The position numbers were made by a program, and so were the translations under genes. Below are positions 1-64,000 of a DNA stretch of 64,000 nt, in pieces. The notes under the pieces were generated by a model. The model was not told the origin of the DNA. It saw only the letters and a list, made by a program, of their open reading frames with translations, and ran no database searches. The DNA lies in assembly GCA_024644745.1 (NCBI GenBank), contig JAHEHF010000003.1, positions 1 through 64,000 of the forward strand, written 5' to 3'. Position 1 is the first letter of the stretch. Every line of letters starts with the position of its first letter. Origin of the DNA: Flavobacteriaceae bacterium (GTDB lineage: Bacteria > Bacteroidota > Bacteroidia > Flavobacteriales > Flavobacteriaceae).

Positions 1-236
1 GGTTTGCATTAGAGACGGAAAATGAGGTCGACAATGCCAAAGAAAAAATGAAAAGAAAGAATCTTGACCTGATCGTTTTGAATTCTTTGAATGATACGGG
101 AGCGGGTTTCAGGTCCGACAACAATAAAATCACCATGATCGATAAGAACAATGTTGTCAAGATAGGTGACCTCAAGTCTAAACCTGAAGTGGCTGCCGAT
201 ATTTTTAATGAAATAATGAAAAGTTTTGAAGCGTAA
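1..236 (+). CDS. coaBC: CoaBC C-terminal fragment (phosphopantothenoylcysteine synthetase/decarboxylase)
   Basis: This is the C-terminal end of the bifunctional coenzyme A biosynthesis flavoprotein; the gene begins upstream of the window. The reading frame opens at position 3 with FALETENE and continues through KNLDLIVLNSLND, GAGF and NKITMI. These strings are characteristic of the CoaB (phosphopantothenate-cysteine ligase) half near its C-terminus. About 77 residues are visible. CoaB joins cysteine to 4'-phosphopantothenate using CTP, and CoaC then decarboxylates the product. The stop codon overlaps the start of the next gene by 11 bases, which indicates translational coupling. The identification rests on motif recall, but the C-terminal signature is distinctive. 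Confidence 0.85.
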   Translation, partial: FALETENEVDNAKEKMKRKNLDLIVLNSLNDTGAGFRSDNNKITMIDKNNVVKIGDLKSKPEVAADIFNEIMKSFEA

Positions 237-1119
237 ATTTTTGATCATTTTACTCATTTTGACAGGATGGAAGGCAACTTCCCAGGAATTGAATTGTGTT
301 GTATTCATCAATCATGCTGAAATCGGGGTTTCCAACAAAAAATTGTTCGAAACCATGCAGAATGATATTTTTGAGTTCATGAACAATACCAAATGGACCA
401 ACGCTGCCTATAAAACTCATGAGAGAATTGATTGCTCTATTACGATCAACATATTGGAAGCCTTATCAGCAACGAATTTCAAGGGCAGTCTGCAATTACA
501 GGTCTCCAGGCCCGTATATAATTCGACCTATTCCACTTCCATTCTCAATTTTAATGACAATGACATCTCCTTTACCTATCAGGAATTTCAACCTTTGGTG
601 TACAATGAGACAGCCTTCGAATCTAACCTGGTTTCCTTACTGACCTTCTACGCCTATACCATATTGGGTTATCAGGCAGATACCTTTGGATACAAAGGGG
701 GTGAAAATTTTTTCAAACTCGCCGAGAGTGTCATGATCGTTGCCCAGCAGGGTGGTGGAATCGGATGGAACAGGGTTGATGGGAACTATACCCGCTTCCA
801 GTTGAATGAGAATTTGTTATCTCCGGTTTACGAGCCGTACCGCAGAGCTATGTATGAATACCATATCCTGGGGCTTGACAGAATGGTGGACGACACCAGG
901 GGGGCCAAGGAAGCTATTTCGAAGTCAGTGGCCGGTTTGCAAAATTTATACAACGACAGACCCAATACTTTTTTAATACGTGTATTTATGGACACCAAGA
1001 GTGACGAGATCGTCGATATATTTTCAGACGGCCCCCGAATTGACACTTCACGTTTAAAAGAAGTACTTTCCAATATTTATCCTTCGTTTGATGAAAAATG
1101 GAAAGAAATAAAAATATAG
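226..1119 (+). CDS. DUF4835 family exported protein
   Basis: This 297-residue protein has a cleavable signal peptide: a basic start (MKRKF), a hydrophobic LIILLILTGW core and a cleavage region near ATSQ/E at about residue 20. The mature part (ELNCVVFINHAEIG, a central LLTFYAYTILGYQADTF segment and a C-terminal YPSFDEKWKEIKI) matches the DUF4835 family, which in flavobacteria sits between coaBC and recN, as here. Its function is unknown. Because it is exported and restricted to Bacteroidota, an envelope role is plausible but only inferred. The start is TTG at 226: the in-frame stop at 217-219 leaves no ATG, so the start overlaps the coaBC end. Confidence 0.85.
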   Translation: MKRKFLIILLILTGWKATSQELNCVVFINHAEIGVSNKKLFETMQNDIFEFMNNTKWTNAAYKTHERIDCSITINILEALSATNFKGSLQLQVSRPVYNSTYSTSILNFNDNDISFTYQEFQPLVYNETAFESNLVSLLTFYAYTILGYQADTFGYKGGENFFKLAESVMIVAQQGGGIGWNRVDGNYTRFQLNENLLSPVYEPYRRAMYEYHILGLDRMVDDTRGAKEAISKSVAGLQNLYNDRPNTFLIRVFMDTKSDEIVDIFSDGPRIDTSRLKEVLSNIYPSFDEKWKEIKI

Positions 1120-1194
1120 CGGCCTTGAGGACCTGTTATTTTTTTAATTAAGTTTGTTTTACTTTCAATGTTTTTTAAATCATAAGAAAATCCA

Positions 1195-2847
1195 ATGCTG
1201 GTATCTCTGTCCATTAGAAATTATGCCCTTATTGAAGACCTTAAGGTCAACTTCAGGGATCAGCTGTCAATTATTACGGGTGAAACAGGGGCCGGTAAAT
1301 CAATTTTACTGGGAGGACTGTCACTGGTTCTGGGAAAAAGAGCCGATGCATCGCTGGTCTATGACAAAGAGAAAAAATGTGTCATCGAGGCAGAGTTTGA
1401 GGTTGAAAGTTATAATTTGCATGGATTTTTTGATGAGAATGATCTTGATTATGAGTCTCTTGTGATCATCAGAAGAGAGATTCTGCCCAATGGGAAATCC
1501 AGGGCCTTCGTCAATGACACCCCAACGACCTTGTCTGTTTTGAATTCCCTGACGGTGCAACTCATCGATGTGCATTCCCAACATGAAACCCTGCAGTTGT
1601 CTCAGCCTGAATATCAGTTTTATATCATCGATTCTCTTGCAGCCAATCAAGCCTTGCGCGATGCCTATACCCGTGATTTCTATCACTTAAAGACCCTGAG
1701 GACCGATCTGGAAACCATAAAGTTGGAGCAGCAGCAGGCACAAAAGGAGTATGATTACAATTTATTTGTTTACAATGAGCTTGATCAGGCAAATTTAACA
1801 ACAGATGAAAAGTCGAATCTGGAAGAACAACTGGAAAAATTGTCACATGTTGAGGAGATCAAATTGCATTTGTCTGAAGTGATTCAAGTGTCTGAAGATG
1901 AGCAGAACGGTACTTTGAACCAGTTGGCTCAAATTGAGCACAGCCTCTCGAAGATTTCCGGTTATACAGACTTATATGCTGAATTTACGGGCAGGGTGCG
2001 CAGTTTGCTTATAGAATACAAGGATATTGTGGAGGAACTGCAGACGGAGAACGACAATCTTATGTATGATCCCATTGAGCTCGAGAGGGTGGAAGAAAGA
2101 TTAAGGCTGATTTATGATCTGGAGAAAAAGCACCTTGTTTCTTCAGTTGAAGAATTACTGGAGATAAAGAATGTCTTTGAAAAAAAGATTGTCGAGGTCG
2201 ATCAGGCAGAATCCTTGATTGCCAATAAGACGAAGGAAATCTCAATAGCTGAAAAGGACCTGGATCAATTGGCAGATCAGATACATAAGTCGAGGAAGCT
2301 TGCCATTCCTGAGTTTGTCAAACAGATCGAGGCGGTGTTGTCTGATCTTGAAATGAAGAATACACGTTTCAAAATCAATCTTGAAAGGAGTAATGTCTTT
2401 TTAATGAACGGAAAGGACAAACTCGATTTTTTGATGTCATCTGATAAGGGAAAAAGTTTCGAGACACTCAAAAGAGTGGCTTCCGGAGGAGAGATGTCAA
2501 GAATGATGCTGGGTATAAAATCGATCTTGTCGAGGTACTCAAATTTACCGGCCATCATTTTTGATGAGATTGATACAGGAGTATCAGGGGAAGTATCAAA
2601 CAGGATTGCGGAAGTGATGCGTTCCATGAGTGAAAATATGCAGGTGATCACTATTACCCACCTGCCTCAGGTGGCGGCCAAGGGCCAGCATCACTTTAAG
2701 GTATACAAGGAAGAGCGTCAGGGCGGGATATCCTCAAATATAAGACTGCTCAATGAAGACGAAAGGCTTGTTGAACTTGCTGAGATGCTCGGAGGCAGCA
2801 AAATCACCGAATCAGCCATTGCGCATGCCAAACAGCTTTTATCTTAA
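1195..2847 (+). CDS. recN: DNA repair protein RecN
   Basis: This 550-residue SMC-like ATPase acts in recombinational repair of double-strand breaks. The Walker A motif GETGAGKS lies at residues 29-36, within the N-terminal ABC head that starts MLVSLSIRNYALIEDL. Residues of about 150-400 are rich in Glu, Lys, Gln and Leu and look like a coiled coil. The ABC signature SGGEMSRMMLGIK is near residue 428, and Walker B AIIFDEIDTGVSG is near residue 453. The late THLPQVAA motif is also present. The length is normal for the family. The gene follows DUF4835 after 75 bases and is probably co-transcribed with coaBC and DUF4835. Confidence 0.97.
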   Translation: MLVSLSIRNYALIEDLKVNFRDQLSIITGETGAGKSILLGGLSLVLGKRADASLVYDKEKKCVIEAEFEVESYNLHGFFDENDLDYESLVIIRREILPNGKSRAFVNDTPTTLSVLNSLTVQLIDVHSQHETLQLSQPEYQFYIIDSLAANQALRDAYTRDFYHLKTLRTDLETIKLEQQQAQKEYDYNLFVYNELDQANLTTDEKSNLEEQLEKLSHVEEIKLHLSEVIQVSEDEQNGTLNQLAQIEHSLSKISGYTDLYAEFTGRVRSLLIEYKDIVEELQTENDNLMYDPIELERVEERLRLIYDLEKKHLVSSVEELLEIKNVFEKKIVEVDQAESLIANKTKEISIAEKDLDQLADQIHKSRKLAIPEFVKQIEAVLSDLEMKNTRFKINLERSNVFLMNGKDKLDFLMSSDKGKSFETLKRVASGGEMSRMMLGIKSILSRYSNLPAIIFDEIDTGVSGEVSNRIAEVMRSMSENMQVITITHLPQVAAKGQHHFKVYKEERQGGISSNIRLLNEDERLVELAEMLGGSKITESAIAHAKQLLS

Positions 2848-2870
2848 ATCAATATGTTAAAATAATCACT

Positions 2871-2878
2871 TAACTTTG
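2871..2878 (+). promoter_or_regulatory. Candidate -7 box of fabI promoter (TAACTTTG)
   Basis: An exact match to the Bacteroidota -7 consensus TAnnTTTG, 24 bases after the recN stop and 65 bases before fabI. I see no TTG -33 element at the expected spacing. It suggests fabI has its own promoter and a leader of about 60 bases. Confidence 0.5.
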
Positions 2879-2943
2879 CCCCCGCATTGGTAATAAAGTG
2901 ACCAAATTAGAATCAATAAACCTATATCATAAAATATCAATCT

Positions 2944-3762
2944 ATGTACAATTTATTAAAAGGAAAGAAAGGGATTATATTCGGAGCGTTAAACGCTGAT
3001 TCCATAGCCTGGAAAGTGGCTGAAAGGGCGCATGAGGAAGGCGCCACTTTTGTATTGACAAACGCTCCAATTGCCATGCGAATGGGGGAAATCAATAAAT
3101 TGGCTGAAGATACGGGATCTGAGATCATTCCGGCGGATGCCACTTCAATGGAGGATCTTGAGAATCTTGTGGAAAAGTCAATGGAAATATTAGGGGGTAA
3201 AATTGATTTCGTACTGCATTCTATAGGAATGTCCATCAATGTCAGAAAAGGCATTCATTATACGAATTCCAATTATGATTTTACCCACAAAGGATTTGAT
3301 GTTTCTGCGCTGTCTTTCCATAGAGTAATGAATGTTTTGTACAAGAAGGAGGCTATGAAGGAATGGGGCTCTATTGTGGCTTTAACCTATATGGCAGCGC
3401 AAAGGGTATTTCCCGATTACAACGATATGGCCGACAACAAGGCTTACCTGGAATCAATAGCAAGAAGTTTTGGATATTTTTTCGGAAGGGATCACAAAGT
3501 CAGGGTAAACACCATTTCCCAGTCGCCAACACCAACAACCGCAGGAAGCGGCGTCAAGGGCTTTGGAGGATTTTTGAGTTATGCTGAAAAAATGTCTCCC
3601 TTAGGTAATGCTTCAGCTTTGGAATGTGCAGATTACACCATTACACTTTTTTCTGATTTAACAAAAAAGGTGACACTTCAGAATCTTTTTCACGACGGAG
3701 GGTTCTCAAATATGGGAATCAGCGACGTGATCATGGATAATTTTATGGATGAGGATGAATAA
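2944..3762 (+). CDS. fabI: Enoyl-[acyl-carrier-protein] reductase (NADH), FabI type
   Basis: This enzyme catalyses the last reductive step of each fatty-acid elongation cycle, reducing trans-2-enoyl-ACP to acyl-ACP. The 272-residue protein has the FabI-type N-terminus, in which the Rossmann glycine motif appears as IFGALNADSIAW. LHSIG follows, then the catalytic Y-x6-K pair (Tyr159 in DYNDMADNK, Lys166). The length matches the family. It is the short-chain dehydrogenase type that triclosan targets, not FabV or FabK. A strong terminator follows and a candidate own promoter precedes it, so it is likely a single-gene unit. Confidence 0.96.
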   Translation: MYNLLKGKKGIIFGALNADSIAWKVAERAHEEGATFVLTNAPIAMRMGEINKLAEDTGSEIIPADATSMEDLENLVEKSMEILGGKIDFVLHSIGMSINVRKGIHYTNSNYDFTHKGFDVSALSFHRVMNVLYKKEAMKEWGSIVALTYMAAQRVFPDYNDMADNKAYLESIARSFGYFFGRDHKVRVNTISQSPTPTTAGSGVKGFGGFLSYAEKMSPLGNASALECADYTITLFSDLTKKVTLQNLFHDGGFSNMGISDVIMDNFMDEDE

Positions 3763-3787
3763 TTTCTGAAAGGAACGAAGAGATGAG

Positions 3788-3832
3788 AATCGAGGAAATT
3801 TTAAAAGGCAATAATTTTCTCGATTTTTTTTT
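3788..3832 (+). terminator. Rho-independent terminator after fabI
   Basis: A 13-bp stem pairs 3788-3800 with 3813-3825, including one G-U pair, around a 12-base loop. A run of T residues continues to 3832. It lies 26 bases after the fabI stop. Confidence 0.8.
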
Positions 3833-3861
3833 AATTTTAAAAACAGCTTAAAATCTCAAAA

Positions 3862-4854
3862 TTGAAGTTTTCAATTATCATAGCGGTGTACAACAGGCCG
3901 GAGGAACTGGATGAATTGCTCCTGAGCATCCGTAGGCAAAATACGGAAATTGAGATGGAGGTTGTTGTCGTTGACGATGGGTCTGATAAAAGAAGTAATT
4001 TAGTTGTTAAAAAGCATATTGATGCAATTAACATAAAGTATTGCTTTAAGAAAAATACAGGTCCGGGCGACAGTAGAAATTTTGGAATGGAACGTGCCTC
4101 AGGTGACTATTTTATTATTCTTGATTCTGATTGCATCCTGCCTGACCATTACCTGGAGCATGTCAGCAGGACGTTGCATGAAAATTACAAAGATGCCTAT
4201 GGGGGCCCGGATACGGCACATCCATCCTTCAGTGACAGGCAGAAAGCCATTAATTACAGCATGACATCCCTGCTGAGCACGGGGGGCTTGCGAGGCAGTG
4301 ACCAGGCCAGCCAAAAATTTCAATTGCGCAGTTTTAATATGGGTCTGTCTAAAAAAGCTTTTTTATTGACAGGTGGTTTTGCCAAACAACGAATAGGGGA
4401 AGACATAGACCTGAATTTCAGATTAAAGGAACATCATTGTTCAACGCAATATATGCCCGACGCCTTTGTTTATCACAAAAGAAGAAGTTCCTGGAGGGAA
4501 TTCTTTTATCAAACAAGGAATTTCGGAGCTGCCAGACCCCTTTTGAATAAAATGCACCCCGGTACCGGGAAGCCCGGCTATTGGTTACCCTCCTTTTTTG
4601 TCATAGGGATTTTTGTTGCCGCCGTATTGTTTTATTTTGATTTTTATGCCCCTCTGATGATTTATGCGCTGTATTTAATTGCGGTTGGCCTTGATTCAAT
4701 GGTTAAAAATAAAAGCTTAATGGTTGGGTTTCTGAGTATTTTTGCTGTGATGATACAGTTTTTTGGTTATGGATCGGGTTTTCTCAGGTCGATTTACCGA
4801 CTGTATTTGCTTCGCAAGACAGTTCCCCAGGCCTTTCCCGGAATGTTCTCTTAG
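3862..4854 (+). CDS. Family 2 glycosyltransferase, membrane-anchored
   Basis: This 330-residue GT-A fold glycosyltransferase has the N-terminal signature FSIIIAVYNRPEELDELL, the nucleotide-binding VVVVDDGSD at about residues 34-42, a DXD-like DSDC near residue 90 and the acidic GEDIDLNFRLKE near residue 180. The last third carries two to three hydrophobic segments (residues of about 230-300), so it should sit at the inner membrane. Family members transfer sugars to lipid or polysaccharide acceptors; the substrate cannot be read from sequence. The start is probably TTG at 3862, because no in-frame ATG precedes the conserved KFSIIIAVYN. A terminator separates it from fabI. Confidence 0.9.
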   Translation: MKFSIIIAVYNRPEELDELLLSIRRQNTEIEMEVVVVDDGSDKRSNLVVKKHIDAINIKYCFKKNTGPGDSRNFGMERASGDYFIILDSDCILPDHYLEHVSRTLHENYKDAYGGPDTAHPSFSDRQKAINYSMTSLLSTGGLRGSDQASQKFQLRSFNMGLSKKAFLLTGGFAKQRIGEDIDLNFRLKEHHCSTQYMPDAFVYHKRRSSWREFFYQTRNFGAARPLLNKMHPGTGKPGYWLPSFFVIGIFVAAVLFYFDFYAPLMIYALYLIAVGLDSMVKNKSLMVGFLSIFAVMIQFFGYGSGFLRSIYRLYLLRKTVPQAFPGMFS

Positions 4855-4902
4855 AGCTCTCGTAAAGGCTCCAGGGCGTTTATTTCCTCAGTTTATTTTC
4901 CC

Positions 4903-4910
4903 TAACTTTG
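4903..4910 (+). promoter_or_regulatory. Candidate -7 box upstream of the cystathionine beta-synthase-like gene (TAACTTTG)
   Basis: An exact TAnnTTTG match ending 21 bases before the ATG at 4932, a spacing that recurs at other genes in this window. No clear -33 TTG is seen. Confidence 0.55.
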
Positions 4911-4931
4911 CTATTGTATCAATAAGAAAAG

Positions 4932-6293
4932 ATGAATTACGCTAAAAATATATTGGAAACCATTGGTCACACGCCATTGGTTCGTTTGAACAAAATTGTG
5001 GATGATGTGGATGCCCTGGTGCTGGCCAAGGTGGAAACCTTTAACCCGGGGAATTCGGTAAAAGACAGGATGGCTCTGAAAATGATCGAGGATGCAGAAA
5101 GCGCGGGTCTCTTGAGTCCGGGAGGAACCATCATTGAGGGAACCTCTGGAAATACGGGTATGGGGCTGGCCCTGGCTGCTAATATCAAAGGCTATAAATG
5201 TATTTTTGTGATTGCTGATAAGCAGTCTAAAGAAAAAATTGATATTCTCAGGGCTTTGGGCGCCGAAGTTGTCGTTTGCCCCACTCATGTTGAACCCGAT
5301 GATCCCAGGTCATACTATTCGGTATCGAAAAGATTGGCTATGGAAACCCCTAATGCCTGGTATGCCAATCAATATGATAATTTGTCGAATACCGCGGCGC
5401 ATTATGAGAGCACAGGGCCGGAAATATGGGAGCAGACCGACGGGAAGGTCACACATTTTGTGGTCGGAGTGGGAACCGGGGGAACCATATCAGGAGTAGG
5501 CAGGTTCCTGAAAGAAAAAAATCCGGACATTAAAATCTGGGGAATCGATACGTATGGCTCTGTTTTTAAAAAATACCACGAAACTGGTGTTTTTGACCAA
5601 AATGAGATTTATTCCTATATCACAGAGGGTATAGGTGAAGATATACTGCCGAAAAATGTAAATTTCGATATCATTGACGGCTTTGAAAAAGTAACCGACA
5701 AGGACGGAGCCGTCTATACCCGTAAACTGGCCCTGGAAGAAGGGATCTTTGTGGGCAATTCTGCGGGTTCTGCCGTCAAGGGCCTGATCCAGTTAAAAAA
5801 GCATTTCAAAAAGGATGACGTGGTGGTCGTGCTGTTTCATGACCACGGAAGCCGTTATGTCGGAAAAATGTTCAACGATGACTGGATGAGGGAAAGAGGT
5901 TTTCTGGATGAAAAATACAAGACAGCAGCTGATCTGATCAGGCTTCACAGGGAGAGACCCCTGATTTCGGTGAAGACAGAAGAATTGGTTTCACACGCCA
6001 TAGAGCGCATGCGTAAGCACGATATCTCTCAACTGCCCGTTACCGATGCGCAGGGATTCGTTGGTTCTCTGGATGAGAGCCGTCTTTTTAGACTGTACTT
6101 TGAAGACAAGGATATTGCCGACAAACCTATTAAGGAGGTTATGAGTAAACCCTATCCTGTTGTTGGCAAACAGGTTGCTCTTGAAAAGATTTCAGCTTTG
6201 ATCCATAAAAACAACCAGGCTGTTATTGTGGATGGCGGAGATGGTAATTACCATATGCTGACGAAGCATGACATTATTAGTGTCATACATTAG
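4932..6293 (+). CDS. Cystathionine beta-synthase-like PLP enzyme with CBS domain pair
   Basis: This 453-residue fold-type II PLP enzyme of cysteine metabolism has two parts. The N-terminal 330 residues carry TPLVRLN, the PLP lysine in NPGNSVKDRM (Lys44), the phosphate-binding EGTSGNTGMGLALA loop and GVGTGGTISGVGRFL. The last 115 residues form a tandem CBS domain (LISVKTEELVSHAIERM, then HDISQLPVTD and KEVMSKPYPVVGK). That layout is cystathionine beta-synthase (serine plus homocysteine to cystathionine) rather than plain cysteine synthase, which lacks the CBS pair. In other enzymes CBS pairs bind adenosyl ligands and tune activity. It has a likely promoter of its own and no operon partner. Confidence 0.9.
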   Translation: MNYAKNILETIGHTPLVRLNKIVDDVDALVLAKVETFNPGNSVKDRMALKMIEDAESAGLLSPGGTIIEGTSGNTGMGLALAANIKGYKCIFVIADKQSKEKIDILRALGAEVVVCPTHVEPDDPRSYYSVSKRLAMETPNAWYANQYDNLSNTAAHYESTGPEIWEQTDGKVTHFVVGVGTGGTISGVGRFLKEKNPDIKIWGIDTYGSVFKKYHETGVFDQNEIYSYITEGIGEDILPKNVNFDIIDGFEKVTDKDGAVYTRKLALEEGIFVGNSAGSAVKGLIQLKKHFKKDDVVVVLFHDHGSRYVGKMFNDDWMRERGFLDEKYKTAADLIRLHRERPLISVKTEELVSHAIERMRKHDISQLPVTDAQGFVGSLDESRLFRLYFEDKDIADKPIKEVMSKPYPVVGKQVALEKISALIHKNNQAVIVDGGDGNYHMLTKHDIISVIH

Positions 6294-6370
6294 TTAAAAG
6301 CATTTAAAACATTTATATGCAATACTTTAGTGCATAAAATTTTAAATAGATTTAGTGTCGTAAATCATTT

Positions 6371-7135
6371 TTATTTGTAATCAGGATACCAGTTCCTCAG
6401 CCTCACTTCAATCTCATCATCCTTATCATTGACCAGCCTTTTGAAGGCTGCGGTATCACTCATGTCAGGATTGCCCCGGTAATGATACGGATAAACAACA
6501 GCGGGTTTAAAATCAATAACCGCATTTGAGGCCTGATTGATATCCATGGTGTAGGGAAGGTTCATGCAAACAAAGGCCACGTCAATGTTTTCCAGTGCCC
6601 TCATTTCAGGGATATCCTCGGTATCTCCTGAAATGTAGATCCTTTTGTCACCCATTTTAAGGAGGTAGCCATTTCCTCTTCCTTTTACGTGTTTTGCCTC
6701 CGGTTCTTCGGGTAAATTATACATAGGGATGGCCGTAATCTGGATGCCGAACATTTTTGTCTTTTCATCATTCTGAAGGACTGAAACCTGCTTCTTGTAT
6801 TTTTCAGAGATCTGTTCTGCCACGGCCTTAGGGGCAATAATAGGAATGCCTTCCGCTGATATGTCGTCTAGGGTTTTTTCATTCAGGTGGTCTCCGTGGA
6901 TGTCGGTAATTAGAATAAGATCAGGCCCGGCGATATTTTCAAATGCCCTGGCTTCGCCATAGGGGTCCACATAAATTATTTTATTGTCGTATTTTAATAC
7001 CAGCGTGCCATGAAGAATGGGTTGAATCGTGATATCTCCTGATTTCGATGCAATGACATCAGGGTCGGGCCTTTGAGCACAGAGGATTGAGGCAATAAAA
7101 AAAAGACAGAGTGACAAGAATGGTTTCAAAAACAT
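6371..7135 (-). CDS. Exported metallo-beta-lactamase-fold hydrolase (UlaG-like)
   Basis: This 254-residue protein has a signal peptide (LKPFLSLCLFFIASILCAQ, cleavage near residue 20), so it should be periplasmic. The MBL fold is seen in ILHGTLVLKYDNKIIYVDPYG, ILITDIHGDHL (residues 73-84), the GNGYLLKMGDKRIYISGDTEDI segment with its bridging Asp, and the late VVYPYHYRG histidine. The layout is that of the UlaG-like lactonase subgroup. The first histidine of the HxHxDH motif is Asp78 here, so metal site 1 may differ from the standard form. The substrate is unknown. It is convergent with the upstream cystathionine beta-synthase-like gene and probably monocistronic. Confidence 0.85.
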   Translation of the reverse strand: MFLKPFLSLCLFFIASILCAQRPDPDVIASKSGDITIQPILHGTLVLKYDNKIIYVDPYGEARAFENIAGPDLILITDIHGDHLNEKTLDDISAEGIPIIAPKAVAEQISEKYKKQVSVLQNDEKTKMFGIQITAIPMYNLPEEPEAKHVKGRGNGYLLKMGDKRIYISGDTEDIPEMRALENIDVAFVCMNLPYTMDINQASNAVIDFKPAVVYPYHYRGNPDMSDTAAFKRLVNDKDDEIEVRLRNWYPDYK

Positions 7136-7243
7136 AAGCTTTGTTTAAGGGTTAAAGAACAGCCCTAAAGATAAGCAATACCTTTCAAAGTTTTCCCAGG
7201 CTTCTTTTGCGGGTTATGCAGTTGATTCATCTTCGGGTATTGT

Positions 7244-7765
7244 TCAGAAGATTTTATGGACTTCAGATTTTAAGAAAGACAATGCCGCTTCAGTAGGTCC
7301 TTCGTGTTTCATATGGTTCTTCAGAATGTATTCGCGGAGCTGGTCAGCGGTTTCGATCTCTTTATTTTCAGCAGAGGTCCTGATGATCTTGATCATGAGG
7401 TTTTTTGAGGTAACCACTGCCTTCCATGCTGTTTCTGACACATAGATCTGCTGGGCAAGATTGTGCTCGAATTCCTGCTCAATGATACCGGTTAGTTTGT
7501 GGCTGTATTTCAAAGGATCTTTGCCCGTTGGAGGAATCCTGATCAGCAATTTGTTGAGCGATATGCGCTCTAAAAATAACGTTAGTCTTTCGTAGGCTTG
7601 CAACCTGAGAGGCAAAGCGGCCTTCTGTCCTTCTTTTCTCAACAAAAAATTACGCCTGTTGTTCTCATTTGCTGTAAACGATTTGAAAAAATAAACAGCC
7701 ACCAGTCCTGTTACAACGGCAGGCAGCGTATAGAATAATAATTCCATGATTTTGGATAGGTCCAT
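7244..7765 (-). CDS. Single-pass membrane protein of unknown function
   Basis: This 173-residue protein has one N-terminal hydrophobic helix (LLFYTLPAVVTGLVAVYFF, residues of about 9-27) followed by a basic, mostly helical cytoplasmic-type region (RRNFLLRKEGQKAALPLRLQAYERLTLFLERI). I do not recognise an enzymatic motif. Similar small proteins with a membrane anchor and a helical tail are common in flavobacteria. The start at 7765 is used; a second ATG six codons downstream is equally possible. It lies divergent to the FadL-OmpA fusion gene and 108 bases from the MBL-fold gene. Confidence 0.7.
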   Translation of the reverse strand: MDLSKIMELLFYTLPAVVTGLVAVYFFKSFTANENNRRNFLLRKEGQKAALPLRLQAYERLTLFLERISLNKLLIRIPPTGKDPLKYSHKLTGIIEQEFEHNLAQQIYVSETAWKAVVTSKNLMIKIIRTSAENKEIETADQLREYILKNHMKHEGPTEAALSFLKSEVHKIF

Positions 7766-7857
7766 AATAATTTCAATTGGTCTTAACCCTATGTGTAACT
7801 TACATTACATATAGGATATTAATGATATTTGTCACGTTTCATTGTAACATTTGCTAC

Positions 7858-7865
7858 TAAATTTG
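7858..7865 (+). promoter_or_regulatory. Candidate -7 box of the FadL-OmpA fusion gene (TAAATTTG)
   Basis: An exact TAnnTTTG match 99 bases before the ATG at 7965, giving a leader of about 90 bases. The leader contains a small hairpin (CACCT at 7927-7931 pairing with AGGTG at 7938-7942). The -33 element is not clear. Confidence 0.45.
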
Positions 7866-7964
7866 TCCTCAAATAACAGATTGCTGAAACAAATAAAGTA
7901 AATTTAAAGATCAATTTTAAAAAATTCACCTTGTTTTAGGTGCAGCACTTCAAATTTAATCATT

Positions 7965-10064
7965 ATGATACACAAAACAATTAAACTATTCTTAATTCTA
8001 TTGAGCAGCATGGCTATGGCTCAAACAGGACACCTGATGCAAGGTGTTGGTGCGGTGAACATGTCTATGGGTGGTGCTGCCACTGCACAACCACTTGACA
8101 TCAGCGGGGCCATGCAATGGAACCCTGCAGCATTATCGGTTTTTGATGGAACCAAATTAAAATTTGACATTGGTGCTTTCTTCTCATCACCCGAGGTCTA
8201 CTCAACTTTAGCATTTCCGGATGGATCTGTATTTAGCGGATCAACTGAAGATGATCGCGGGACTTCACCAATGCCTGCTTTAGCAATTGCATGGGGGAAA
8301 GAAGATTCCAAGCACACTTTTGGTGTCTCAGCTTTTGGGGTGAGCGGTTTTGGGGTGACTTTTCCTGAGAACTTGAATTATCCTGCAGATATGCTAGGAA
8401 ATCCAAATCCTAATTTTGATCCTACAGCACCTACAAATCCAATTAACTGGCCTCAGTATGCAGGCGGATTTGGTCATGTTGAATCTGACTATATGTTGTT
8501 GCAGATTGGATTTACATGGGCTTATAATTTTTCGGACAAATTTTCAATTGGTCTGCAACCCACTTTTAACTATGCAAGCTTGTCACTGGAGCCAAATCCT
8601 TTAGCGGTTCCGACGACTATGGGTTATCCTAAAGGGGATGATTCAGCAGTTGGTTTTGGAGGTCAGGTAGGATTGTTCTATGATTCCCTGAAAGGAATCA
8701 AACTGGGTGCTTCGTATAAAACGACACAGTCCTTTTCTGAATTTGACTTCGGCAATGGTGATACTTTTCAAATGGATTACCCTGCCGTATTTTCGGTTGG
8801 TTTAGGATATTCAAAAGGTATTGTTGATTTTGCTCTTGATTATCGCTACGTAGATTATGAAGGTACTGAAGGCTTTAAACAATCAGGCTGGACACAGTTT
8901 GGAACTGTACAAGGATTTGGCTGGGAAAATATTTCTATAGTTTCTGCTGGTCTTCAGTTGAAAGCCATTGACCGCTTGCCTTTAAGATTTGGTTATACGT
9001 ATAGTTCAAATCCAATCAACGAGGAATTAGCCTTCTTCTCAGTTCCCGCAACAGCAATTATAGCACATGCTTTTCAGTTCGGACTCAGTTATGAATTTAC
9101 TGATAATTTCAAGCTTGATGCTGTGTATCATTATGGTATGAGCGATGGTAAAACTGAAGGTCTCTTGCTTAATCCTATGATGGCAGGAGCCGGTAATCCA
9201 CTTGGAGCCATTCCTGGAAGTAATGTTGCCTATGACATGACAACTTCTATGATCATGGTGGGTCTAAATTTCAATCTTGGCGGAAAAGATACAGACAAGG
9301 ACGGCGTCAAAGACAAGGATGATCTATGTCCTGAAGTTGCTGGTCTTGAAGAATTCCAGGGTTGCCCTGACAGTGATTCAGATGGTATTCAGGATTCTCA
9401 GGACAAATGTCCTAATGAACCTGGTTTGACCGAATTTAACGGATGCCCTGATTCAGACGGAGACGGATTTCCGGATAAAGAAGACATGTGTCCTGACGTT
9501 GCCGGATTGGAGCAATTCAACGGATGTCCTGACACCGACGGAGACGGCGTTATGGACTCTAAAGACCAGTGTCCAAATGAAGCTGGCCCTGTTGAAAACA
9601 AAGGTTGCCCTGTAGTTGATTCAGATGGTGACGGCGTTGCTGACAAAGATGATCAATGCCCCAATATTGCTGGTTTGGCCGAGAACTATGGCTGCCCGAT
9701 TGTAACTCCTGCGGTTCAAAAGGAAATTACAGATTTGGCCAGAGCCATTTATTTTAAAACGGGTCAGGATAGTTTCACAGATGAAACCAAGATCAGACTT
9801 GAAGGTATTGACAAGATCTTAACCGAATTCACCACTTCAAAATTTGTTGTTGAAGGTCATACCGATAGCACTGGAAGTGACAAGATCAATCAGGAGCTTT
9901 CTCAAAAAAGAGCTGATGCCGTTATGAATTATTTGATCGACAACGGATTCCCGGCTGAGAACATCAAGGCTGTTGGTTACGGATCTTCAAAACCCATTGG
10001 TGACAATAACACCAGTAAAGGCAGACAAGCCAACAGAAGGGTTGAGATCTTCGCCACTAAATGA
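7965..10064 (+). CDS. Fusion outer-membrane protein: FadL/OmpP1-type barrel, thrombospondin-3 repeats, OmpA domain
   Basis: This 699-residue protein has three modules. Residues 1-20 are a signal peptide ending SSMAMAQ. Residues of about 21-435 look like the FadL/OmpP1/TodX hydrophobic-substrate channel, with the N-terminal GVGAVNMSMGGAATA and the NPAALSVF plug motif typical of FadL, followed by many alternating aromatic strands. Residues of about 440-585 carry five calcium-binding thrombospondin type-3 repeats (DTDKDGVKDKDDLCP and variants with GLEEFQGCPD). Residues of about 590-699 form an OmpA peptidoglycan-binding domain (VVEGHTDSTGSDKINQELS, then NRRVEIFATK). The protein would therefore be a transport barrel tethered to peptidoglycan. 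It is followed by a terminator and is likely monocistronic. Confidence 0.9.
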   Translation: MIHKTIKLFLILLSSMAMAQTGHLMQGVGAVNMSMGGAATAQPLDISGAMQWNPAALSVFDGTKLKFDIGAFFSSPEVYSTLAFPDGSVFSGSTEDDRGTSPMPALAIAWGKEDSKHTFGVSAFGVSGFGVTFPENLNYPADMLGNPNPNFDPTAPTNPINWPQYAGGFGHVESDYMLLQIGFTWAYNFSDKFSIGLQPTFNYASLSLEPNPLAVPTTMGYPKGDDSAVGFGGQVGLFYDSLKGIKLGASYKTTQSFSEFDFGNGDTFQMDYPAVFSVGLGYSKGIVDFALDYRYVDYEGTEGFKQSGWTQFGTVQGFGWENISIVSAGLQLKAIDRLPLRFGYTYSSNPINEELAFFSVPATAIIAHAFQFGLSYEFTDNFKLDAVYHYGMSDGKTEGLLLNPMMAGAGNPLGAIPGSNVAYDMTTSMIMVGLNFNLGGKDTDKDGVKDKDDLCPEVAGLEEFQGCPDSDSDGIQDSQDKCPNEPGLTEFNGCPDSDGDGFPDKEDMCPDVAGLEQFNGCPDTDGDGVMDSKDQCPNEAGPVENKGCPVVDSDGDGVADKDDQCPNIAGLAENYGCPIVTPAVQKEITDLARAIYFKTGQDSFTDETKIRLEGIDKILTEFTTSKFVVEGHTDSTGSDKINQELSQKRADAVMNYLIDNGFPAENIKAVGYGSSKPIGDNNTSKGRQANRRVEIFATK

Positions 10065-10082
10065 TAAAGATCAACTGATAAG

Positions 10083-10111
10083 AAAAACCGCTTTTAAAGC
10101 GGTTTTTTTTT
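10083..10111 (+). terminator. Rho-independent terminator after the FadL-OmpA fusion
   Basis: The hairpin ACCGCTTT/AAAGCGGT (10087-10103) is flanked by five A residues upstream and nine T residues downstream. It lies 18 bases after the stop codon, and the A-run may make it work in both directions. Confidence 0.88.
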
Positions 10112-10133
10112 GACAAAATGTCAATAACTTTTA

Positions 10134-10164
10134 TTGTTCTTGTACAATAACCATTGTATTTTTG
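10134..10164 (+). promoter_or_regulatory. Promoter of uvrD/pcrA: TTG, 20-base spacer, TATTTTTG
   Basis: A -33 TTG at 10134-10136 and an exact TAnnTTTG box at 10157-10164 are separated by 20 bases, within the flavobacterial range. The box overlaps the most upstream possible TTG start codon (10162), which argues that translation begins further downstream. Confidence 0.6.
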
Positions 10165-10179
10165 AGGCAAAACTCAGAG

Positions 10180-12513
10180 GTGTTGCATAGTTATTTGGAT
10201 GAATTGAACGAACCACAAAGGGAAGCTGTTCTGCAGAAGGAAGGGCCGATGATCATCATTGCCGGAGCCGGTTCCGGAAAAACCAGGGTACTCACCTACA
10301 GAATAGCCCATTTGATGAAAGAGGGTGTGGACCCGTTTAATATTCTGGCACTTACCTTTACCAATAAGGCTGCCAGAGAAATGAAAAACAGAATTGCGGG
10401 TGTGGTAGGCCCGAGCGAAGCGAAAAATTTATGGATGGGAACCTTTCACAGCGTGTTTGCAAGAATTTTGCGAAGTGAAGGAGAGAAGTTGGGTTACCCT
10501 TCCAATTTTACCATATATGACACCCAGGATTCTGTAAGACTGATCTCTTCCATTATCAAAGAGATGCAGCTTGAAAAAGACAAATACAAATCCAAACAGG
10601 TTTTGGGAAGGATCTCTCAGTTCAAGAACAGCCTGATTACAGTTAGAGCCTATTATCAGAACCCAGAGATCATCGAGGCTGATAAGGTTTCAGGAAGGCC
10701 GCAGATCGGTTCGATCTACAAGGAGTATGTTGACCGTTGTTTTAAAGCGGGTGCCATGGATTTTGATGATCTTTTGCTCAGAACCAATGAGCTGCTGACA
10801 AGATTCCCAGAGGTTTTGGCCAAATATCAGGACAGGTTCAGGTATATTCTGGTGGATGAGTATCAAGACACGAATCATTCTCAGTATCTCATAGTACGAG
10901 CCCTGGCAGACCGCTATCAGAATATCTGTGTGGTAGGTGATGACAGCCAGAGCATCTATGCCTTCAGAGGTGCCAACATTCAGAATATCCTTAATTTCCA
11001 AAAGGATTATGATGATGTAAAATTGTTCAAGCTGGAGCAGAATTACAGGTCTTCTGGGGTGATTGTTCAGGCAGCCAACAGTGTTATTGATAAAAACAAA
11101 ACCAAACTGGACAAGGAGATCTGGACCTCAAATAAGGAAGGTGAAAAGATCAAGGTCATGCGAACCTTCTCAGAAGGAGAAGAGGGCAGATTCGTCGCTG
11201 CCTCGATATTTGAGAATAAGATGCAGCACCAATTACCCAATAACAGTTTTACGGTGCTCTACAGAACAAATGCCCAGTCAAGAGCCATTGAGGATGCCTT
11301 GCGGAAAAAGAATATCAAGTATAAAATTTACGGGGGCCTGTCTTTTTATCAGCGAAAAGAAATAAAGGATACTTTGGCTTATTTAAGACTGCTGATCAAT
11401 CTGAATGATGAAGAGGCACTGAAAAGAATCATCAATTATCCGGCAAGGGGCATCGGTCAAACTACATTGGATCGAATTTTGATTGCTGCCAATCACTATA
11501 AGATCAGCATGTTTGAGGTGCTGACCCGATTAGATGAATTGCAGATCGGTATCAATGCCGGGATCAGGACAAAGTTGCAGAATTTCGTAAATATGATCAG
11601 AGGTTTCCAGATCCAGGCAGCCTCGAAGAATGCTTTTGAAGTTGCAGACATGGTCGTCAAGCAGACCAGGTTGATCAGGGATATTGAAAGCGAAGGAACT
11701 CCGGAGGCGATCAGCAGGGTGGAAAACGTTCAGGAACTGATGAACGGGATCAAGGATTTTATTGAAATACAGACTGAAAAGGGCGAGGATGCCTCTTTGG
11801 CATTCTTTCTCGAAGATGTCGCACTGGCCACTGATTTTGATCAGGAAAAAGACGAATTGCCGCGCGTGTCTCTGATGACGATTCACCTGGCAAAGGGCCT
11901 TGAGTTTCCATATGTGTACATTGTGGGTCTTGAAGAGAATTTGTTCCCTTCTGCCATGAGCATGAATACAAGGAGCGAAATTGAAGAGGAAAGAAGGTTG
12001 TTTTATGTGGCTCTGACACGAGCTGAAAAACAGGTATATCTCTGTTATGCTCAATCGCGATACCGATGGGGTAAACTTGTTGATTGCGAGCCCAGCAGGT
12101 TTTTAGAAGAGATTGACGAGCAGTATCTGGATCACATAGCACCCAAGAAAGAAACGGTTGTGAACAATAAGTTTCTGAACAAAGATATTTTTGGAATGCC
12201 TGATGAAAGCAAAATAAGGTTTAAAAAGCCTGTGCAACGAAAGATTGAGAAAAAAACACCACGGAACATTTCAAAAGCTCCTGCGCCTGCGGCTCCTAAG
12301 CATCTAAAAAAGTTGAGTGATGCGGTCGGAAATCCAAACCTTTTTGATGACAAAATGGTCACAGGAAATATTGTGGAGCACGCAAAGTTCGGACGTGGAG
12401 AGGTGGTGCTCCTTGAGGGTGTGGGTAACAGCAGAAAGGCAGAGATCAAATTTGAATCGGGAGACACGAAAAAATTATTGCTCCAATTCGCAAAGTTGAA
12501 GATTATTGGCTAA
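10180..12513 (+). CDS. uvrD: UvrD/PcrA-type superfamily 1 DNA helicase
   Basis: This ATP-dependent 3'-5' DNA helicase acts in nucleotide excision and mismatch repair and in clearing replication forks. The protein has about 777 residues. Visible motifs are the Q-motif LNEPQREAV, Walker A AGAGSGKTR near residue 30, LTFTNKAAREMKNR (Ia), LVDEYQDTNHSQY (II), VVGDDSQSIYAFRGA (III), LEQNYRSS (IV), MTIHLAKGLEFPYV (V) and RRLFYVALTRAEKQVYL (VI). The C-terminal tail ends in a Tudor-like segment (EHAKFGRGEVVLLEG). The frame is open from TTG 10162, but the promoter box covers that codon. Homologues also start just before the conserved YLxxLNxxQ. I therefore prefer GTG 10180 or TTG 10183. Confidence 0.95.
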   Translation: MLHSYLDELNEPQREAVLQKEGPMIIIAGAGSGKTRVLTYRIAHLMKEGVDPFNILALTFTNKAAREMKNRIAGVVGPSEAKNLWMGTFHSVFARILRSEGEKLGYPSNFTIYDTQDSVRLISSIIKEMQLEKDKYKSKQVLGRISQFKNSLITVRAYYQNPEIIEADKVSGRPQIGSIYKEYVDRCFKAGAMDFDDLLLRTNELLTRFPEVLAKYQDRFRYILVDEYQDTNHSQYLIVRALADRYQNICVVGDDSQSIYAFRGANIQNILNFQKDYDDVKLFKLEQNYRSSGVIVQAANSVIDKNKTKLDKEIWTSNKEGEKIKVMRTFSEGEEGRFVAASIFENKMQHQLPNNSFTVLYRTNAQSRAIEDALRKKNIKYKIYGGLSFYQRKEIKDTLAYLRLLINLNDEEALKRIINYPARGIGQTTLDRILIAANHYKISMFEVLTRLDELQIGINAGIRTKLQNFVNMIRGFQIQAASKNAFEVADMVVKQTRLIRDIESEGTPEAISRVENVQELMNGIKDFIEIQTEKGEDASLAFFLEDVALATDFDQEKDELPRVSLMTIHLAKGLEFPYVYIVGLEENLFPSAMSMNTRSEIEEERRLFYVALTRAEKQVYLCYAQSRYRWGKLVDCEPSRFLEEIDEQYLDHIAPKKETVVNNKFLNKDIFGMPDESKIRFKKPVQRKIEKKTPRNISKAPAPAAPKHLKKLSDAVGNPNLFDDKMVTGNIVEHAKFGRGEVVLLEGVGNSRKAEIKFESGDTKKLLLQFAKLKIIG

Positions 12514-12517
12514 ATGC

Positions 12518-12549
12518 TTGCCACAAGAATTAAAATAATTGTTACTTTG
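12518..12549 (+). promoter_or_regulatory. Candidate promoter of DUF4290-murA: TTG, 21-base spacer, TTACTTTG
   Basis: A TTG at 12518-12520 and the near-consensus box TTACTTTG at 12542-12549 (one mismatch to TAnnTTTG) precede the ATG at 12597 by about 47 bases. Confidence 0.4.
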
Positions 12550-12596
12550 CACAAAGAGATAATATTAATAAAAAGTTGATTTAAAGAAAAGAGCGG

Positions 12597-13229
12597 ATGG
12601 ATTTAGAATATAATTCTGAAAGAGAACATTTAATCATACCGGAATACGGACGGCACATTCAAAAACTTGTCAATCATTGTTTGAAACTGGAGGATTCGGA
12701 AGAGAGAAACGTTATGGCCAGAGCCATTGTGCAGGTTATGGGTAATATGCAGCCTCATTTGAGGGATGTGCCTGACTTCCAGCATAAATTGTGGGACCAG
12801 TTGTTTATCATGTCAGATTATCAGTTGGATGTTGACACTCCCTATCCAAAACCTGAACGAGAGTTGTTACAAGCGAAACCAACCGGGTTGCCATATCCTA
12901 AATCGGCTTCCCAATATAGGTTTTACGGGAATAACATTCAGATCATGATCGATACGGCCCTGACCTGGGAAGATGGAGAAATGAAGGATGCACTGGTTTA
13001 TACCATAGCCAACCATATGAAAAAATGTTATTTGAACTGGAATAAGGACACTGTTGATGATGAGGTCATCTTCAGTCATTTGGATGAATTGTCAGAAGGA
13101 AAATTGAAGTTGAAAGACAAAGAGCCCCTTTCAGAATCAAAGGACCTGGTGAGGAAGAAATCAGGAAAATCCGGATCTTATCAGAAGGGTTCTCAAAAGC
13201 AGGGCAAAAAGAGTTTTAGAAAAAGATAA
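12597..13229 (+). CDS. DUF4290 family protein
   Basis: This 210-residue soluble protein has no signal peptide or membrane helix. It begins MDLEYNSEREHLIIPEYGRHIQ and contains EERNVMARAIVQVMGNMQP, YPKSASQYRFYGNNIQ and NHMKKCYLNWNKD, all recalled from DUF4290. The C-terminal 40 residues are a low-complexity, strongly basic tail (KKSGKSGSYQKGSQKQGKKS) that could contact nucleic acid. The function is unknown. In Bacteroidota the family is commonly found directly upstream of murA. Here the gap is 21 bases, so the two are almost certainly co-transcribed, which hints at a link to cell-wall synthesis without showing one. Confidence 0.88.
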   Translation: MDLEYNSEREHLIIPEYGRHIQKLVNHCLKLEDSEERNVMARAIVQVMGNMQPHLRDVPDFQHKLWDQLFIMSDYQLDVDTPYPKPERELLQAKPTGLPYPKSASQYRFYGNNIQIMIDTALTWEDGEMKDALVYTIANHMKKCYLNWNKDTVDDEVIFSHLDELSEGKLKLKDKEPLSESKDLVRKKSGKSGSYQKGSQKQGKKSFRKR

Positions 13230-13250
13230 TTCCCATAATAGTTTCCTATA

Positions 13251-14567
13251 ATGTCAGTATTCAAAATTGAAGGAGGACATCGTCTTCAGGGTGAAATTGT
13301 ACCGCAGGGTGCAAAAAATGAAGCACTTCAAATCATTTGTGCCACTCTTTTAACCGATTCAAAAGTAACCATAAGCAATATTCCTGATATCAGGGATGTC
13401 AATAAACTCATTTTTATCTTAGGTGAACTGGGTGTCAAGATCGAAAAGCTTGAGGCCAATACCTATACTTTTCAGGCAGATGACATTGACCTGAAATATT
13501 TGGAGTCTCTGCAGTTCAAAAAGGACGGAAGTTCTTTGAGAGGGTCCATCATGATCGTGGGGCCGCTGTTGACGCGTTTTGGTAAAGGCTATATACCGAG
13601 ACCGGGGGGTGACAAGATCGGAAGGCGCAGGCTGGATACACATTTTGAAGGGTTTATAAAGCTTGGAGCAGCCTTCAGGTATAATAAAGAAGAGTATTTT
13701 TACGGGGTAGAGGCGGAAAAGCTTTTCGGAAAGGAATTGTTACTGGACGAAGCTTCTGTAACGGGTACGGCAAATATATTGATGGCAGCCGTTCTTGCGG
13801 AAGGTGAAACGATTATTTACAATGCAGCCTGCGAGCCTTATATCCAGCAGTTGTGCAAAATGCTGATCAGCATGGGTGCCAGAATTGACGGTGTCGGATC
13901 GAACCGGTTGATCATTCAGGGCGTGACTGAATTAGGCGGATGCTCTCACCGGGTGCTTCCTGACATGATCGAGATAGGAAGTTGGATCGGGATGGCAGCC
14001 ATGACGCGATCTGAATTAACCATTAAGGACGTGAGTTGGAAGGACCTGGGCCAGATTCCCAATGTCTTTAGAAAACTCGGGATCGACCTACGGCAAAAAG
14101 GAGATGATATTTATATACCGGCACAGAAAAGTTATAAGATCCAGGGTTATATGGATGGCTCGATACTGACCGTTTCAGATGCCCCATGGCCAGGATTTAC
14201 CCCTGACCTGTTGAGTATCGTTCTGGTGGTTGCCACACAGGCAAAGGGAAGTGTTCTTATCCATCAGAAAATGTTTGAAAGTCGATTGTTCTTTGTCGAC
14301 AAATTAATCGATATGGGTGCAAAGGTCATATTATGTGATCCCCACAGGGCTACGGTTATAGGCATGAATCATGAGTCCAGCCTGAATGCCACCACGATGA
14401 GCTCTCCTGATATCAGGGCGGGTATTTCCCTGCTCATCGCGGCACTTTCTGCCAAAGGAACAAGTACGATCCATAATATCGATCAGATAGACCGTGGTTA
14501 CGAAAACATCGATGAGCGATTACGGGCCCTGGGAGCCAGGATCGAAAGAATTGAAGATACTTTCTAG
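13251..14567 (+). CDS. murA: UDP-N-acetylglucosamine 1-carboxyvinyltransferase MurA
   Basis: MurA carries out the first committed step of peptidoglycan synthesis, transferring enolpyruvate from PEP to UDP-GlcNAc. The 438-residue protein shows the EPSP-synthase-like fold motifs: QGAKNEALQIICATLL, SLRGSIMIVGPLL, IGRRRLDTHFEGFIKLGA, SVTGTANILMAAVLAEG, LPDMIEIGSW and FTPDLLSIVLVVATQAKG. In most bacteria the flexible loop reads PGGC(T/A)IGxRP, and that Cys is alkylated by fosfomycin. Here it reads PGGDKIGRR with Asp121 in that position. Asp at this site is compatible with catalysis in other bacteria and causes fosfomycin resistance there. Confidence 0.96.
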   Translation: MSVFKIEGGHRLQGEIVPQGAKNEALQIICATLLTDSKVTISNIPDIRDVNKLIFILGELGVKIEKLEANTYTFQADDIDLKYLESLQFKKDGSSLRGSIMIVGPLLTRFGKGYIPRPGGDKIGRRRLDTHFEGFIKLGAAFRYNKEEYFYGVEAEKLFGKELLLDEASVTGTANILMAAVLAEGETIIYNAACEPYIQQLCKMLISMGARIDGVGSNRLIIQGVTELGGCSHRVLPDMIEIGSWIGMAAMTRSELTIKDVSWKDLGQIPNVFRKLGIDLRQKGDDIYIPAQKSYKIQGYMDGSILTVSDAPWPGFTPDLLSIVLVVATQAKGSVLIHQKMFESRLFFVDKLIDMGAKVILCDPHRATVIGMNHESSLNATTMSSPDIRAGISLLIAALSAKGTSTIHNIDQIDRGYENIDERLRALGARIERIEDTF

Positions 14568-14671
14568 CAGCAGCAATTGCATAGATTTTTTAATTTGTGA
14601 CAATATGACACAAATAAACACTTGGCAGGTAATTTGCTTACCATGCTGTATGAGCACAAAATTGAATTAAA

Positions 14672-15235
14672 ATGAGTCATAAAGAAAATAAAGACAAGGA
14701 AATGGATAAAAATAACGAACCTCAGGAGGTTGCAAAGGAAAATGAAGAAAATAATACAGAGTCAGTTGAAAATGAGGTAGTTGAAAATGAAGTTGAGAAA
14801 CTGAACAGGGAAATAGGGAAAGAGAGAGATAATTTTTTGAGGCTGTTTGCCGAATTTGAAAACTATAAAAAAAGAACTTCCAAGGAGCGCATAGAATTAT
14901 TCAGCACTGCCAATAGGGAACTTATGACAGCATTATTGCCAATTTTGGATGATTTTGAACGGGGTTTGAATGAAATTGAAAAATCATCGGATAAGGCTTT
15001 GCTCGAAGGCATGCAATTGATTTATAACAAATTCAAGAATACTTTGAGTCAAAAAGGGCTCAAGGATATGGAAGTAAAGCAGGGGGATTCTTTTGATCCT
15101 GAAGTGCATGAGGCCATCACCCAGATTCCTGCGCCTTCAAAAAAACTCAAAGGAAAAATCATTGATGTTGTTGAAAAGGGATACAAGCTTGGAGAGAGCA
15201 TTATTAGATTCCCAAAAGTTGTTATTGGTAACTAA
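14672..15235 (+). CDS. grpE: Nucleotide exchange factor GrpE
   Basis: GrpE is the cochaperone that releases ADP from DnaK. The 187-residue protein has an acidic, low-complexity N-terminal tail (residues 1-45, rich in Glu and Asn), then a long helix (EIGKERDNFLRLFAEFENYKKRTSKERIELF). The beta-wing head follows: LLPILDDFERGLN, FDPEVHEAITQIP and a C-terminal YKLGESIIRFPKVVIGN. The length is normal. It lies 28 bases upstream of dnaJ in the usual grpE-dnaJ pair; dnaK is not in the window. An inverted repeat sits 26-47 bases upstream of the ATG (see findings). Confidence 0.96.
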   Translation: MSHKENKDKEMDKNNEPQEVAKENEENNTESVENEVVENEVEKLNREIGKERDNFLRLFAEFENYKKRTSKERIELFSTANRELMTALLPILDDFERGLNEIEKSSDKALLEGMQLIYNKFKNTLSQKGLKDMEVKQGDSFDPEVHEAITQIPAPSKKLKGKIIDVVEKGYKLGESIIRFPKVVIGN

Positions 15236-15263
15236 GGCCGTTAAAATTTAAAAAGAGTCAGTC

Positions 15264-16382
15264 GTGAAACAGGATTATTACGAAATACTTGGTGTAGGGA
15301 AGAATGCTACGGCGAGTGAAATAAAAAAGGCCTATCGGAAAAAGGCAGTGCAGAATCACCCGGATAAAAACCCTGGTGACAAGGAGGCTGAAGAACGATT
15401 TAAACAGGCTGCAGAAGCCTATGAGGTACTGAGCAACGAAGATAAAAAAGCAAAATATGACCGTTTCGGCCATGCTGCTTTTGAAAACGGAGGCGCCGGC
15501 GGCGGCTTTGGGGGGATGAACATGGATGACATTTTCAGCCAGTTCGGTGATATTTTCGGAGGTCATTTTGGTGGCGGCTTTGGTGGCGGTTTTGGTGGTG
15601 GATCACGTCAGAGCAGGATCAAAGGAAGCAATCTGAGAATCAGGGTCAAACTTGAACTCAAGGATATATTGAACGGTGTAACCAAAAAGGTGAAGGTAAG
15701 ACGTCAGGTCAAGGCACCGGGAGTGACATACACTACCTGTACTTCCTGTAACGGACAGGGAAGCGTTATGAGGGTGACCAATACCATTCTCGGAAGGATG
15801 CAAACTGCCACGACTTGTCCGACTTGCAAGGGATCAGGTAAAATTGTTGATCACAGACCCAAAGGGGCTGATGCCAACGGACTGATCACAAGGGAGGAGA
15901 CAGTTGAGATTGATATCCCGGCAGGAGTGACAGATGGGGTACAGCTTAAAGTTTCGGGAAAAGGAAATGATGCACCCGGAGATGGAATTCCTGGAGATAT
16001 TCTCGTGGTCATTCAGGAGATCCAACACGATAAACTCAAGCGTGAAGGAAGTAATTTACACTACGACCTGTATATCAGCTTTTCAGAAGCGGTTCTGGGC
16101 ACGAGTAAGGAAATAGATACCTTGACCGGAAAGGTAAGAATCAAAATTGAAGAAGGAACGCAGTCAGGGAAAATTTTGAGATTGAGAGGAAAGGGCCTTC
16201 CGAGCCTGGACAGATATGGTAAGGGAGATCTGCTTGTTCATCTTAACGTATGGACACCCAAAAAGCTAACAAAAGAGCAACGGTCATTCTTTAAAAGTGA
16301 AGGTGAGCACGAAAATTTTATACCGAAACCATCAATTTCGGAAAAATCTTTTTTTGAAAAAGTAAAGGACATGTTTTCATAA
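15264..16382 (+). CDS. dnaJ: Chaperone DnaJ with a reduced zinc-binding region
   Basis: This Hsp40 cochaperone stimulates DnaK ATPase activity. The 372-residue protein has a J domain ([21 protein letters not shown], with HPDKN at about residues 31-36), a Gly/Phe-rich linker (FGGGFGGG repeats, residues of about 73-112), two beta-barrel substrate domains and a dimerisation tail. The zinc region has only two CxxCxGxG motifs (Cys159/162 and Cys185/188), not four. The outer pair is replaced by [12 protein letters not shown] on one side and [11 protein letters not shown] on the other. I recall the same pattern in other flavobacterial DnaJ proteins, so it is probably lineage-typical. The start is GTG at 15264; no in-frame ATG precedes [10 protein letters not shown]. 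Confidence 0.95.
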
Positions 16383-16450
16383 CTTAAGAGAAATCAATTT
16401 CTTAAGTCGAAGAATTTGTAATGAATAAATTTTTTTAGGAAAATTTTCAT

Positions 16451-16536
16451 TATATTTGTTTTACTGGATTTTTTAATTCAGTAACTTTTTCTTTTTCATA
16501 GCAATTTTCCCACTCTTTTTAAGAGTGGGTTTTTTT
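16451..16536 (+). ncRNA. Candidate small RNA 1 (tandem paralogous pair)
   Basis: An exact -7 box, TATATTTG, occupies 16451-16458. A 10-bp hairpin follows (16461-16470 pairing with 16475-16484, TTTT loop), then a mostly single-stranded pyrimidine-rich linker. The unit ends with a 9-bp GC-rich hairpin (16509-16517/16521-16529) and seven T residues. The layout is that of a short transcript of about 70-75 nt. Bases 16489-16514 are identical over 26 nt to 16655-16680 in the second unit. No open reading frame is present. It could belong to a known flavobacterial RNA family such as Flavo-1, but I cannot confirm that from sequence alone. Confidence 0.6.
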
Positions 16537-16614
16537 ATGCCTGTATATTTTTTGGATCTTTTAATTATTTATAAAATAAATCTTTAAATGATTAGGATTT
16601 TGATGTAAATATTG

Positions 16615-16708
16615 TATTTTTACAATCTTATTTATATTACTTTTAATAGTAATATTCTTTTTCATAGCAATTTTCCCACTTTTGTTTACAAGAGTGGGAT
16701 TTTTTTTT
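16615..16708 (+). ncRNA. Candidate small RNA 2 (tandem paralogous pair)
   Basis: The same architecture as the unit 166 bases upstream. A near-consensus box, TATTTTTA, lies at 16615-16622. An 8-bp AT-rich hairpin follows (16634-16641/16648-16655) whose sequence differs from the first copy but whose pairing is kept. The shared 26-nt block is at 16655-16680. A terminator hairpin (16675-16684/16689-16698) ends the unit, with a T-run at 16700-16708. A stem conserved by different base pairs, beside an identical single-stranded block, is what a structured regulatory RNA would show. The rnpB promoter begins immediately downstream. Confidence 0.58.
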
Positions 16709-16723
16709 GACGCTTAATTAGAC

Positions 16724-16731
16724 TATTTTTG
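16724..16731 (+). promoter_or_regulatory. Candidate -7 box of rnpB (TATTTTTG)
   Basis: An exact TAnnTTTG match ending nine bases before the predicted 5' end of RNase P RNA, the expected distance for transcription initiation. Confidence 0.6.
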
Positions 16732-16740
16732 CAAAAATTA

Positions 16741-17072
16741 AGAGCAAGTCATCTTATCGCCGCGCCTTGGGCGTGGAGGAAAGTCCGGACACTAAAGAGT
16801 AGCATAGCGGATAACATCCGTCGTCACGCCAGAGGCGTGACAGGACAAGTGCAACAGAAAGTATGTACAGTTCGGCTGTAGTGAAATCAGGTAAACTCTA
16901 TGCAGTGCAATGCTATGTACATTGGAGATCCGATTCGTCGGGAGAGAACTACTCGTTCGATTTCAAGGGGTAAGCAGCTAGAATTGTAAAGTAATTTACA
17001 ATCCAGATAAATGATGAGAGTCTCGCTTGTTGCGGGATAACAGAATCCGGCTTATTGGCTTGCTTTTTTTTT
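16741..17072 (+). ncRNA. rnpB: RNase P RNA (class A)
   Basis: This is the catalytic RNA of ribonuclease P, which matures tRNA 5' ends. The two diagnostic conserved regions are both present: GGAGGAAAGTCCGGAC near 16776 and ACAGAATCCGGCTTA near 17040. The P1 helix closes the molecule, with AGCAAGTCA (16743-16751) pairing with TGGCTTGCT (17056-17064) over nine base pairs including one G-U. A T-run at 17064-17072 then serves as the terminator. The length of about 330 nt is typical for a bacterial class A RNA. The ends are estimated from P1 and the -7 box. Confidence 0.95.
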
Positions 17073-17210
17073 CTTTTGTGAAATTCGCAAAATCACCTTT
17101 CTTTTCGCTGCCCTTTTTAAGGTTTTACAAAAATTAAGGCACATTCGTGGAAGGCCATCCATTGCAGGCTATTTTCATTGAATATTTTATAAAATCATTT
17201 TAATATTTCG

Positions 17211-17218
17211 TACTTTTG
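17211..17218 (+). promoter_or_regulatory. Candidate -7 box of the aconitase gene (TACTTTTG)
   Basis: An exact TAnnTTTG match 41 bases before the ATG at 17260. The -33 element is not evident. Confidence 0.5.
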
Positions 17219-17259
17219 GAAACCAAAAAAATTCATTAGGAATAAATTAAATAAAAATT

Positions 17260-19524
17260 ATGGCATTTGATGTTGATATGATAAAAAAGGTCTACGAAAG
17301 GATGGCTGACCGCGTTGATACGGCAAGAAATGTGGTTGGAAGACCCCTGACCTTATCCGAAAAAATATTATACAATCATTTATGGGAAGGTACCCCGAAG
17401 GAATCTTTCAGTAGAGGTGTGGATTATGTAGATTTTGCACCCGACAGGATTGCATGTCAGGATGCGACTGCGCAAATGGCCCTTTTGCAGTTCATGCAGG
17501 CGGGTAAAAAGAAAGTTGCAGTTCCTACAACGGTGCACTGTGACCATTTGATTCAGGCGAGAATTGGAGCGGATAAGGATTTGCAGGAGGCGATCAACAA
17601 CTCAAGTGAGGTTTTTAACTTTTTGGCCTCGGTTTCGAACAAATATGGTATTGGATTCTGGAAACCAGGAGCGGGTATCATACACCAGGTGGTTTTGGAA
17701 AATTATGCTTTCCCCGGAGGAATGATGATTGGTACAGACTCTCATACAGTGAATGCGGGCGGATTGGGAATGATTGCGATTGGTGTTGGAGGAGCAGATG
17801 CCGTTGATGTGATGGCAGATATGCCCTGGGAATTGAAATTCCCAAAATTGATTGGAGTCAAACTGACCGGAAAATTGAGCGGATGGACAGCCCCGAAAGA
17901 CGTGATTTTGAAAGTAGCAGGAATCCTGACCGTAAAAGGAGGTACCGGATGTATTGTTGAATATTTTGGCGAAGGCGCGAAGTCTTTGTCAGCAACGGGA
18001 AAGGGTACCATTTGCAATATGGGTGCTGAGATTGGTGCTACGACATCTACCTTTGGATATGATGCCTCCATGGAAAGATATTTAAGAGCTACAGGCAGAG
18101 ATGAGGTAGCGGATGAAGCGAACAAAATAGCGGATTACCTAACGGGAGATGCTGAAGTGTATCAAAACCCGGAGCAATATTTTGACCAGGTCATAGAAAT
18201 CAATTTGTCTGAGTTGAAACCACATTTGAACGGACCATTTACACCTGATCTTGCAACCCCGGTGGGTGAAATGCATGATAAAGCCGTTGAAAACGAATGG
18301 CCTTTAGACGTTGAATGGGGATTGATCGGATCTTGTACCAATTCGTCCTATGAAGACCTTTCAAGAGCGGCTTCAATTGCGAAGCAGGCCGTTGAGAAAA
18401 ATCTGGTGACCAAAGCTGAATTCGGGATCAACCCGGGCTCTGAGCAAGTGAGATATACGGCTGAAAGAGATGGTCTTCTTGAGATTTTTGAGGATCTTGA
18501 TGCAAAAATATTCACCAATGCCTGTGGGCCCTGTATTGGGCAGTGGGCAAGGGAAGGAGCTGAGAAACAGCAAAAGAATACCATCGTACATTCTTTTAAC
18601 AGAAACTTTTCCAAAAGAGCCGATGGTAATCCAAACACGCATGCCTTCGTGGGCTCACCGGAAATGGTAGCTGCTTTGGCCATATCAGGAAAACTGGATT
18701 TTAATCCGATAACTGATAAACTTATCAATAAAGACGGAGAGGAAGTGATGTTTGATGAACCAACAGGTTTTGAATTGCCTCCTAAAGGATTTGACGTTGA
18801 AGATCCTGGTTTTGTTGCACCCGTTGAAGATGGTTCAGGAATTGAGGTGGTTGTAAACAAAGATTCCAAACGTCTTCAGTTGCTGGAGCCGTTTAAACCC
18901 ATCGGGACAAGAATTGAAGATGCTAAATTATTGATCAAGGCTTTTGGAAAATGCACAACAGACCATATCTCTATGGCAGGACCCTGGTTGCGATTCAGGG
19001 GGCACCTTGACAATATTTCTGATAATATGCTCATTGGGGCTGTGAATGCCTTTAATAAGGAAACCAATTTGGTTAAGAATCAGTTGACTGGTGAATATGC
19101 ACCTGTACCTGCCACCGCGAGAGCTTATAAGGAGAAAGGAATCTATTCAGTGGTCATTGGGGATCACAATTATGGTGAAGGATCTTCAAGAGAGCATGCT
19201 GCAATGGAACCCAGACATCTGGGTGTTGCTGCAGTGATTGTAAAATCATTTGCCAGAATCCACGAGACAAATCTTAAAAAACAGGGTATGCTTGGTCTTA
19301 CTTTTGCGAATGAGAGTGATTATGATCTGATTCAGGAGAATGACACTTTTAACTTTGCAGATCTGGATCAATTTGCTCCCGGCAGACAGTTAACCCTTGA
19401 AATACAACACGATGACGGGACCAAGGACCTGATCAAATTAAACCATACCTATAATGAAAATCAGATTGAATGGTTTAAAGAAGGATCTGCCCTTAATTTG
19501 ATCAAAAAAGAAAACGCCCAATAA
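17260..19524 (+). CDS. acn: Aconitate hydratase (mitochondrial-type)
   Basis: Aconitase converts citrate to isocitrate in the TCA cycle using a [4Fe-4S] cluster. The 754-residue protein resembles mitochondrial-type aconitases: [46 protein letters not shown] and the small C-terminal swivel domain with [15 protein letters not shown] and [15 protein letters not shown]. Cluster ligands are Cys359 in GSCTNSS and Cys422 and Cys425 in NACGPCIG. The length is normal. A clear terminator follows and a candidate promoter precedes it, so it is monocistronic. Confidence 0.96.
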
Positions 19525-19551
19525 GACGATTTAGCTTAAAGGTCACAGAGT

Positions 19552-19579
19552 AAAGCCCCGTTTTTAACGGGGTTTTTTT
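19552..19579 (+). terminator. Rho-independent terminator after aconitase
   Basis: The stem CCCCGTT/AACGGGG (19556-19562 with 19566-19572) has a 3-base loop and seven T residues, 28 bases after the stop codon. Confidence 0.9.
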
Positions 19580-19744
19580 GATTGTTCTTAGATGATCGTG
19601 AAGACCATAGTAGGTTCGCATGAACAGGAAAGGATGCATGACTGTTCTTATTGACACAACCTTGTTGCACAAGGAGACGATCACTGTTTATTATTTTTTG
19701 TAAGTATCTTATTTTGCAGGCGACTGATCCTGCAAATTAATTTA

Positions 19745-20128
19745 ATGAAAGTTTTTATTGAAAGAAGCAGCTCGCTGATCGCGGCAATCATCTTACTTCA
19801 AACTTTGTATTTCAAGTTTACTGGTGCACCTGAGAGCGTTTTTATTTTCGAGCAATTGGGCGCGGAACCTTACGGCAGAATTGGTACAGGGGTATTGGAA
19901 CTGATAATTGGAGGGTTGTTGCTGTTCAGGAGATCCTCGCTGATTGGAGCTTTTTTGGGCCTGGCCGTCATCAGCGGCGCCATTTTGTCACACATCCTGG
20001 TTTTGGGAATTGAAGTTCAAAATGACAGGGGATTACTTTTTGGTTTGGCCATTTTGGTTTTTGTTTTATGCCTGATTACAATTATATTGCAAAGGGATAA
20101 ATTATTGCAGTTTATCAATAAAAAATAA
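19745..20128 (+). CDS. DoxX/MauE-like small integral membrane protein
   Basis: This 127-residue protein has four hydrophobic helices (SSLIAAIILLQTLYFKFTG, GTGVLELIIGGLLLF, LIGAFLGLAVISGAILSHILVL and LLFGLAILVFVLCLITIIL). This is the four-helix layout of DoxX-like/MauE proteins, with FKFTGAPESVFIFEQLGAEPYGR resembling the DoxX first-loop motif. These proteins often accompany thioredoxin-type proteins and are thought to take part in membrane redox chemistry. Here a TlpA-like thioredoxin begins 22 bases downstream. The pair is likely an operon, with a role in periplasmic thiol or oxidative metabolism inferred from context. Confidence 0.75.
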   Translation: MKVFIERSSSLIAAIILLQTLYFKFTGAPESVFIFEQLGAEPYGRIGTGVLELIIGGLLLFRRSSLIGAFLGLAVISGAILSHILVLGIEVQNDRGLLFGLAILVFVLCLITIILQRDKLLQFINKK

Positions 20129-20150
20129 GCCCTGAGCTGAAATACATCGA

Positions 20151-20720
20151 ATGAACTTTATTAAAAAGAACCTTTCCAATATTTTATTTGTCGGATTTAT
20201 AATTTTCCTGTTTACACCTTATGGCTTGCCGGTCAGAGCTGTTTTGATAAGAGGGGTAAGCATGGTTACGACCCGCGTTTTTTCATTGGAAAAAGATGCG
20301 AATGAACAGGTAGTACTTGATTCTTATCAGTGGGATTTAATTGATGAGGAAGGAAACAGGGTACCATTTGAGTCTTTTAAGGAAAGGATTGTTCTGGTCA
20401 ATTTCTGGGCAACCTGGTGCCCGCCCTGCGTTGCTGAAATGCCGGGACTGCAAGACCTGTATGACCGGTATGGAGACGAAATAAGTTTTGTATTCGTGAC
20501 CAATGACAAGAAGCAAAGGGTCTTGGACTTTATGAAGAATAAGAATTATTCGTTTCCTGTGTATTTTGAGGTTTCAAGGCCTCCGGCACCCATGACGTCG
20601 AAATCGCTTCCGAGTACCTATATCATCGATCAAAGTGGAAAGGTTGTTGTTGAAAAGGTGGGCGCCGCAGATTGGAACAGCCCTAAAGTTCACAGGCTCC
20701 TCGAAAGTCTGTTGCAATAA
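20151..20720 (+). CDS. TlpA-like membrane-anchored thioredoxin
   Basis: This 189-residue protein has an N-terminal membrane anchor (ISNILFVGFIIFLFTPYG, residues of about 7-26) and a periplasmic thioredoxin fold of the TlpA/ResA type. The active site is FWATWCPPCVAEMP, with the CPPC pair near residue 88, and the cis-proline region is SLPSTYIIDQSGKVV. Such proteins reduce disulfides in the periplasm, often for cytochrome c maturation. It follows the DoxX-like gene by 22 bases and shares its operon. A bidirectional terminator starts right after the stop codon. Confidence 0.88.
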   Translation: MNFIKKNLSNILFVGFIIFLFTPYGLPVRAVLIRGVSMVTTRVFSLEKDANEQVVLDSYQWDLIDEEGNRVPFESFKERIVLVNFWATWCPPCVAEMPGLQDLYDRYGDEISFVFVTNDKKQRVLDFMKNKNYSFPVYFEVSRPPAPMTSKSLPSTYIIDQSGKVVVEKVGAADWNSPKVHRLLESLLQ

Positions 20721-20748
20721 AAAAGTTGCCCTGAGGGGCAACTTTTAA
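20721..20748. terminator. Bidirectional terminator between convergent genes
   Basis: The stem AAAAGTTGCCC/GGGCAACTTTT-type hairpin (20721-20748) has an A-run on one side and a T-run on the other. It lies between the end of the TlpA-like gene (+) and the end of the small exported protein (-), so it can serve both. Confidence 0.85.
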
Positions 20749-20770
20749 ATTCAAATAATTTAAGAAAAGA

Positions 20771-21112
20771 TTATAGGTCTTTAATCATTTTCACAGGTAA
20801 TAAATAGATCTCTCCTGGTTGTGCGGGACGGTGATCCACTTTTTTGTAGTTCAATTTTCCTTTTAAATAACTTTCCAGTTGGCTGTTGTCTGAATCCACA
20901 GATAAAACGATCAATTCTCTCTTTGAATTCACGGTGAACAGAACTTCAGCTGAATATTCATTTTCAACCATTTCGTCCATATAATTGGTTCCGATCAAAT
21001 CAACTATTTCAATGCGCAAGTCATCAGTTGGTTTGATAGGATTTAAATTAGCAGCGGAAACATTAATGGTAAAAAGTGCAAGGGCCAGGACAAATATTTT
21101 TAAACTTTTCAT
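20771..21112 (-). CDS. Small exported protein of unknown function
   Basis: This 113-residue protein has a clear signal peptide (SLKIFVLALALFTINVSA, cleavage near residue 20). The mature domain of about 90 residues contains VLFTVNSKRELIVLSVDSDNSQLESYLKGKLNYKKV, which resembles TonB C-terminal-like or partner-switch small periplasmic domains seen repeatedly in flavobacterial exported proteins. I cannot assign a function. It is monocistronic. A direct repeat of 13-base units lies immediately upstream (see findings). Confidence 0.7.
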   Translation of the reverse strand: MKSLKIFVLALALFTINVSAANLNPIKPTDDLRIEIVDLIGTNYMDEMVENEYSAEVLFTVNSKRELIVLSVDSDNSQLESYLKGKLNYKKVDHRPAQPGEIYLLPVKMIKDL

Positions 21113-21391
21113 GATATATAATTTAGATTAGACAAATAGATTAGACATTTATATACATAAAGGACGGAAGAAATGTCATTATTGTTACACTAAGGAAAGT
21201 TAAAATTTTATGAATTAAGAAACATTTAACGTTTCAGGGATGTAACGGGATAGATAATTAAGAAAGCCTTAACAATTTTAACAAATACTTAATGATTTAT
21301 TATAAAAAATAAAGATATGGCAATGAATGAAGCCATTGATTTACGGATCGATAAAGCTGGATTTCAGCCTTGAATTATTTTTCAGTAGTCT

Positions 21392-22573
21392 TCAGGCCTT
21401 TAATTTGTTTAAAATCTTCAGGATGATCCCACATCCTTTTTTGATTTCCTGTTCAGAGATGTTCAGGGGAGGGGTTATTCTTACAGCCCTTGGTTCATAG
21501 AGGAGCCAAAAAAGGAGCAGCCCCTCTTGCATGGCTTCCATAATGAGGATATTAGCCGATTGAGGGTCTTTCAGGATCAGCGCGAGCATAAGGCCTTTAC
21601 CTCTGATCTCGATGATTTGCTCATGAACCAGGAGCTTCCTCATCAGTTTTTCTTTAGTCAGGGTCTGCTCGATCAGGGTAGTGCTGAACAATTCCTTTAG
21701 GGTCGCCAAAGCTGAAGCTGCGATCACGGGGTGCCCTCCAAATGTGGTGATGTGCCCAAGTTTTGGATTTTCCGTCAGTAAGCTCATATTTGAATTTGAT
21801 GAAATAAAGGCACCAATGGGCATCCCCCCGCCAAGTCCTTTGCCGGTAACAATAATATCCGGGATGATCCCAAAATGCTGAAATCCGAAGAATTGCCCGG
21901 TTCTGCCAATACCACTTTGAATTTCATCAAGGATCAGCAGCGCTCCCACTGCTTCGCACCTCGCCTTTACTTTTTTTAAATAATTTTCGTGGGGTACAAT
22001 GAATCCGGCACCCCCCTGAATGGTTTCCAGGATAACTGCAGCGGTGTTTTCCGAGATCAAATCAAGATCAGTTTCCCGGTTGAAGGTGATAAACCTTACG
22101 CCCGGAATAAGTGGTCTGAAGGCCCTGTTTTGCGATTCTTCACCGCAAACGCTCATGGCACCCTGGGTATTCCCATGGTAGGCACGATGTGCGGCAATGA
22201 TCTCCGCACGGCCCGTAACCCTTTTCGCCAGCTTTATAGCTCCTTCGGTAGCTTCGGTTCCTGAATTGGTGAGATAAGTGCAATGAAGAGGTTCAGGTAA
22301 ATGTTTGGCTAAAAATTTTGCCAGGGCCACCTGGGGTTCCTGAATGAACTCTCCATAGACCATGACATGCATATAATTGTCAAGCTGTTTTTTAATGGCT
22401 TTTATAACCGACTCGGGCTGATGTCCCAGGACATTTGCAGATACACCAGCGATAAAGTCCAGATAGGGCTTGTTATTCTTGTCATAAACATGACATCCTT
22501 TGGCACTTTTGATCTCTAAGCCCAGTGGATGCTGACTCGTTTGAGCCTGATATGCAAGAAAGTCATTCTTCAT
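21392..22573 (-). CDS. Class III PLP-dependent aminotransferase
   Basis: This 393-residue fold-type I enzyme belongs to the acetylornithine/ornithine aminotransferase-like family. Motifs are LDFIAGVSANVLGHQ, TNSGTEATEGAIKLAKR, ILDEIQSGIGRTGQFFGFQHF with the Asp that contacts the PLP ring nitrogen, IIVTGKGLGGGMPIGAF with the Schiff-base Lys, and TFGGHPVIAASALATL. Substrate specificity (acetylornithine, ornithine, 4-aminobutyrate or another amine) cannot be fixed. The start overlaps the end of the OstA-like gene by 11 bases, so the two are translationally coupled. The pair is recalled as adjacent in other flavobacteria, but a functional link is not obvious. Confidence 0.88.
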   Translation of the reverse strand: MKNDFLAYQAQTSQHPLGLEIKSAKGCHVYDKNNKPYLDFIAGVSANVLGHQPESVIKAIKKQLDNYMHVMVYGEFIQEPQVALAKFLAKHLPEPLHCTYLTNSGTEATEGAIKLAKRVTGRAEIIAAHRAYHGNTQGAMSVCGEESQNRAFRPLIPGVRFITFNRETDLDLISENTAAVILETIQGGAGFIVPHENYLKKVKARCEAVGALLILDEIQSGIGRTGQFFGFQHFGIIPDIIVTGKGLGGGMPIGAFISSNSNMSLLTENPKLGHITTFGGHPVIAASALATLKELFSTTLIEQTLTKEKLMRKLLVHEQIIEIRGKGLMLALILKDPQSANILIMEAMQEGLLLFWLLYEPRAVRITPPLNISEQEIKKGCGIILKILNKLKA

Positions 22574-24065
22574 CTATGATAAAGATATCATTTTTAGTCA
22601 TTGGTTTTTCATTTTCCCTCCAAACGAATCCCCTTAGTTTACGAACGTTTTCAGGTAATTGTGATGGGGGATAGGTCTGCCCGTCAGGTTGGGTGACAAA
22701 AGTTGATGTTTCAATCTTACCATCTCTCAGGACGAAATGGATTTCACTACAAGTTGTTTTCTCTATTCCAATCAGGTTTTTTTGTTCATCACGCACAAAA
22801 TGGATCACCTCAGAATTACCTACAATTCTGACAAACCTCAGGTCATTTTCTTCGAATTTCCCAAATAAATTCCTTCCTTTGATCTGATTGTAACCGATCG
22901 AATCTTTATCAATGATAAAAGCATTGTACAAGACTTTAATGCTGTCCATTTTCTCGGTTTCTATATTATTGATCAACTGAATGGTATCTCCGGTGATCTG
23001 ACTTTTCTGCGACCAAAGGACAGGCTTTTTAAACATTTGAGTCAATCCTATTCCCTGATCAGAATGTATGGAGTCACATTTTCCACTCAGGTCACTTTTA
23101 AAAAATTTAACATGGTGGTAAGCCCGAATGATCCTTTTGTCAGGTTTACCCGTGGCCAGTATGGTGTCGCCATGAATGAACAAGGAATCTTTATTTGTAT
23201 TTGTGATAGCAACGGCACGACCCACTACAAATGCTGAATCTGCTTTTTCGAAAAACTCGGCGTAATTGCCTTTCAACACACTATGGTTTAGCGTGTCAAT
23301 AACCGTTATATTTTTTGTTGCCGATGCAAAGCCAATATTTCTGTTATAATACAAACTGTCAGCCCTTATTTCTTTTTCATCAAATTCAATTCTCGCATTT
23401 TTTGTAAAATGAGAAATGTCCAGTTGGGTATCGTAAAAGCCTTTTTCACAGTAAATCAAGTTGTCATCACTGGTAATGGTTGATGCGCCATACAAATAGG
23501 CTCTTCTGCTATTGGTATAATAATCGAGGTGATTCGATTCCAGCACATAATCCGGATTGGTTAACACCACATTGGAAATGGCCTGGAATTTATTGTTCTC
23601 AAGATAATAATTCCCCTTATTACTTGTAAGCACGTTAATGCTGTCTTTTATCCTGGCCCCATAATTATAATACAGCAGTTGTCTCGATCTGTCGAAATTC
23701 AAGGTGTCGGTGCTCAGGGTCATTTTTGGGTCCCTGATCACGACATTTCCCCATGACAGGGCTTTTTGGCTGTTACCATTGTATTCCGTATACTGACTGG
23801 TCTGTATGATACTGTCTCCCTGGTTCAGGACGACGTCGCCATAGGCTTTGATGAAATTCTGCTGTTTGTAATGCACGGCCTTTTTACATTTTAGCCTGAT
23901 GCCCTGATGCTGAATGATAATATTGCCCAACAATATAGTAGCGCCCGGCAATCTTTTTTCATCAATGCTGGAATTGTCTGAATGAAGGATTTGAATACGT
24001 TTGCCCTGCGCTGTAACTGTCACTGATAACAGGCAAAAGAAAAAAAATAGATATAAGGTTCTCAA
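22563..24065 (-). CDS. OstA-like LPS transport/outer-membrane biogenesis protein
   Basis: This 500-residue protein has a signal peptide (LYLFFFFCLLSVTVTAQG). The rest is built of repeated short beta-strand units of OstA/LptA type (GATILLGNIIIQHQGIRLKCKKAVHY, IKAYGDVVLNQGDSIIQT, LSWGNVVIRDPKMTLSTDTLNF). In the lipopolysaccharide export system LptA-like proteins bridge the periplasm. This longer Bacteroidota version is annotated OstA-like and is assumed to act in the same route. The final 60 residues (TYPPSQLPENVRKLRGFVWREN) are less repetitive. A -7 box lies 27 bases upstream of the ATG. Confidence 0.88.
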   Translation of the reverse strand: MRTLYLFFFFCLLSVTVTAQGKRIQILHSDNSSIDEKRLPGATILLGNIIIQHQGIRLKCKKAVHYKQQNFIKAYGDVVLNQGDSIIQTSQYTEYNGNSQKALSWGNVVIRDPKMTLSTDTLNFDRSRQLLYYNYGARIKDSINVLTSNKGNYYLENNKFQAISNVVLTNPDYVLESNHLDYYTNSRRAYLYGASTITSDDNLIYCEKGFYDTQLDISHFTKNARIEFDEKEIRADSLYYNRNIGFASATKNITVIDTLNHSVLKGNYAEFFEKADSAFVVGRAVAITNTNKDSLFIHGDTILATGKPDKRIIRAYHHVKFFKSDLSGKCDSIHSDQGIGLTQMFKKPVLWSQKSQITGDTIQLINNIETEKMDSIKVLYNAFIIDKDSIGYNQIKGRNLFGKFEENDLRFVRIVGNSEVIHFVRDEQKNLIGIEKTTCSEIHFVLRDGKIETSTFVTQPDGQTYPPSQLPENVRKLRGFVWRENEKPMTKNDIFIIDEE

Positions 24066-24091
24066 CGGGCGTACATTTAAATTTAGCTCTA

Positions 24092-24099
24092 CAAATATA
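24092..24099 (-). promoter_or_regulatory. Candidate -7 box of the OstA-like/aminotransferase operon (TATATTTG)
   Basis: Reading the minus strand, this is an exact TAnnTTTG match 27 bases upstream of the ATG at 24065. Confidence 0.5.
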
Positions 24100-24167
24100 A
24101 GTGAAATGAAAAAAGGTAAAAACCCTGAAACTGATCTTTACCTTTTTTTAAAAGGATTATTATACAA

Positions 24168-25436
24168 TTATACCATTATGGTTTGTTTACGGTCGGGCCC
24201 TACGGAAACAATGGTCACCTTGACACCCACAAAATCTTCAATAAACTGAATGTAGTCCTTGAGGTTCTTTGGTAGTTGTGAGGCTTCCGTCATTTTGGTA
24301 AGATCTTCTGTCCAGCCTCTGAATTCAGTGTAATTTACGCTGACGTTATCTTCCTCAATATTATAAGGAAGATGGGAAATTTCCTCTCCCTTGTAGTTGT
24401 AGGAGGTACAGGTTTTTAAGGTTTCAAAGCCCGAAAGCACATCTCCTTTCATCATCATCAACTGGGTTACTCCATTGATCTCAACTGCATATTTTAAGGC
24501 AACCAGATCGAGCCAGCCGCAGCGTCGCGGTCTGCCTGTGGTTGCACCGAATTCATGACCTACTTTAGACATGGTCGCCCCGTCTTCATCGAATAATTCA
24601 GTAGGGAAAGGGCCCGAACCGACACGTGTGGTATACGCTTTGAAAATACCGAAAACGTCTCCTATTTTATTGGGTGCAACACCCAGTCCTGTACAGGCAC
24701 CTGCAGCAGTGGTGTTAGAAGAAGTGACAAAGGGATAGGTGCCAAAGTCTATATCCAGCAAGGACCCCTGGGCGCCTTCTGCCAAAATTGACTTTCCCTG
24801 TTTCAGGGCCTGATTGATGTATTCCTCACTGTCAATAAAGGTGAGCTTCTGAAGCGTTTCAACGGCTGCAAAAAATTCAGCTTCAAGCTGGTCGAGGTCA
24901 AAATCCAGTTCGACCGCATAAAACTTGATCATGTTCAAATGCTTCTCCGCCAGATTTCTGTATTTCACTTTCCAGTTGGCCAGTTCAAGATCACCAATTC
25001 TTATTCCGTTCCTGCCCGTTTTGTCCATATAGGTTGGGCCAATTCCTTTCAGGGTGGAGCCTATTTTTGACTTTCCTTTCAAGGTCTCAGAGGCTGCGTC
25101 CAACAATCGGTGGGTCGGAAGAATAATGTGTGCCTTCCTGGAAATGAGTAATTTAGATTTAAAGTCAATATTGTAAACACTTAAATTTTCCAGTTCCTTT
25201 TGAAAAATGACCGGATCAATTACCACCCCGTTACCTACAATATTGAGCGCTTTGTCGTGAAAAATTCCTGAAGGAATGGTGTGAAGAACGTGTTTGTTGC
25301 CATCAAAGATCAGCGTATGACCTGCATTTGGACCTCCCTGGAACCTGGCAATGATGTCATAATTTTTTGTGAGTACGTCTACGATTTTCCCTTTTCCTTC
25401 ATCACCCCATTGCAGGCCTAGCAGTAAATCAATCAT
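24168..25436 (-). CDS. purA: Adenylosuccinate synthetase
   Basis: PurA catalyses the first dedicated step from IMP to AMP: IMP plus aspartate plus GTP gives adenylosuccinate. The 422-residue protein starts MIDLLLGLQWGDEGKGKIVD with the catalytic Asp and the glycine-rich phosphate loop. It continues with RFQGGPNAGHT (catalytic His), STLKGIGPTYMDK, EGAQGSLLDIDFGTYPFVTSSNT, FGATTGRPRRCGWLD and a final VSVGPDRKQTIMV. The length is normal. It lies 19 bases after the Fur-family gene on the same strand and is likely co-transcribed with it. Confidence 0.97.
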   Translation of the reverse strand: MIDLLLGLQWGDEGKGKIVDVLTKNYDIIARFQGGPNAGHTLIFDGNKHVLHTIPSGIFHDKALNIVGNGVVIDPVIFQKELENLSVYNIDFKSKLLISRKAHIILPTHRLLDAASETLKGKSKIGSTLKGIGPTYMDKTGRNGIRIGDLELANWKVKYRNLAEKHLNMIKFYAVELDFDLDQLEAEFFAAVETLQKLTFIDSEEYINQALKQGKSILAEGAQGSLLDIDFGTYPFVTSSNTTAAGACTGLGVAPNKIGDVFGIFKAYTTRVGSGPFPTELFDEDGATMSKVGHEFGATTGRPRRCGWLDLVALKYAVEINGVTQLMMMKGDVLSGFETLKTCTSYNYKGEEISHLPYNIEEDNVSVNYTEFRGWTEDLTKMTEASQLPKNLKDYIQFIEDFVGVKVTIVSVGPDRKQTIMV

Positions 25437-25455
25437 TTAATAAAAGTTTAATGAG

Positions 25456-25902
25456 TTATTTTGATGTTTTGTTTTTTTGACCATAAAAGTATAGGGAATG
25501 GTTGTCGATTTTGACGTCGAATACTTCTTCAATAGACTTTTTGATATTTTCAATTCTCGGATCACAGAATTCAATCACTTCACCCGTGTCAGTCAAAATG
25601 ATATGATCATGCTGTTTGTTGAAATACGATTTTTCATAATGGGCCTGATTCTGACCAAACTGATGGCGCCTGACCAAACCGCATTCCAGGAGCAACTCTA
25701 TCGTGTTGTACAATGTTGCCCGGCTGACCCGGTAATTCTTATTCTTCATTTCTATGTACAATGTTTCAATATCGAAGTGATCATCATTGTCATAAATTTC
25801 CTGAAGAATGGCAAATCTTTCCGGAGTTTTCCGATGATTGTTATCTTCTAAAAACTTGGTAAAGAAGTTTTTAACCGTTTCCTGATTCTGATTATTACTC
25901 AT
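25456..25902 (-). CDS. Fur-family transcriptional regulator
   Basis: This 148-residue protein has the Fur fold: a winged helix ([28 protein letters not shown], with the recognition helix [19 protein letters not shown]) followed by the metal and dimerisation region ([28 protein letters not shown]). One Cys is present where many Fur proteins have a structural CxxC, so the structural zinc site may be absent. HDHI and HFD supply regulatory metal ligands. Whether it senses iron, zinc or peroxide cannot be told from sequence. It is transcribed with purA and lies 83 bases from spoT on the same strand. Confidence 0.9.
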
Positions 25903-25929
25903 GTAAATAAAATCTAGTTTCTAGCTGCG

Positions 25930-25937
25930 CAAAGTTA
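25930..25937 (-). promoter_or_regulatory. Candidate -7 box of the fur-purA operon (TAACTTTG)
   Basis: An exact TAnnTTTG match on the minus strand, 28 bases upstream of the Fur-family ATG. It indicates that fur-purA can be transcribed separately from spoT. Confidence 0.5.
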
Positions 25938-25985
25938 CATTTAATCCTCATAAGATGGGGTTTTAATTGCAAAAAAAGTAACATT

Positions 25986-28202
25986 TTAGTTCGTAATTCT
26001 TTTCACTTTTTCAAGTCCATCTATCTTTAGAAGTTTTTGAATAAGATTGTTCAACTGCTGGTTGTTTCTTATGTGCACAGTGATCATACCATGGAAGAAT
26101 CCTTCGTCGCCAGAAATATTGATACTGTGAATATTAACGTTCAAAATACTTGAAATTACTCTGGTTACTTCATTGACCAATCCAATGTTGTCCACTCCAG
26201 TAAGCTCAAGACTTGCTTTGAAACCTTGCTGGGTAGAGTCAATCCATTTTGCGGAGATCACTCTGTATGCATATTGTGATTGCATGCTCAGTGCATTGGG
26301 ACAATTGTGTTTGTGTACCTTGATGCCATCCTTAATTGTTATAAAACCAAAAACAGGGTCCCCCGGAATCGGATTACAACATTTCGAAAGGCTGTATTTT
26401 AACTTTTCCTGATCCTTGCCAAATACGAGCATGTCATAATTGGAACTTACCTCTTCCTTGGTAAATTCCTGTTTGAGGGCTGTAGGACGGTTCATTTTGC
26501 TTTTCAAGAAATGCATCAGGGCATTGGAACGCTGGCTCGCATATTTTTTCAGCTGCTGGTTGTCTATACTGCCATTACCGATCTGATAATAAAGATCAAA
26601 GCTGGTTTTGAGCTTGAAAAAATTAACCAGTTCATTGATGGTCTTTTCATTCATTTTGATCTTCAAGTGGCGAAGCTTTCGTTCAAGAACTTCCTTGCCC
26701 TCTTTTGCGATCAATTTGTGTTCTTCCTTGAGGATGCTTTTAATCTTGGATTTTGCTCTTGCCGTCTTTACGATATCCAGCCACGCCAGCTTGGGTTTTT
26801 GATTTTTGGCAGTAATGATCTCCACCTGATCGCCACTGTGGAGTTCTTTACTGATCTGAACCAGACGTCCGTTGACTTTGGCCGCCCTGCATTTCATGCC
26901 TACTTCGGTATGGATGGCAAAGGCAAAATCGATGGCAGTTGCTCCTTTTGGCAGTGATTTGATATCTCCATCGGGTGTGAAGACATAAATTTCTTTTGAA
27001 TAAAGGTTTAATTTGAATTGCTCAACAAAATCAACTGCATTGACATCAGGGTTTTCCAGGGACTCTCTCAATTTGTTCAGCCACTCTTCCAGTCCGCTTT
27101 CTTTTTGTGAGCCGTGCTTATACCTGAAGTGAGCGGCATAGCCCTTTTCGGCAATTTCATCCATTCTGTGTGATCTGATCTGTACTTCCACCCATTTCCC
27201 CCGAGGGCCCATGACTGTCGTATGTAAGGATTCATAACCCGTGGTTTTAGGATGTGTGATCCAGTCTCGCAATCTGTTGGGGTTGGGGCTGAAGTGATCC
27301 GTTACGATGGAATAAATTTTCCAGGCATCAAATTTTTCATTCTTCAAAGTTGATTTGTACACGATCCTGATGGCGAACTTGTCGTAAACTTCCTCAAAAG
27401 AAACCCCCTGGTTCAGCATTTTTCGCCTGATGGAGTAGATCGATTTGGTGCGCCCTTTAATTGTGTATTTGAAGCCTTCTTTGTCTAAGGAGTCCTTGAT
27501 GATTTTAGTAAAACTGTCAATATATTTTTCCTGCTCTTCCTTACTCTCCGAAATTTTCTCCTCAATATCTTTGAAAACTTCACTCTCGGTGTATTTCAGC
27601 CCGAGGTCCTCAAGCTGGGTCTTGATGTTGTAAAGTCCAAGGCGATGCGCCAATGGAGCATAGATAAAGAGCGTTTCCGAAGCGATCTTCACCTGTTTGT
27701 CAGCTCGCATCGAATCAAGTGTCTGCATATTGTGGTAACGGTCTGCGATTTTGATCAGGATCACCCTGACGTCATCATTGAGGGTCAGGAGCATTTTTCT
27801 GAAATTCTCTGCCTGAATGGATGCATCCTGGTCTTTTTGCAACCTGGAGATCTTTGTGAGGCCGTTGACGATCTTTGCAATGGTCTCACCAAATAGTTGT
27901 TCGATGTCTGCAAAAGTGTAGTCTGTATCTTCAACCACATCATGTAAAAGGGCCGCGGCAATTGAATGGGCTCCAAGTCCTATTTCATTCGCCACAATTT
28001 TAGCTACGGCGATGGGATGATAAATATACGGCTCACCTGTTTTCCTTCTCTGGTCCTTGTGCGCATCCAATGCAATGTCAAAGGCCTTGCGTATCAAAAC
28101 CTTATCTTCATTCGACAAAGTCTGGTACGTGTCTTTCAGCATGTCTTTATAGCGACTTGCTATTTCCTTCTTTTCCTGCTCTAATGTAATTGTATATGCC
28201 AC
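25986..28202 (-). CDS. spoT: Bifunctional (p)ppGpp synthetase/hydrolase (RelA/SpoT family)
   Basis: This 738-residue stringent-response enzyme has all four usual domains. The HD hydrolase contains HPIAVAKIVA and LLHDVVEDTDY (near residue 85), with intact His-Asp pairs. The synthetase domain contains IKGRTKSIYSIRRKML, GYESLHTTVMGP and EVQIRSHRMDEIAEKGYAAH. The TGS domain contains VFTPDGDIKSLPKGATAIDFAFAIH, and the C-terminal ACT domain contains LELTGVDNIGLVNEVTRVIS. It should make and degrade (p)ppGpp in response to starvation. The intact HD motif separates it from hydrolase-dead RelA. The length is normal. Confidence 0.96.
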   Translation of the reverse strand: MAYTITLEQEKKEIASRYKDMLKDTYQTLSNEDKVLIRKAFDIALDAHKDQRRKTGEPYIYHPIAVAKIVANEIGLGAHSIAAALLHDVVEDTDYTFADIEQLFGETIAKIVNGLTKISRLQKDQDASIQAENFRKMLLTLNDDVRVILIKIADRYHNMQTLDSMRADKQVKIASETLFIYAPLAHRLGLYNIKTQLEDLGLKYTESEVFKDIEEKISESKEEQEKYIDSFTKIIKDSLDKEGFKYTIKGRTKSIYSIRRKMLNQGVSFEEVYDKFAIRIVYKSTLKNEKFDAWKIYSIVTDHFSPNPNRLRDWITHPKTTGYESLHTTVMGPRGKWVEVQIRSHRMDEIAEKGYAAHFRYKHGSQKESGLEEWLNKLRESLENPDVNAVDFVEQFKLNLYSKEIYVFTPDGDIKSLPKGATAIDFAFAIHTEVGMKCRAAKVNGRLVQISKELHSGDQVEIITAKNQKPKLAWLDIVKTARAKSKIKSILKEEHKLIAKEGKEVLERKLRHLKIKMNEKTINELVNFFKLKTSFDLYYQIGNGSIDNQQLKKYASQRSNALMHFLKSKMNRPTALKQEFTKEEVSSNYDMLVFGKDQEKLKYSLSKCCNPIPGDPVFGFITIKDGIKVHKHNCPNALSMQSQYAYRVISAKWIDSTQQGFKASLELTGVDNIGLVNEVTRVISSILNVNIHSINISGDEGFFHGMITVHIRNNQQLNNLIQKLLKIDGLEKVKRITN

Positions 28203-28277
28203 CGACTAAAAATAGTATAAAGCACATTAAATAACAAGTTTTTAAGAATCAAAAAAAACTGCAGCTCGGCCGCCTGA

Positions 28278-29513
28278 TTAAAGCGATCTTAGATTCCTGA
28301 CCCTTTGCAGCAGAGTAGGGTGCGAGTAGTGCAGGAATACATTCGCTTTGTGAGGGGTGAGATTGCTAAGGCTGTTTTTTGACAGTTTTTTAAGCGAAGA
28401 GATCAAGGCCTCACCATCGAAATTGGATTTGGCAAAATCATCTGCCTCGTACTCGAATTTTCTGGACATATAATTCATAATGATACCTGTAAGTTCGGAT
28501 ATTGGGCTGTAAAGTATTCCGAAAGTGATCAGGCCAATATGAAAGCTGGGGATCTCTACAGACAAGGCTTGAGACAGCAGGGCATTATTGATCAGCAGTG
28601 AGAATACATAGAGGGTGAATCCCGTAACGAAAAGAGATATGGCCATGTTGATCATGACGTGTTTTTTCTTGTAATGCCCTATTTCATGCGCTAAAACAGC
28701 TACAATCTCTTCCGGAGTAAGATCGTCAATAAGCGTGTCATACAAAACAATTCTTTTTTTACCTCCAAAACCGGAAAAGTAAGCATTGGCCTTGGTCGAT
28801 CTTTTTGAGCCGTCTATGACAAAGATATTGTTGAGTTTAAATCCCGTTTTTTTGGCAAATTCCTGGATGGCATTTTTCAGGTCACCCGCTTCCAAAGGTT
28901 TTTGCTTATTGAATATAGGAACGATCAGCGATGAGTAGAACATGGTCATAAAAATCGTGAAAAGACCAATGAAGATCCATGCGTATATCCAAAACAAGTC
29001 TCCGGCTATTTCATAGAACCACATGATAATCGACAGGACGCCAGCTCCAAGGATGACACTGAGCAACCAGCCCTTGAGTTTGTCTGTAAAAAATAGGCGT
29101 TTGCTACTTTTATTGAACCCGTATTTTTCTTCAATTACAAAATTGTGATAGTAGGAGAAGGGGGTATTGATGATGTCACTTCCTATCATGATGACCCCAA
29201 AGAAGATCAGGGCAACGGTAATTTCATTACTGCTATAACTTCTCGCAAATTCATCAACCCATGCAAATCCTTTGAAAAGAAAAAAAGCGAGTGTCAGTAA
29301 AATTTTAAAGCTGCTGGTGATCAAAGAAAACCTGTAGTTCTCTTTTTTATAAGACTGAGATTTGTAATACTCGTCTTCGTTGTAAACATCCTTTAATTCT
29401 TCGGGGATCTTGTCGTCAAAACGCCTGGAATTTAAGTAGTCAATATATGTATCAACGATAAAATCAATAATAAGAATACCGATAATAATTAAGAATAATA
29501 CTTCTGGAGTCAT
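28278..29513 (-). CDS. M48-family membrane zinc metalloprotease (Ste24-like)
   Basis: This 411-residue protein has several membrane helices and the M48 catalytic motif HEIGHYKKKH (within AVLAHEIGHYKKKHV, residues of about 275-285). The third zinc ligand is the Glu in KFEYEADDFAKSNF. The N-terminal SYYHNFVIEEKYGFNKSS region is characteristic of Ste24/CAAX-protease-1 type enzymes. Bacterial members degrade misfolded membrane proteins; prenylation is not expected. The start is 24 bases upstream-adjacent to the TrmH-family stop on the same strand, so the two may be co-transcribed. Confidence 0.92.
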   Translation of the reverse strand: MTPEVLFLIIIGILIIDFIVDTYIDYLNSRRFDDKIPEELKDVYNEDEYYKSQSYKKENYRFSLITSSFKILLTLAFFLFKGFAWVDEFARSYSSNEITVALIFFGVIMIGSDIINTPFSYYHNFVIEEKYGFNKSSKRLFFTDKLKGWLLSVILGAGVLSIIMWFYEIAGDLFWIYAWIFIGLFTIFMTMFYSSLIVPIFNKQKPLEAGDLKNAIQEFAKKTGFKLNNIFVIDGSKRSTKANAYFSGFGGKKRIVLYDTLIDDLTPEEIVAVLAHEIGHYKKKHVMINMAISLFVTGFTLYVFSLLINNALLSQALSVEIPSFHIGLITFGILYSPISELTGIIMNYMSRKFEYEADDFAKSNFDGEALISSLKKLSKNSLSNLTPHKANVFLHYSHPTLLQRVRNLRSL

Positions 29514-29539
29514 TGATCTATGATTAATTGGTCAACATT

Positions 29540-30358
29540 TTATTGCAGGGTTTCAAAGTTTCTTTGTCTTTTGGCCTCAAAAATAACAATTGCAGCCGAA
29601 ACAGAAACGTTTAATGAGTCTATTTTACCTTGCATAGGTATGATGATGTTTTCTGTGGCCTCTTCGGTCCATTCCCGGCTCAATCCGGTTGCTTCAGTTC
29701 CTACTACGATGGCTGAAGGATTTTTATAAGCCACCTGGTCATACCTGACACTGTCACTGCGCAAAGCTGCAGAATAAATATGAATCTCCCGCTGCTTCAG
29801 AAATGTAAGAATTTCATTTGTTGATCCTACAGCAATTTGATTGGTAAAAACACAGCCCACACTCGACCTGATGATATTCGGATTGTAAAGGTCAGTAATT
29901 GGATTTGCAATGATTACCGCATCAAGGTTTGCTGCATCCGCTGTTCGGAACAAGGCACCTAAATTGCCTGGCTTTTCGGAGGCTTCTGCTACCAGAATTA
30001 ACGGATTTTTATTTAATTTTAAATCGTTTAATTTCAATATTTTAAATAATGACACCGAAATTATTCCTTCAGTTCCTTTTCTGTGAGCGATCCGTTCGTA
30101 AACCTTCAAAGATACACGTATCAATTCTATATTTTTTACCTCGATCAATTCCAGCAGCCCGTCAAGTGCTTCCCTGGCAATAATATCCTCACAAAACAGG
30201 AGTTTCTGAATCACATAACCCGAGGCCACAGAAAGCTTTATTTCCCTTAGCCCTTCAATGACAAACAGGCCCTTTTTCTTTCTAATTTTAGACTTGGTCT
30301 GTAATTGAATGATTTCTTTAATCAGGTCATTCTGGGTACTTGAGATTTCTTTGATCAT
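29540..30358 (-). CDS. TrmH/SpoU-family RNA 2'-O-ribose methyltransferase
   Basis: This 272-residue protein has the SpoU knot motifs: motif 1 NLGALFRTADAANLDAVIIANP, motif 2 IVVGTEATGLSREW and motif 3 IIPMQGKIDSLNVSVSAAIVIFEAKRQR. An N-terminal L30e-like substrate-binding domain (KGLFVIEGLREIKLSVASGY) precedes them. Such enzymes methylate 2'-OH groups in rRNA or tRNA using SAM; the target nucleotide cannot be inferred. The domain order resembles the RlmB/TrmH type. It is followed by the gutted amidohydrolase gene on the same strand. Confidence 0.93.
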   Translation of the reverse strand: MIKEISSTQNDLIKEIIQLQTKSKIRKKKGLFVIEGLREIKLSVASGYVIQKLLFCEDIIAREALDGLLELIEVKNIELIRVSLKVYERIAHRKGTEGIISVSLFKILKLNDLKLNKNPLILVAEASEKPGNLGALFRTADAANLDAVIIANPITDLYNPNIIRSSVGCVFTNQIAVGSTNEILTFLKQREIHIYSAALRSDSVRYDQVAYKNPSAIVVGTEATGLSREWTEEATENIIIPMQGKIDSLNVSVSAAIVIFEAKRQRNFETLQ

Positions 30359-30395
30359 GTGATGAATTTAAAAACCAGATCAGTGGCAATTTTAT

Positions 30396-30803
30396 CTATT
30401 CCGCAGCTTGTGAAAATTTTTCCATATAGCGTTTCCATAATTTGGTCTCATGGGTTTCAAGACTGATATCACGACCATCTATAAAAGCCCTGGACAACAA
30501 GTTCCCCCTCAAATCAAGGGCATTTCCCTTACTGATGGGAAGGGTGGTACTTTTTCCTTTCAGATCAATAATTACCGAGTTTTCGTGAATGATCATGTTT
30601 GATCCGGATCCAACTACTTTGCCATTTTTGATGAAAAGGATCCCATTACTGACTTCCTGATCAGGAGAACTATATAATTTCGCATTTATCAATGCGGCGT
30701 GATTTTCATTTTCTGATGTAAGGCCAGCGATTTTAGGAACGTACTTCTGCGAGTTTACTGTAATGAGCTGAAGCAATAAAACCAAGGCAATTATTTTCTT
30801 CAT
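30396..30803 (-). pseudogene. Amidohydrolase remnant: both ends kept, catalytic barrel missing
   Basis: The 135-residue product starts with a good signal peptide (MKKIIALVLLLQLITVNSQ; a start 11 codons further upstream is possible but has no such signal). Residues of about 35-85 match the N-terminal beta domain of exported amidohydrolases (ALINAKLYSSPDQEVSNGI, then LFIKNGKVVGSGSNM and VIIDLKGK). Directly after KSTTLP comes ISKGNALDLRGNLLSR, FIDGRDISLETHE and TKLWKRYMEKF, which matches the extreme C-terminus of the same family. The several-hundred-residue metal-binding barrel between them is gone, in frame. DUF3810 next door is recalled as a usual neighbour of intact amidohydrolases. No hydrolase activity is expected. 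It could still be an expressed short protein. Confidence 0.7.
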
Positions 30804-30832
30804 AAGATATTGAAATTTAGATTTCAAATGTA

Positions 30833-31966
30833 TCAATTAAAATCCAGTGTATATTCCTGTTCATAGGAAATGAGCAGATCCATGATCTGGTTATAGCTCT
30901 CCAGCCCGTCTTCGTGCTGGTTGTATTTTAAATAATGATCATAAAAGATCTTGAAGAAGGGCTCAAAAGGATTTTCATATTTTCGCCAGAATTCGTCAGA
31001 TTCACGAATATTTTTTAAGATACCTTGAGGGAGCCTGTCAATATAGGTCTTGAACAGGTCCTTGTCGTAGCGATTGATGTCCAGTAAAGCATAGCGCAGG
31101 ACCAGTAGGTAAGCCGCATACTGAAAATAGGGATCATTGTGATGCGCCGCTGCCAAAAACCCGATAAAATTGGCCTCACTTTCAGATGCAATTCCCAATT
31201 GATGGGCTACTTCATGAGAGCTTGTAAAGGGAAGCGTGATTTTCGGAATCAAATGATCGACCTGGGCTTCGCCTGACAAGGGGTTGAAATATCCTGAAAA
31301 TCCCATATAAGTTAATGGAAGGCTGAAAAGCGATGGTTTTAAGGAACTTCTCGTGTAGCGGAACTGCTCAAACTTTTTACCCAGATTGTCGTATCCGTTT
31401 TTTGTCAATTTTAGAATTTCATCCTTGGTATGAGGAACAATAACGGGTAGTGAATCGTTGACCACAAGCCGGTTTTGTAAATTCAGGGTATGCTCCATGA
31501 TTCTGGCAGTAGTTTGTTCCAGCTGTTCTATATCAAATTTTTCTTTCTTTAACCGCATGGTTTTGGAGACCGGGCTTCTCGAATAGTTGAGTCCCCAAAA
31601 GAGATAGAAGCAAAAATAAAATACGGATATTCCGGCCAGGAGTTCGAAGAGGTATTTTTTTCTGTTTCTCATCTTGTTCGCAATGATTCTGTAAACAGCA
31701 CGAATGACCAGAAACAGCAGCAGGGCATAAAGCAGATCGCCAATTGAAAAGGGCAGCCAGCCGAAAAGGAATCTCAGTACGGCTGCAATGACCGGGTAAA
31801 GCCCATCGGCATAGAACCTGTCAATAAAGTCAGGAAAATAAGAAAAAACGGCTACCAGACCTATTTGAAAAAAAAGGAAAATTGATAAAAGGATATTTCT
31901 TTTTTCTTTATACATTGCATGGTGGAATATCTGAACAAAAGAACAAATTATTAACAACATTAACAA
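30833..31966 (-). CDS. DUF3810 membrane protein with HExxH motif
   Basis: This protein of up to 377 residues probably starts at the ATG at 31915 (MYKEKRNILLSIFLFFQIG), which places the first membrane helix normally. Helices of about 25-45, 65-85 and 108-128 are followed by a large soluble domain. That domain contains FTSSHEVAHQLGIASESEANFIGFLAA, an HExxH zinc-peptidase motif with a downstream glutamate (ESEANF) resembling gluzincin ligands. The DUF3810 family is therefore a predicted membrane metallopeptidase, but no substrate is known. It lies 29 bases upstream of the amidohydrolase remnant in the same orientation. Confidence 0.85.
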   Translation of the reverse strand: MLMLLIICSFVQIFHHAMYKEKRNILLSIFLFFQIGLVAVFSYFPDFIDRFYADGLYPVIAAVLRFLFGWLPFSIGDLLYALLLFLVIRAVYRIIANKMRNRKKYLFELLAGISVFYFCFYLFWGLNYSRSPVSKTMRLKKEKFDIEQLEQTTARIMEHTLNLQNRLVVNDSLPVIVPHTKDEILKLTKNGYDNLGKKFEQFRYTRSSLKPSLFSLPLTYMGFSGYFNPLSGEAQVDHLIPKITLPFTSSHEVAHQLGIASESEANFIGFLAAAHHNDPYFQYAAYLLVLRYALLDINRYDKDLFKTYIDRLPQGILKNIRESDEFWRKYENPFEPFFKIFYDHYLKYNQHEDGLESYNQIMDLLISYEQEYTLDFN

Positions 31967-32191
31967 TTTAGTTTTTGATTGATTTCATTGTTCGTATCCG
32001 ATGCACCGGATGCTAAAGAATTGCAAATTAATTTATTAAGATTTTCATTTTTTCATATAGAAAATCCAAACCTAGCCACCTTTTGTAAGCAATGATGTTT
32101 TGAACCTGGCTTTATTAACATCATTTTGATTGTTAACAAATAATGTTAATTTTAAATAGAACATTTTAATAGTTTTAAATCCTTAAACAAT

Positions 32192-32199
32192 TACATTTG
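32192..32199 (+). promoter_or_regulatory. Candidate -7 box of dnaB (TACATTTG), four bases before the ATG
   Basis: An exact TAnnTTTG match ending only four bases before the dnaB ATG at 32204. Transcription starting the usual few bases downstream would begin at or just after the ATG, so the mRNA would be leaderless or the real start lies further in. Confidence 0.45.
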
Positions 32200-32203
32200 C
32201 CAC

Positions 32204-33724
32204 ATGGATTCAGCAAGATCAATATCGTACCAAAGCAAGGGAAAAGGAACAATAATAAACCTTGAACAAGGGAAGATCCCTCCGCAGGCTATTGACCTTG
32301 AAGAGGCCGTTTTAGGGGCAATGATGATCGACAAGAAAGGTGTGGATGACGTAATTGACATCCTTCATTCGGAAGCTTTTTACAAGCCTGCACACCAATT
32401 TATCTATGAAGCCATTTTTGCTCTGTTTGAAAATTCTGAACCCATAGATTTGCTGACTGTTTCTAATCAGTTAAAAAAATCTGAAAAACTTGAAGCTGTC
32501 GGGGGCGACTTTTACCTGATCAGCCTGAGTCAGAAAGTCTCATCGGCTGCTCATATTGAATTTCACGCCCGGATCATCCTGCAGAAGTTCATCCAAAGAA
32601 GGCTGATTACCATTTCAAGTGAGATTATCACAAATTCCTATGATGAAACCGTCGATGTATTTGATTTGCTTGATGAGGCTGAAACCAAATTATTTGACAT
32701 CACCCAGGGAAATTTAAAAAAGAGTTCTGAAGCCGCACATAACCTGGTAACCCAGGCCCTGAAAAAAATTGAAGATATTTCGAATCAGGAAGGCATGAGC
32801 GGTGTTGCCACGGGCTTCAGCAAGTTGGATCAACTGACCTCAGGGTGGCAACCGTCTGACCTTGTGATTCTGGCTGCTCGTCCCGGGATGGGTAAAACGG
32901 CCTTTGTGATGTCTATGGCGAAGAACATCGCGATCGATTTTGACATTGCGGTGGCAATTTTTTCATTGGAAATGTCATCGGTTCAACTGATCACCAGAAT
33001 GATTTCCAGTGAAACGGGTATTTCTTCTGAAAAATTGAGAAAGGGAAGCCTTGAAACCTACGAATGGGAGGCACTTAACGTTAAGGTTAAAAAATTGTCC
33101 GATGCTCCTATTTTCATTGATGACACACCTTCTTTGTCGGTATTTGACCTTCGCGCTAAGGCCAGGAGACTCGTTTCCCAGCATGATGTAAAAATTGTAA
33201 TTATTGATTACCTTCAACTGATGACCGCTGGTTCCAGCACCAAGAGCTCAGGGAACAGGGAACAGGAGATTTCTACCATATCAAGAAACCTCAAGGCACT
33301 GGCCAAGGAACTTAATGTGCCGGTGATTGCCTTGTCACAGTTATCGAGGGCGGTTGAAACAAGAGGGGGAAGCAAGAGACCCTTGCTGTCAGATTTACGG
33401 GAATCGGGTGCCATTGAGCAGGACGCCGATATTGTTTCCTTTATTTACAGGCCCGAATATTACGGCCTTACCGAATGGGACGATGATGAAAGAACTCCTT
33501 GTGAAGGCCAGGCAGAGTTTATTGTGGCAAAACACCGTAATGGAGGACTGGACAGCATTCGTATGAAGTTCATTGGCAGGCTGGCGAAATTTGCCAATCT
33601 TGACGAAGGCTTTGAAACAGAGTTTCAGTCTTCAATGAACTCAGACACGATCTCTCCGAGTAATTTTACAAGTGCAAACGATGCCTTTGGGAACATGAAC
33701 AATGATGATGACGTTCCGTTTTAA
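32204..33724 (+). CDS. dnaB: Replicative DNA helicase DnaB
   Basis: This hexameric helicase unwinds DNA at the replication fork and binds primase. The 506-residue protein has the N-terminal helical domain (GKIPPQAIDLEEAVLGAMMIDK), a linker and a RecA-like motor domain. Walker A is ARPGMGKTAFVMS near residue 228, FSLEMSSVQLITRM follows, and Walker B is IVIIDYLQLM. The conserved RESGAIEQDADIVSFIYRPEYY and AKHRNGGL elements are also present. No intein is present. The length is normal for the lineage. It is the first gene of a + strand pair with the exported protein 24 bases downstream. Confidence 0.97.
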   Translation: MDSARSISYQSKGKGTIINLEQGKIPPQAIDLEEAVLGAMMIDKKGVDDVIDILHSEAFYKPAHQFIYEAIFALFENSEPIDLLTVSNQLKKSEKLEAVGGDFYLISLSQKVSSAAHIEFHARIILQKFIQRRLITISSEIITNSYDETVDVFDLLDEAETKLFDITQGNLKKSSEAAHNLVTQALKKIEDISNQEGMSGVATGFSKLDQLTSGWQPSDLVILAARPGMGKTAFVMSMAKNIAIDFDIAVAIFSLEMSSVQLITRMISSETGISSEKLRKGSLETYEWEALNVKVKKLSDAPIFIDDTPSLSVFDLRAKARRLVSQHDVKIVIIDYLQLMTAGSSTKSSGNREQEISTISRNLKALAKELNVPVIALSQLSRAVETRGGSKRPLLSDLRESGAIEQDADIVSFIYRPEYYGLTEWDDDERTPCEGQAEFIVAKHRNGGLDSIRMKFIGRLAKFANLDEGFETEFQSSMNSDTISPSNFTSANDAFGNMNNDDDVPF

Positions 33725-33747
33725 TTTACAGTAGCCTTTATAATCAT

Positions 33748-35034
33748 ATGGTTTTTTGTAAGACATTTTTCAAACCAAAGAATTTTTTTAGTTTGCTGGT
33801 GTTATTGCTTTTTAACACTGCGGTATATGGATCCTATTTGCTTATCCCGATGGATGCAACCTCTCAGAAAAATCATTTGAAAGCCTACGGGATCACATAC
33901 TTTTCATTGCTGCAAGGCAATAAGGTACAATGGTTGCTGAATTACAGAGGTGGATCCTTCCTGCTTGAAGACCATGAGAATTTTCGAAGAGAGTGTACCG
34001 TACGTGGTGTTTCTTTTGAGGTCATTTCAGAAATTGAAGCTGTAAAGATTCTCGAACTTATTGCAAGTCCGTCACAAAACATGGAGGCCGTAATTTTGGA
34101 AAAGGCACCGAAAATTGCAGTCTATTCACCCAAGGAGAACCAACCTTGGGACGACGCCGTGACCATGGTGCTGGAATTTGCAGAGATTCCTTATGATGTT
34201 GTCTATGATGAAGAGGTGTTGCAAGATAAATTACTCTTGTACGAATGGCTGCATTTGCATCATGAAGATTTTACCGGGCAATTTGGAAAGTTCTACGGGG
34301 CTTTCAGAAGCGCGCCCTGGTATATCGAGAGCAAAGTGAATGCTGAAAAAAGGGCCTTAGATCTGGGTTATCAAAAAGTTTCGGAACAAAAACTGGACGT
34401 TGCCTTGAAAATAAGAGATTATGTTGTTGGCGGAGGCTTTATGTTTGCCATGTGCTCAGCCACAGATAGTTTCGACATTGCCCTTTCGGCAGAAGGGGTG
34501 GATATTTGTGAAGTTATGTTTGACGGAGACCCTTCAGACAGAGGATACCAGGAGCAACTGGATTATGAGAAGACCTTTGCCTTTAAAGATTTTACCCTCG
34601 AGCGCAATCCGATCATTTATGAATTCTCTAATATCGATACGACACGAAAAAGAAAAGTACTTAAACCGGAAGATTATTTTGAATTAAAGGCTTATTCTGC
34701 AAAATGGGACATGGTTCCCAGCATGCTTTGTCAGAATCATACACTGATGATCAAAGGTTTTATGGGTCAGACTACTGCCTTTGAACCAAACTTGATCAAG
34801 CCTACGGTCATGATCATGGGGCAAAATAATGTGAATGGCGAGGCGAGATACATACACGGGGTCAAGGGTAAGGGAATGTTTACTTTTTTTGGGGGTCATG
34901 ATCCTGAAGACTACCAGCACAGGGTAGGGGATCCAAAAACGGAACTCGACCTGCATCCTACATCTCCTGGTTACAGACTGATCCTGAACAATGTTTTGTT
35001 TCCGGCGGCTCGAAAGAAAAAGCAAAAAACTTGA
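33748..35034 (+). CDS. Exported protein of the flavobacterial 'asparagine synthetase B' group, function unknown
   Basis: This 428-residue protein has an N-terminal signal (FFSLLVLLLFNTAVYGSYLL). Conserved stretches include IPMDATSQKNHLKAYGITYFSLLQG, VQWLLNYRGGSFLL, LLYEWLHLHHEDFTGQFGKFYGAF, GGGFMFAMCSATDSFDIALSAEGVD, SMLCQNHTLMIKGFMGQTT and ARYIHGVKGKGMFTFFGGHDPEDYQ. The same set is found in flavobacterial proteins labelled asparagine synthetase B. I see neither the N-terminal Cys-2 glutaminase nor the SGGxDS ATP loop of real AsnB, and the signal peptide argues against a cytosolic amidotransferase. The GGFMFAMCSATDSFD and FFGGHDPED segments recall class-I glutaminase-like folds, but this is a guess. 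The function is unassigned. Confidence 0.8.
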   Translation: MVFCKTFFKPKNFFSLLVLLLFNTAVYGSYLLIPMDATSQKNHLKAYGITYFSLLQGNKVQWLLNYRGGSFLLEDHENFRRECTVRGVSFEVISEIEAVKILELIASPSQNMEAVILEKAPKIAVYSPKENQPWDDAVTMVLEFAEIPYDVVYDEEVLQDKLLLYEWLHLHHEDFTGQFGKFYGAFRSAPWYIESKVNAEKRALDLGYQKVSEQKLDVALKIRDYVVGGGFMFAMCSATDSFDIALSAEGVDICEVMFDGDPSDRGYQEQLDYEKTFAFKDFTLERNPIIYEFSNIDTTRKRKVLKPEDYFELKAYSAKWDMVPSMLCQNHTLMIKGFMGQTTAFEPNLIKPTVMIMGQNNVNGEARYIHGVKGKGMFTFFGGHDPEDYQHRVGDPKTELDLHPTSPGYRLILNNVLFPAARKKKQKT

Positions 35035-35082
35035 TCAAATGATTTTTTAATGAAGCAAGGGCAGTGAAAATCTAAGAGAATA

Positions 35083-35119
35083 AAAAAAACCTCAGGTACA
35101 AGGACCTTGAGGTTTTTTT
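35083..35119. terminator. Bidirectional terminator between the exported protein (+) and purL (-)
   Basis: A stem with a one-base bulge pairs CCTCA-GGT (from 35090) with ACCTTGAGG (ending 35112). An A-run precedes it and seven T residues follow. It lies between convergent genes. Confidence 0.75.
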
Positions 35120-35179
35120 CATAGGTGTATGATGAATTGAGGACAATTCATTCAAGAATGCCTCAAATGATCCCCTTGA

Positions 35180-38100
35180 TTATTTCTGCAGCCATTTGCG
35201 AGCGTTTACAAATGCCTCGAGCCATGGGCTCACTTCGTCCTTTCTGCCGGTTGGGTAATTCGCCCAGTTCCATTGAAAGATGGACCTTTCAATATGGGGC
35301 ATCATCACCAAATGACGACCGTCATCACTGGCCATCATAGCGGTATTGAAATCTGAACCATTCGGGTTGGCCGGGTAGCCCTCATAACCGTACTTGGCCA
35401 CTATATTGTACTTTGATTCCTCATAGGGGAAACTGAATTTACCTTCTCCATGTGAAATCCAAACCCCAAGTGTATGGCCTGCCAGGCTTGACAGCATCAC
35501 CGAGTTGTTTTTTTGAATTTTTACGGAGGTAAAACTGCTTTCATGCTTAAAAGAATCATTATGCAACATCTTTGGCTTGACATCATGGTCAGGATTGATC
35601 ATCTCCAATTCGACAAACAGCTGGCAACCGTTGCAAATGCCAACAGACAAGGTGTCTTCTCTTTCAAAAAACGCTTTCAGGGTTTTATTTGCCCTTTCAT
35701 TGTATAAAAATGCCCCGGCCCAGCCTTTTGCAGAACCCAGTACATCTGAATTTGAAAAGCCACCCACGGCGCCAATAAATTGAATGTCTTCCAGGGTTTC
35801 TCTTCCGCTGATCAGATCCGTCATGTGTACATCTTTAACGTCAAATCCGGCAAGGTACATTGCATTTGCCATTTCTCTTTCACTATTCGATCCTTTTTCC
35901 CTGATGACCGCTGCCTTAGGCCTTGGTTTTTCGGCATCGCTATTGCATAATTTCCCTGTAAAATGAGCAGGGAAATCAAACTGTAAGGGCTGATCTTTAT
36001 AGTTTTTAAATCTGTCTTCGGCCAGATTGTTGGCAGTTTGCTGTTTGTCAAGAAGGAATGAGGTTTTGAACCAGTAATCTCTGTATGTTTCAATATTGAA
36101 TTCCAAATCAAAATTAGAAATCCTCAAAGAAGTTCCCTGTGTGGCAGAACCAATTTTATGGAACACGATCCCATGGGCCTCCAGGATGTCATCTACCTGT
36201 TTTGAACCATTGCTTTGAATGATCACCCCGCTATTTTCAGCGAACAGTAATTTCACAGGATCTTTTTCATTTATTTGAGAGAGGTCAATGTTCGCTCCCA
36301 GGTTATTTTCGGCAAAACACATTTCAAGCAGGGTCGTGACTAAGCCGCCCGCTGAAATGTCGTGCCCTGCGAGCAGCAGGTCTTTTTTAATCAGTTCCTG
36401 AATGGTGTTAAAACAGTTCTTGAAATACACTGCATCATTCACAGTGGGTGTTTCCTGACCAATACTGTTTCTAATCTGTGCAAAACTGGAACCTCCTAGT
36501 TTTAAGGTGTCTCCGGAAAAATCGATATAATAAATCTGATTGCTCGTTCCGGCTTGCAAGACTGGTTCAACTACTTTCCTGATGTCGGCACATTCGCCGG
36601 CTGCGGATATGATCACAGTGCCTGGTGCAATGACCTCCTGATCGGCATATTTTTGTTTCATCGACAAGGAATCCTTTCCTGTTGGAACATTGATCCCCAG
36701 GGCAATCGAAAAATCTGACACGGCCTCGACTGCATTGTACAGCCTTGCATCTTCACCTTCATTCTTGCAGGGCCACATCCAGTTGGCAGACAAGGAAACC
36801 GATTTCAGATTGTCTTTCAGGGGTGCCCAAACAATATTGGTCAGGGATTCGGCGATTGCGTTTCTTGATCCTGCTTTTTCATCAATCAGGGCACTGGCGG
36901 CGGCATGACCTATAGAGGTGGCAATTCCTTTTGATCCTTCGTAATCCAGTGCCATGACGCCCACATCATTTAATGGCAACTGCAGGGAACCGGCACACTG
37001 TTGTTTCGCTACTTTACCGCCAACACATCGGTCCACTTTGTTGGTGAGCCAATCTTTACAGGCCACGGCTTCCAGTTGCAATAACTGTTTGGTATATTCA
37101 TAAATCTCTGTCGGATCATAAGTTACCCTGGCATACTTCCTGTCAATGGTTTTGTCATTCATGATGGTCTTGGGAGAGCTTCCGAACATATCCGCAAGGT
37201 CAAAATCCATAGGCGTGGCACCCGTTTTTTCCGATTTGAAGGTAAACCTGAAATCATCCGTCACTTTCCCTACATCGTAAATTGGAGCTCGCTCCCTGTC
37301 AGCTATTCTATGGAGGTAGGACAGGTCATTTTCATGGATGACAAGTCCCATCCTTTCCTGTGATTCATTACCTATGATCTCCTTGGATGAAAGGGTCTTG
37401 TCTCCCACCGGCAAAGCATCAAGATCAATGATCCCTCCTGTGTCTTCAACCAATTCTGACAGGCAATTCAAGTGCCCCCCTGCTCCGTGATCATGGATGG
37501 AGATGATCTTGTTTTCAGGACCCTCAACCATCCCGCGTATGGTATTGGCCACTCTTTTTTGCATTTCAGGATTGGACCTTTGTACGGCATTCATGGTAAT
37601 CGCTGAATTGAAGGCGCCCGTATCGGCGGAGGACACTGCAGCACCTCCCATACCAATGCGGTAATTGTCTCCTCCCATGAGTATAATGCTGTCTCCTTTG
37701 ATAGGTTTTTCTTTTAAACTGTCAGCTTCCTTTCCATACCCAATACCACCGGCCAGCATGATCACCTTATCATAGCCAAGAATACGCTCTTGCTCTTCAT
37801 GTTCAAAGGTGTATAATGAACCTGAAATCAAAGGCTGACCAAATTTGTTTCCAAAATCAGAAGCCCCGTTAGAGGCCTTGATCAAGAGTTCAATTGGAGT
37901 TTGATACAACCATTTTCTTTCGGCCATGTTTTCCCAGGGTCTGTTTTTTGTCAGCCTGGAATAAGGGGTCATATACACTGCTGTTCCCGCCAGGGGTAAG
38001 GATCCTTTGCCACCGGCAAGCCTGTCTCTGATCTCACCTCCCGAACCGGTTGCCGCCCCATTGAAAGGCTCAACTGTTGTAGGAAAATTATGGGTCTCGG

Positions 38101-38833
38101 CTTTAAGTGAAATAACTGATTTTATTGTTTTTTTTTCATAAAAATCGGGCTTGTCCGATGATTTTGGCGCAAACTGTTCAATAATGGGGCCGTCTATAAA
38201 GGCTACATTGTCTTTGTAGGCAGATACAATCGAATTTGGATTTTCGGCAGCTGTTTTTTTGATCATTTTAAAAAGGGAACTCGGTTTTTCCTTTTCATCG
38301 ATCACAAAGGTTCCGTTGAATATTTTATGCCTGCAGTGTTCAGAATTCACTTGTGAAAAGCCAAATATTTCAGAGTCGGTTAATTTTCTGCCCAGTTTTT
38401 TTGAAAGATCATTCAGGTAAACTATTTCTTCTTTGTTCAAAGCCAGCCCTTCTGTTTCATTATAGGCAGCAATATCTTCAATTTCCAGAATAGGCTCGGG
38501 AGCAATATCCACTTTGTAAAGGTCCTGGTCCAATTTGAGATAATGCTGCTGTATCATCGGATCATATTCAGGTCTGGTCTTTTCCGTATGCATGAACTCC
38601 TCAATCCGGGTTATTCCCTTTATGCCCATATTCTGGGTTATTTCAACGGCATTGGTACTCCATGGACTGATCATTTCTTTTCTGGGACCAATAAAGCTTC
38701 CTTCCAGGGATTTCTCATTCAACTGTCGGGCATTACCAAACAGCCAAATTAATTTTTCAATGTTTTTGGGATGAATTTCTGAATGAGAAGCAACTGCAAA
38801 TACGGTTTGATTCTGATTAAAAAAGTAGATCAT
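35180..38833 (-). CDS. purL: Phosphoribosylformylglycinamidine synthase, large single-chain form
   Basis: PurL catalyses the fourth step of purine synthesis: FGAR plus glutamine plus ATP gives FGAM. The 1217-residue protein combines an N-terminal domain, two AIR-synthase-like ATP-binding halves and a C-terminal class I glutaminase. Visible are GRKLTDSEIFGFSQVNSEHCRHK, LKAETHNFPTTVEPFNGAATGSGGEIRD, ISIHDHGAGGHLNCLSEL and GKDSLSMKQK. The glutaminase has VGICNGCQLFVEL (nucleophile Cys) and HGEGKF. This large form is typical of Gammaproteobacteria, Bacteroidota and eukaryotes, as opposed to the split PurLQS of Gram-positives. A -7 box lies 35 bases upstream. It is monocistronic. Confidence 0.97.
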   Translation of the reverse strand: MIYFFNQNQTVFAVASHSEIHPKNIEKLIWLFGNARQLNEKSLEGSFIGPRKEMISPWSTNAVEITQNMGIKGITRIEEFMHTEKTRPEYDPMIQQHYLKLDQDLYKVDIAPEPILEIEDIAAYNETEGLALNKEEIVYLNDLSKKLGRKLTDSEIFGFSQVNSEHCRHKIFNGTFVIDEKEKPSSLFKMIKKTAAENPNSIVSAYKDNVAFIDGPIIEQFAPKSSDKPDFYEKKTIKSVISLKAETHNFPTTVEPFNGAATGSGGEIRDRLAGGKGSLPLAGTAVYMTPYSRLTKNRPWENMAERKWLYQTPIELLIKASNGASDFGNKFGQPLISGSLYTFEHEEQERILGYDKVIMLAGGIGYGKEADSLKEKPIKGDSIILMGGDNYRIGMGGAAVSSADTGAFNSAITMNAVQRSNPEMQKRVANTIRGMVEGPENKIISIHDHGAGGHLNCLSELVEDTGGIIDLDALPVGDKTLSSKEIIGNESQERMGLVIHENDLSYLHRIADRERAPIYDVGKVTDDFRFTFKSEKTGATPMDFDLADMFGSSPKTIMNDKTIDRKYARVTYDPTEIYEYTKQLLQLEAVACKDWLTNKVDRCVGGKVAKQQCAGSLQLPLNDVGVMALDYEGSKGIATSIGHAAASALIDEKAGSRNAIAESLTNIVWAPLKDNLKSVSLSANWMWPCKNEGEDARLYNAVEAVSDFSIALGINVPTGKDSLSMKQKYADQEVIAPGTVIISAAGECADIRKVVEPVLQAGTSNQIYYIDFSGDTLKLGGSSFAQIRNSIGQETPTVNDAVYFKNCFNTIQELIKKDLLLAGHDISAGGLVTTLLEMCFAENNLGANIDLSQINEKDPVKLLFAENSGVIIQSNGSKQVDDILEAHGIVFHKIGSATQGTSLRISNFDLEFNIETYRDYWFKTSFLLDKQQTANNLAEDRFKNYKDQPLQFDFPAHFTGKLCNSDAEKPRPKAAVIREKGSNSEREMANAMYLAGFDVKDVHMTDLISGRETLEDIQFIGAVGGFSNSDVLGSAKGWAGAFLYNERANKTLKAFFEREDTLSVGICNGCQLFVELEMINPDHDVKPKMLHNDSFKHESSFTSVKIQKNNSVMLSSLAGHTLGVWISHGEGKFSFPYEESKYNIVAKYGYEGYPANPNGSDFNTAMMASDDGRHLVMMPHIERSIFQWNWANYPTGRKDEVSPWLEAFVNARKWLQK

Positions 38834-38867
38834 TTGACTGGTGTTATCGTGATGATTTTGAAAAGTG

Positions 38868-38875
38868 CAAATTTA
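38868..38875 (-). promoter_or_regulatory. Candidate -7 box of purL (TAAATTTG)
   Basis: An exact TAnnTTTG match on the minus strand, 35 bases upstream of the purL ATG. Confidence 0.5.
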
Positions 38876-38949
38876 ATCAATTAGCCTTGTATTATTGATG
38901 TGAATGTTAATAATATTGAATAAAAAATGAAGGGTACTGAGTCTGGAGG

Positions 38950-39498
38950 TCAATAATTGCAACTCATTTTATATGAATACAGCACACAGGTCTTAAGGCT
39001 TGCATTGTGCTGAAGGCCCGGATGTTCAAAATTTTTGACAAAAGACATCCCGATCTTTTCCATGACCCTGATCGAATTTAAATTAACCTTTGGTGCCACA
39101 GCAAATATTTCGGGAAGATTCATATGTTGTTTGGCGTATTCGAGGCAGGCTTTTGCTCCTTCAGTGGCATAACCCCTGGACCAGAATGACCTGCTGAGCC
39201 TCCAACCAATGTCTGTATGAGGGGTGAAATCGCTCTCATAGTTTTGGTCGGAAAGCCCTGTGAATCCAATAAAAGTTCCTGATGCCAGTTCATCTACAGC
39301 GAAATAACAATAATTTTTTTTGGCAAATTGTGTTTGCATCCTCTGAATGAAGGCAACAGTTTCCTGTTTTGAGGGCAGGGAAGGAAAGAATTTCATGACC
39401 TCCTGATCGGCATTGATCCGGACCATTTTCTCAATATCTGACAATATCCAGTTTCTGAATCCGAGCCTTTCAGATGTAAAATGGTAAGGGCCCTCCAT
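38950..39498 (-). CDS. GNAT-family N-acetyltransferase (RimJ/RimL type)
   Basis: This 182-residue acetyl-CoA-dependent transferase has the RimJ/RimL-type layout: N-terminal ERLGFRNWILSDIEKM, DIGWRLSRSFWSRGYATEGAKACLEYA (the acetyl-CoA-binding motif A, with RGYATEG) and NLNSIRVMEKIGMSFV (motif B). Family members acetylate ribosomal protein N-termini, antibiotics or small amines, and the substrate cannot be told here. It is a free-standing gene 46 bases upstream-adjacent to the RsmB-type gene on the same strand. Confidence 0.9.
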   Translation of the reverse strand: MEGPYHFTSERLGFRNWILSDIEKMVRINADQEVMKFFPSLPSKQETVAFIQRMQTQFAKKNYCYFAVDELASGTFIGFTGLSDQNYESDFTPHTDIGWRLSRSFWSRGYATEGAKACLEYAKQHMNLPEIFAVAPKVNLNSIRVMEKIGMSFVKNFEHPGLQHNASLKTCVLYSYKMSCNY

Positions 39499-39544
39499 AT
39501 TTCATTGGAATTTAAATATGAAAACTAATCCTTTTCAAATTTTG

Positions 39545-40747
39545 TTATTTTTTCTCCATCAGCGCCATATAAAACCCGTCAAAACCGGAGGCAGCGGGAG
39601 ATATTTTCTTTTCTCTGATCAAAGTGAACTCAGCATGGATTTTTAAAAAAGCCTTTACCTGTAATTCATTTTCTGAAGGTAAGATCGAGCAGGTGGCATA
39701 CACCAGTTTGCCTCCGTTTTTTACCATAGACGAATACTGGTCAAGGATTTCCGCCTGGGTTTTTTTAATTCTTTCAATGAATTCAGGATTCAGTTTCCAT
39801 TTTGAATCGGGGTTCCTTTTCAAGACCCCCAAGCCGCTGCATGGAGCATCGATCAACACCCGATCGGCTTTTCCCTTGAGTTTTTTAATCGCCTTGGTTC
39901 CCTCAATGGTTCGGGTCTCAATATTATGGGCTCCGTCACGTTTGGCTCTTTTTTTCAATTCTGCCAGTTTATGCGCATGGATGTCCATGGCAATGATTTG
40001 CCCTTTATTTTCCATCAGAGAGGCCAGATGAAGCGTTTTTCCACCGGCTCCTGCGCAAGTATCGACGACTTTCTGTCCTGGTCTCACATCGAGGAAGGGG
40101 GCTACCAGCTGAGAAGAAGCATCCTGAACCTCAAAGAGGCCTTTTTTAAATGCTTGGGTCAAAAAGACATTTTTCCTTTCAACCAATACCAGCGCATCGG
40201 GATATTTTGGAATGACCTCTGTGTCAATTTCTTCGTCTCTCAATATTTTCTGTAGTTCCTGCCTTGTCGTTTTCAGGGTATTGACCCGAAGAATGACCCT
40301 GGCCTGCTGGTTCAGTTCCTTTATTTCGATATCCCACTTGCCGCCAAGGGCGCTGGACCCCATTTCATCCATCCAGTCAGGAATGGATTCCCTGAATTTC
40401 CTGATTTTTTGCAATTCATCAAACTTGCCTTTGATTCTGCGGGCAGGAGTATCTGTAAAATATTTCCAGTCAGGAAGACTGATTCCCTTTAAAACAGCCC
40501 ATACGGCGAAATTTTTCCATAGGTTGTCCCTGGTATAATGGCCTTTGGTTCCGGCTATTTCATTGTACAATCTTTTCCATCGGACCATGTCATAAATGGT
40601 CTCAGCAATGAATTTTCTGTCTCTGGAGCCCCATCGACTGTCGAGTTTCAATGTTTTTTGTACCACTTTGTCAGCATATTCCTGCTCGTTATATATCAGA
40701 TCAAGAGCTTGAATTACAGCAAATACCAGATTTCTATGTAAGCGCAT
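39545..40747 (-). CDS. RsmB/NOP-type rRNA (cytosine-5) methyltransferase
   Basis: This SAM-dependent 400-residue methyltransferase has the RsmB/NOL1-NOP2-sun fold. SAM binding is at VDTCAGAGGKTLHLASLM. The conserved DAPCSGLGVLKRNPDSKW (motif IV, Cys) and the catalytic Cys in YATCSILPSENE (motif VI) are both present. The N-terminal NusB-like portion common in full RsmB (about 130-150 residues) is reduced or diverged here, so it may be an RsmF/YebU-like enzyme instead. It methylates a cytosine in rRNA. A -7 box lies 22 bases upstream of the ATG. Confidence 0.92.
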   Translation of the reverse strand: MRLHRNLVFAVIQALDLIYNEQEYADKVVQKTLKLDSRWGSRDRKFIAETIYDMVRWKRLYNEIAGTKGHYTRDNLWKNFAVWAVLKGISLPDWKYFTDTPARRIKGKFDELQKIRKFRESIPDWMDEMGSSALGGKWDIEIKELNQQARVILRVNTLKTTRQELQKILRDEEIDTEVIPKYPDALVLVERKNVFLTQAFKKGLFEVQDASSQLVAPFLDVRPGQKVVDTCAGAGGKTLHLASLMENKGQIIAMDIHAHKLAELKKRAKRDGAHNIETRTIEGTKAIKKLKGKADRVLIDAPCSGLGVLKRNPDSKWKLNPEFIERIKKTQAEILDQYSSMVKNGGKLVYATCSILPSENELQVKAFLKIHAEFTLIREKKISPAASGFDGFYMALMEKK

Positions 40748-40768
40748 TAACGTTTAATTTTAGGGAGC

Positions 40769-40776
40769 CAAAGGTA
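40769..40776 (-). promoter_or_regulatory. Candidate -7 box of the rRNA methyltransferase gene (TACCTTTG)
   Basis: An exact TAnnTTTG match on the minus strand, 22 bases upstream of the ATG at 40747. Confidence 0.5.
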
Positions 40777-40836
40777 GGTAATAATTACACAAGGAGATTC
40801 ATCCCAGATCAAAAATCATTTTTAAGCAGGCTTCTG

Positions 40837-41595
40837 TCAAAACTTTTCAAATACTCCTAATCCAAAAAGGGCAAAGTCGTATTTTACCGGATCCAAAGGG
40901 TCCATGGCCCTCAGGCTTGCATCCAGTTCAGCCAGCGCCCTGGCGTCATTTTGCTTGCGGTGCAGTAAACCCAGTTTTCTGGCAATATTTCCAGAATGAA
41001 CATCCAGCGGACAGGACAATTGTGAAGGTAAAAGGCCCTCCCAGATGCCGAAGTCCACTCCGGCACTGTCTTTTCTCACCATCCATCTTAAGAACATGTT
41101 GATCCTTTTTGCCGCGGAGCCTTTCAGCGGGTCCGACACGTGTTTCAGGGTTCTTAATGGGTGTTCTATTTCAAAAAAAAGCTTCTTGAAATGATGAATA
41201 CCTTCTTGTACATTGTTTCCCGTAACATTTTTAAGGAATGCCATTTCCATTCCATCATGGTTCTCATAAATATTTTTCAGGGATCGAATAAAGAAGTTAA
41301 GGTCTGTTGTATTGAAAGTCCGGTGAACGTATTGATCAATACTGTCCTGATCATAATGCATGACAAAGTCATATGGGGAATTGCCCATAAGATCCATCAT
41401 TCTCCCTGCGTTTTTGATAATCATTTTACGATTTCCCCAAGAAATGGTTGCGGTTAAAAAAGCAGCTATTTCAATATCCTCTTTGAGCTGGTAACGGTGA
41501 GGAACCTGTATCGGGTCACTGCTAATGAATTCGGGTTGGTTGTAAAACAAAACCTTTTCATCTAAAAATTCTTTTATATCTATCGTTGCAGCCAT
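40837..41595 (-). CDS. DUF2400/TIGR02757 family protein
   Basis: This 252-residue soluble protein has the family features DPIQVPHRYQLKEDIEIAAFLTATISWGNRKMIIKNAGRMM, DPLKGSAAKRINMFLRWMVRKD and CPLDVHSGNIARKLGLLHRKQND. The helical layout and GxxxAxxL-type spacing suggest a distant HhH-GPD (DNA glycosylase) fold, but this is inference. The biochemical role is not established in what I know. It is divergent to recG with 76 bases between them. A -7 box lies 17 bases upstream of the ATG. Confidence 0.88.
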   Translation of the reverse strand: MAATIDIKEFLDEKVLFYNQPEFISSDPIQVPHRYQLKEDIEIAAFLTATISWGNRKMIIKNAGRMMDLMGNSPYDFVMHYDQDSIDQYVHRTFNTTDLNFFIRSLKNIYENHDGMEMAFLKNVTGNNVQEGIHHFKKLFFEIEHPLRTLKHVSDPLKGSAAKRINMFLRWMVRKDSAGVDFGIWEGLLPSQLSCPLDVHSGNIARKLGLLHRKQNDARALAELDASLRAMDPLDPVKYDFALFGLGVFEKF

Positions 41596-41611
41596 TAAAT
41601 TTTTAAAAAAT

Positions 41612-41619
41612 CAAATGTA
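41612..41619 (-). promoter_or_regulatory. Candidate -7 box of the DUF2400 gene (TACATTTG)
   Basis: An exact TAnnTTTG match on the minus strand, 17 bases upstream of the ATG. The divergent recG promoter has a weaker one-mismatch box, TATCTTCG, at 41647-41654. Confidence 0.5.
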
Positions 41620-41674
41620 AAAAATATACAAAACAATTCAGTTTTATATCTTCGTAAATCCATTAAGGACCTTG

Positions 41675-43774
41675 ATGATTAACTTTCAGATTTCTATAGC
41701 ATACCTCAAAGGAGTAGGGCCGGCAAGGGCTCAGTTACTGGGAAAAGAACTGGGAATTTTCACCTATGCCGATCTGGCAAATTTTTTTCCTCATCGCTAT
41801 ATTGACAGAACCAAATTCTATCAAATAAAAGAATTGCAAAATAATAGTGCTGAGGTTCAGCTTGTTGGGAAGATTACATCCATGAGGTCTGTAAAGCAAA
41901 AAAAAGGGAGCAGACTTGTGGCCAGTTTCATGGATGCATCCGGCAGCATGGAACTTGTTTGGTTCAGAGGAGCCAAATGGATCAGGGAGCACATGAAGCT
42001 CAATGTGCCCTATGTGATTTTTGGAAAAGTGAATTATTATAACGGGAACTATACCATGCCACATCCTGAAATGGAATTGCTGAGTGATTATAAAAAAGGA
42101 TTCAAGGCAGCTATGCAGCCCGTTTATCGTTCAACGGAACTGTTAAGTATTAAAGGGGTGAGTAACAGGGTGATGCAAAAACTGATGCAAAACCTTTTTC
42201 AGGAATGCAAAGGAAAATTTGCGGAAACCTTGTCTGAAAAACTGATGGTATCAAATGGGCTCATTCCTAAAAACAAGGCCATGTTCAATATACATTTTCC
42301 TCAAAATCAGGAGCTTTTGTCGCAGGCCGAATACAGATTGAAATTTGAAGAACTATTTTTTATTCAATTACAACTCATTGTAAAGAACCTGACAAATAAA
42401 AAAAAGAACAAAGGTTTTGTCTTTGAAAAGGTTGGAGATTATTTTCTTGAGTTTTACAATAAATTTCTTCCCTTTGACCTGACCGGGGCTCAGAAAAAAG
42501 TGTTGAAAGAGATCAGAAGAGATCTCAATACAGGGGCACAGATGAACAGACTGCTGCAGGGAGATGTAGGCTCAGGAAAAACGATTGTTGCTGTACTCAG
42601 TATGTTGATCGCTGCAGATAATGACTATCAGTCTGCCCTCATCGCTCCGACCGAGATTTTGGCTTCACAACATTTTAATGCTGTCAGGGAATTGCTTCAG
42701 GACATGGAAATAGGGGTGAGGCTGCTGACCGGTTCCTCTTCAAAGGCTCAGAGAAAGGTCATTCATGAAGAACTGGAAAACGGAACCCTGCATATTATCA
42801 TCGGAACACATGCGATTTTCGAAGACAAGGTGAAATTTGCCAATCTCGGACTGGCCATTATTGATGAGCAACACCGGTTTGGAGTGGCGCAAAGAGCTAA
42901 AATGTGGATGAAAAATGAGTTACCGCCACACATTCTTGTAATGACCGCTACCCCGATTCCGAGAACCCTGGCCATGAGTGTCTATGGTGACCTGGATATT
43001 TCGGTTATCGATGAATTGCCCCCGGGAAGAAAATCGATCAGAACCCTGCACAAATATGACAGCAACAGGCTGTCTGTTTTCAGGTTCATAAAGGAGGAGG
43101 TGGCCAGGGGCAGACAGATCTATATCGTTTATCCGCTTATTCAGGAATCTGAACAACTGGATTATAAGGATCTTATGGATGGGTATGAAAGCATTTCAAG
43201 AGCATTTCCCTTACCGGACTACCGGATCAGTATTGTCCATGGTAAAATGAAATCAGCCGATAAGGAATATGAAATGCAGCGTTTTGTTGAGGGACAAACC
43301 CAGATCATGGTGGCCACAACCGTGATAGAGGTGGGCGTCAATGTCCCGAACGCAAGTGTCATGATCATTGAGAGTGCCGAACGTTTTGGACTTTCTCAAC
43401 TCCATCAGTTAAGAGGACGGGTAGGAAGGGGTGCCGATCAAAGCTATTGTATTTTGCTTTCGAGTGTCAAGCTGACCAAGGAGGCGAAAACCAGGTTGCA
43501 AACCATGGTTGAAACCAATGATGGATTTAAAATTGCAGAAGTTGACCTGAAACTCAGGGGGCCTGGTGATTTGATGGGAACCCAGCAAAGTGGTGTTTTG
43601 AACCTGCGTATTGCTGACATCGTCCACGATTCCAAAGTTTTGTATAAGGCAAGAAAAGCTGCCAGGGATATAGCGGGATCTGAAATGGGACATCTCGATC
43701 CGGATCACAGGGTTGTCTGGAGTACTTATGAGCAGATTGTGAGAGACGGATCCATCTGGATGAACATAAGTTGA
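41675..43774 (+). CDS. recG: ATP-dependent DNA helicase RecG
   Basis: RecG reverses stalled replication forks and migrates Holliday junctions. The protein of about 699 residues has an N-terminal OB-fold wedge domain (SIAYLKGVGPARAQLLGKELGI, then VQLVGKITSMRSVKQKKGSRLV). The helicase core has LLQGDVGSGKTIVAVLSML (I), TEILASQH (Ia), IIDEQHRFGVAQRAKM (II), VMTATPIPRTLAMSVYGDLD (III), ATTVIEVGVNVPNASVM (V) and QLHQLRGRVGRG (VI). The C-terminal end carries GDLMGTQQSG. The start at ATG 41675 is preferred over TTG three bases upstream. It ends 45 bases before the DUF481 gene, which has its own promoter. Confidence 0.97.
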   Translation: MINFQISIAYLKGVGPARAQLLGKELGIFTYADLANFFPHRYIDRTKFYQIKELQNNSAEVQLVGKITSMRSVKQKKGSRLVASFMDASGSMELVWFRGAKWIREHMKLNVPYVIFGKVNYYNGNYTMPHPEMELLSDYKKGFKAAMQPVYRSTELLSIKGVSNRVMQKLMQNLFQECKGKFAETLSEKLMVSNGLIPKNKAMFNIHFPQNQELLSQAEYRLKFEELFFIQLQLIVKNLTNKKKNKGFVFEKVGDYFLEFYNKFLPFDLTGAQKKVLKEIRRDLNTGAQMNRLLQGDVGSGKTIVAVLSMLIAADNDYQSALIAPTEILASQHFNAVRELLQDMEIGVRLLTGSSSKAQRKVIHEELENGTLHIIIGTHAIFEDKVKFANLGLAIIDEQHRFGVAQRAKMWMKNELPPHILVMTATPIPRTLAMSVYGDLDISVIDELPPGRKSIRTLHKYDSNRLSVFRFIKEEVARGRQIYIVYPLIQESEQLDYKDLMDGYESISRAFPLPDYRISIVHGKMKSADKEYEMQRFVEGQTQIMVATTVIEVGVNVPNASVMIIESAERFGLSQLHQLRGRVGRGADQSYCILLSSVKLTKEAKTRLQTMVETNDGFKIAEVDLKLRGPGDLMGTQQSGVLNLRIADIVHDSKVLYKARKAARDIAGSEMGHLDPDHRVVWSTYEQIVRDGSIWMNIS

Positions 43775-43802
43775 TTTGTCTTACAACAAATTATTATATT
43801 TG
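43771..43802 (+). promoter_or_regulatory. Promoter of the DUF481 gene: TTG, 21-base spacer, TATATTTG
   Basis: TTG at 43771-43773 overlaps the end of recG, and an exact TAnnTTTG box lies at 43795-43802. The box is 17 bases before the ATG. A second TTG at 43776-43778 gives a 16-base spacer. Confidence 0.55.
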
Positions 43803-43818
43803 AACAAAATTATGACTC

Positions 43819-44838
43819 ATGAAAAATAAGATTTACATATTCTTTTTATTGGGACTTATAAGTATTTTGGCTTACGCTCAGAATGATACAATTAAACTTG
43901 CCAATAATGATGTTTTGGTTGGGGAAATAAAAGAGATGGACCGGAGCATATTGATTTTCAGCACTTCTTATGATGACTCGGATTTCAAGATAAAATGGGG
44001 AGAAGTCAGGGAAATTAAGAGTGACAGGCAATTTATAGTGTCGCTGACCGATGGAGAAAGGATCACAACAACCGTCAAAAGTGTTTCTGATAAAGAAATG
44101 GTGGTAGCCCTTTACAATGAAGGCAATATTGAAGAATACAGTTTGAAAGATGTGGTTTTTATTGAACCCATCGGCAAGAATTTTTTGGCTAGACTCACAG
44201 TGGATCTTGACCTGGGTCTTACAGTGACCAAGGCCAATGATTTTAAACAATTTACAACCAATTTACAGGCGAGTTATCTCGCGACCAAGTGGAGAGGTCG
44301 TGGATTGTACAAAACCGTGCTCAGCAGGCAAGATGGCAGCAGTGATATCAATAGGATGGATGCAGAATTAGGCGGAGAATATTATTTGCCGCATGACTGG
44401 TTTTTGCAGGCCAAGGCCATCTTCTTGTCTAACGATGAGCAGCTGCTGACCCTGCGTTCCACTTATCAGGTAGGCGCCGGTTATTATTTTATCAGAAATA
44501 ATAATATGTTTTTCTCAGCAAATGCTGGTCTGGCTCAAACCAATGAAAATTTTTCAGAAGGAAGTCCCGACCGTAACAGTACTGAAGGATTTGTAGGTCT
44601 TGGATTCAATAAATATGATATCGGCAATCTGAGCCTTCAAACTACCGCAGCACTTTACCCAAGTTTTTCGCAGGGAGGAAGGTACAGGGTAGATTTCAAT
44701 TTTGATATGAAATACGATTTGCCCCTCGATTTTTATATCCGCTTAGGTTTGTCATATAATTATGATAACCAACCGGTTGAGGATGCTTCAGACAGCGACT
44801 ATGTATTTACCACTTCCTTTGGTTGGGAATGGAACTGA
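43819..44838 (+). CDS. DUF481-family outer-membrane protein
   Basis: This 339-residue protein has a signal peptide (IYIFFLLGLISILAYAQN). An N-terminal region of short repeated units (DTIKLANNDVLVGEIKEMDRSILIFST, EVREIKSDRQFIVSLTDGERITT) resembles a surface-strand LSm-like fold. The last 200 residues alternate aromatic and polar residues in beta strands (LTVDLDLGLTVTKANDFKQFTTNLQASYLA, YEDxxTSFGWEWN-type ending), consistent with the DUF481 beta-barrel. The function is unknown. The C-terminal aromatic residue is consistent with outer-membrane insertion. It is convergent to the NlpC/P60 gene with 20 bases between. Confidence 0.87.
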   Translation: MKNKIYIFFLLGLISILAYAQNDTIKLANNDVLVGEIKEMDRSILIFSTSYDDSDFKIKWGEVREIKSDRQFIVSLTDGERITTTVKSVSDKEMVVALYNEGNIEEYSLKDVVFIEPIGKNFLARLTVDLDLGLTVTKANDFKQFTTNLQASYLATKWRGRGLYKTVLSRQDGSSDINRMDAELGGEYYLPHDWFLQAKAIFLSNDEQLLTLRSTYQVGAGYYFIRNNNMFFSANAGLAQTNENFSEGSPDRNSTEGFVGLGFNKYDIGNLSLQTTAALYPSFSQGGRYRVDFNFDMKYDLPLDFYIRLGLSYNYDNQPVEDASDSDYVFTTSFGWEWN

Positions 44839-44858
44839 TCCTTCATCTCGAAAAAGGC

Positions 44859-46061
44859 CTAAGATTTTAATTTGTCATTTGTATTTTTCAGGTTGATGAT
44901 CATGTCATCCGTTTGACCCAAATACCTTCGGCTGCCCAGATACCTGTTGGTGTTAAAAGCATCATATTGAGGTGAATTCGGGTCAATAGAGCCCAATTTA
45001 ACACGCCCCGCAGAATGAATGAATTCTCCTTTTTCATTTCCGAGCCAAATACCCACGTGTGTCACCCGCTGTTTTGTGCTGTCAGTTGCCTTTTTCCCGA
45101 AAAACATGAGGTCCCCTTTTTGCATATTGGAAAATGAGAGATCAGGATCTGTATCTTTTCCGGCCATGATCTGCTGGGAAGCATCTCTGGGAATAATATA
45201 ACCGTTCATTAAATAGGCTGTTTTTGTAAAACCGCTGCAGTCCATCCCCTTGCTTGAAGTGCCACCCCATAAATAGGGAGCGCCCATTAATTCTTTGCCA
45301 TAGAGTTCAAGCAGCATACCTGAGGGTTGCAGTTCATTGATCCATGTAATGTAAAGTTCGCTTTCCGTTTTTTTCAGATAACCCTCCCTTTTGTCAGGAT
45401 ACTCCACCTTATAAAATTCCCCGGCATCTTCTATAAAATTGAGCTGAGCACCTATAACAATGTCTCCGGTTATTCCCAGTTCAGTATTGCTGTTTTGATA
45501 TACGTAACCAAAAGGTTTTGTAAAGATGATCTTTGGTGCATTTTGCCATTGAGCGAATTCATCTGAGGTCATTAAAGCGACTCCTCCGTGATCTACCCAG
45601 GAAATATATCCATCAGGGGTCTGCACCAGATAAAAGCTTCCGGCTATTTTAAGTACTTTTAAGGTGGATCCAAGAATAGCCTGGGTAGCCAGTTCTGCCG
45701 AGTGCCTGGCACCTGAACGAATATTGGCAACTGAATTGTTTACTACGGCATATTTTGTATCACCTACGCTTTCATCCGGCAAGAGAACCGAATGGTCCTC
45801 AAATCCAAGTCCTTTTTCACTCAGCTTGGAAGTCAGTGCATTGAGCGCCTTTTCCTGATCTGATTCTCCATTGATTTGGATGAGCCCGTTTTTTACAGAC
45901 AATTCAATATCATAAACAGCGACCCTTTTGTCTGGGGCGTAAACTTTTTTGAGACTGTCATTGACAGACATCAGGCTTTTCAGTTCATCCTGAGGTGAGC
46001 CGCAGGAGATCAAAGACATAATGGTGGTAAAGGCAAAAAAGACTTTTAAAAGATGGTGCAT
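44859..46061 (-). CDS. Lipoprotein with SH3 domains and NlpC/P60 peptidase domain
   Basis: This protein of about 400 residues has a lipobox (FTTIMSLISCGSP), so it should be lipid-anchored in the envelope. Residues of about 105-235 form bacterial SH3-like domains (NSVANIRSGARHSAELATQ, then IVIGAQLNFIEDAGEFYKVEYPDKREGYLKK). The last 140 residues are an NlpC/P60 cysteine peptidase with GAPYLWGGTSSKGMDCSGFTKTAY (catalytic Cys), GDLMFFGKKATDSTKQRVTHVGIWLG (His) and a third polar residue downstream. Such enzymes cleave peptidoglycan cross-links at gamma-D-Glu-diamino-acid bonds. A start nine bases further upstream is possible. A -7 box lies upstream. Confidence 0.9.
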   Translation of the reverse strand: MHHLLKVFFAFTTIMSLISCGSPQDELKSLMSVNDSLKKVYAPDKRVAVYDIELSVKNGLIQINGESDQEKALNALTSKLSEKGLGFEDHSVLLPDESVGDTKYAVVNNSVANIRSGARHSAELATQAILGSTLKVLKIAGSFYLVQTPDGYISWVDHGGVALMTSDEFAQWQNAPKIIFTKPFGYVYQNSNTELGITGDIVIGAQLNFIEDAGEFYKVEYPDKREGYLKKTESELYITWINELQPSGMLLELYGKELMGAPYLWGGTSSKGMDCSGFTKTAYLMNGYIIPRDASQQIMAGKDTDPDLSFSNMQKGDLMFFGKKATDSTKQRVTHVGIWLGNEKGEFIHSAGRVKLGSIDPNSPQYDAFNTNRYLGSRRYLGQTDDMIINLKNTNDKLKS

Positions 46062-46090
46062 AATATACATGTTTAAACTTTGCTAAACTA

Positions 46091-46098
46091 CAAAATTA
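46091..46098 (-). promoter_or_regulatory. Candidate -7 box of the NlpC/P60 lipoprotein gene (TAATTTTG)
   Basis: An exact TAnnTTTG match on the minus strand, about 30 bases upstream of the preferred ATG. Confidence 0.45.
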
Positions 46099-46139
46099 AC
46101 CAAGAACTACGATCTGAAAAGGAGTTGTTTCGGTATGAT

Positions 46140-46799
46140 TTATCCTGTACATCTTTTTTTGATCCAGTCGTTCAGGTCATAGAAGTTTTGGGGTGCAACA
46201 CCATGACCCACGGGGTATTCCTGATAGCTGTGCCGAATTTTAAGCTTGTCAAAAAAATCGGGGCTGCGTCTTGCCCACGCAACCGGAATGACCTGGTCTA
46301 CCGTACCATGGGAAATAAAAAACTCCAGATTTTTAAAAGCTGCTGTTTCAAATGGTTTTTTCATCAGCTCAAGGTTCACATAACCGCTCAGAGCCGTCAC
46401 ATAATGGATCTTGTCCGGATGATTCAGGGCATAGGCAATACTCAGAATGGCTCCCTGGCTAAATCCCATCAGAAATATATTCCTTTCATCAACTTCATAG
46501 GTCTTGATGATCTCCTCAATAAAATTATCAATTAGTTTCAAGGCATTTTTCGCTTCGGGAATATCCGAAAATCTGTCGCTTCCTTGATCCAGGTGTATCG
46601 TGTACCAGGCATAACTTCCAAACCCCATGGAAAGGGGCGCACGTACACTGATGATAAGCAATTCATCAGGCAATTCTTCTGCGAATGAAAAAAGATCCTG
46701 CTCATTGCTGCCATAACCGTGAAGCATGATCAGTAATGGGGGCTTTGACTGATTGATCTTTGGTTTTCTCGTAACAAATTCTAATGAAAATTCAGGCAT
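46140..46799 (-). CDS. Alpha/beta-hydrolase, phospholipase/carboxylesterase-like
   Basis: This 219-residue cytosolic hydrolase has LLIMLHGYGSNEQDLFSFAEEL (oxyanion-loop region) and nucleophile Ser in FLMGFSQGAILSIAYALNHPDK. The catalytic Asp is in HGTVDQVIPVAWARRS and the His in YPVGHGVAPQNFYDLNDWI. Together with the compact length this matches the predicted-esterase/carboxylesterase family (YpfH-like, dienelactone-hydrolase superfamily). The substrate is unknown. It is not obviously in an operon with the NlpC gene. Confidence 0.9.
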   Translation of the reverse strand: MPEFSLEFVTRKPKINQSKPPLLIMLHGYGSNEQDLFSFAEELPDELLIISVRAPLSMGFGSYAWYTIHLDQGSDRFSDIPEAKNALKLIDNFIEEIIKTYEVDERNIFLMGFSQGAILSIAYALNHPDKIHYVTALSGYVNLELMKKPFETAAFKNLEFFISHGTVDQVIPVAWARRSPDFFDKLKIRHSYQEYPVGHGVAPQNFYDLNDWIKKRCTG

Positions 46800-46873
46800 G
46801 AAAATAGGGGTTGAATCAATTGATTATTCTGAAAAAAGATTCAGATTTGATGTTTTATTTTTGGACGGGTCTA

Positions 46874-47206
46874 TTATCGGATGTTTCTAAACCATTCCTG
46901 GAATTGTTCACCCAGCAAGGGAACAGTTTTTTCCTCTCCCTGTATGGCACCTATAAGGCCAATGATCCACAGAATAAATACCCCGATGGCCAATATTATA
47001 TCTATTGCGTTAAAATTTGTATAGCGCTGGAGAAAATTGACAACCAGGCCTACAAGAAAGATCCCGATGGCCTGTCTGATATGGAAGGAGGCAAAAGGGT
47101 TCTGTTTGTTCTGGTTCATGATAAAGGCGATTAATGTTCCAATTACGGTAATATAACTGATGATGGCCATCATCTTACCATCCTGAACTATTTGATTATT
47201 CATCAT
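46874..47206 (-). CDS. Small DUF4870-like membrane protein
   Basis: This protein of about 110 residues has three hydrophobic helices (MMAIISYITVIGTLIAFIM, FHIRQAIGIFLVGLVVNFL and IDIILAIGVFILWIIGLIGAI). They are linked by the loop NQNKQNPFASFHIRQA, the lipid-bilayer-exposed signature typical of DUF4870 proteins. The function is unknown. A start 45 bases further upstream is also open, but translation from 47206 gives a clean short N-terminus (MMNNQIVQDGKMMAI). It overlaps or abuts the preceding dihydroorotase-like gene, so it is probably in one operon with it. Confidence 0.75.
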   Translation of the reverse strand: MMNNQIVQDGKMMAIISYITVIGTLIAFIMNQNKQNPFASFHIRQAIGIFLVGLVVNFLQRYTNFNAIDIILAIGVFILWIIGLIGAIQGEEKTVPLLGEQFQEWFRNIR

Positions 47207-47247
47207 CTTTTTTATGTTTAAAATTAAGGGCTGAAAAGTTTCAGAGT

Positions 47248-48504
47248 TCAATTCAAAACCAGTTTCCTTTTGGCATAAATTCCATAGGCCCTGCCCTTTA
47301 AGGCTTTCCCAAGAAAGGCCGAGTTTTTAGATTTGGATCTGATATCTGACACTTCAAAAATATATTCTGTATCCGGGTCAAAAAGGGTCATGTCGGCCAA
47401 TTGATCCTCTTCGATGACCGGTACTGGCAGGTTAAATCTTTTACAAGGATTTTCAGTAAGACAGGCTATGGCTTTTTCAAGTTCGAGATTTTTGTGAATG
47501 CTGCCAAACAAACTTTCCATGCCAATGGTGCCATAGAATCCTTTTTCAAATTCAACATTTTTATTTTCGATATCGATAGGATTATGATCACTTACGATCA
47601 TGTCAATGATTCCGTCATGAACTCCTTTGATCATTGATTTTACATCTTTGGCTGTTCTAAGGGGAGGTGTCACCTTATAATTGGCGTCAAAGGATTTGAT
47701 TTCAGCATCGGTCATACACATATGATGAGCCGCCAGGCTGCACGTGACATCGAGTCCCTTTTTCTTGGCCTCTTTGATGAGCTGAACAGACTTGCTGGTG
47801 CTGATTGTGGGAATATGCAGTTTTCCCCCGGTATATTCCAAAACCGCCAAATCTCTTGAAACCTGCAATTCTTCGGATAAATTAGGGATGGCATTCAAAC
47901 CCAGCCTAGTGGTTTGTTCACTTTCATTTACAAAGCCATGGGCGCCGATGCTTTCATCCTGGGGAAAACTCAAAACAAGACCGTCAAAATTTTGTGCGTA
48001 AAGCAGCGCAATTTTCAGAAGATTCACATTGTCAACAGATTTGTTATAGTCTCCAAAGGCGATGGCCCCTGAATTTTGCATATCATATAATTCGGCAAGT
48101 TCCCTGCCTTCTGCCTTTTGAGTCAGATTGGCTATGGGATATAATGAAACAGCTGACCCCTTGCTTTTCTGGATCAGAAATTCCACAGCAGATTTATTAT
48201 CAATCAGGGGTTGGGTGTTCGGATTGAGCGCAACTTTTGTAAATCCTGATTTTGCGGCTACTTCCAGCCCATGCATGATGTTTTCACGCTCTTCATAACC
48301 GGGTTCTCCCAAAGAGACACTGCTGTCAAACCAACCGGCGGAAACATGAAGGTTCTTCAACTCAATTACTTTTACATTTTTCGGGGCTTCCAGGGCTTTC
48401 CCAATTTTGACAATCATGCCATTTTGAATCAAGATATCTTTAACCTGTTTGTGATACCTTGAGTTGCTGTCGATGATCCTGGCAGATCTTAGAAGTACGT
48501 TCAT
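47248..48504 (-). CDS. Dihydroorotase-like amidohydrolase, predicted inactive
   Basis: This 418-residue protein has the dihydroorotase fold: N-terminal MNVLLRSARIIDSNSRYHK, EERENIMHGLEVAAKSGFTKVALNPNTQP, GAIAFGDYNKSV and a C-terminal beta domain. Active DHOases have a metal-binding DxHxHLREPG. Here the strand reads WFDSSVSLGEPGYE, so both His become Ser (residues 62 and 64) and the Arg becomes Gly. TCSLAAHHM and VSDHNP keep parts of the later ligands. The likely consequence is loss of zinc binding and of catalysis, as in the non-catalytic DHOase homologues that pair with aspartate transcarbamoylase. Which real dihydroorotase the organism uses is not visible here. Confidence 0.85.
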   Translation of the reverse strand: MNVLLRSARIIDSNSRYHKQVKDILIQNGMIVKIGKALEAPKNVKVIELKNLHVSAGWFDSSVSLGEPGYEERENIMHGLEVAAKSGFTKVALNPNTQPLIDNKSAVEFLIQKSKGSAVSLYPIANLTQKAEGRELAELYDMQNSGAIAFGDYNKSVDNVNLLKIALLYAQNFDGLVLSFPQDESIGAHGFVNESEQTTRLGLNAIPNLSEELQVSRDLAVLEYTGGKLHIPTISTSKSVQLIKEAKKKGLDVTCSLAAHHMCMTDAEIKSFDANYKVTPPLRTAKDVKSMIKGVHDGIIDMIVSDHNPIDIENKNVEFEKGFYGTIGMESLFGSIHKNLELEKAIACLTENPCKRFNLPVPVIEEDQLADMTLFDPDTEYIFEVSDIRSKSKNSAFLGKALKGRAYGIYAKRKLVLN

Positions 48505-48542
48505 TTATTTCTTGTTGTTTTTGATGCTTGTCGTCTCAAGAT

Positions 48543-50504
48543 TTAATTCTTCAAAAATTTTTGAAGTAAAATTTCCAAGATTAAAAAAACCAAGGCTAAA
48601 ATAATAAATAAATGCCATAAATTTTGATTATTCTGCCTGTCATTTAATTCTTTTATGACATCCTCCACTGAATTGTAGCTATGAATGTTTTCAGGCATAT
48701 TCTCCAGGGCGTCGAGCTTGTTATACACCAATTCGCTTTCCTTCCGGTTGTAATTGTATGCCAGCTTACCGAGCTGTATCCCGCCATTTTTTATTTCGTA
48801 GACTCCGGAGGCCTTTGGAAAATCCCGGGTTGTGAGGAGCACCTTATTATTTCTTTTTGATTGCAGGGGAATAAATTCCGACTGGTCATTTGAAATGGTC
48901 AAAGGAGTCTCGCTTTCAAGGGTCTGAGCCACTTCAATTTGATTTTCTTCTCCAATGAGGCGGTAGATGGCTTCAGTGCTCTTATGTTGTTTAGAAAAAT
49001 TATAAAATAAGGGCACGATCAGCGGGGAGCTAATAAAACTATTGCCCTCATCTGATAAGGGTGAGGCGATCCAGTAGAGCTTGTTCCTGCTATAGGGGAT
49101 TTCAAAAACAAAACCCTGCCTGTTCTCAAATGACAGGAGCGGGGAGGAGTTATTAAGTTGGGCATCAAAGGTTCCTTCTAAGACCGGGTATTGAAAGTTC
49201 ATGATTTTTTTCTCAAAAACGCCATTGAAAAAAGGGTGCTCATAATGAATTGAAGTGACTCTTTTTTGTTCGCTGGAGGCACCGGATATGGATCCAATAT
49301 TTAGCGCACTGAAAAAATTGTTGTAAGTGAAAATATCGGCTTCAGGAGAGGGAATGATGACCAGATTGCCATGGTCCTGCACAAAATTTTTCATGAGCTG
49401 CAGAAGCGCGTTTGGTATCTTTTCCAATTCGTTCAGGATGATCAGATTCTGATCGCGAAGAATCCCCTGTTCAAGCTCCGACAGGGGGCTGAACTGCAAT
49501 TCAAAATCTGCCGGCTGATAAATTCTTTTCAGAAACTTATTTTCATTACCGATAACCAGGACCTTGGTCCTTGTTTTTTCATTGATCGAGAAAAACAGGT
49601 CATTGTCAAAATTCAGGCGGTGGTCCGTCAATGAAATTTTTCCCTGAAATTCAGAAGTGTATGGTACACTGAATTCGATTTCTTTTTCTGCACCTGCCTC
49701 AAGATTCAATCTTGTTTTACCATAAAGTTTATCTTCCACAAAGAGTGAAACACTCAATTCTGAAGCATCCATCTTATAGCTACTGACGACAGAGCTGATC
49801 TTGAGAGTCTCCTCCTTTTCCTCGCTGATCCAGGCGGTGTCAATAGAAATATTTTCAACCTGAGCGAGTGCGGGTTGTACAAAATTATAGCGATCATTTT
49901 CATTCAAATGCTCTTTGGATATTGTATTATTAATTATTTGAAAATCAGATATTAAAATTATATTAAATAAAGCGTTAGATGAGTTTTTTTTCAACTTGTC
50001 TATTTGGAGCAGAACCTGATTGATATCCTTTTTAACTGGATAGAAATCCACGTCGAGTAAAGCTTTCCTGAACAAATTATAATCAAGATTTTCAAGGGTC
50101 TTATCATTGGTAATGAGGGTGTATTCAAGCTCGTTTTCAGAGAATTTTTCATAGAGAAGGTTTTTGTTGACCTGCAGCAGGTCACCCCCGTTTTTATCCC
50201 TGGCCTGCATACTCATTGAATTGTCGAGATAAATCACATTCCGGTATTTTCCTTCTGTTTCATTTCTGCTGAAATAGGGTTGGGAAAAGGCAATAATAAG
50301 AAAGGACAGCAGCATCAATCTGCTCAGCAGGATGAGCAATTTTTTCAGTTTGGAACTCTTTCTGGTTTCAAGTTCAATTTCCTTGAGAAGCTTAACATTG
50401 GTAAAGGCCTCTTTTTTAAATCTTTGCAGTTGGAATAAATGGATCAGTATCGGAATAATGAGTAGAAAAAGAAAGAATAGAATTTCTGGATATTTAAAAT
50501 GCAT
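48543..50504 (-). CDS. BatA-type membrane protein with N-terminal double-TM domain
   Basis: This 653-residue protein begins with two hydrophobic helices separated by a short polar loop (EILFFLFLLIIPILIHLFQLQ; KLLILLSRLMLLSFLIIAFSQPYF), the TIGR02226/BatA N-terminal signature. A von Willebrand factor A-like region follows (YLDNSMSMQARDKNGGDLLQVNK with DxSxS) and the rest is beta-rich. The last helix is WHLFIILALVFLILEILLQKFL. BatA-type proteins of Bacteroidota are thought to act in envelope stress and aerotolerance, but this single-gene version lacks the rest of the Bat cluster. A TTG-N21-TATTTTTG promoter lies just upstream. Confidence 0.85.
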   Translation of the reverse strand: MHFKYPEILFFLFLLIIPILIHLFQLQRFKKEAFTNVKLLKEIELETRKSSKLKKLLILLSRLMLLSFLIIAFSQPYFSRNETEGKYRNVIYLDNSMSMQARDKNGGDLLQVNKNLLYEKFSENELEYTLITNDKTLENLDYNLFRKALLDVDFYPVKKDINQVLLQIDKLKKNSSNALFNIILISDFQIINNTISKEHLNENDRYNFVQPALAQVENISIDTAWISEEKEETLKISSVVSSYKMDASELSVSLFVEDKLYGKTRLNLEAGAEKEIEFSVPYTSEFQGKISLTDHRLNFDNDLFFSINEKTRTKVLVIGNENKFLKRIYQPADFELQFSPLSELEQGILRDQNLIILNELEKIPNALLQLMKNFVQDHGNLVIIPSPEADIFTYNNFFSALNIGSISGASSEQKRVTSIHYEHPFFNGVFEKKIMNFQYPVLEGTFDAQLNNSSPLLSFENRQGFVFEIPYSRNKLYWIASPLSDEGNSFISSPLIVPLFYNFSKQHKSTEAIYRLIGEENQIEVAQTLESETPLTISNDQSEFIPLQSKRNNKVLLTTRDFPKASGVYEIKNGGIQLGKLAYNYNRKESELVYNKLDALENMPENIHSYNSVEDVIKELNDRQNNQNLWHLFIILALVFLILEILLQKFLKN

Positions 50505-50523
50505 TATTCCGAATAACTTTGTT

Positions 50524-50555
50524 CAAAAATAGGAATTTATTTTGCATTTCAGCAA
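50524..50555 (-). promoter_or_regulatory. Promoter of the BatA-type gene (TTG, 21-base spacer, TATTTTTG)
   Basis: On the minus strand the -33 TTG (plus coordinates 50553-50555) and the exact -7 box (50524-50531) are 21 bases apart. The box is 20 bases upstream of the ATG. It is among the best-formed promoters in the window. Confidence 0.6.
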
Positions 50556-50612
50556 GGCAGTGACTGAAATGATCATCGGCTATGCGTGAGAAAAAGTTTA
50601 CACATCACAGGA

Positions 50613-51848
50613 TTAAAGTTCACTTATGATTCCTTCGCTGTCAATTTTGAATCTTTTGTATTTGTTTCTTTGCCTTACCATTAAGAGCAATTGGGTTGCT
50701 GCATCATTAAGATCCGTTGTAAGCAGTTTTCCTTCATATTTCTGGGTAATGGTTTCCAAAGGGGTATGGGCGACCACATGGAATTTTGAATCGTATTTTT
50801 TTAGCATGGCATTCAATTGTGGGCCAAGGGTGTCATAATTCACATAACCGCGGTACCAGTAGGGGCTTTCCCTGTGGTAGAAGAAACTGCTCATTTCATA
50901 CCAATGCCTGGGGTCGTAACGCGTGCTGTCGGGATCATCTTTCATCATATCGAGGTACATGGGTTCCTGCATGAAAAAATAGGCCTTGTTGTTGAACTCC
51001 TCCAGAGAGATTGGCCCGATATCCAATATTCCACCATGGGCCATAACCATCTGATCGATTTTGAGCAAGGAAACTTTGCTCCTTAGCCAGGCTCCGAGGT
51101 AGGAATCAATTGGATGAAACAAAACGTCATAACTCAGGCCATAGGCAATAGCGATGTTGTTTTCTTTTCTGCTCAGGTACCTGAGGTCTTTCGTCATGGT
51201 CATGATCTCATGATTTCCAAGCACCAGATGAGATTTACCACCTGCCTTTGCAGCTTTCACCTCTAATTCATGGATGAACCATAAAACTTTTGTAACATCA
51301 TCACCACGGTCGAACAGATCACCCAAAAATACAATATGGGCCTTTCCTGCGATCCAGTTCAGGTTTTCATCAATAATCTTTGATGCTGACAACAAATTGA
51401 TGAGCTGGTCATATCTTCCGTGCACGTCTCCGATGATATAGACGGAATCAACTTTTTTATAGTTTGTTTTGTTCAGCTCAAAACCTTTCCTGATCCTGAC
51501 TTGGTGCACGCCCTGCTTCTTACCGCCGAATTTAAAATTAAAAGGAGGTGCTACATCACTTTCCAGTTTGATCTTGTGGCTGCGCGACTTTCCAGTCTCG
51601 CCCGAAAAGAGGATTCTGTTGTTGACATCAGTTATTTCATAAATTCCCTCATCTTCAAGATTTGTGATCCAGCGGAAATCAAAATAATCTGTTTTTCCCA
51701 CATACAGGGAGTTGGTACCTTCATAATTGAATTTTTTTTGAAAAACCAAGGAATTGGGTTCAACAGGTCCGATAAAACCCGTTAGCACCATGAGTGCCAG
51801 GATTGACAGGACGATATTTACATTGAGCCGAAGATTGTTATTTTTCAT
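50613..51848 (-). CDS. Exported calcineurin-like metallophosphoesterase
   Basis: This protein of about 411 residues has an N-terminal hydrophobic signal (LNVNIVLSILALMVLTGFIG), a small beta-rich region and then a calcineurin-type phosphatase domain. Its motifs run in order: YIIGDVHGRYDQL, VFLGDLFDRGDD, LVLGNHEIMTM, then MVMAHGG and HVVAHTPLE for metal binding. The pattern resembles Shewanella-like protein phosphatases, which dephosphorylate phosphopeptides. An ATG six bases upstream is also open. The start overlaps the stop of the CotH-like gene, so the two form one unit. The exported location suggests extracellular or periplasmic phosphate removal. Confidence 0.9.
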   Translation of the reverse strand: MKNNNLRLNVNIVLSILALMVLTGFIGPVEPNSLVFQKKFNYEGTNSLYVGKTDYFDFRWITNLEDEGIYEITDVNNRILFSGETGKSRSHKIKLESDVAPPFNFKFGGKKQGVHQVRIRKGFELNKTNYKKVDSVYIIGDVHGRYDQLINLLSASKIIDENLNWIAGKAHIVFLGDLFDRGDDVTKVLWFIHELEVKAAKAGGKSHLVLGNHEIMTMTKDLRYLSRKENNIAIAYGLSYDVLFHPIDSYLGAWLRSKVSLLKIDQMVMAHGGILDIGPISLEEFNNKAYFFMQEPMYLDMMKDDPDSTRYDPRHWYEMSSFFYHRESPYWYRGYVNYDTLGPQLNAMLKKYDSKFHVVAHTPLETITQKYEGKLLTTDLNDAATQLLLMVRQRNKYKRFKIDSEGIISEL

Positions 51849-52881
51849 ATGCATGCTTGTGTTTTACCCTGCAGGCCTTGCTGATTTTTTTTTCAACATA
51901 TTTTGGGTCCTTTAGATTCTTGTAAAAGCTATTCATATATTTTGTCATTGCCTTTTTGGTTTGATCCCTCAGGTAGTCTGCATTGGCAATTTCATTTAGC
52001 AGCTCATTTTCGATTTCCAAATAAAAATCAATGGTGCTTCGATAGCCATCCTGACGGCAGAAACCTCTGAAATGTCTGGTCTTCACATCTGCAAAATTAC
52101 TTTCTTCAGGGGGAAGGGCATAGGGGGTGTCTACCATCCCGGAATAATCGAAATCATAAGGTACCGCTACTGGTAAACTCCCTTTGTCGCCAATGATGAG
52201 TTTCATGTTGTGCAATTTGGGTATGGACCAGTCAAGGTTACCGATCATAAACTCAAACATGACCAGCTTATCCAGATCTTCCTTGTTCACAACCTCCTGA
52301 ATCCTGATTGAGTCTTTCAATACGCGCATATCGTTTCTTTTGGCAACATCTTTAAGCCTTTCAATGAAGAACCCGTAATGCATATTTTTCCGCTTTGGGT
52401 TATTGGCATCAACATAGTCTATTTTAAAAAGTCGCGTGTTAAAACTATAAGGACTGATTTTTTCATACATCTTATAAACCACATATTCTTTTTGGACATA
52501 CTCTTCATACATATCATCATTCATGCAATGGGTGACCAGTTTGATTTTTTTCTGATCATTAAAGACTGTATTCCTGGTGTCAGTTTTATTAAAAGTGAGT
52601 TCCAGGGGCGGGAAAGAGCAGGTTTGTTTCAAGGCCCTTGTTTTCCCCCGAACTTTCACTTTGATCTTATGCTCGACCCTATTGCCGTCAGTATTCGTAT
52701 AATACAATTTGGCATCGTGTTTCAATCTTTCCTTTGTGTCATTGACCACATCTTTTATCGGTAACTCCAGGCTTATCTCTCGTATAGAATCTGAACGAAA
52801 AAGTTCCTTTGGCTCCTGAGCACAGAGTTGGGAGGTGGTAACCAAGAGGAACAATACTAAAATGAGGGGTCTGATCAACAT
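51838..52881 (-). CDS. Exported protein, possibly CotH/HipA-like kinase fold
   Basis: This 347-residue protein has a signal peptide (PLILVLFLLVTTSQLCAQ). Its core contains SFPPLELTFNK, MIGNLDWSIPKLHNMKLII and VPYDFDYSGMVDTPYALPPE. The NLDW...HN...YDFD order resembles the catalytic HN/D and metal-binding D of the atypical CotH/HipA-type protein kinases, which also carry a PPLxLxF element. Known CotH kinases phosphorylate spore-coat or secreted proteins, so an exported kinase is possible but not shown. It overlaps the metallophosphoesterase gene by 11 bases, giving a possible kinase-phosphatase pair. I place low confidence on the kinase reading. Confidence 0.75.
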   Translation of the reverse strand: MLIRPLILVLFLLVTTSQLCAQEPKELFRSDSIREISLELPIKDVVNDTKERLKHDAKLYYTNTDGNRVEHKIKVKVRGKTRALKQTCSFPPLELTFNKTDTRNTVFNDQKKIKLVTHCMNDDMYEEYVQKEYVVYKMYEKISPYSFNTRLFKIDYVDANNPKRKNMHYGFFIERLKDVAKRNDMRVLKDSIRIQEVVNKEDLDKLVMFEFMIGNLDWSIPKLHNMKLIIGDKGSLPVAVPYDFDYSGMVDTPYALPPEESNFADVKTRHFRGFCRQDGYRSTIDFYLEIENELLNEIANADYLRDQTKKAMTKYMNSFYKNLKDPKYVEKKISKACRVKHKHAYEK

Positions 52882-53001
52882 ATTCTTATTTTTAAAGGCT
52901 TCACTTTAATAACAAGCCATTTTGCTCTGCAAGTGAACCGGGCAAACTTGAAATTCCATTCAAAATTTCATTGTAAACCCTATGTATATGTAAATATAAT
53001 C

Positions 53002-53040
53002 AAAAAAATCAAAGGCCATTTCCTTCGAAATGGCCTTTGA
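53002..53040 (-). terminator. Terminator downstream of lon
   Basis: A 12-bp stem pairs 53011-53022 with 53027-53038 around a 4-base loop. Read on the minus strand it is followed by seven T residues. It lies 19 bases after the lon stop. Confidence 0.88.
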
Positions 53041-53058
53041 CTGAATGTCTTGAAGTGC

Positions 53059-55515
53059 TTACACCAATTTTTTGGGATGTTTCACTTTTTCTTTTAGCAA
53101 AGCAAAGTCAATTACCTCTTTCATATCATTCACGTAATGGAAATGAAGTCCTTTCAAATATTTCGGATTGATTTCCTGAACATCTTTTTTGTTTTCTGCA
53201 CAAAGCACGATATATTTTATATTCGCTCTTTTGGCTGCAAGGATCTTTTCTTTGATTCCTCCGACTGGAAGTACCCTGCCTCTTAAGGTGATTTCTCCTG
53301 TCATGGCCATCCTGGCCCTTACCTTTCTTTGTGTATAGGAAGACACCAGGGAGGTTAACATCGTGATTCCGGCACTTGGCCCGTCTTTTGGAGTGGCTCC
53401 CTCAGGAACATGGATGTGAACATTATTATTGATAATGGTTTTATAGGAGATGCCAAATTCATCGAGATTGGCCTTTATATATTCCAGGGCAATGGTGGCA
53501 GATTCTTTCATCACTTTTCCAAGATTTCCTGTGATGGACAAAATTCCTTTACCCTTTGACAATATCGATTCAATAAAGAGGATATCACCTCCAACACTGG
53601 TCCAGGCCAGGCCTGTAACAACGCCGGGAATTTCATTGTTTTCATATTTGTCCCTTTCCAAATGAGAGGGGCCAAGGATCTTTTCTATGTCCTCATCAAT
53701 GATTTTAATATTGTATTCCTCCTCCATGGCTATTGATTTGGCAGCAAATCGAACCACTTCGGCCAGTTTCTTTTCCAATCCTCTGACACCCGATTCCCGC
53801 GTGTAGCCCGTAACAATTTTTTCCAGCTGTTTTTTGCCGATTTTCAGATCCTTAGCAGTCATGCCATGTTCTGACAGCAGCTTTGGTAATAGGTGGCGTT
53901 TGCCTATCTCTACTTTTTCCTCAATTGTGTAACCGCTGACATTGATGATTTCCATCCTGTCTCTGAGCGCCCAGGGAATCTCAGACAGGTTATTCGCTGT
54001 TGCGATGAACATCACCTTTGACAGGTCATAGCCAACCTCAAGGTAATTGTCATAAAAGTCCTGATTCTGCTCTGGGTCCAGGACCTCAAGCATGGCTGAA
54101 GAGGGATCTCCACTGTGACTGGAACTTAGCTTGTCAATTTCATCCAGAACAAAAACGGGATTTGAAGTTTCCGCCTTTTTTATGCTTTGGATAATTCGAC
54201 CCGGCAAGGCTCCGATATAAGTCTTGCGATGCCCCCTGATTTCGGCTTCATCCCGCAGGCCTCCCAATGACATTCGTACATATTTCCTTCCCAAGGACTC
54301 TGCAATTGATTTTCCGAGGGAAGTTTTACCAACTCCCGGAGGTCCGAAAAGGCATATGATAGGCGACTTCATGTCTCCTTTTAATTTTAATACGGCGAGA
54401 TGCTCAATAATTCTTTTCTTTACTTTTTCCAGCCCGTAATGATCTCTGTCCAATATCTTTTGAGCTCGTTTTAAATCAAATATATCTTCAGAGAATTCGT
54501 TCCAGGGCAGTTCAAGCAACAGGTCAAGATAATTTCTTTGGACAGAATATTCGGCAACCTGGGGGTTCATTCTTTGCAATCTGCCCAGTTCCTTTTCAAA
54601 TGTTTCAGAAATTTCCTTGTTCCAGTTTTTACTGGCAGCGAGCTCTCGCATTTCCTCAATTTCCTCATCATGTGACGCACCTCCCAGTTCTTCCTGAATC
54701 GTTTTCATTTGCTGATGCAGGTAATATTCTCTTTGCTGCTGATCCATATCTTCACGGACCTTTGATTGAATATCACGACTCAGTTCAAGTCTTTGCAATT
54801 CTTTATTCATTTTCTTCAAGGTCGCCAGAGCCCTGCTTTTTAAACTGCTGATGTTTAACAGTTCCTGTTTTTCTTCAGTGGTCAGGTTCAGGTTTGATGA
54901 TACAAAATTGATCAAAAAGGAATTGCTTTGGATATTTTTGATGGCAAAGGATGCTTCGGTCGGTATGTTTGGATTCTCTTTGATGATTTTTAAAGAAATA
55001 TCTTTAATGGAATCAATAATGGCGCTGAACTCCGAATCCTTGGTGCTGGGAGGAATTTCTTTGAGCTCATTCACCGTGGCTTTCAAATAGGGTTCCTCCT
55101 GAATAAGCGCATCAATCTTGAATCTTTTTTTTCCTTGGAGGACAACCATGGTGTTGCCATCGGGCATTTTTAAGATTTTAAGGATCCTTGCCACTGTTCC
55201 AACTTTGTACAGGTCATCTATACCGGGATGTTCCACCGTTTCATTCTTCTGAGCAACAACACCAATGGTTTTGATGCCTTTGTTGGCCTCCTTGATCAGT
55301 TTAATGGATTGATCTCTTCCTGCAGTGATAGGAATAACAACTCCCGGGAACAATACGGTATTCCTTAAGGGTAATATCGGAAGCACACTTGGTACGTCTT
55401 CTTTTCTGATTTCCTCTTCATCTTCCGGTGTCATCAACGGAATTAATTCGGAGTCTTCATCCAGGATATGCTGAAGTGACAAATTGTCAATATTTAAAAA
55501 TTTAGTATTGCTCAT
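53059..55515 (-). CDS. lon: ATP-dependent protease Lon
   Basis: This 818-residue AAA+ protease degrades misfolded and regulatory proteins. Its N-terminal substrate-binding domain has [19 protein letters not shown] and a helical coiled-coil region. The AAA+ module has [16 protein letters not shown] (Walker A), [11 protein letters not shown] (Walker B) and the sensor-1 region [15 protein letters not shown]. The C-terminal Ser-Lys protease domain has [18 protein letters not shown] with the nucleophile Ser and the catalytic Lys in [17 protein letters not shown]. The length is normal. A hairpin followed by T residues lies in the region upstream of its ATG (see findings). Confidence 0.97.
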
Positions 55516-55924
55516 GCTATATTTAAGTCATTTTGACATTCTAAAAACCGACCTGCGAGGCGGTTATACAATATCTCATTAATCAATTATCTATTATTTA
55601 GTTAGTTACAATCAGTAACCCACCTTATTCTCCTATATTATTTCAATTCCTGTGCCAATAAATTCAAATATTGAATTCAGGCCCATAAAATCAATAAGTT
55701 TATCTTTATGTCCGACTCTTTTTGATGTATTTATGGTGTCAGGTGTTATTCTAAGGAGATTTTTCCTTCAATTATGACATTCCTAAAAAATTACTCCTCT
55801 AAATTTCATATTTTTATCAATAAAGCAAAGGGTTTTGGGATTTTTTTACATGATATGTATCAAACATTTACGCAAAACTGTAACATCAGAATAATTCAAT
55901 TGTCATTAATATAGAAATAAGGTT
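55516..55924. other. 409-base divergent intergenic region between lon (-) and the sigma factor gene (+)
   Basis: No convincing open reading frame, tRNA or repeat is present. It contains a 17-bp interrupted palindrome (AATTCAA-ATA-TTGAATT, 55661-55677). A GC-rich hairpin also lies at 55546-55565 that, read on the minus strand toward lon, is followed by five T residues. Neither an exact TAnnTTTG box nor a clear -33 element is found for either gene. Confidence 0.5.
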
Positions 55925-56497
55925 TTGAAAGCAGAACAAAAAGAAATATCCAGGCTGTTGAAGGCTTGTAAAGAAGGGAATGCAACTGCACAGTTCGATA
56001 TCTATAAGTTGTATTATAAGGCGATGTTCAATACCTCGCTGAGAATAGTTCAAAATGGAGATGATGCTGAGGATATCATGCAGGAAGCGTTTTTAAGTGC
56101 ATTTTCGAAGATCGATACCTACAGGGGGGAAGTGCCTTTCGGGGCCTGGTTGAAAAGAATCGTGATCAATAAAAGCCTGACGTTCATTAAAAAGAAAAAT
56201 CGATTGAATGAGGTGAATTTAGAGGTGGTCGATCACAAGCTTGAAAGTGAGAATGAAGGGGTCGACATAGAATCTGAAATTGATTATGCCTCAATAAAGA
56301 TCAAACAAGTGAAAAGAGCCATGGAGAAATTGAAGGACAACTACCGGATGGTATTGAACTTGAGTTTGATAGAGGGTTATGACAATCAGGAGATCGCTGA
56401 AATTATGAATATAAGTAATGAAAATTGCAGGACGACAATTTCAAGAGCAAAAAGCAGGTTGAGAGCTTTACTTGTGGAGTCTTCAATACTAAATTAA
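55925..56497 (+). CDS. ECF-type sigma-70 family RNA polymerase sigma factor
   Basis: This 190-residue protein has region 2 (YYKAMFNTSLRIVQNGDDAEDIMQEAFLSAF, with TYRGEVPFGAWLKRIVINKSL), a linker rich in acidic residues, and region 4 (LKDNYRMVLNLSLIEGYDNQEIAEIMNISNENCRTTISRAKSRLR). This is an extracytoplasmic-function sigma factor of the Bacteroidota type. The TTG at 55925 is the only in-frame start after the stop at 55907-55909. The gene is followed 6 bases later by a membrane protein that is the likely anti-sigma factor, and then by two exported proteins. The set looks like one regulon unit controlling itself. Confidence 0.93.
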   Translation: MKAEQKEISRLLKACKEGNATAQFDIYKLYYKAMFNTSLRIVQNGDDAEDIMQEAFLSAFSKIDTYRGEVPFGAWLKRIVINKSLTFIKKKNRLNEVNLEVVDHKLESENEGVDIESEIDYASIKIKQVKRAMEKLKDNYRMVLNLSLIEGYDNQEIAEIMNISNENCRTTISRAKSRLRALLVESSILN

Positions 56498-56503
56498 AAG
56501 GTC

Positions 56504-57040
56504 ATGAAAAATAATATGGAAGATTTTTTTAAGGAAAAAAGACAGGAATTTGATTTTTCAGAACCCAATGTGGGACATTTTGAGAGGTTCCGGGCCAAAC
56601 TTGAGGGTAACAGCTCCGAAAAGAAAGAAAGAAAAGGTCCATCCTGGTATGTGCTTGCGGTTGCTGCTTCGCTATTGTTATTTTTTGGCTACTGGATGGG
56701 TAATTCCAATGTCCCTCAAGGGATAGAACTTGCTGACGTTTCCCCTCAAATGGAAGAGACCCAGAATTTTTATCTGGCTACCATTCAAAATGAAATGGCA
56801 GAGATTAAAACGAAAAGAACAAATTTCAATCAAAGGATCATTGATGATGCTTTTGAACAATTGGAAATACTTGAGGCGGATTATCGCAAACTTACTTTTG
56901 AGCTGAAAGAAAGTAATGCAGATAAACGCGTTATATATGCCATGATCACTAATTTTCAGAACAGGTTGTATGTTCTTCAGAACCTGATGGAGCAACTTGA
57001 GGAGTTAGAACAAATGGCACCTATTGAGAACAAAGTCTAA
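56504..57040 (+). CDS. Putative membrane anti-sigma factor
   Basis: This 178-residue protein has one central transmembrane helix (WYVLAVAASLLLFFGYWMG, residues of about 48-66) separating a short charged cytoplasmic N-terminus (FFKEKRQEFDFSEPNVGHFERFRAKLE) from a periplasmic helical domain. The placement directly after an ECF sigma factor and the N-terminal helix typical of Bacteroidota anti-sigma proteins indicate that it holds the sigma factor. No HxxxCxxC zinc motif is present, so it is not of the zinc-binding kind. It is inferred from position and topology only; no similarity to a defined anti-sigma domain was checked. Confidence 0.7.
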   Translation: MKNNMEDFFKEKRQEFDFSEPNVGHFERFRAKLEGNSSEKKERKGPSWYVLAVAASLLLFFGYWMGNSNVPQGIELADVSPQMEETQNFYLATIQNEMAEIKTKRTNFNQRIIDDAFEQLEILEADYRKLTFELKESNADKRVIYAMITNFQNRLYVLQNLMEQLEELEQMAPIENKV

Positions 57041-57061
57041 TTTAAATAATAAACAGAAATC

Positions 57062-58144
57062 ATGAAAAATCAATTACATTTTATACTGGCTTTTGCCATG
57101 TTGGTCCCAATGATTGGCCTTGCCAATCCTATAAAGAAATCCTACGATTACGAAAAAACAAAAACGATAAAGAAGGAATTTAAAGTCAATGCAGATGCCT
57201 TGCTCAAGATCAATAATAAGTTCGGCAACCTTGACGTCATTTCCTGGACACAAAACAGGGTAGAGATTGAAGTGACCATTACAGTCAAGGGAAATGACGA
57301 ATCCAAAGTTATATCGAAATTGGAGAAAATAGATGTGAACTTTACGAATAGCCCTGGTGAAGTTTCGGCGAAAACAGTTTTGGAAAATTCATCTAATAAA
57401 TGGTACAAATCAAATGATAAAATGAATTATCAAATTGACTATAAGGTAAAAATGCCAGTGACCAACAGTGCAGATTTTTCAAATGATTATGGCATGGTCT
57501 CCTTAAATGAAATCAAGGGGAAGGCCAAGATCAGTTGTGATTATGGCAAGATCAGGATCGGAAGTCTTTATCATGATGACAACAGCATCAATATAGATTA
57601 CACAAATGATTCTGAGATAGAATTAATGAATGGGGGAGTGATCAACGCAGATTATTCAAAACTAAGGGTAGAGAAAGCGAAAAACATCAAATTGAATGCC
57701 GACTATACAGATTTGTATTTTGAAAATCTGGAAGTTTTGAACTTTAGTTGTGACTATGGTAAGATTGAGGTTGAAAATGGAAATGTTGTGGATGGCAGCG
57801 GTGATTATTTGACCATGCGTTTCGGAAATATCTACAAAAGGATAAACATTACAGCTGATTACGGAGGTATTAAAGTGGGTAAATTGATGAAGGGATTTGA
57901 AAGTGTAGACATCAATGCCGACTATGCCGGAATCAAAATAGGCTTGGAAAGTGGAACTTCCTTTGATTTTATAGCAAAATTGAGCTATGGCGGCTTTGAC
58001 TATGATTCTGAAAACATTAATTACAGTAAAAAGGAAATCAAAAATTCTTCAAAATATTATGAAGGATTTGTAAATACACAGAATTCAGGTTCAAAAATTG
58101 AGATTTCTTCTCAATACGGAAACATAAAACTTTATAACAATTAA
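57062..58144 (+). CDS. Exported beta-helix-like protein (DUF4097-like)
   Basis: This 360-residue protein has a signal peptide (LHFILAFAMLVPMIGLANP). From about residue 140 the sequence is a string of short beta units, each with a DYG or DYx motif (SNDYGMVSLNEIKGKAKI, SCDYGKIRIGSL, NADYSKLRVE, NADYTDLYFE, SCDYGKIEVENG, TADYGGIKVG, NADYAGIKIG). This matches the adhesin-like, DUF4097-type right-handed helix seen in Bacteroidota surface proteins. The function is unknown. It lies 22 bases after the anti-sigma gene and 12 before the head-GIN gene. Confidence 0.8.
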   Translation: MKNQLHFILAFAMLVPMIGLANPIKKSYDYEKTKTIKKEFKVNADALLKINNKFGNLDVISWTQNRVEIEVTITVKGNDESKVISKLEKIDVNFTNSPGEVSAKTVLENSSNKWYKSNDKMNYQIDYKVKMPVTNSADFSNDYGMVSLNEIKGKAKISCDYGKIRIGSLYHDDNSINIDYTNDSEIELMNGGVINADYSKLRVEKAKNIKLNADYTDLYFENLEVLNFSCDYGKIEVENGNVVDGSGDYLTMRFGNIYKRINITADYGGIKVGKLMKGFESVDINADYAGIKIGLESGTSFDFIAKLSYGGFDYDSENINYSKKEIKNSSKYYEGFVNTQNSGSKIEISSQYGNIKLYNN

Positions 58145-58155
58145 TCAGCATTACA

Positions 58156-58878
58156 ATGAAAAATCTATTTTTAAAATCTTTATCCTTTTTAGCCATCACC
58201 GTTTTAATCACTGGATTTGGTTACGCCCAAAAAGTTAATGGAAACGGGAATTTAATTCAGAAAACAAGAAATGTGGGCAGTTTTAGCGGGGTAGGTGTAG
58301 CCGGGTCCTTTGATGTTTTCTTAGTCGAAGGAAATGAAGGGAAACTGGAATTGAACGTAGAAGAAAACCTTGAGCCTTATCTGGTAACGGAAGTCCGAGA
58401 TGGATCCTTAAAAATAAAGTGGAAAAAGGGGGTCAAAGTGAGAACCAGTAAACCAACCCAAATAACCGTACACTTTAAAAAATTGAATGAGATCGCTCTT
58501 GCAGGTTCAGGGGATATTGTTTCCAGGAGCAAGTTGTCATCAAATGATATGGAGGTGGCTTTAGCGGGTTCTGGTGATATAAATCTGGATCTTGATGTCC
58601 AAAAGCTCAAAGCTGCTATCTCAGGTTCTGGCGACATCCAACTAGCTGGAAATGCAGTGGATTTTACCGGGGCAATAGCTGGTTCAGGTGATCTCAAGGC
58701 AGGTGATCTGAAAGCTGTCAATGCAGAATTGGTGATCTCTGGTTCAGGAACCATGCAGGCATACGTTGAAAATAGCATTACCGCGCGAATTTCAGGATCA
58801 GGTGATATCAAATACAAAGGAAATCCGGATAAGAAAGACATCAAAGTCAGTGGTTCCGGAACTATCAAAACGTATTGA
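58156..58878 (+). CDS. Head-GIN domain (DUF2807) exported protein
   Basis: This 240-residue protein has a signal peptide (FLKSLSFLAITVLITGFGYAQ). The rest is DUF2807/head-GIN, with NVGSFSGVGVAGSFDVFLVEG near the start and a periodic (A/I)SGSGDI motif: ALAGSGDIVS, ALAGSGDINL, AISGSGDIQL, AIAGSGDLKA, VISGSGTMQA, RISGSGDIKY, KVSGSGTIKT. Each unit of about 20-25 residues is one turn of the helix. Family members are thought to act as auto-transporter-like surface adhesins. It closes the sigma-factor operon and is followed by a terminator. Confidence 0.9.
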   Translation: MKNLFLKSLSFLAITVLITGFGYAQKVNGNGNLIQKTRNVGSFSGVGVAGSFDVFLVEGNEGKLELNVEENLEPYLVTEVRDGSLKIKWKKGVKVRTSKPTQITVHFKKLNEIALAGSGDIVSRSKLSSNDMEVALAGSGDINLDLDVQKLKAAISGSGDIQLAGNAVDFTGAIAGSGDLKAGDLKAVNAELVISGSGTMQAYVENSITARISGSGDIKYKGNPDKKDIKVSGSGTIKTY

Positions 58879-58901
58879 AAAAAATATTGCAATATTTTGC
58901 T

Positions 58902-58934
58902 AAATACCGGCTCCTTAGGGTGCCGGTATTTTTA
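58902..58934 (+). terminator. Rho-independent terminator closing the sigma-factor operon
   Basis: The perfect 10-bp stem AAATACCGGC/GCCGGTATTT (58902-58911 with 58922-58931) has a 10-base loop and a short T-run, 23 bases after the head-GIN stop. Confidence 0.82.
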
Positions 58935-58943
58935 TTTAAGTTC

Positions 58944-59324
58944 TTACTTTAATTGAACCTTGAGGCTTTGAACAATGGCAACTGAATCACAGACTTCCAC
59001 GGTGATAATCAATTCCTTTTGATCCTGATCCTGTTCTATCCAGTAGTTTCTGCAGGGATCGTTCTTGACCCTGCTTTTTGAAAAATCGATATCCCCATGC
59101 TGAAGGACCTGCATGATCTCGAGACTATCTGCCTTGCCAACAGCGATGCTCTCTTTTACATGATCACCGAAACTGATCTTTTTTTGCGCGATTATATTTA
59201 AAATACGATCATTGGGTAACCAGTTGCAAGAAGCTTTTTTGCCTCCCAGAAAAAAAAAGACCAGGACCAGGCCGATAAAAAAGCCGAAGCCATAGAGCGC
59301 AAAACGCGATTTCATATCATCCAT
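58944..59324 (-). CDS. Small membrane-anchored protein, DUF4258-like
   Basis: This 126-residue protein has an N-terminal membrane helix (FALYGFGFFIGLVLVFFFLGG, residues of about 7-28). The exported domain carries the conserved CNWLPNDRILNIIAQKKI and HGDIDFSKSRVKNDPCRNYWI. I recall this as a flavobacterial DUF4258-type neighbour of alanine dehydrogenase. The function is unknown. Two cysteines are present on the exported side. The start overlaps or abuts the stop of alanine dehydrogenase, so it is transcribed with it. Confidence 0.7.
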   Translation of the reverse strand: MDDMKSRFALYGFGFFIGLVLVFFFLGGKKASCNWLPNDRILNIIAQKKISFGDHVKESIAVGKADSLEIMQVLQHGDIDFSKSRVKNDPCRNYWIEQDQDQKELIITVEVCDSVAIVQSLKVQLK

Positions 59325-59327
59325 TGA

Positions 59328-60527
59328 CTAAAAGATAAGTAAATTAATGTCAGTAAAAGGCAGGTTGAACCAATCAGCGATATTTTTATTGGAAAGTATA
59401 CCGTGGTAAAAATACATACCTTTTTGAAGACTTTTGTCAAACCTGGCGGCATTTTCAAGTCCTCCCATTTCTCCAATGTTCAGCAGATAGGGTGTAAATA
59501 TGTTGCTGATCGATACTGAAGCCGTTCTGGCGTACTGAGAAGGGATATTAGGAACACAGTAGTGTATCACCCCGTGTTTGACCACCGTCGGGTTGCTGTG
59601 CGTCGTAATTTCAGAAGTTTCAAAACAGCCGCCATTGTCGATGCTAACATCTATGACCACAGCTCCGTTCTTCATTTGCTGAACCATTTCTTCAGTGACC
59701 ACCACAGGAGTTCTTGTTTTGCCTCTCAATGCGCCAATGACAACATCGCAATCGATCAAAGACTTTAAAAGATTTTTGGGCTGGATGGTGGAGGTTGCAA
59801 TGGGAAATTGAAGCTTGTGCTGTAAATTCCTCAATTTTGTGAGCGAATTGTCAAAGACTTCAACGCTGGCACCCAGGCCAAGTGCTGAGCGGGCAGCGTA
59901 TTCCGCAACCGTACCGGCCCCGATAATGGCTACTTTACTAGGGGGAACCCCTCCGATATTACCAAGTAGCAATCCGTTACCAATATTGTTGTTATTCATG
60001 ATTTCGGCCGCAATCAGAATAGAAGCGATTCCTGCAATTTCGCTCAAAGATTTGACAAGAGGATATAAACCGTGACTGTCCTGGATATAATCAAAGGCGA
60101 TGGCCGTAATTCGTTTCTCCGCCAGCGCCTTAAAATATTCCTTTGTCTGGGTCTTGATTTGCATCGCAGAAAAAAGGACGCTTTGAGGGTTCATCATTTT
60201 GATCTCCCCGAGTGATGGCGGTTCAATTTTCAATATGATATTACAGGCAAAAACATCATTCGGATTGTAAGATATTTTTGCTCCTGCCTCAGAATAATCA
60301 TTGTCTGAAAAATTGGTTCCGTCTCCGGCACCGGACTCTACAACAATTCTATGTCCGTTTGAAGTAAGTGCAGCTACCGCATTGGGAGTTAAGCATATAC
60401 GTTTTTCCTCAAAATGTGTTTCCTTTGGTATGCCAATGTACAATTCATCCTTATGCTTTTTGATTTCAAGCATTTCCGGTTTTGGCATTAATTCTTCTCG
60501 GCTAAAGGGCGAAAGTGGCTTGGGCAT
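59328..60527 (-). CDS. ald: Alanine dehydrogenase
   Basis: This 399-residue enzyme deaminates L-alanine to pyruvate with NAD+ (or the reverse). The N-terminal domain has ELYIGIPKETHFEEKRICLTPNAVAALTSNGHRIVVESGAG with substrate-binding Arg and Lys. The Rossmann domain has KVAIIGAGTVAEYAARSALGLGASVEVFD, and HYCVPNIPSQYARTASVSISN is also present. The layout is that of the alanine dehydrogenase/PNT family; a close alternative is a PntA-like transhydrogenase alpha fragment, which is less likely at this length. It lies one base from tsaE on the same strand, so the two form an operon. Confidence 0.92.
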   Translation of the reverse strand: MPKPLSPFSREELMPKPEMLEIKKHKDELYIGIPKETHFEEKRICLTPNAVAALTSNGHRIVVESGAGDGTNFSDNDYSEAGAKISYNPNDVFACNIILKIEPPSLGEIKMMNPQSVLFSAMQIKTQTKEYFKALAEKRITAIAFDYIQDSHGLYPLVKSLSEIAGIASILIAAEIMNNNNIGNGLLLGNIGGVPPSKVAIIGAGTVAEYAARSALGLGASVEVFDNSLTKLRNLQHKLQFPIATSTIQPKNLLKSLIDCDVVIGALRGKTRTPVVVTEEMVQQMKNGAVVIDVSIDNGGCFETSEITTHSNPTVVKHGVIHYCVPNIPSQYARTASVSISNIFTPYLLNIGEMGGLENAARFDKSLQKGMYFYHGILSNKNIADWFNLPFTDINLLIF

Positions 60528-60528
60528 T

Positions 60529-60936
60529 TTAGTTAATTTGAATGGTCCGTGTATTGTCCGGATTAATGGTTAGTTTAATCACAACCGACTCTAAAGGTAA
60601 TAAATTTTCTACTTTTTCTGGCCATTCTATAAAACACCAGGCCCCACTGTCAAAATATTCTTCTATTCCCATATCATAGGCTTCTTCTTCGGCTTCAATC
60701 CGGTAAAAGTCGAAATGATAGAGGATGTCCCCTTTTTCTGAATGGTATTCATTTACAAGAGAAAAAGTAGGAGAACTCGTGACGTCTTCCACTCCGAGCT
60801 GTTTCGCAAGTTCCTTGATCAAAGTTGTTTTTCCACTGCCCATTTCTCCGTAAAAGAGAATAATTTTTGAGGTGGCTTTGTCAAGGGTTTGTTCAGCAAC
60901 AATTGGCAGGTCGGAAAGCTGGTAGGTGCGTGTCAT
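60529..60936 (-). CDS. tsaE: tRNA threonylcarbamoyladenosine biosynthesis ATPase TsaE
   Basis: This 135-residue P-loop ATPase belongs to the TsaBDE complex that makes t6A at position 37 of ANN-decoding tRNAs. Motifs are Walker A FYGEMGSGKTTLIKELAKQLG, SSPTFSLVNEYHSEKG, HFDFYRIEAEEEAYDMGIEEYFDSGAWCFIEWPEK and the end VVIKLTINPDNTRTIQIN. It is upstream of ald with a one-base gap and downstream of YebC on the same strand. Confidence 0.95.
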   Translation of the reverse strand: MTRTYQLSDLPIVAEQTLDKATSKIILFYGEMGSGKTTLIKELAKQLGVEDVTSSPTFSLVNEYHSEKGDILYHFDFYRIEAEEEAYDMGIEEYFDSGAWCFIEWPEKVENLLPLESVVIKLTINPDNTRTIQIN

Positions 60937-60981
60937 GGTTGGTTAAAATGAATCAAAATTTAGGGTCTGCAATTAAGAATG

Positions 60982-61701
60982 CTAACTTAAATCCATAGAA
61001 TGGTAAACATTCTGAACGTCATCTTCTTCTTCAAGCCTGTCCAGTAATTTCTCTACATCCAGCTGCTCTTCTTCATTTAATTTTTTTGTGGTCGTAGGAA
61101 TTCTTTCAAAGCCCGATGAAAGTATCTCGATGTTCTTTTCCTCAAGGTACTTTTGAATCGCACCGAATTGCTCAAAGGGGGCATAGATCAAAATACCATC
61201 TTCATCCTCAAACACTTCTTCAACATCGAAGTCAATCAATTCAAGTTCAAATTCTTCGAGGTCCATTTGAAGGTCCTCCGAATTGACCCTGAAATTACAG
61301 GTATGATCGAACATGAAGACCACAGAACCGGAAGTTCCGAAAGTGCCGTCACATTTATTGAATGCCGCTCTGACATTGGCTACGGTTCGGTTATTGTTGT
61401 CTGTTGCGGTTTCAACGAGGACAGCGACGCCATGAGGGGCATAACCTTCAAACAGCACTTCCTTGTAATCAGCAGTATTTTTGTCAGAAGCTTTCTTGAT
61501 CGCCCTTTCCACGTTGTCTTTTGGCATGTTGGCCGCCTTGGCATTCTGGATGACCGCTCTCAAGCGCGCATTGGTTTCAGGATTGGGTCCACCTTCCTTC
61601 ACCGCCATTACTATATCCTTACCAATTCTGGTAAATGTCTTTGCCATGGCAGACCAGCGTTTCATTTTCCTGGCTTTTCTAAACTCAAATGCTCTTCCCA
61701 T
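60982..61701 (-). CDS. YebC/PmpR-family protein (TACO1 type)
   Basis: This 239-residue protein starts MGRAFEFRKARKMKRWSAMAKTFTRIGKDI and contains VMAVKEGGPNPETNARLRAVIQNAKAANMPKDNVERAIKKASDK, the standard YebC signature. VLVETATDNNNRTVANVRAAFNKCDGTFGTSGSVVFMFD and a C-terminal acidic domain follow. YebC proteins were named as transcriptional regulators, and later work ties the family to ribosome translation of difficult sequences. The role here is not separable by sequence. It is part of the tsaE-ald unit by orientation and short spacing. Confidence 0.93.
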   Translation of the reverse strand: MGRAFEFRKARKMKRWSAMAKTFTRIGKDIVMAVKEGGPNPETNARLRAVIQNAKAANMPKDNVERAIKKASDKNTADYKEVLFEGYAPHGVAVLVETATDNNNRTVANVRAAFNKCDGTFGTSGSVVFMFDHTCNFRVNSEDLQMDLEEFELELIDFDVEEVFEDEDGILIYAPFEQFGAIQKYLEEKNIEILSSGFERIPTTTKKLNEEEQLDVEKLLDRLEEEDDVQNVYHSMDLS

Positions 61702-61728
61702 TTCTTATGTTGTGATATATTTTTTTGA

Positions 61729-63357
61729 TTAGACTTGAATGACCCCGAGGTTGAAAGATTTTTCTATGGGGGCGTGATTTGCTGCTTCAATTCCACTGCT
61801 GATCCAGTGTCTCGTTTCCATCGGATCTATGATGGCATCGGTCCATAACCTGGCAGCAGCGTAATAAGGAGAAACCTGTTTCCTGTAACGATCCGTTATG
61901 GTATCAAGGATTTCCTTTTCCTTGGCTTTACTAATGGTTTCACCCTGCTTTTTTAGCCTTGCGGTTTCAATTTGCAGCAGAACCTTGGCGGCCTGTTCGC
62001 CTCCCATAACAGCGAGTTCTGCGCTTGGCCATGCCACGATCAATCTCGGGTCATAGGCCTTTCCACACATGGCATAGTTTCCGGCACCATATGAATTCCC
62101 AATGATCACCGTAAATTTAGGCACGACCGAATTGCTGACCGCATTTACCATTTTGGCTCCGTCTTTAATGATCCCTGAATGTTCAGATTTGCTGCCGACC
62201 ATAAAGCCGTTCACGTCCTGTAAAAAGATGAGCGGAATTTTTTTCTGGTTACAATTCGCAATAAATCGTGTGGCCTTGTCTGCACTGTCGGAGTAAATGA
62301 CTCCTCCGAACTGCATTTCTCCTTTCGCGTTCTTTACAACTTTCCGCTGATTGGCAACAATGCCTACTGCCCATCCGTCAATTCTGGCATAAGCACAGAT
62401 CAGGGTCTTGCCGTAATTTGCCTTATATTCCTGCATCTCAGAATGATCCGTAAGACGTCTGATGATCATTCGCATATCATATTGATCCGAGCGTGACTTG
62501 GGCAGGATGCCATAGATCTCTTTGGACGGCTCTTTTGGCAGGGCAGGTTTCGACCGGCTGAAACCGGCATTTTTTGGCTGACCAATCTTATCAATGAGAT
62601 TTATGATAATCTCAAGCGCGTCTGTATCATCCTTTGCCTTGTAATCACAGACCCCGGATATTTCGGTGTGCGTTGTTGCACCTCCGAGTTTTTCGTTTTC
62701 GATCAATTCACCAATGGCCGCTTTCACGAGATAACTCCCGGCGAGAAATATACTTCCTGTTTTATCAACAATGATTGATTCGTCACTCATGATGGGCAGG
62801 TAAGCCCCACCGGCAACACAACTGCCCATGACCGCAGCGATCTGAATAATGCCTTTGCTGCTCATGATGGCATTGTTTCTGAAAATTCTTCCGAAATGTT
62901 CTTTGTCCGGAAATATCTCATCCTGCATCGGAAGATAAACACCGGCACTGTCTACAAGGTAAATGATGGGTATTTCATTTTCCATGGCAATTTCCTGTGC
63001 ACGAAGATTTTTCTTCGCTGTTATCGGAAACCAGGCACCTGCTTTCACTGTGGCGTCATTGGCTACAACAATGCACTGTTTTGATTTGATCAGCCCTATT
63101 TTGACAACAACGCCCCCTGAAGGACAGCCCCCTTGTTCATGATACATATCATCTCCGGCAAGGGCACCAATTTCAAGGGATTTTGAAGGATCGTCAAAAA
63201 GAAAATCAATTCGTTCTCTTGCCGTCATCTTACCAACAGCGTGAAGTTTTTCGATTCTGTCTTTGCCGCCACCCTGAGAAATCTGTCGTAATTTTTTCTT
63301 GAGTTGCGCCAGGAGGAGTTTATTGTGATCTTCGTTGATGTTGAAATTGAGGTCCAT
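61729..63357 (-). CDS. Acyl-CoA carboxylase carboxyltransferase subunit (methylcrotonyl/propionyl type)
   Basis: This 542-residue biotin-dependent carboxyltransferase moves carboxyl from biotin to an acyl-CoA. It has both crotonase-fold halves: MTARERIDFLFDDPSKSLEIGAL, YLVDSAGVYLPMQDEIFPDKEHFGRIFRNNA, MGSCVAGGAYLPIMSDES and GGATTHTEISGVCDYKAKDD in the N-terminal half, then FLQDVNGFMVGSKSEHSG, IIGNSYGAGNYAMCGKAYDP and WPSAELAVMGGEQAA in the C-terminal half. The YLVDSAGVYLPMQDEIFPD type resembles methylcrotonyl-CoA carboxylase. The biotin carboxylase partner is not in the window. Confidence 0.9.
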   Translation of the reverse strand: MDLNFNINEDHNKLLLAQLKKKLRQISQGGGKDRIEKLHAVGKMTARERIDFLFDDPSKSLEIGALAGDDMYHEQGGCPSGGVVVKIGLIKSKQCIVVANDATVKAGAWFPITAKKNLRAQEIAMENEIPIIYLVDSAGVYLPMQDEIFPDKEHFGRIFRNNAIMSSKGIIQIAAVMGSCVAGGAYLPIMSDESIIVDKTGSIFLAGSYLVKAAIGELIENEKLGGATTHTEISGVCDYKAKDDTDALEIIINLIDKIGQPKNAGFSRSKPALPKEPSKEIYGILPKSRSDQYDMRMIIRRLTDHSEMQEYKANYGKTLICAYARIDGWAVGIVANQRKVVKNAKGEMQFGGVIYSDSADKATRFIANCNQKKIPLIFLQDVNGFMVGSKSEHSGIIKDGAKMVNAVSNSVVPKFTVIIGNSYGAGNYAMCGKAYDPRLIVAWPSAELAVMGGEQAAKVLLQIETARLKKQGETISKAKEKEILDTITDRYRKQVSPYYAAARLWTDAIIDPMETRHWISSGIEAANHAPIEKSFNLGVIQV

Positions 63358-63415
63358 TTATATGATTACATTAAAGGGCTAAAGTACAAAATGCCTGTTA
63401 ATTAGCATTCAATAA

Positions 63416-63441
63416 ATACCATGTAATTATATACCATGGTA
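63416..63441 (+). promoter_or_regulatory. Possible operator: ATACCATG repeat and TACCATGGTA palindrome
   Basis: ATACCATG occurs at 63416-63423 and again at 63431-63438. The second copy is part of a 10-bp perfect palindrome, TACCATGGTA (63432-63441). Both lie just upstream of the -7 box of the FMN reductase gene, where a repressor could act. No regulator gene is in view. Confidence 0.3.
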
Positions 63442-63459
63442 AATATTAAAAAAAATTCT

Positions 63460-63467
63460 TATCTTTG
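63460..63467 (+). promoter_or_regulatory. Candidate -7 box of the FMN reductase gene (TATCTTTG)
   Basis: An exact TAnnTTTG match 27 bases before the ATG at 63495. Confidence 0.55.
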
Positions 63468-63494
63468 CATAGAAAAACAACATAAAAAACACAG

Positions 63495-64000
63495 ATGAAA
63501 AAAATATTGACATTAGGAGGCAGCAGCAGTAAACATTCTATTAACAAACAACTCGCAGCGTATGCAGGAAGTTTATCGCACGGCGTTGAGGTCATCAATC
63601 TTGATCTGAATGACTATCCTTTGCCTTTGTTTTCAGTGGATCTTGAAAAAGAAGAAGGATTTTCAAAAGAATTGCTCGACCTGAATTCCATACTCGATCG
63701 TGTGGATGGCTTTGTAATTTCCCTGGCTGAGCACAACGGGGCCTATTCGGCTGCATTCAAAAATGCCTTTGACTGGTTGTCTCGGATCGACGGCAAGGTT
63801 TGGCGTAACAAGCCCATGCTTTTGCTGAGCACTTCTCCAGGTGCGAGAGGGGGGAAATCTGTGATGGAGATCGCCCTGAGCAGATTTCCGTTTAACGGAG
63901 GAAATATTGTTGGTTCCATGACCTTCCCTTTGTTCAACGAGAATTTCAAAGACGGCAGGGTGGTCAACAAGGAGTTGCAAGAAAAGCTGAGCGGTCTCAG
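63495..64000 (+). CDS. NADPH-dependent FMN reductase-family oxidoreductase, 5' part
   Basis: Translating from the ATG gives MKKILTLGGSSSKHSINKQ, then YAGSLSHGVEVINLDLNDYPLPLF, VDGFVISLAEHNGAYSAAFKNAFDWLSRIDGKVWRNKPMLLLSTSPGARGG and MEIALSRFPFNGGNIVGSMTFP. This is the flavodoxin-like fold of the FMN_red family (quinone, azo or nitroreductase type): GxSSxxxS phosphate binding, then SxxHNGAYSAxFKNAxDW, as in chromate and quinone reductases. About 168 residues are visible and the gene continues past the window edge, so no stop codon is seen. It has its own candidate promoter. Confidence 0.85.
   Translation, partial: MKKILTLGGSSSKHSINKQLAAYAGSLSHGVEVINLDLNDYPLPLFSVDLEKEEGFSKELLDLNSILDRVDGFVISLAEHNGAYSAAFKNAFDWLSRIDGKVWRNKPMLLLSTSPGARGGKSVMEIALSRFPFNGGNIVGSMTFPLFNENFKDGRVVNKELQEKLSGL

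Follow-up and report, generated by a model that had tools for sequence, protein, structure and literature searches.

In enterobacteria, the small RNAs MicA and RybB work together with Hfq, and in cyanobacteria the small RNA Yfr1 carries an unpaired motif with a stem-loop on either side. The Yfr1 motif is fully conserved and pairs with many mRNAs; most of the predicted sites lie in the translation initiation region, and the targets include outer-membrane and cell-wall genes (PMC6974561, as far as the source was available). The small RNA Rfp18 of Flavobacterium psychrophilum is conserved beyond its species and is predicted to pair via its third stem-loop, the proposed targets being metalloprotease mRNAs and a putative secreted adhesin (PMC9723704, available portion). 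Flavo-1 and 6S-flavo are described as non-coding RNAs of Bacteroidetes (PMC2864571, likewise available in part).

Here, we analyzed a window of 64,000 nucleotides, the whole stretch of DNA under study, from a Flavobacteriaceae bacterium, and we found that it contains two units which, judged by sequence, are members of a real RNA family that extends across the Flavobacteriaceae. The family is new, has no Rfam model, is remarkably conserved and, in our reading, belongs to the small base-pairing RNA kind. Flavobacteriaceae rank among the chief degraders of polymers in the ocean, and to our knowledge few flavobacterial small RNAs have known roles. We propose that the units encode a trans-acting RNA whose core may pair with the start regions of some exported-protein mRNAs; our confidence in this is evenly balanced, both transcription and the effect on targets being inferred. 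The features of the locus are as follows.

14672 to 15235, + strand: grpE, which opens the conserved grpE-dnaJ context (Pfam GrpE PF01025, E 2.2e-39; open reading frame list)
15264 to 16382, + strand: dnaJ, conserved neighbour lying upstream of the RNA (Pfam DnaJ, DnaJ_C and DnaJ_CXXCXGXG)
16451 to 16458, + strand: -7 box of unit 1, a full TAnnTTTG, TATATTTG (sequence; consensus and -12 to -5 position from the available part of PMC9723704)
16461 to 16484, + strand: first hairpin of unit 1, AT-rich, 10 bp with a 4-nt loop, arms 16461-16470 and 16475-16484 (fold; covariation of helix 1)
16490 to 16508, + strand: conserved unpaired core of unit 1, TCTTTTTCATAGCAATTTT (sequence; core conservation)
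16509 to 16536, + strand: putative terminator hairpin of unit 1, 9-bp CCCAC/GTGGG, with a T-run (fold; covariation of helix 2)
16615 to 16622, + strand: weak -7-like box of unit 2, TATTTTTA (reading of the sequence)
16634 to 16655, + strand: first hairpin of unit 2, 8 bp with a 6-nt loop, arms 16634-16641 and 16648-16655 (fold; covariance model R1, see below)
16656 to 16674, + strand: core of unit 2, identical to that of unit 1 (sequence; core conservation)
16674 to 16708, + strand: putative terminator hairpin of unit 2, 11 bp, with a T-run (fold)
16741 to 17070, + strand: rnpB (RNase P RNA), outside the conserved context (RF00010, 185.3 bits)

The two units lie 166 nt apart and share a fully identical 26-nt block (16489-16514 and 16655-16680), around which the alignment stretches to 32 nt at 94% identity. 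The first-pass annotation had placed the block at exactly these coordinates. At up to three mismatches, it has these two sites and no others in the window (0.00 expected from 100 shuffles), and the same two alone in its own assembly (3.14 Mb, 138 contigs, 95.8% complete). The first hairpin (10 bp against 8 bp) and the terminator described for each unit also stood up, with folds of -22.1 kcal/mol (z -6.7) for unit 1 and -21.6 kcal/mol (z -6.3) for unit 2, neither of which was equalled by any of 200 shuffles. The -7-like box claimed for both units held fully in unit 1 alone, the box of unit 2 being weaker. TAnnTTTG is the housekeeping -7 box in F. psychrophilum (available part of PMC9723704), and TATATTTG implies a transcription start near 16463. 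By sequence criteria alone, the RNA has its own promoter and an intrinsic terminator, with the box of unit 2 as the weak element.

A search for the block at up to three mismatches gave matches in 80 of 149 Flavobacteriaceae genomes, some of these matches not being the RNA. The exact 21-nt core, used as a pattern, matched at least 118 stretches in the named genome collection; among the matches listed, all 80 record titles were flavobacterial or “Bacteroidetes/Bacteroidota bacterium”, and a few matches are not the RNA (e.g., L071, a gene start). Covariance model R1 was built from 33 sequences, with the structure written from one of them, and it matches unit 2, itself a training sequence, at 16634-16702 with 51.9 bits. 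At E ≤0.01, the family-wide search with such a model, which had been proposed with the first description of the units, found the RNA in 136 of the 149 genomes, i.e., in 135 of 148 genera. In samples of the order and the phylum, R1 matched 21 of 196 genomes of the order, 19 within the family and two, with marginal scores, outside it (E ~0.004), and 10 of 148 genomes of the phylum, all inside Flavobacteriaceae. The searches were run with strict filters, by which weak relatives can be lost. The RNA seems to have been lost from most of genus g127, which we guess to be Flavobacterium: among the genomes listed, 3 have it and 18 lack it (155 genomes without a match lie outside those listed). Named Flavobacterium species whose records contain the core are, among others, F. 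cerinum (L045) and F. celericrescens (L060). The scans also place the RNA in Christiangramia, Dokdonia and Maribacter (loci L033, L058 and L047).

Both hairpins are real and strongly covarying, as far as aligned homologues can tell. Across 101 R1 matches, standard pairs make up 95.5% of pair cells and all 17 pairs have changed on both sides, with a covariation score of 0.706 versus at most 0.168 in controls with slid partners. In a set of 81 R1 matches, from genomes mostly chosen by the model itself, the corresponding values are 97.2%, 15 of 17 pairs, and 0.631 versus at most 0.170. Since R1 alignments are fitted to the structure, some bias is expected. A MAFFT alignment without structure fit retains 88.0% standard pair cells and a score of 0.343 (at most 0.141 slid, mean 0.177 shuffled), with both-side changes in 9 of 17 pairs, a count reached by 97 of 500 shuffles. 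The covariation of the first hairpin, initially read from the two units, thus extends over both sets of model matches, and the case that would have refuted it, loss of this hairpin with terminator and repeat kept, was looked for without being found, helix 1 being paired in 92.7% and 94.8% of cells. With 136 of 149 genomes matched and strong covariation, the view of the units as two copies of a structured non-coding RNA, not a chance repeat, is borne out.

The hairpins are variable in sequence, and the single strand of ~19 nt between them is nearly invariant. Of the 81 R1 matches, 80 retain the unpaired core CTTTTTCATAGCAA, and the sole exception is a weak 32-bit match that looks spurious. R1 was trained on the core, so that it may overlook diverged ones; near variants do appear in the block pattern search, and two phage copies have a core with one additional T.

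Membership in a known family such as Flavo-1, raised as a possibility when the units were first described, found no support in Rfam. No family matched the units at gathering score in the window or in 18 relatives, and Flavo-1 (RF01705) and 6S-flavo (RF01685) had no match at cut-off in the same sequences and none at E ≤5 over 16380-16745. The six weak Rfam matches to the units are all far below cut-off (e.g., STnc480, 24.7 versus 72 bits). In the open-access literature, leaving aside supplements and subscription papers, we found no description of the RNA or of its phage copies.

The first-pass annotation had stressed the position next to rnpB. This emphasis was misplaced, because the conserved neighbour is dnaJ, which is the immediate upstream gene on the same strand at 136 of 158 cellular sites and 132 of 154 cellular loci (two of the 154, L071 and L144, are not the RNA), at a median of 72 nt from stop codon to core. 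GrpE is the second gene upstream at 125 sites. This survey used exact core sites, with neighbours taken as simple open reading frames, clustered by BLAST and labelled from one member. Of the 136 DnaJ-linked sites, 89 are followed downstream by an ABC-transporter ATPase and permease; the genus of the window and some other genera have rnpB and an aconitase gene in this place instead. A special rnpB link as conserved context can be ruled out, as rnpB occurs in 5 of 18 loci scanned and dnaJ is common. No tRNA gene was found in 19 loci scanned. The grpE-dnaJ genes are listed under a sigma-54-type promoter (PMC9723704, available portion) and unit 1 has its own TAnnTTTG box, from which we infer that control of the RNA may be separate from that of the chaperone genes.

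Two further elements were observed in this region. A perfect 8-bp inverted repeat, ACTTAAGA...TCTTAAGT, lies at the dnaJ stop codon (16382-16407), where the grpE-dnaJ transcript may end. Just 5' of rnpB, at 16724-16731, stands a third TAnnTTTG box, TATTTTTG, so that rnpB probably has a promoter of its own.

Most genomes have one copy of the RNA and some have several. Copy numbers of 5, 8 and 9 were seen in genus g131 (G131, G207 and G318), eight copies in G002, and seven in G033, four of them arrayed in L010; in multicopy genomes the core is conserved and the first hairpins are variable or shared. The exact core also occurs in 23 viral contigs, of which R1 matches 17. Three Polaribacter phage isolates have copies in unannotated gaps.

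L551, 2503 to 2572: RNA copy of phage Leef_1
L552, 2492 to 2559: RNA copy of phage Danklef_1
L553, 2492 to 2559: RNA copy of phage Freya_1

Each of these copies lies directly 3' of a 702-nt hypothetical gene, which is preceded by an endolysin gene in Leef_1 and Danklef_1. DNA searches of a phage collection found the Polaribacter phages, plus weaker matches in unrelated phages, with the L169 unit, weak matches alone (E 0.7) with the L157 unit, and no match with window unit 1. According to PMC8776804, in the portion available, each of the three Polaribacter phage types encodes an integrase; its main text does not use the term “small RNA”.

In the mechanism that we propose, the units would be paralogous copies of one small RNA of ~70-75 nt, each presumably transcribed from its own housekeeping promoter and ending at its intrinsic terminator. 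The strand UCUUUUUCAUAGCAA is predicted to pair antiparallel with UUGCU-AUG-AAA-AAG-A at the start codon, where pairing would block translation initiation, and the inferred targets are a few mRNAs of exported proteins, mainly lipoproteins. The gene would ancestrally have stood just downstream of grpE-dnaJ; a role in lowering the export load in protein stress is a natural idea from this place, and it is untested. Some lineages would have duplicated it, and phages would have acquired it. A broader version is offered only tentatively: in it, a near-universal, dnaJ-linked RNA without Rfam model uses an invariant anti-start-codon strand to adjust how much lipoprotein and other exported protein is made, and phages of these bacteria have repeatedly taken versions of it to steer the same host circuit.

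Pairing of the pyrimidine-rich strand with target mRNAs had been suggested from the outset. It remains plausible with partial support: specific conserved sites speak for it, and genome-wide enrichment is lacking. The core is the complement of UUGCU-AUG-AAA-AAG. Outside the RNA itself, the exact 14-nt core complement has one site in the own genome, where a lipoprotein gene begins (L176); there, 19 uninterrupted pairs could form with the RNA at -23.6 kcal/mol. The counterpart of this gene in a genome of the same genus (G025) gives the best duplex of 982 start regions (-21.8 kcal/mol), and the mean start energy in G025 is lower for the real core than for shuffled ones (-7.15 versus -6.53, sd 0.32). 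Three orthologous pairs, with proteins 39, 57 and 68% identical, retain GCT-ATG-AAAAA, and the DUF6646 and DUF2911 pairs (57 and 68%) retain TTGCT-ATG-AAAAA. Identity at -3 to -1 was found in 12 of 26 ortholog pairs, these three included, and some of the 26 are possibly spurious frames, so that ortholog retention alone is weak evidence.

In another lipoprotein family, which came up several times in the analysis, G[CT]T-ATG occurs in 13 of 30 homologues versus 16 of 423 background ATGAAA genes, and the site is absent from the other 17. Two of the 13 (L554 and L558) had led to the family and seven come from one ancestral context; a control on the same loci (0 of 5) is too small for use. A frame of this family outside the 30 counted (L579), obtained by protein search and not by pattern, has the same 19-bp match as L176 at -23.6 kcal/mol. 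Genomes without the RNA are depleted of TTGCTATGAAAAAH sites, with 2 in 30.4 Mb versus 137 in 486 Mb of genomes with it (Fisher p 0.014; 0.03 without two repeat-bearing genomes), whereas VVGCT control sites, 39 versus 558 in the same genome sets, are about equal per base. As read from translations, without a family search, many members of the lipoprotein family (L554-L583) are near 590 residues and contain repeats, and their neighbours often include a gene for an ECF-like sigma factor and a second small lipoprotein.

Genome-wide tests gave no sign of a general rule. At 420 ATGAAA starts, the upstream complement was no better than permutations, of which fractions of 0.55, 0.42 and 0.50 were at least as good for 3, 4 and 5 matched bases. 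Over the 982 genes of a single genome, sites at or below -16 kcal/mol showed no concentration at starts, with six there, nine within genes and four upstream. As many as six strong start sites were also reached by 22 of 60 shuffled cores, and the 37 sites at -13 kcal/mol or better by 7 of 60. Site counts were retained here, and in-gene mean energies were disregarded as artefactual. For TTGCT versus VVGCT, starts came to about 0.31 versus 0.19 expected, which is not significant (estimates from 30 loci each). In a scrambled-pentamer test, the real pattern fell on start codons at 16 of 30 loci and the two controls at 5 of 30 and 6 of 30; MKK starts have base preferences by position that can account for much of this difference, so we do not take it as proof. 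The candidate target sites are lineage-specific. The evidence therefore gives moderate support to a small, shifting target set and not to global control of MKK starts.

Several candidates were rejected. DUF2911 as a family-wide target is ruled out beyond the genus, as the site is absent from all 16 starts read (of 28 loci in other genera, the rest were unreadable with the motif used). Self-regulation at the dnaJ start is unsupported (mean -9.7 kcal/mol over 173 start regions, in which GCT is not among the 12 commonest triplets preceding the start), and general anti-MKK targeting is unsupported by the genome-wide tests.

Two observations on related sequences are added. Loci L196 and L543 have a 14-codon frame (MQKSNFNNLSLIKL and MKKSNFNNLIPTKL) that both species of the genus retain, its start context being TTTTTGCTATG; it is perhaps a leader peptide. 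Repeats with TTGCTATGAAAAA are apparently non-coding; G113 has six in the same local context (L531-L535 and L537), and G117 has three neighbouring ones (L538).

CsrA is titrated by CsrB, and RNA polymerase by 6S RNA. The main rival to mRNA pairing is a protein-binding role of this sort, in which an RNA chaperone or translational regulator would recognise the U-rich invariant strand of a binding platform or decoy, extra copies would raise the dose, and phages would take the protein from the host. We regard this as less likely, and it has arguments on its side: the strand is kept near-perfectly over ~135 genera while candidate targets vary by lineage, target enrichment is absent genome-wide, and arrays and multiple copies (e.g., the 5, 8 and 9 of genus g131) would suit a decoy. 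However, the likeness of the strand to the complement of a start-codon context is too close to be passed over, a few conserved genes do carry the site, and there is no candidate protein, none having been sought.

The constant place of the RNA, on the same strand and directly 3' of dnaJ in 132 of 154 cellular loci, would also suit an element that acts in cis, stabilising or terminating the grpE-dnaJ transcript at its 3' end and perhaps being processed to a 3'UTR-derived RNA. We find this improbable, since 136 distinct units have a TAnnTT[TA]G box 22-42 nt before TTTCATAGCAA and a terminator motif (42 more sites failed this filter, window unit 2 included, and some failures are not the RNA), dispersed and phage copies lie away from dnaJ, and a plain terminator would have no need of an invariant strand. 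That the block instead codes for a short peptide starting MKK on the opposite strand is very hard to credit. The reverse strand of the core does read ATG AAA AAG, and the frame runs without a stop for 34 codons past unit 2 and for 64-109 in eight relatives (frames of at least 60 codons only), but past unit 1 it has just 8 codons, so the open length is not conserved, and compensatory hairpin changes do not suit a coding sequence. Finally, two near copies in tandem and further ones in phages might recall a functionless chance or mobile-element repeat; we judge this already refuted by the occurrence in 136 of 149 genomes, the fixed context and the strong covariation.

If start-region pairing by a trans-acting RNA holds, a regulator nearly unchanged in about nine of ten sampled genera, beside a chaperone operon and in phages, would be accessible through a single gene to delete. 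It would make testable start-codon antisense regulation in bacteria whose mRNAs lack Shine-Dalgarno sequences. The covariance model R1 is in addition an annotation resource for the field.

Among known systems, the cyanobacterial Yfr1 is the closest in build and proposed action. Both RNAs are short and conserved over a large bacterial group, and the flavobacterial RNA also has an invariant unpaired motif between two hairpins. It differs from Yfr1 in its core, its phylum, its AT-rich hairpins, its dnaJ context and its multiple and phage copies, and its function is only inferred. Rfp18 has at least three stem-loops, whereas the units and the consensus here have two hairpins and an unpaired core, the two RNAs not having been compared directly in sequence. 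With MicA and RybB, the flavobacterial RNA would share the job of lowering envelope-protein translation through pairing on or close to the start codon; those RNAs act with Hfq, whereas a chaperone is unidentified here, and homology was checked through Rfam alone.
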